Part shown: in pieces, positions 1 through 12,741 of the stretch
Layout of the letters: the number at the start of each line of letters is the position of its first letter
How positions within the stretch are numbered: the first letter of the stretch is position 1
Assembly (NCBI GenBank): GCA_003156695.1
Contig: PMHN01000120.1
Span: 1-12,741, forward strand
DNA: 12,741 nucleotides
Reading direction: 5' to 3'
Origin: Gammaproteobacteria bacterium
GTDB lineage: Bacteria; Pseudomonadota; Gammaproteobacteria; Steroidobacterales; Steroidobacteraceae
Position numbers and translations under genes: made by a program
Notes under the pieces: generated by a model
The model's input: the letters and a program-made list of their open reading frames with translations, nothing else
What the model was told of the DNA's origin: nothing
Database searches by the model: none

Positions 1-55
1 CCCGGCCGCAGGCACAAAGACAGACAACCACCGCGATGAGCAGCGGGCGCAGCAT
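1..55 (-). CDS. Start of a secreted or lipoprotein-like gene (partial, runs off left edge)
   Basis: An ATG on the minus strand lies 17 bases after the cytochrome c4 stop codon and opens a frame reading MLRPLLIAVVVCLCACGR to the window edge. A short basic start, a hydrophobic run (LLIAVVVCLCA) and a cysteine-containing end look like a signal peptide, possibly of lipoprotein type with LCAC as lipobox. Only 18 codons are visible, so the product cannot be identified. In Pseudomonas a dsbA-type thiol:disulfide exchange gene follows cytochrome c4, so DsbA is a synteny-based guess only. The tight spacing suggests cotranscription with the cytochrome gene. No clear ribosome-binding site is seen. Confidence 0.5.
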   Translation of the reverse strand, partial: MLRPLLIAVVVCLCACGR

Positions 56-72
56 CCGTGTTGTGCCCACTT

Positions 73-867
73 TCAGCGCATGCCCTGCACGTAGGAGGCC
101 ACGTCGCGGATCTCTTCGGACGTCAGCTGCTTGGCGATGGTCAGCATCATCACGCCGTTGCGACTTGCCTGCGCCGGGTTCGGTCCCGTGTAGCGCGCGC
201 CGCTCGCGTAGTCGTTCAGCTGCTTCACCACGTATACGGATTGCTGGGCGCGCAGCGCCGGGTAGCCCGCGGCGAGATTGCCTCGCCCGACCGGCCCATG
301 GCACGCGACGCAGGCCGGTACTTCGTGGGCCCGGTCGCCACGCAGGTAGAGCGCTTCACCGGCCTGCCAGTAGGAGGGATCTGCCTCCAGGCCCGTGGGT
401 GTCTGTGCCTCGTAGTACACCGCGAGATCGCTGATGTCCTGGTCGCTCAAGGTTGCGGCCAGCGGCTTCATGATCGGGTTGTTGCGCACCCCGGAGCGAA
501 ACAGCCGCAGCTGCTCGGCGATGTAGACGGCGTTCTGGCCGGCCAGCCGCGGCCAGTCGGGGTTGACGCTGTTGCCATTCGGGCCGTGGCAGGACGAGCA
601 GACCGCCGACTTGGTGGCACCGTCGGCCGCCTTGCCGCTGGTGAAAGGGAACATGGACTCGGCCGTCGGTGCGGCAGCAGTTGCCGGTGCCGCTGCCGCC
701 GGCGCCGCCGTTGCTGGCGCCGCGGTTGCTGGCGCCGCGGTTGCCGGGGGCGCTGCAGGTGCTGTCGCGGCGGGTGACTGCGCGCGCGTGAATCCCGGCG
801 CCATGCCGAGCGCGAACATCGCGGTGACGGCGAGTCCCATCCAGCCGACTCTCAGGGTCCGCTGCAT
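73..867 (-). CDS. Cytochrome c4-type diheme c-type cytochrome with a long Ala/Pro/Thr linker
   Basis: A periplasmic diheme electron carrier, 264 residues long, that would pass electrons from the bc1 complex to terminal oxidases. An N-terminal signal peptide (about residues 1-29, ending FTRA before QSP) is followed by two CXXCH heme sites, CSSCH near residue 90 and CVACH near residue 186. Each lies in a homologous class I cytochrome domain with a downstream Met in MKPLAATLSDQDI and MLTIAKQLTSEEI as likely axial ligand; this duplicated layout is the cytochrome c4 pattern. It is longer than the usual c4 precursor of roughly 200 residues because about 45 residues of PATAA-like repeats sit between signal peptide and first heme domain. 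It diverges from engB; a close neighbourhood of cytochrome c4, engB and polA is known in Pseudomonas. Family call is strong; the exact redox partner is not shown. Confidence 0.9.
   Translation of the reverse strand: MQRTLRVGWMGLAVTAMFALGMAPGFTRAQSPAATAPAAPPATAAPATAAPATAAPAAAAPATAAAPTAESMFPFTSGKAADGATKSAVCSSCHGPNGNSVNPDWPRLAGQNAVYIAEQLRLFRSGVRNNPIMKPLAATLSDQDISDLAVYYEAQTPTGLEADPSYWQAGEALYLRGDRAHEVPACVACHGPVGRGNLAAGYPALRAQQSVYVVKQLNDYASGARYTGPNPAQASRNGVMMLTIAKQLTSEEIRDVASYVQGMR
665..770. repeat. Short tandem repeats encoding a PATAA-rich linker
   Basis: Two exact copies of the 15-base unit GTTGCTGGCGCCGCG occupy 710-724 and 725-739, with degenerate copies on both sides. They encode repeated Pro-Ala-Thr-Ala-Ala units in the cytochrome c4 precursor. 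Because the unit is a multiple of three, copy-number change would keep the frame and only alter linker length. Confidence 0.75.
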
Positions 868-907
868 TGTTTTCTTTCCCGTTTGTGCCCGTGACAGGAG
901 GTCGCGA

Positions 908-913
908 ATTGTA
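908..913 (-). promoter_or_regulatory. Possible -10 box for the cytochrome c4 gene
   Basis: Read on the minus strand this is TACAAT, five of six matches to the sigma-70 -10 consensus, 40 bases before the cytochrome start codon. No convincing -35 hexamer is present at 16-18 bases, so it is a weak call. Confidence 0.3.
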
Positions 914-952
914 CACTACGGGCGTGTTGAAGCTTTTCGCCCAGCCGTTCGC

Positions 953-1528
953 ATGAGCCGCTTTTCCGCCGCGCGGTTTCTGGTGAGCGCAGCCGCGCCG
1001 GCGCAGTTCCCGCCCGACACCGGCGCCGAGGTCGCGTTCGTCGGCCGCTCCAACGCGGGTAAGTCGAGCGCCATCAACGCCATCACGCACCGCCACGGAC
1101 TGGCGCGCACCAGCAAGACCCCGGGCCGCACGCGGCTGCTGAATTTCTTCGAGCTGGCGCCCAACCAGCGCCTCGTCGATCTGCCCGGGTACGGCTATGC
1201 GAGTGGACCGGCAACAGAGCGCCGCACCTGGAAGCCGCTCATCGACGCGCTGCATACGCGCGCGAGCCTGCATGGGCTGTTCGTGATCGTGGACGCGCGC
1301 CGCGGGCTGACCTCCGGCGATGAGGGGCTGCTGGAATGGGCCGCGCCCCAGCACCAGGTGCACGTGCTGCTGTCGAAGGCCGACAAGCTCAATCGCAGCG
1401 AGGCGAGCCAGGCCCTGCGGCACGCGGCGGGTCTGCTGGGAGCGCGCGCCAGCGTGCAGCTGTTCTCGGCGCTGAAGGGCACGGGCGTCGCGGATGCTGA
1501 GGACACCCTTGCCCGCTGGCTCGGCTAG
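953..1528 (+). CDS. engB: Ribosome biogenesis GTPase EngB/YihA
   Basis: A small GTPase of the TrmE-Era-EngA-EngB group, needed for large-subunit ribosome assembly and cell division in many bacteria. The 191 residues show G1 GRSNAGKSS (31-39), the G2 region SKTPGRT (54-60), G3 DLPGYG (76-81) and G4 SKAD (141-144), the exact spellings typical of EngB. The ATG at 953 was chosen because the protein then starts just before the conserved SAxxxxxxPxDTGxEVAFxGRSN segment. The frame is open further upstream, but that stretch runs across the cytochrome gene on the other strand. There is no good Shine-Dalgarno sequence before this ATG, so the start is slightly uncertain. It is a little shorter at the C-terminus than the E. 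coli protein. It diverges from cytochrome c4 and converges on the putative small RNA and polA. Confidence 0.95.
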   Translation: MSRFSAARFLVSAAAPAQFPPDTGAEVAFVGRSNAGKSSAINAITHRHGLARTSKTPGRTRLLNFFELAPNQRLVDLPGYGYASGPATERRTWKPLIDALHTRASLHGLFVIVDARRGLTSGDEGLLEWAAPQHQVHVLLSKADKLNRSEASQALRHAAGLLGARASVQLFSALKGTGVADAEDTLARWLG

Positions 1529-1553
1529 CCCAGTGTTGACACCCGCCAGGCAT

Positions 1554-1589
1554 AAAAAACCCCGGCGGTCTCTTGCGAAGCCGCCGGGG
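1554..1589 (-). terminator. Strong Rho-independent terminator
   Basis: The arms CCCCGGCGG (1560-1568) and CCGCCGGGG (1581-1589) pair perfectly over 9 bp around a 12-base loop. On the minus strand the stem is followed directly by six T (the A run at 1554-1559). No T run follows it on the plus strand, so it serves the small RNA (and read-through from the barrel gene) rather than engB. Confidence 0.92.
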
Positions 1590-1666
1590 CCAGACTAACC
1601 CGGTACAGGTCTCATGAACCGGGTCTACCCGCTCAGGGAGGGAAGCGGGGAGTGCTTATGCACTCG
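1554..1666 (-). ncRNA. Putative structured small RNA in the polA-engB gap (Spot 42/ErsA position)
   Basis: No protein-coding frame fits here, but the minus strand forms four successive hairpins. Hairpin 1 pairs 1665-1660 with 1655-1650 around loop AUAA. Hairpin 2 pairs 1649-1644 with 1633-1628 around loop UCCCUCCCUG. Hairpin 3 pairs 1624-1618 with 1604-1598 around loop UCAUGAGACCUGU. Hairpin 4 is a 9-bp GC terminator followed by six U. Hairpin 2's loop is an exposed CCUCCC anti-Shine-Dalgarno sequence, typical of trans-acting riboregulators. A sigma-E-like promoter upstream predicts a start at about 1664-1667, giving a transcript of about 113 nt (Spot 42 is about 109). The position, downstream of polA on the same strand and convergent with engB, is that of Spot 42 (E. 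coli), and ErsA (Pseudomonas) occupies the same gap. Alternatively it could be a structured 3' untranslated region of the barrel gene. The ends are inferred, not measured. Confidence 0.7.
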
Positions 1667-1671
1667 TTAGG

Positions 1672-1699
1672 TTCGACGCAGGGGGGTCTCTGGAGTTCC
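1672..1699 (-). promoter_or_regulatory. Sigma-E/AlgU-like promoter of the putative small RNA
   Basis: The minus strand reads GGAACTC (1699-1693), a 16-base spacer, then TCGAA (1676-1672). Extracytoplasmic-function promoters of the RpoE/AlgU class have GGAACTT, 15-17 bases, then TCnnA or TCnAA. The match predicts transcription starting six to eight bases on, exactly at the foot of the first hairpin. ErsA in Pseudomonas is known to depend on AlgU (sigma-22), which fits. The spacer holds a run of six C. Confidence 0.55.
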
Positions 1700-1719
1700 G
1701 ATTTTCCTGAGAAAAATCT

Positions 1720-1732
1720 CGTTACAAATCAT
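1720..1732 (-). promoter_or_regulatory. Shared 13-base element, copy upstream of the small RNA
   Basis: The minus strand reads ATGATTTGTAACG, ending 20 bases before the -35 of the putative small RNA. It matches ATGCTTTGTAACG upstream of the barrel gene at 12 of 13 positions. The placement suits an activator site. The binding protein is unknown. Confidence 0.45.
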
Positions 1733-1774
1733 GAATTTGAGACGATTGATGTGGTGTATACGCAACAAACTGCC

Positions 1775-1790
1775 GCCTGTTAGAACAGGC
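1775..1790 (-). other. Palindrome over the stop codon of the barrel gene
   Basis: GCCTGTT and AACAGGC are separated by two bases and include the TAA stop of the outer-membrane protein gene. On the minus strand a weak T-rich stretch (GTTTGTTG) follows at a short distance. It may protect the mRNA 3' end or weakly terminate, but there is no proper U tract. Confidence 0.35.
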
Positions 1791-2352
1791 TCAGAATGAA
1801 CGCGAGCGAAAAAACCTTGGCTCCATTGGTATTCGGGATATTGAAGTCCTCGTACTCGAGGCGCCCGCCGATGTTGCCGATATGTGCCTGTGTCCCCACA
1901 CCCCAGGCGAATTCGGTGCCCTGGTTTGAGACAGCGAAGAAGTTTCCCGGCGGCGGAGCGAACCCAGAAGAGCTGCCGTCGAGCTTCCAGCGGGCAAGCC
2001 CGGCCTTCCCATAGACGTCCAGGAACGGCAGCGGGATCGGCAGGAACCCGACCGCGTAGCCGGCGAAGGCTTTGGCGTCCGAATGCGAGACTTCCGCGCC
2101 GTTAAAAAAGGTATTCGTCTGGCTACCCAGGTTCATGTAGTCGACTTCCACCGCGAACGGGCTGATCGGGCGAAATCCGGCCAGCACTTTCCAGGAGGTG
2201 CTGTCGATATCCGAAAGGCTGATGCCCGGGTTGTTGGTGATGTCCCCCACTTTGTCCCGCGAGATGCCGGCCCCGACATAAAACAAATTGTCGTCCGCGT
2301 GCGCGAGGCCGGCGCCGAGCGCCAGGGCAGTCAGGAGCAATAGTTTTCGCAT
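1780..2352 (-). CDS. Small outer-membrane beta-barrel protein (OmpW/OmpA-barrel-like)
   Basis: A 190-residue protein predicted to form an eight-stranded outer-membrane barrel. A signal peptide MRKLLLLTALALGAGLAHA ends in an AHA|DD cleavage site (after residue 19). The mature part alternates polar and hydrophobic residues in short strands (LFYVGAGIS, SWKVLAGFRP, FAVEVDYMNLGS, GYAVGFLP, LDVYGKAGLARW, TEFAWGVGTQAHI, GGRLEYEDFNI) and ends in Phe, the signature recognised by the Bam machinery. The start is supported by GGAAGG placed seven bases before the ATG. It lies between polA and the putative small RNA, all on one strand, and 148 bases after polA. Base composition is visibly less GC-rich than polA. 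The specific porin or adhesion role is not evident, so only the barrel class is claimed. Confidence 0.8.
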   Translation of the reverse strand: MRKLLLLTALALGAGLAHADDNLFYVGAGISRDKVGDITNNPGISLSDIDSTSWKVLAGFRPISPFAVEVDYMNLGSQTNTFFNGAEVSHSDAKAFAGYAVGFLPIPLPFLDVYGKAGLARWKLDGSSSGFAPPPGNFFAVSNQGTEFAWGVGTQAHIGNIGGRLEYEDFNIPNTNGAKVFSLAFILSLF

Positions 2353-2373
2353 GATTGAACCTTCCGTGAGTCG

Positions 2374-2402
2374 TCCGTTACAGATCTTCCGTTACAAAGC
2401 AT
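2374..2402 (-). promoter_or_regulatory. Direct repeats and shared element upstream of the barrel gene
   Basis: TCCGTTACA occurs twice (2374-2382 and 2388-2396), spaced 14 bases start to start; read on the coding strand it is TGTAACGGA twice. The distal copy is part of ATGCTTTGTAACG (2402-2390), which recurs with one change upstream of the putative small RNA. Tandem repeats of this kind suggest a dimeric response-regulator-type site. It lies about 22-50 bases before the start codon. No sigma-70 hexamer pair is clear. Confidence 0.45.
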
Positions 2403-2500
2403 CGCCGCGGCAGCTGTGGCCCGCTGGCGACAGGCAGGACGCTTCGCCGGCGTACCACAGACTCACCGACCCGGCCCGAGGTTCGATATCAGATTGCGGA

Positions 2501-5272
2501 TCAGTGCGCCTCGTCCCAGTTGGCTCCGGAACCGATGTCAACACGCAGGGGCACGCTTAAGGAGGCGGCCTTGACCATGTGCTCGCGAACCGCTGCGGAG
2601 ACCGCGGCCAGCGCCTCGGCGGGCACTTCGAACACCAGTTCATCGTGCACCTGCATGATGAGCCGCGCCGGCGCGTGCTCCGCGCGGCACCAGGCATCCA
2701 CCGTGATCATGGCGCGCTTGATGATGTCCGCCGCCGTGCCCTGCATCGGTGCGTTGATGGCGCTGCGCTCTGCGTACTGACGCATCTGCGCGTTGCCCGA
2801 GCGGATGTCAGGCAGGTAGAGGCGCCGCCCGAAAACGGTCTCGACGTAGCCCATCTCGCGCGCCTGCGCACGCGTGTTGTCCATGAAGCGCTTCACGCCC
2901 GGGTAGCGCTGGAAATAGCGCTCGACGTACGCCTGCGCCGCGCCGCGATCGATGCCGAGGTTGCGGGCAAGTCCGAACGGCGACATGCCGTAGATGAGGC
3001 CGAAGTTAATGACCTTGGCGGTGCGGCGCTGATCCGGCGTGACCGCAGTGAGCTCGACGCCAAAGACTTCCGCGGCGGTTGCCTGGTGCACATCCGTGTC
3101 GGCGGCGAACGCGGCGCGCAGGCTCTCGTCCCCGGACAGGTGCGCCATGATCCGCAGCTCGATCTGCGAATAGTCCGCCGCCAGCAGCACGTGTCCGGGC
3201 GGGGCGATGAACGCCTGGCGGATACGGCGCCCCTCCGGGCGGCGCACCGGGATGTTCTGCAGGTTGGGGTCCACCGAGGACAGCCTGCCGGTGGCTGCAA
3301 CTGCCTGCGCGTAGTTGGTATGGATGCGCCCGCTGTGCTCTCTGGCGAGCTCCGGCAGCTTGTCGGTGTAGGTGGATTTGAGCTTGGCGAGCGCGCGGTA
3401 CTCCAGAACAATGCGCGGCAACGGATAGTTCTCGGCGAGCTCTTCCAGCACGTCCTCGGCCGTGGAAGGCTGACCGGTCGGGGTCTTGCGCCGCACCGGC
3501 AGCTGCAGCCGCTCGAAGAGGATCTGCTGCAGCTGCTTCGGGGACTCGATGTTGAATTCGTGGCCCGCTTCGCGGTGCGCCTGCGCCAGCAGGTCGTGCA
3601 GCTGACGCGCGAATTCGCGGCTCTGGGCCCGCAGCCGCTCGCGGTCCACCAGCACCCCGTGATGCTCCATGGCGAGCAGCACCGGCACCAGCGGTTGCTC
3701 ACACTTCTCATAGAGCTCGCGCAGCGCCGGCACCGCGGTGAGTTGCGGCCACAGCGTCTGATGCAAGCGCAGCGTCACGTCCGCTTCTTCTGCCGCGTAC
3801 TCGGCCGCCCGTTCCACCGGCACCTGGTCGAACGGGATCTGCTTGGCGCCCTTACCGGCGACGTCCTCGTAGGTGATGGTGCGCACGCCGAGGTAGCGCT
3901 GCACATCCGAGTCCATGTCGTGGTTGGTGGCGGAGCTGTTCCACACGTAGGACTCGAGCATGGTGTCGAAGCGCATGCCGGCAAGATGGATGCCGGCATT
4001 CAGGAGTACGTGGGCGTCGTACTTGAGGTTGTGACCCACTTTGCCGCGAGCCGGGTCCTCGAGAATCGGCTGCAGGGCCGCCAGTACCCGGGCGCGCTCG
4101 AGCTGCTCCGGCGCGCCAGCGTACACGTGCCGCAGCGGCACGTAGGCAGCGCTGCCAGGGGTGATGCAGAACGATACGCCGACGATCTCGGCGCGCATGT
4201 AGTCGAGACTCGTGGTCTCGATATCGAAGGCGAAGAGTTCCGCCGCGCGCAGTGCCGTGAGCCAGCGCTCGAGATCTTCCCAGCGACTGATGGTCTCGTA
4301 GTGGCGCTCGATCTGCACCGTGGCGCTGTTGGCCGTCGCGGCTGGCGCGCCTGCAGGTGAGTCCGGCACGCCGGTCGCGGCCGCGCCTCGGGTGCCGGCA
4401 GCAGCGGCTGCGCCCGCCTCGTCGCCATCCAGCTGCCGCAGCAGGGCGCGCAGCTCGTTGCGCGTGTAAAGCTCGCGCAGCGCCGCCGTGTCCGCCGCGC
4501 CCGGTGTCAGTTGCTCCATCGACAGAGGCAACTCCAGATCGGTGCGGATGGTGGCGAGTTTGCGCGACAGCTCGAGTGTTGTGAGCCCGGCGCGCAGGTT
4601 CTCGCCCACCTTGCCCGGGACCTCCGCGACGTGCGCGATGAGGTTGTCGACGCTGGTGTATTGCTGCAGCAGCTTCGCGCCGGTCTTGGGTCCCACCTTG
4701 TCGATGCCCGGAATGTTGTCGGAGCTGTCGCCGACCAGGGCCAGGTAGTCGATGATCTGCTCCGGGTAGACATCGAACTTGGCCTTCACCCCGTCGCGAT
4801 CCAACATCGCGTTGTTCATGGTGTTGATGAGGGTGACCGAGCCGTCGACGAGTTGTGCCATATCCTTGTCGCCGGTGGAAATGAGTACCGTCTCGCCGGC
4901 CTGTGCGGCGCGGCGCGCGAGGGTGCCGATGACATCATCCGCCTCAACGCCGGGAATGCGCAGCAGTGGCAGGCCTTGTGCGCTGATGATCTTCAGCAAC
5001 GGCTCGATCTGCGCCCGCAGGTCATCGGGCATCGCCGGCCGGTGTGCCTTGTACTCGGCGAACAGCTCATCGCGAAAGGTCTTGCCCGGCGCATCGAAGA
5101 CCACCGCGATGCGGCGCGGCTGAAAATCCTTGACGAATTTCAGCAGCATGTTGAGAACGCCAAGCACCGCGCCGGTTGGTTCACCGCGCGAGTTGGACAA
5201 GGGCGGCAGGGCATGGAATGCCCGGTAGACATAAGAAGAGCCGTCGACGAGGACCAGGTCGGGCGAAGGCAT
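2501..5272 (-). CDS. polA: DNA polymerase I
   Basis: Repair and Okazaki-fragment-processing polymerase, 923 residues, close to the E. coli length of 928. The N-terminal 5' nuclease shows DAPGKTFRDELF, GVEADDVIGTLA, STGDKDMAQLV and GDSSDNIPGIDKVGPKTG. An Ala-rich linker (about residues 284-317) precedes the 3'-5' exonuclease, with FDIETTSLD near residue 350, GHNLKYDAHVL and YAAEEADVTL, so proofreading residues are kept. The polymerase domain has motif A DYSQIELR (near 700), motif B RRTAKVINFGLIYG (near 747) and motif C VHDELVFE (near 875). The start ATG precedes the usual LVLVDGSSYVYRAFHALPPL. It diverges from the DUF1800 gene and is followed by the barrel gene and putative small RNA before convergent engB. 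No obvious terminator follows it. Confidence 0.98.
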   Translation of the reverse strand: MPSPDLVLVDGSSYVYRAFHALPPLSNSRGEPTGAVLGVLNMLLKFVKDFQPRRIAVVFDAPGKTFRDELFAEYKAHRPAMPDDLRAQIEPLLKIISAQGLPLLRIPGVEADDVIGTLARRAAQAGETVLISTGDKDMAQLVDGSVTLINTMNNAMLDRDGVKAKFDVYPEQIIDYLALVGDSSDNIPGIDKVGPKTGAKLLQQYTSVDNLIAHVAEVPGKVGENLRAGLTTLELSRKLATIRTDLELPLSMEQLTPGAADTAALRELYTRNELRALLRQLDGDEAGAAAAAGTRGAAATGVPDSPAGAPAATANSATVQIERHYETISRWEDLERWLTALRAAELFAFDIETTSLDYMRAEIVGVSFCITPGSAAYVPLRHVYAGAPEQLERARVLAALQPILEDPARGKVGHNLKYDAHVLLNAGIHLAGMRFDTMLESYVWNSSATNHDMDSDVQRYLGVRTITYEDVAGKGAKQIPFDQVPVERAAEYAAEEADVTLRLHQTLWPQLTAVPALRELYEKCEQPLVPVLLAMEHHGVLVDRERLRAQSREFARQLHDLLAQAHREAGHEFNIESPKQLQQILFERLQLPVRRKTPTGQPSTAEDVLEELAENYPLPRIVLEYRALAKLKSTYTDKLPELAREHSGRIHTNYAQAVAATGRLSSVDPNLQNIPVRRPEGRRIRQAFIAPPGHVLLAADYSQIELRIMAHLSGDESLRAAFAADTDVHQATAAEVFGVELTAVTPDQRRTAKVINFGLIYGMSPFGLARNLGIDRGAAQAYVERYFQRYPGVKRFMDNTRAQAREMGYVETVFGRRLYLPDIRSGNAQMRQYAERSAINAPMQGTAADIIKRAMITVDAWCRAEHAPARLIMQVHDELVFEVPAEALAAVSAAVREHMVKAASLSVPLRVDIGSGANWDEAH

Positions 5273-5304
5273 CGGTTGCTTGGCCGGTGAGCGGGCGGGG
5301 CGCG

Positions 5305-5328
5305 AGTATAGCGGACGGGTAGCCCGTC
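5305..5328 (-). promoter_or_regulatory. polA promoter region with an internal palindrome
   Basis: On the minus strand TATACT (5310-5305) is a five-of-six -10 box, 32 bases before the polA start codon. Just upstream, in the spacer, lies the perfect inverted repeat GACGGG-TAG-CCCGTC (5314-5328). No good -35 hexamer is visible, so the palindrome may be an operator or activator site. Confidence 0.45.
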
Positions 5329-5340
5329 ACAGTCCCGCAC

Positions 5341-5357
5341 GCCGCGTCAACCGCGGC
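5341..5357. promoter_or_regulatory. Second inverted repeat in the polA/DUF1800 divergent region
   Basis: GCCGCG-TCAAC-CGCGGC forms perfect 6-bp arms around five bases. It lies upstream of the weak -10-like TATACA (5372-5377) that could serve the DUF1800 gene. GC-rich inverted repeats of this length can occur by chance in this genome. Confidence 0.25.
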
Positions 5358-5404
5358 TCCCGGTGGCGCGCTATACAGGGCATTGCGCCAGCAAAGGCAC
5401 CTCG

Positions 5405-6820
5405 ATGCTGCAACCGCCCACTTCGGCCATCGCCGCCAACCGCTTCGGGCTTGGCGCGCGGCCACAGGAGCTGACCGCCATCGGCGGCGACGGCCGTGAC
5501 TGGCTGCGTGCGCAGCTCACCGCGACGCCCCTGCTTGCCGACGCGGCGCTGCGTTCATCCGCGGAGATCCTCGCGCAGGGACTCGTGCTGCAGCGTCAGA
5601 TTCAGGCAGCGCGGCGCAACGGCGTCGCTGTCAATGCAGCCGCGGGCGAAGCCGCGACCGCTGCGGTGGTGCAGAAGCTCCCCCAGTACCTCAAGCCCAT
5701 CTACGTGAGTGAGGTGACGGCGCGCTTCACTCAGGCGGTGTCCAGCGAGCGGCCGTTCACCGAACGCCTGGTGCAGTTCTGGAGCAATCACTTCGCCGTG
5801 TCGGTGGACAAGCAGTACCTCGCAGGTCTTGCCGGGAGCTTCGAGCGCGAAGCGATTCGCCCGCACGTGCTCGGCAACTTCAATGACATGCTGCTCGCCG
5901 TCGAGACGCATCCGGCGATGCTGCTGTATCTCGACAACCATCTCTCGGTAGGGCCGCACTCCGAACGCGCCATCAAGGCCGAGCGCCACGCAAATCCGCG
6001 CCGCCTCGGCATCAACGAGAATCTCGCCCGCGAGATTCTCGAGCTGCACACGCTCGGGGTGGGCGGTGGCTACACCCAGGGTGACGTCACCACGTTCGCG
6101 CAGGTGATCACCGGCTGGTCGATCGGCGGTACCGGCGGACGCCCCCTGGACTCTGACAGCGGCGGATTCGAGTTTCGCGGTGAGCTGCACGAACCGGGTG
6201 CCAAGGTGGTTCTGGGTAAACGTTACCCGGACTCAGGCTTCGGGCAGGGTGTCGCGGTGCTGCACGATCTCGCGCACCACCGCTCGACCGCGCACTTCAT
6301 CGCCACCAAACTCGCGCGGCATTTCATCGCCGATGAACCACCGGCCGCGGCCGTCGAACGGCTCGCGCGCGTGTTCACGCAGACAGGCGGCGATCTGCCC
6401 AGCGTCTATCGCGCGCTCATCGACTCACGCGAGGCGTGGGAACAGCCGCTCGCGAAGTACAAGACTCCGCTGGACTACATCGTCTCCGGATATCGCGGGC
6501 TCGCCCTGCCGGTGGACGCAGGCCGGGCACCGCTGGCGCCGTTTGAGCTCCTGGGTCAAAGAACCTGGCAGCCCGGGTCCCCGGCGGGCTGGCCGGATCG
6601 CAGCGCCGACTGGGACGGGGCTTCGGCCCTCATGAAACGCATCGAATGGGCGGACGCCGTCGGAGAGCGCCTCGGCAGCCGCCGGGACGCGCTGCAACTG
6701 GCGCCGGATCTGCTCGGCGCGAACCTCACTGACACGACCAAGAGCGCCATCGCGCACGCGGCCACGGCTTCGCAGGCGGTGACGCTCCTGTTGTCGGCGC
6801 CCGAGTTCATGCGGCGCTGA
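5405..6820 (+). CDS. DUF1800 domain protein
   Basis: A 471-residue member of the DUF1800 family, whose biochemical role is unknown. Family features seen are the N-terminal AANRFGLGARPQE, RFTQAVSSERPFTERLVQFWSNHFAVS, the segment NENLAREILELHTLGVGGGYTQGDVTTFAQVITGW, and AHFIATKLARHFIADEPP. The ATG at 5405 was chosen over one at 5363 because AAGG lies seven bases before it and because the conserved domain starts almost at once. No signal peptide is seen. The gene ends 20 bases before a DUF1501 gene, its usual genomic partner, and the two surely form an operon. It diverges from polA. Confidence 0.9.
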   Translation: MLQPPTSAIAANRFGLGARPQELTAIGGDGRDWLRAQLTATPLLADAALRSSAEILAQGLVLQRQIQAARRNGVAVNAAAGEAATAAVVQKLPQYLKPIYVSEVTARFTQAVSSERPFTERLVQFWSNHFAVSVDKQYLAGLAGSFEREAIRPHVLGNFNDMLLAVETHPAMLLYLDNHLSVGPHSERAIKAERHANPRRLGINENLAREILELHTLGVGGGYTQGDVTTFAQVITGWSIGGTGGRPLDSDSGGFEFRGELHEPGAKVVLGKRYPDSGFGQGVAVLHDLAHHRSTAHFIATKLARHFIADEPPAAAVERLARVFTQTGGDLPSVYRALIDSREAWEQPLAKYKTPLDYIVSGYRGLALPVDAGRAPLAPFELLGQRTWQPGSPAGWPDRSADWDGASALMKRIEWADAVGERLGSRRDALQLAPDLLGANLTDTTKSAIAHAATASQAVTLLLSAPEFMRR

Positions 6821-6840
6821 AGGCTTTTTCGGAGAACCCC

Positions 6841-8061
6841 ATGTCACGCATGCACCGACGCGAGTTCCTCAATCTGGGCGCCCTGGCCGCCGGCGGCGCA
6901 CTGCTGGCTCCGCGACTGTCGTTCGCCGGCGTGGCGCAGGGCAAGTCACGCCTGGTGGTGGTGATTCTGCGTGGCGCACTCGACGGACTCGCCGCGGTGC
7001 CGCCGTACGGGGATCCGGACTACCCGCGCCTGCGCGGCGATCTGGCGTTGCGAGCCGGCGGTGGACCTGGCGGGGCGCTCCCCCTGGATGGGTATTTCGG
7101 GCTGCACCCGGCACTTAACTTCCTGCACGATTCCTTCGGTGCGCGCGAGTTGATCGTATTTCACGCGGTCGCGAGCCCCTACCGCGAGCGCTCGCATTTC
7201 GACGGTCAGGACCTGCTGGAGAACGGCACGCCCCGTGCGCATGGCCTGCAGACCGGCTGGCTCAATCGCGCGCTGAGCGAGATGCCGCACCAGGCTGAAC
7301 GCGAGGCAGGCGTCGCGCTCGGGCAGAACGTGCCACTCGTCATGCGCGGGCCTGCCGCCGTGACCTCCTGGTCGCCGTCGAAGCTGACCGTACTGGATGA
7401 GGACACGCTGGCGCGCATCACCGACCTCTATGCCTCCGACAAGTTGCTGTCGGTACGGCTTGCGGACGCGCTGGCGGCTGACACCATCGCCGCTGAAGAC
7501 AAGGGCGATGCCGCGATGATGGCCCAGCCCGCCCAGGGTGGCGGCGCGCGCTATGCGGAAGTGGTGCACGCGGCCGCTGGATTTCTGCGCCAGGAGAATG
7601 GACCACAGGTGGCGGTGTTCGATACCACGGGCTGGGACACGCATGCCAACGAGGGCGGTGCGCAGGGACAACTCGCCGGCCGGCTGGCGCAGCTTGATGC
7701 GGGGCTTGCGTCGTTGAAACAGCAGCTCGGCCCGGTGTGGAACGACACCGCGGTGCTGTTGGTTACTGAGTTCGGGCGCACCGCGGCGATCAACGGCACC
7801 CGTGGCACCGATCACGGCACGGCGACGGCGGCGTTTCTCGTCGGCGGGGCGGTTGAGGGCGGGCGCGTGATCACCCGCTGGCCCGGCCTCTCGCAGCAGG
7901 CGCTGTACCAGGGCCGGGATCTCGCGCCCACGCTCGATTTGCGCTGCGTGTTGAAGGGCCTGCTGGCGGATCAGTTGCACGTGCCGTCACGGTCCCTCGA
8001 GAAGACGGTGTTCCCGGACAGCGCCAGCGCCAAGCCCCTCGAGGGTCTGCTGCGCGGCTGA
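6841..8061 (+). CDS. DUF1501 domain protein with Tat signal
   Basis: A 406-residue DUF1501 protein, a family distantly related to the sulfatase/alkaline phosphatase fold, with function unproven. The N-terminus MSRMHRREFLNLGALAAGGALLA is a twin-arginine signal (RREFLNLG then a hydrophobic stretch), so export in folded form is predicted. Family motifs are RGALDGLAAVPPYGDPDY, HAVASPYRERSHFDGQDLLENG, FDTTGWDTHANEGG and TEFGRTAAINGTRGTDHGTATAAFLVGG; the Asp and His residues in them are candidates for metal binding. GGAG lies seven bases before the ATG. It follows the DUF1800 gene in the same operon. No clear terminator is seen before the higBA promoter. Confidence 0.92.
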   Translation: MSRMHRREFLNLGALAAGGALLAPRLSFAGVAQGKSRLVVVILRGALDGLAAVPPYGDPDYPRLRGDLALRAGGGPGGALPLDGYFGLHPALNFLHDSFGARELIVFHAVASPYRERSHFDGQDLLENGTPRAHGLQTGWLNRALSEMPHQAEREAGVALGQNVPLVMRGPAAVTSWSPSKLTVLDEDTLARITDLYASDKLLSVRLADALAADTIAAEDKGDAAMMAQPAQGGGARYAEVVHAAAGFLRQENGPQVAVFDTTGWDTHANEGGAQGQLAGRLAQLDAGLASLKQQLGPVWNDTAVLLVTEFGRTAAINGTRGTDHGTATAAFLVGGAVEGGRVITRWPGLSQQALYQGRDLAPTLDLRCVLKGLLADQLHVPSRSLEKTVFPDSASAKPLEGLLRG

Positions 8062-8106
8062 GTGCGCGGGCTGCCCCGGCACGCTGCGCCGCTGGCGAAA
8101 GAACCC

Positions 8107-8147
8107 ATAACCGGATTGGTTGCGTAGATATAACCACTTTGGTTATA
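8107..8147 (+). promoter_or_regulatory. higBA promoter with two operator palindromes
   Basis: A perfect palindrome TATAACCA-CTT-TGGTTATA fills 8129-8147. A second, partial copy lies upstream with the same core AACC-N5-GGTT (8109-8121 against 8132-8144); the two centres are 23 bases, about two helical turns, apart. TATAGT (8144-8149), a five-of-six -10 box, overlaps the perfect site, with TTGCGT (8120-8125) as a poor -35 at 18 bases. This is the layout for autorepression by the HigA antitoxin or the HigBA complex. Confidence 0.7.
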
Positions 8148-8157
8148 GTGATGGCCT

Positions 8158-8433
8158 GTGATCAAGAGCTTCAGGCACAAGGGGCTGGCGGAGTACTTCA
8201 ACACTGGAAGTCACCGCAAGGTCCAAGCCAAGCACGCTGCGCGGCTGAAGCTTATCTTGGGTTTGCTTAACGGCGTCGCGCACGCCGGCGCGATGAATGC
8301 TCCCGGGCTGGGACTCCACCCGCTCAAGGGAAAACCGAAGCGCTGGGCGGTCAGCGTGGATGAGAACTTTCGCGTGATTTTCCGCTTCGAGGACGGACAC
8401 GCGCTGGAGGTTGACTATGACGACTACCATTAA
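8158..8433 (+). CDS. higB: HigB-type toxin (RelE-like mRNA interferase)
   Basis: The toxin of a type II toxin-antitoxin pair, 91 residues, which cuts mRNA at the ribosome. It matches the Rts1 HigB subgroup from end to end: MIKSFRHKGLAEYFNTG at the N-terminus, HPLKG (54-58), NFRVIFRF (70-77) and the terminal DYDDYH, which supply the His, Arg, Tyr and His residues associated with catalysis in that group. The start is GTG; the nearby ATG at 8151 is in another frame, and MIKSF is the family's normal first segment. No Shine-Dalgarno sequence precedes it, and the best -10 box predicts a transcript starting almost at the start codon. Its last codons overlap the antitoxin gene. Toxin-first order is the hig pattern. 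Confidence 0.92.
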   Translation: MIKSFRHKGLAEYFNTGSHRKVQAKHAARLKLILGLLNGVAHAGAMNAPGLGLHPLKGKPKRWAVSVDENFRVIFRFEDGHALEVDYDDYH

Positions 8434-8728
8434 GGCGGCGCCGATGATGCACAGCCCGCCGCACCCGGGTGAGATCTTGCGTGAGCTTTATCTGAAGCCG
8501 ATGCGCATCACGATCGTCGAGGCGGCGAACGGCCTCGGCGTCACGGCTAAGCATGTGTCCGGGATTGTGAACGGTCGCGCGCGCATCACCGCGGATATGG
8601 CCATTCGGCTCGCGGCGGCGCTCGGTACCGACCCGCAGACCTGGGTAAACCTCCAAGCGCAGCACGACCTGTGGGTGGCGAGTCAGAAAAAGCCGCCCAG
8701 CGTGAAGCCGCTTCGGCAGGCGGCTTGA
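8417..8728 (+). CDS. higA: HigA-type antitoxin (XRE-family regulator)
   Basis: The antitoxin and autoregulator of the pair, 103 residues. The N-terminal PPHPGEILRELYLKPM is the hallmark of HigA/VapI antitoxins, followed by a helix-turn-helix (about residues 31-60, ITIVEAANGLGVTAKHVSGIVNGRARIT) and the typical MAIRLAAALGTDPQTWVNLQAQHDL. The ATG at 8417 has GGAGG six bases before it and overlaps the higB end by 17 bases, so translational coupling is likely. An upstream in-frame TTG (8411) is less suitable. The DNA for its last residues also forms part of a terminator on the opposite strand. It should bind the palindromes upstream of higB. Confidence 0.93.
   Translation: MTTTIKAAPMMHSPPHPGEILRELYLKPMRITIVEAANGLGVTAKHVSGIVNGRARITADMAIRLAAALGTDPQTWVNLQAQHDLWVASQKKPPSVKPLRQAA
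8687..8726 (-). terminator. Likely terminator of the lptM operon inside the 3' end of higA
   Basis: On the minus strand AAGCCGCC (8726-8719) can pair with GGCGGCTT (8697-8690), after which the T run from 8691-8687 follows. A competing shorter hairpin uses AAGCCGC (8705-8711) with GCGGCTT (8720-8726). The signal lies downstream of the lptM stop and wholly within higA codons. The large loop makes it a moderate call. Confidence 0.5.
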
Positions 8729-8758
8729 TGTCCCGCAACGGTCGCCTCGCCTTCGCCG

Positions 8759-8998
8759 CTACTGCGGTGGCTGCGTATCGCCGCTTTTATCCTTGGACTT
8801 GTCGGCCGGCGCGGCCGCGGGCGATGTCGCGGGCGTCGATGTTGGCGCCGTTGGTGCTGAAGTCGTCGACGTTGCCGGCGGTGTTGTCACCACCGTGGCA
8901 CTCTTGTCGGGCAGCGTGAGCGGGCCCTTCTGCCCGCACGCCGTCACCAGCACGGCGGTGCAGGCGACAAGCAGGATGGTTGCGATAACCCGGCGCAC
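8759..8998 (-). CDS. lptM: LptM-type lipoprotein (LPS transport subunit)
   Basis: A 79-residue outer-membrane lipoprotein. The hydrophobic start ends in a lipobox LVTAC (Cys21), and the mature N-terminus CGQKGPLTLP is the LptM/YifL signature (E. coli has CGLKGPLYFP), after which a disordered Ser/Thr/Pro/Ala tail follows. In E. coli LptM stabilises the LptD-LptE translocon that inserts lipopolysaccharide. The ATG is three bases after the stop of the upstream membrane-protein gene, so it is the last gene of a minus-strand operon. lptM usually precedes lysA or dapF; here higBA lies convergent downstream instead. The family call rests mainly on the motif after the Cys. Confidence 0.83.
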   Translation of the reverse strand: MRRVIATILLVACTAVLVTACGQKGPLTLPDKSATVVTTPPATSTTSAPTAPTSTPATSPAAAPADKSKDKSGDTQPPQ

Positions 8999-9001
8999 AG
9001 G

Positions 9002-9427
9002 TCACACGTACATTGGCTGCCGGTCTTTGAGCGCCAGCCAGCCGCGGATGACGCGGTACGCGATCCAGATCCCGAGCGCCACCAGGCCCACCCAGGCAAA
9101 CGCAAAGCCAATCAGGATGAGCATGAAGGGTGCCGACACCAGCACGATCGCGATGCTCCAGAGGAGCGCGAACCAGAAGGTGCGGATCTGCCATCTGAAA
9201 TGCGACTCGAGGAACGTGCCGCGGGTAGCCGAGCGGCGCACGTAGTTCATGATTACCGCGACGATTGACGGCAGACCGCCAACGAAGCTGCCGACGATGG
9301 TGTGGGCGGTGGACAGGCCGATGACCACCGCCAGGGCATGCAGTGCGTAGATGATGTTGGTATAGGTGATGAGTGACGCATCGACCGGGCGCGCGTCAGC
9401 GGTCATCGGTGGGTTCGGGCTGTTCAT
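9002..9427 (-). CDS. COG3671-like integral membrane protein
   Basis: A 141-residue inner-membrane protein with four predicted helices (about 22-40, 43-62, 84-105 and 106-127). The motif NYVRRSATRGTFLESHFRWQIRTFW between helices two and three is typical of the COG3671/DUF4870-like proteins, whose role is unknown. The ATG at 9427 was chosen because AAGGGA stands eight bases before it. It begins 11 bases after the thioesterase stop and ends three bases before lptM, so the three are probably one transcript. No function is assigned. Confidence 0.85.
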   Translation of the reverse strand: MNSPNPPMTADARPVDASLITYTNIIYALHALAVVIGLSTAHTIVGSFVGGLPSIVAVIMNYVRRSATRGTFLESHFRWQIRTFWFALLWSIAIVLVSAPFMLILIGFAFAWVGLVALGIWIAYRVIRGWLALKDRQPMYV

Positions 9428-9438
9428 AAACTCATCCC

Positions 9439-9879
9439 TTACGTTGTTTTCTTGTCGCGGCGCTCGACCACGGCAATGGTCAGGCGCGATACGCACACCA
9501 GCTTCTCGCTCTCGTCGCGCAGCTCGATGTGCCAGACGTGACTGGTGCGGCCGAGGTGCCAGGGACGCGCGGTGGCGGTGATCAGTCCCGTGGCCATGCC
9601 GCGGATATGGTTGGCGTTGATTTCCTGTCCCACAGCCATGAACTTCTCGGTATCGATGCACATCATCGAGCCGATGCTGCCGAGCGTCTCGGCGAGCGCC
9701 ACGGAGGCGCCGCCGTGCAGGAGACCGAAGGGCTGGTGGGTACGCGCATTCACCGGCATGGTGGCGCGCAGGAAGTCCGCGCCCACCTCGGTAATGATGA
9801 TGCCGAGATAGCCGGGCATGGACTTGCTGCCGATCGCGGTCAGCTCCCCAGGCGTGGCAGTACGATGCCAGATGCTCAT
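9439..9879 (-). CDS. Hotdog-fold acyl-CoA thioesterase (MenI/YdiI-like)
   Basis: A 146-residue thioesterase of the PaaI/YdiI group, likely cytoplasmic and acting on aryl- or acyl-CoA. It aligns along its length with E. coli MenI (1,4-dihydroxy-2-naphthoyl-CoA hydrolase): [39 protein letters not shown] and [31 protein letters not shown]. His55 and Glu64 in LLHGG and LAETLG correspond to the known active-site pair. Without other menaquinone genes nearby the true substrate is open; phenylacetyl-CoA-type or general housekeeping substrates are equally possible. It is the first gene of a minus-strand operon and diverges from the hydrolase gene at 9948 over 68 bases containing a 14-base palindrome. 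Confidence 0.9.
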
Positions 9880-9913
9880 GGGCGCTAGTCTACCGGGTTG
9901 TGCGGTGGCAATC

Positions 9914-9927
9914 TCGCAGGCCTGCGA
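9914..9927. promoter_or_regulatory. 14-base perfect palindrome between divergent operons
   Basis: TCGCAGGCCTGCGA is a gapless perfect palindrome placed between the thioesterase start (9879) and the hydrolase start (9948). This is a common position for an operator controlling one or both divergent genes. No promoter hexamers are convincing, and the binding protein is not encoded here. Confidence 0.4.
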
Positions 9928-9947
9928 CAGGATGTGGAGTTGAGGCC

Positions 9948-10649
9948 ATGAGCCGTTTCGCTTTTCCGCCCGCTGATTCCCCGGCCGTTGCCATTGCCGG
10001 TACGAGTGAACGCTTCCCGGTGCATCGCATCTACTGCGTGGGCCTCAACTACGCCGATCACATCCGCGAGCTGGGTTCCGCACCCACCCCGCCGGTATTC
10101 TTCATGAAGCCGGCGGACGCGGTGGTCGCCAACGGCGCAGCCATCCCCTATCCGCCGGCGACCGCCACCTTCCACTATGAAATCGAGCTGGTGGTAGGCA
10201 TCGCGCGCGCGGGGCGCGACATCCTGCCGGCGCGCGCCCTCGAGCACGTGTTCGGCTACGCCGCGGGCAACGACCTGACGCGCCGCGATCTGCAGAAGGC
10301 CGCCAAGGAGCGCGGTCAGCCGTGGGATACCGCCAAGGGATTCGACAACTCCGCGCCGGTTGCAGCGCTGCGGCCCGCGAGCGCCGGTCATGTGTCGCGC
10401 GGCCGCATCTGGCTCAAGGTCAACGGCGAAGTGCGCCAGGACTCTGACGTGAGCCATATGCTGTGGGACGTGCCGCACATCATCGCGGCACTCTCGGGGT
10501 TCTACGAGCTCATGCCCGGCGATCTCATCTTTTCCGGCACACCCTCCGGTGTGGGTGCGGTGAAGCCGGGCGACGTGCTCGAGGGCGGGGTCGATGGACT
10601 GGAAGTGCTGCGCAACACCATCGCGCCGCGCGCCGGCACGGCTGCCTGA
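9948..10649 (+). CDS. Fumarylacetoacetase-fold hydrolase (fumarylpyruvate hydrolase-like)
   Basis: A 233-residue protein of the FAH family, which cleaves C-C bonds in beta-dicarbonyl acids using a divalent metal. Metal-ligand motifs are [10 protein letters not shown] (Glu78, Glu80) and [10 protein letters not shown] (Asp109); [10 protein letters not shown] and [20 protein letters not shown] are family signatures. Its short length matches fumarylpyruvate hydrolase/YcgM-type proteins, not the fumarylacetoacetase of about 420 residues used in tyrosine breakdown. The ATG at 9948 follows GGAG/GAGG sequences. The zeta-class isomerase gene begins seven bases after its stop, so isomerisation of a maleyl ring-cleavage product and hydrolysis of the fumaryl form are the likely joint task. 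No ring-cleaving dioxygenase is in the window, so the exact pathway is open. Confidence 0.88.
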
Positions 10650-10656
10650 GGTCCAC

Positions 10657-11301
10657 ATGAAACTCTACGAATACTTTCGCAGCTCGGCCGCCTACCGCGT
10701 GCGCATTGCGCTGAACGTCAAAGGAATCTCCTACGAGTCGCTCGCGGTAGACCTGCGTGCGCCGGCGAGCGCGCAGCGCACGCCTGAGTTCCTGGCGGTG
10801 AACCCCGAAGGGCTGGTGCCAGTGCTGGTGGACGGCGAGCGTACTTTCACCCAGTCGCTCGCCATCATCGAATACCTCGAGGAAACCCGTCCGCAGCCGC
10901 CGCTCTTGCCGGCTCTGCCCCGCGAGCGCGCGCAGGTGCGCGCGCTGGCGCTCGCCGTGGCCTGCGACATTCACCCGCTCAACAACCTGCGGGTGCTCAA
11001 CTATCTGCGCGAGCCGCTGCACGCGGACGAAGCGGCGGTGAACACCTGGTACGCCCACTGGATTGCGCAGGGATTGACGGCACTGGAGGAGCAGGTGCAG
11101 CGCACGACCGGTGACGGGCGCTGCATGTTCGGCAAGTCGGTGACGCTGGCGGACGTGTGCATCGTGCCGCAGATGGCGAACGCGCAGCGTATGAAGTGCG
11201 ATGTCGGTCCCTACCCGATATTGCGCGGGATCTGCGCGCACCTGGGGGCGTTGCCGGCGTTTGCGAAGGCGGCGCCGCAGGCGCAGGCGCAGGCGACGTA
11301 G
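10657..11301 (+). CDS. Zeta-class glutathione S-transferase: maleylpyruvate/maleylacetoacetate isomerase
   Basis: A 214-residue glutathione-dependent cis-trans isomerase. The N-terminal thioredoxin fold has MKLYEYFRSSAAYRVRIALNVKG, with Ser9-Ser10 in the glutathione-activating position, NPEGLVPVL (49-57) and QSLAIIEYLEE (66 on), which bind glutathione. The helical C-terminal domain shows CDIHPLNNLRVLNYL and KSVTLADVCIVPQMANAQR, both zeta-class signatures. The Cys of the human SSC motif is Ala here, which I also recall from other bacterial members. GAGG overlaps the stop of the preceding hydrolase gene and places translation start, so coupling is likely. The last residues PQAQAQAT are coded by a short GCAGGC-type repeat. 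Specificity between maleylpyruvate and maleylacetoacetate cannot be told from sequence alone. Confidence 0.9.
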   Translation: MKLYEYFRSSAAYRVRIALNVKGISYESLAVDLRAPASAQRTPEFLAVNPEGLVPVLVDGERTFTQSLAIIEYLEETRPQPPLLPALPRERAQVRALALAVACDIHPLNNLRVLNYLREPLHADEAAVNTWYAHWIAQGLTALEEQVQRTTGDGRCMFGKSVTLADVCIVPQMANAQRMKCDVGPYPILRGICAHLGALPAFAKAAPQAQAQAT

Positions 11302-11356
11302 CTGATCCCCACAGATTCGTTGCGTCCGCTCGTTTCTGAATTCGGCGGTCTTTGTC

Positions 11357-11767
11357 ATGTGGCTCTTTGCCCGAATTGCAGTCATCGCGCTAATCACCAT
11401 CACAGCCTGGACTGTGCCCGTAGAGCGTTCCAACCTGGATTGGCCTGCTGTGATTCTCATCGGATTGCTATTCTCGATAGCGCTCCTCTTTTGGTTGAGA
11501 GCGATGCGGGCACGTAGTGATGTCGACTGGTCGATGCACTACGCTGTGCGGTTGCCTTTTTGGCCAATGGCACGTTATCCGCTGCGATATTGGTTCGTGG
11601 CATCTGCTGGGCTCATGATTGGCGGCGCAGCCGGCGCCGCAAGGTCGTTGTGGAGTCATCCAGGTCGCGAAGCTGTCCCCGGAACGTTCCTGGCTCTAGG
11701 GCTCTGTATCTTTATAGCGCTCAGACTCTTCTCAAGAAGCCTAGCCGCTAGTGCGGCGAGTCGTTGA
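11357..11767 (+). CDS. Hypothetical four-helix membrane protein
   Basis: I do not recognise this 136-residue protein. It has four hydrophobic stretches (about 4-22, 30-48, 79-97 and 109-126), with basic residues (RAMRAR, 48-53) after the second, so an inner-membrane location is likely. A Trp/Tyr/Arg-rich segment (WSMHYAVRLPFWPMARYPLRYW) links helices two and three. The DNA has lower GC and more varied codons than its neighbours, and no strong ribosome-binding site precedes the ATG. It lies 55 bases after the isomerase gene on the same strand but may not belong to that operon. Coding status is supported by the coherent membrane topology. Confidence 0.6.
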   Translation: MWLFARIAVIALITITAWTVPVERSNLDWPAVILIGLLFSIALLFWLRAMRARSDVDWSMHYAVRLPFWPMARYPLRYWFVASAGLMIGGAAGAARSLWSHPGREAVPGTFLALGLCIFIALRLFSRSLAASAASR

Positions 11768-11794
11768 AACGGTCGCCAGCGAGGGGAGGGTGTC

Positions 11795-12346
11795 CTACCT
11801 GCGCTGCACGAAGCTGACGTAGCCCGCGAGGAACTGCTTCAGCTGCTCCTCGATCGTCGCATCCTTCAGCACGCCGGCTTCATCGAACACGCCGCCGGCG
11901 CGCGACACCAGCAAGCGCGCCCCGAACCAGGCATGGGTGCCGAGCGTGCGCAGCACGGGCAGCCATGCCACCTGGCTCAGTGTCGTGCCGAAGGCCCCCG
12001 GGGATGCGCCGATGAGGGCGAATGGTTTGCCCGCGAACACGCGCTTTACATCCGCTGGCGGGCGTGACAGCCAGTCGAGGGCGTTCTTGAACACCCCGGG
12101 AATACTGTTGTTGTACTCCGGCGTGACCAGCAGCACGCCGTCGGCGCCGACGATCGCCTCCTTGAGCTGCGTTACCGTCGCGGGAATGCCCTGCGCCTCG
12201 ACGTCGCCGTCGTAAAGCGGAATGCCGCGGATGCTGCCGACCTCGAGTGTGGCCTCCGGCGGCATGAGTTTCGTTGCCGCACGCAGCAGCGCGCTGTTAT
12301 ATGAAGCCCGGCGCAGGCTGCCGGAAATCCCGAGTATCTTCGTCAT
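11795..12346 (-). CDS. NAD(P)H-dependent FMN reductase (ChrR/quinone reductase-like)
   Basis: A 183-residue flavodoxin-fold oxidoreductase of the NADPH-dependent FMN reductase family, cytoplasmic, reducing quinones, flavins or similar acceptors. The FMN phosphate loop is GISGSLRRASYN (6-17), and TPEYNNSIPGVFKNALDWLSRP (75-96) is the family's main signature, followed by the flavin-binding ALIGASPGAFGT. Length and motifs are complete. It lies 55 bases after argH on the same strand, so cotranscription is possible, though a role in arginine metabolism is not implied. Chromate or azo-dye reduction, often annotated for this family, is a side activity and should not be assumed. Confidence 0.92.
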   Translation of the reverse strand: MTKILGISGSLRRASYNSALLRAATKLMPPEATLEVGSIRGIPLYDGDVEAQGIPATVTQLKEAIVGADGVLLVTPEYNNSIPGVFKNALDWLSRPPADVKRVFAGKPFALIGASPGAFGTTLSQVAWLPVLRTLGTHAWFGARLLVSRAGGVFDEAGVLKDATIEEQLKQFLAGYVSFVQRR

Positions 12347-12401
12347 GCGGTGACATTAGGCCGGCGCGCCGCTGGCTGCAACGGCGGTCGCTGAGCTGAC
12401 A

Positions 12402-12741
12402 TCAGCGTTTCAGCTTTGCCGCCACGCGCCGGTACGCCTCGCGGAAAGGCATGCCCTCGGTGACGACCAGGCGGTTGGCTTCCTCGGCTGCGTGGATCGC
12501 GGGATCCAGTCGCACCGCCGCGGGCCGGAACTGCAGCGAGCCGATCGCCGCGGGGACAATGGCGAGCGTTTCGAGCGCCAGATCAATGCCGCGGAACAGC
12601 GGGAATTTCAGCAGCTGCAGGTCGCGGTGGTAGCCGGAAGGCAGCTTCGCGCAGATGGCGAGCGCTTCCAGCAGGCACGCCTGCGCGGTGGCCGAACGGC
12701 CGCGCACCAGCTCGAACAGGTCCGGGTTGCGCTTCTGCGGC
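12402..12741 (-). CDS. argH: Argininosuccinate lyase, C-terminal part (runs off right edge)
   Basis: The visible 112 residues start in PQKRNPDLFELVRGRS, which is the end of the fumarase/argininosuccinate lyase signature (GSSxMPQKxNPD), and continue with LPSGYHRDLQLLKFPLF and ANRLVVTEGMPFREAYRRVA, matching ArgH (E. coli LPLAYNKDMQEDK and VAKGVPFREAHHIVG). ArgH splits argininosuccinate into arginine and fumarate, the last step of arginine synthesis. The protein ends at KLKR soon after PFREAYRRVA, whereas the E. coli enzyme continues for about 50 residues. No continuation in another frame is apparent in the 55 bases before the next gene, so a naturally short C-terminus is more likely than a frameshift. 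The 5' part is outside the window. Confidence 0.87.
   Translation of the reverse strand, partial: PQKRNPDLFELVRGRSATAQACLLEALAICAKLPSGYHRDLQLLKFPLFRGIDLALETLAIVPAAIGSLQFRPAAVRLDPAIHAAEEANRLVVTEGMPFREAYRRVAAKLKR

Follow-up and report, generated by a model that had tools for sequence, protein, structure and literature searches.

A small RNA gene in the polA–engB interval

The window, by which we mean the whole analysed stretch of 12,741 nucleotides, carries on one strand polA, a gene for an outer-membrane beta-barrel protein and a small RNA gene, and the small RNA gene is followed by a convergent gene which we take to be engB from its place and kin (Table 1). The arrangement bears out the preliminary description, in which the small RNA gene was placed in the polA–engB interval on the strand of polA. 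An outer-membrane beta-barrel gene lies between polA and the small RNA gene in several relatives too, and it is doubled in two of them (L003 and L012). Elsewhere in the window (8158–8728), two small adjoining frames, named by eye, have the look of a HigBA-type toxin-antitoxin pair.

Folding of the window sequence indicates that the minus strand of the small RNA region forms four stem-loops in succession, with a terminator as the final one. The minimum free energy is -60.4 kcal/mol as compared to a mean of -39.0 for shuffled sequences (z = -5.87), and none of 200 shuffles equalled it. The earlier description gave three hairpins plus a six-U terminator in about 113 bases, and the computed fold of about 115 nt agrees with this, although the folded stems of 6, 7, 8, and 11 bp come close to, but are not identical with, the 6, 6, 7, and 9 bp originally given. 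The three minus-strand frames over the RNA contain only short readings interrupted by stops, in agreement with the earlier statement that no coding frame is present. A simple terminator scan did not pick up the terminator of the small RNA. Scanning the window with Rfam gave a match to anti-hemB (RF02837) at 1552–1651 with an E value of 5.8e-11, a value which shows that the small RNA is more than a chance structure, and the observation of a small RNA at this place is confirmed. Its 5' end would lie near 1665–1668, judging from the position of the promoter described below, and its 3' end would be the U tract. The loop of hairpin 2, CCCUCCCU, is presumed to be the mRNA-binding site.

Table 1. Features of the small RNA locus in the window (R1, covariance model built from 30 sequences of the window's order; R2, class-wide model)
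Feature	Position	Strand	Evidence
Small RNA, about 115 nt	1554..1668	-	fold, Rfam anti-hemB, models R1 and R2 (R2 69.6 bits)
Hairpin 1, 6 bp, 4-nt loop	1650..1665	-	fold
Hairpin 2, 7 bp, loop CCCUCCCU at 1635-1642	1628..1649	-	fold
Hairpin 3, 8-bp outer stem	1597..1625	-	fold
Intrinsic terminator, 11-bp stem (1558-1591) and six U	1554..1591	-	fold
Putative -35 element GGAACTC, sigmaE-type	1693..1699	-	motif; conserved position in the order
Putative -10 element TCGAA	1672..1676	-	motif
engB, convergent neighbour of the small RNA	953..1528	+	Pfam MMR_HSR1
Outer-membrane beta-barrel gene, between polA and the small RNA	1780..2352	-	Pfam OMP_b-brl
polA, upstream, same strand as the small RNA	2501..5272	-	Pfam DNA_pol_A and exonuclease domains

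A putative sigmaE-type promoter precedes the small RNA gene

The small RNA gene of the window is preceded by the motif GGAACT-N17-TCGAA (1699–1672), and GGAACT-N17-TC was detected at 41 of the 46 loci collected from the order. In the class (Gammaproteobacteria in the GTDB sense, betaproteobacteria included) the motif before the small RNA reads GAACTT, 16 bases, TC, which we take to fit the consensus of sigmaE (RpoE, AlgU). The -35 element of the window is weaker than this consensus. With the strict pattern GAACTT-N13-18-TC, 58 of 109 class loci were positive versus a mean of 0.2 in shuffled sequences and 1 of 1903 other sequence windows from the same loci, and in 51 of these 58 motifs the spacer is exactly 16 bases long. 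A looser pattern was found at 94 of the 109 loci as compared to 8.45 in shuffles and 130 of the 1903 other sequence windows; 15 of the 109 class loci do not show even this loose motif. RpoE scored over its curated cut-off in 15 of 21 genomes of the search among relatives, and in the window's own genome, which is 77% complete, neither RpoE over the cut-off nor RseA_N was found. The motif had been missed in the preliminary description and would be a new sigmaE-type promoter; we infer that the small RNA is transcribed in the organism of the window and that sigmaE drives its expression.

Rfam membership and distribution of the small RNA

When compared with the anti-hemB model the small RNA obtained 55.6 bits, above the cut-off of 49.5 bits, so that, judged by its score, it is a member of this curated Rfam family, and it can no longer be called undescribed. 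Its score against the sX13 model (RF02232) was 26.8 bits, below the cut-off of 50 bits, and a search of its own genome with the sX13 model at E ≤ 0.001 gave no match. Neither anti-hemB nor sX13 carries a clan in the Rfam output. Among 60 genomes of the search in relatives (own genome included), anti-hemB matches at E ≤ 0.001 were obtained in 48, with 17 of the 60 over the cut-off. Four weak matches (L047–L050) without polA or engB were discarded as false before the loci of the order were counted, and five further weak matches were left out of the loci set.

A search of class genomes with R1, which used no positional information, gave matches at E ≤ 0.001 in at least 120 of 276 genomes (own included) and in 93 of 216 genera, and the count of 120 is a lower bound because filters were strict and few candidates were scored per genome. 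This spread over the class refutes the earlier idea of a lineage-specific RNA. When 20 class loci were scanned with Rfam, a single one passed any cut-off, namely that of anti-hemB, and the present Rfam models do not seem to cover most of the small RNA family.

Conservation of the C-rich loop and of the stems

In an alignment of 30 of the 46 order loci, the seven loop bases CCTCCCT are invariant in all 30 sequences, including that of the window, and the stem around them varies by paired exchanges. The C-rich loop that had been proposed is therefore not only present in the window but invariant in the order. The loop of hairpin 3 is not C-rich in the genus of the window and is of UCCCCA type in 13 of 14 more distant sequences aligned from the order. 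A covariance model combined with a search for compensatory changes in the stems, the check suggested beforehand, was carried out and such changes were found in the order as well as in the class. The class-wide alignment comprised 113 matches from 100 class loci, with L152–L160 left out, and compensatory (double) changes occurred in all 24 modelled pairs, a count that leans towards structure since this alignment was fitted to it. In the same alignment the covariation score was 0.520, versus 0.193 after shuffling and 0.03–0.09 when the pairing partner was slid, and 94.9% of the cells can pair as compared to 37–52% once the partner is slid by one to three columns. The motif CTCCC occurs inside the first 35 nt at 102 of the 109 class loci.

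The genomic neighbourhood in the class

For the analysis of the neighbourhood, 109 of the 119 R1 matches outside the window's own genome were taken and the 10 lowest-scoring class genomes with a match were left out. polA upstream or a convergent engB downstream was present at 89 of these 109 loci, and at 6 only a cytochrome c gene that adjoins engB was detected. At 4 loci (L083, L088, L109, L127) the small RNA is inverted, still beside polA and engB, and 10 loci contain neither polA, engB, nor the cytochrome c gene in the stretch taken. In a sample of 30 of the 156 class genomes negative with R1, polA lay within the stretch at 4 of 25 engB loci.

A pattern combining promoter and loop yielded at least 120 loci in named organisms, 80 of which were read. 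Among the 80 listed, engB is convergent downstream at 72 (these include Nitrosospira, Dechloromonas, Aromatoleum, Sulfuricella, and Thioalkalivibrio), polA is upstream at 15, one locus has polA and the cytochrome c gene only, and 7 have none of them. R2 recovered the small RNA at all 29 of the 80 loci given to it, a result that is not independent since the loop is itself part of the search pattern. Across the small RNA from engB, Aromatoleum (L241) and Nitrosospira (L242) have hemB, identified by Pfam and read away from the RNA, and in Dechloromonas (L240) the gene on the other side is arranged similarly, as judged by eye. The presence of hemB beside the small RNA in Aromatoleum and Nitrosospira probably explains the name anti-hemB.

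Relationship to known small RNAs

Anti-hemB has in common with the small RNA of the window the hairpin with the CCUCCCU loop, a second hairpin, and the terminator, and in related betaproteobacteria it is convergent with engB as in the window. The 5' hairpin of the window small RNA falls outside the Rfam model, which has 81 positions. In Aromatoleum and Nitrosospira hemB occupies the place of polA, and no hemB stands beside the small RNA in the window, where the barrel gene and polA are found instead; the Rfam model does not include the position beside hemB. According to a study on Burkholderia, the anti-hemB homologue ncS04 is a transcript of 105 nt for which binding of Hfq is cited (PMC5688073).

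ErsA is described in three reports as an RNA of 132 nt from the polA–engB region that depends strictly on sigma22 (PMC5819304; PMC7565897; PMC8575079). It resembles the small RNA of the window in this interval and in a sigma22/sigmaE-type promoter, as far as the motif in the window tells, but has a long, partly single-stranded CUCC stretch in place of the short CCUCCCU hairpin. A Pseudomonadaceae-type group of genomes was chosen by means of PrrF, for which one genome exceeded the cut-off. R2 matched a small RNA in the polA–engB gap at 15 of 20 engB loci of this family with 23.6–37.2 bits, a count that leaves out L223, where only the terminator by engB was matched, and one further polA locus of the family gave 37.8 bits. 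In 400 kb of one Pseudomonas-type genome the polA–engB RNA was the best R2 match with 30.7 bits, the next one reaching 18.6 bits. Two of the 15 scores do not exceed 25.3 bits, the best background match in E. coli. R1 gave nothing significant at the locus in 25 genomes of the family (best score 25.2 bits at the locus and 30.2 bits elsewhere). Inspection by eye shows a GAAC box and a TC element ahead of the Pseudomonas RNA, which is taken to be ErsA by its locus, length, and promoter.

sX13 had been named beforehand as a C-rich-loop RNA possibly beside polA, and kinship to it is supported by matches of R1, R2, and the sX13 model. In three genomes with sX13 over the cut-off, R1 obtained 27–28.5 bits and R2 33.6–34.5 bits at sX13 when short loci were searched; these genomes were recovered by R1 only in this unfiltered search and were not reported when whole genomes were searched at E ≤ 0.001. 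The sX13 model matched in 15 of 276 class genomes, 3 of them over the cut-off, and 5 of 7 sub-cut-off loci examined lie beside polA, the best reaching 48.3 bits. The sX13 model in turn picks polA–engB RNAs of other families. sX13 is located downstream of polA, as is the small RNA of the window, but in the window the barrel gene intervenes. sX13 has three hairpins with C-rich loops; one loop of the window small RNA is C-rich, and in several relatives from the order two or three loops are. The study of sX13 describes an RNA that acts without Hfq and whose C-rich loops repress mRNAs having G-rich motifs near their starts, places it beside Spot 42 and alpha-r7 among the small RNAs of polA loci, and calls its gene exclusive to Xanthomonadaceae, leaving other bacteria open (PMC3771888).

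Spot 42 of E. coli occupies the same gap between polA and yihA (engB) on the same strand as the small RNA of the window. Matches at the correct place (R1 14.2 bits, R2 17.9 bits) made it look promising as a relative, but it was dropped because of the background: in 300 kb of E. coli the R2 match to spf was 9th of 16, and one of the eight higher ones lies on DsrA. The view that RNAs at this locus have unrelated primary sequences holds for Spot 42, which does not rise above background, but is not supported as regards ErsA and sX13, to which the model matches point. Spot 42 also differs in that its RefSeq record carries a small frame, spfP, the SpfP protein being annotated inside Spot 42 (L161, 2918–2965).

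Candidate function and alternative explanations

Taken together, we consider it probable that the window encodes an envelope-stress small RNA which has its own sigmaE-type promoter, belongs to a family located beside engB, and represses translation by means of a C-rich loop. It would be a free-standing RNA, transcribed from the envelope-stress promoter and ended by the intrinsic terminator, and its fixed CCUCCCU loop would bind Shine-Dalgarno sequences or further G-rich sites close to the start of target mRNAs, the translation of which would then stop under envelope stress. Analogy with sX13 and ErsA makes a repressor of translation that acts in trans plausible, and translational repression is the best reading because the loop is of the kind found in sX13, is fixed in the order, and is represented by CTCCC at nearly all class loci. 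MicA and RybB are sigmaE-dependent small RNAs of enterobacteria that repress mRNAs. They would share the logic of sigmaE-driven mRNA repression with the small RNA of the window.

The most probable of the alternatives is that the same conserved small RNA is constitutive, being transcribed by another sigma factor outside the envelope-stress response, and that the GAACTT box serves some other ECF factor or is a remnant. sX13 is reported to be constitutive (PMC3771888), and the box is absent from all three sX13 loci. For ncS04 no significant change is given under any of the conditions tabulated in the Burkholderia study, where SDS stress was among the treatments but does not appear as a column (PMC5688073), and this constancy makes a simple, general response to stress less likely in Burkholderia. 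In addition, the genomes of the search among relatives contain many ECF-type factors with a match to the RpoE model. However, spacing and position of the box are fixed over the class, ErsA, which comes from the same locus, depends strictly on sigma22 (PMC7565897), and a sigma-70-type scan of 1500–2500 revealed no site, so that constitutive expression seems unlikely to us.

The downstream position on the strand of the barrel gene, and the terminator at its end, would also suit an RNA that arises from the barrel gene as its 3' untranslated region or by read-through and is kept mainly as a terminator. This is very improbable as the family persists where no barrel gene precedes it and where the upstream gene is hemB in the opposite direction, and a terminator would need neither the conserved loop nor the promoter. 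A protein sponge of the CsrB/RsmY kind, instead of an mRNA-pairing RNA, might explain why short exposed motifs repeat in several hairpin loops of relatives. Binding sites of CsrA/RsmA carry GGA, which is not contained in the loops CCUCCCU and UCCCCA. As sX13 acts on mRNAs through its loops (PMC3771888), a sponge is scarcely to be expected.

Against the preferred reading of a sigmaE-driven repressor it counts that a search for targets in the window's own genome using AGGGAGG-N3-12-ATG gave 18 matches versus 10 for a reversed-pattern control, and no target was found. The negative searches for RpoE and RseA_N in that genome, the weaker -35 element of the window, the class loci devoid of even the loose motif, and the constitutive, Hfq-independent sX13 weigh in the same direction. 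Few of the matches precede long frames; three such frames encode, by Pfam, a Peptidase_M23 protein, an asparagine synthase, and an ABC-2 membrane protein, and they were rejected as named targets because the signal is too weak. Duplex energies calculated for 13 starts in the window, 9 of them at a start codon, stayed within background (barrel gene -10.3 kcal/mol, 5% level -12.5 kcal/mol).

One old family adjoining engB across the class would include Rfam anti-hemB, Pseudomonas ErsA, and Xanthomonas sX13. We lean towards the view that these three are branches of one ancient small RNA which was inherited beside engB, was ancestrally driven by sigmaE, exchanged its promoter in Xanthomonas, and had polA exchanged for hemB in betaproteobacteria; our confidence in this view is limited by the failure of R1 to report sX13 and the Pseudomonas RNAs in whole genomes. 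In the accessible portions of the open-licence literature no paper was found that joins ErsA, sX13, and anti-hemB or gives anti-hemB a sigmaE promoter, and we regard it as new that the RNA is spread over the class at one locus and has a conserved sigmaE-type promoter, as we do the argument that the three named small RNAs belong together.

Small RNAs are usually regarded as fast in turnover and narrow in spread. A class-wide small RNA that keeps to one neighbourhood and in most cases to a single stress promoter would offer a fixed point for studying the evolution of small RNA regulons, would point to a likely regulator and mechanism for anti-hemB, and would allow knowledge on targets of ErsA and sX13 to be tested in relatives. 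If the three RNAs do form one family, this envelope-stress small RNA would be far wider spread than the enterobacterial MicA and RybB.

At some loci the small RNA is present in two to four closely spaced copies, which gives the impression of a gene that duplicates readily in its place. Four copies were observed at L064 and L077, three, one of them weak, at L072, and two at L081, L113, L118, L136, L139, and L242.
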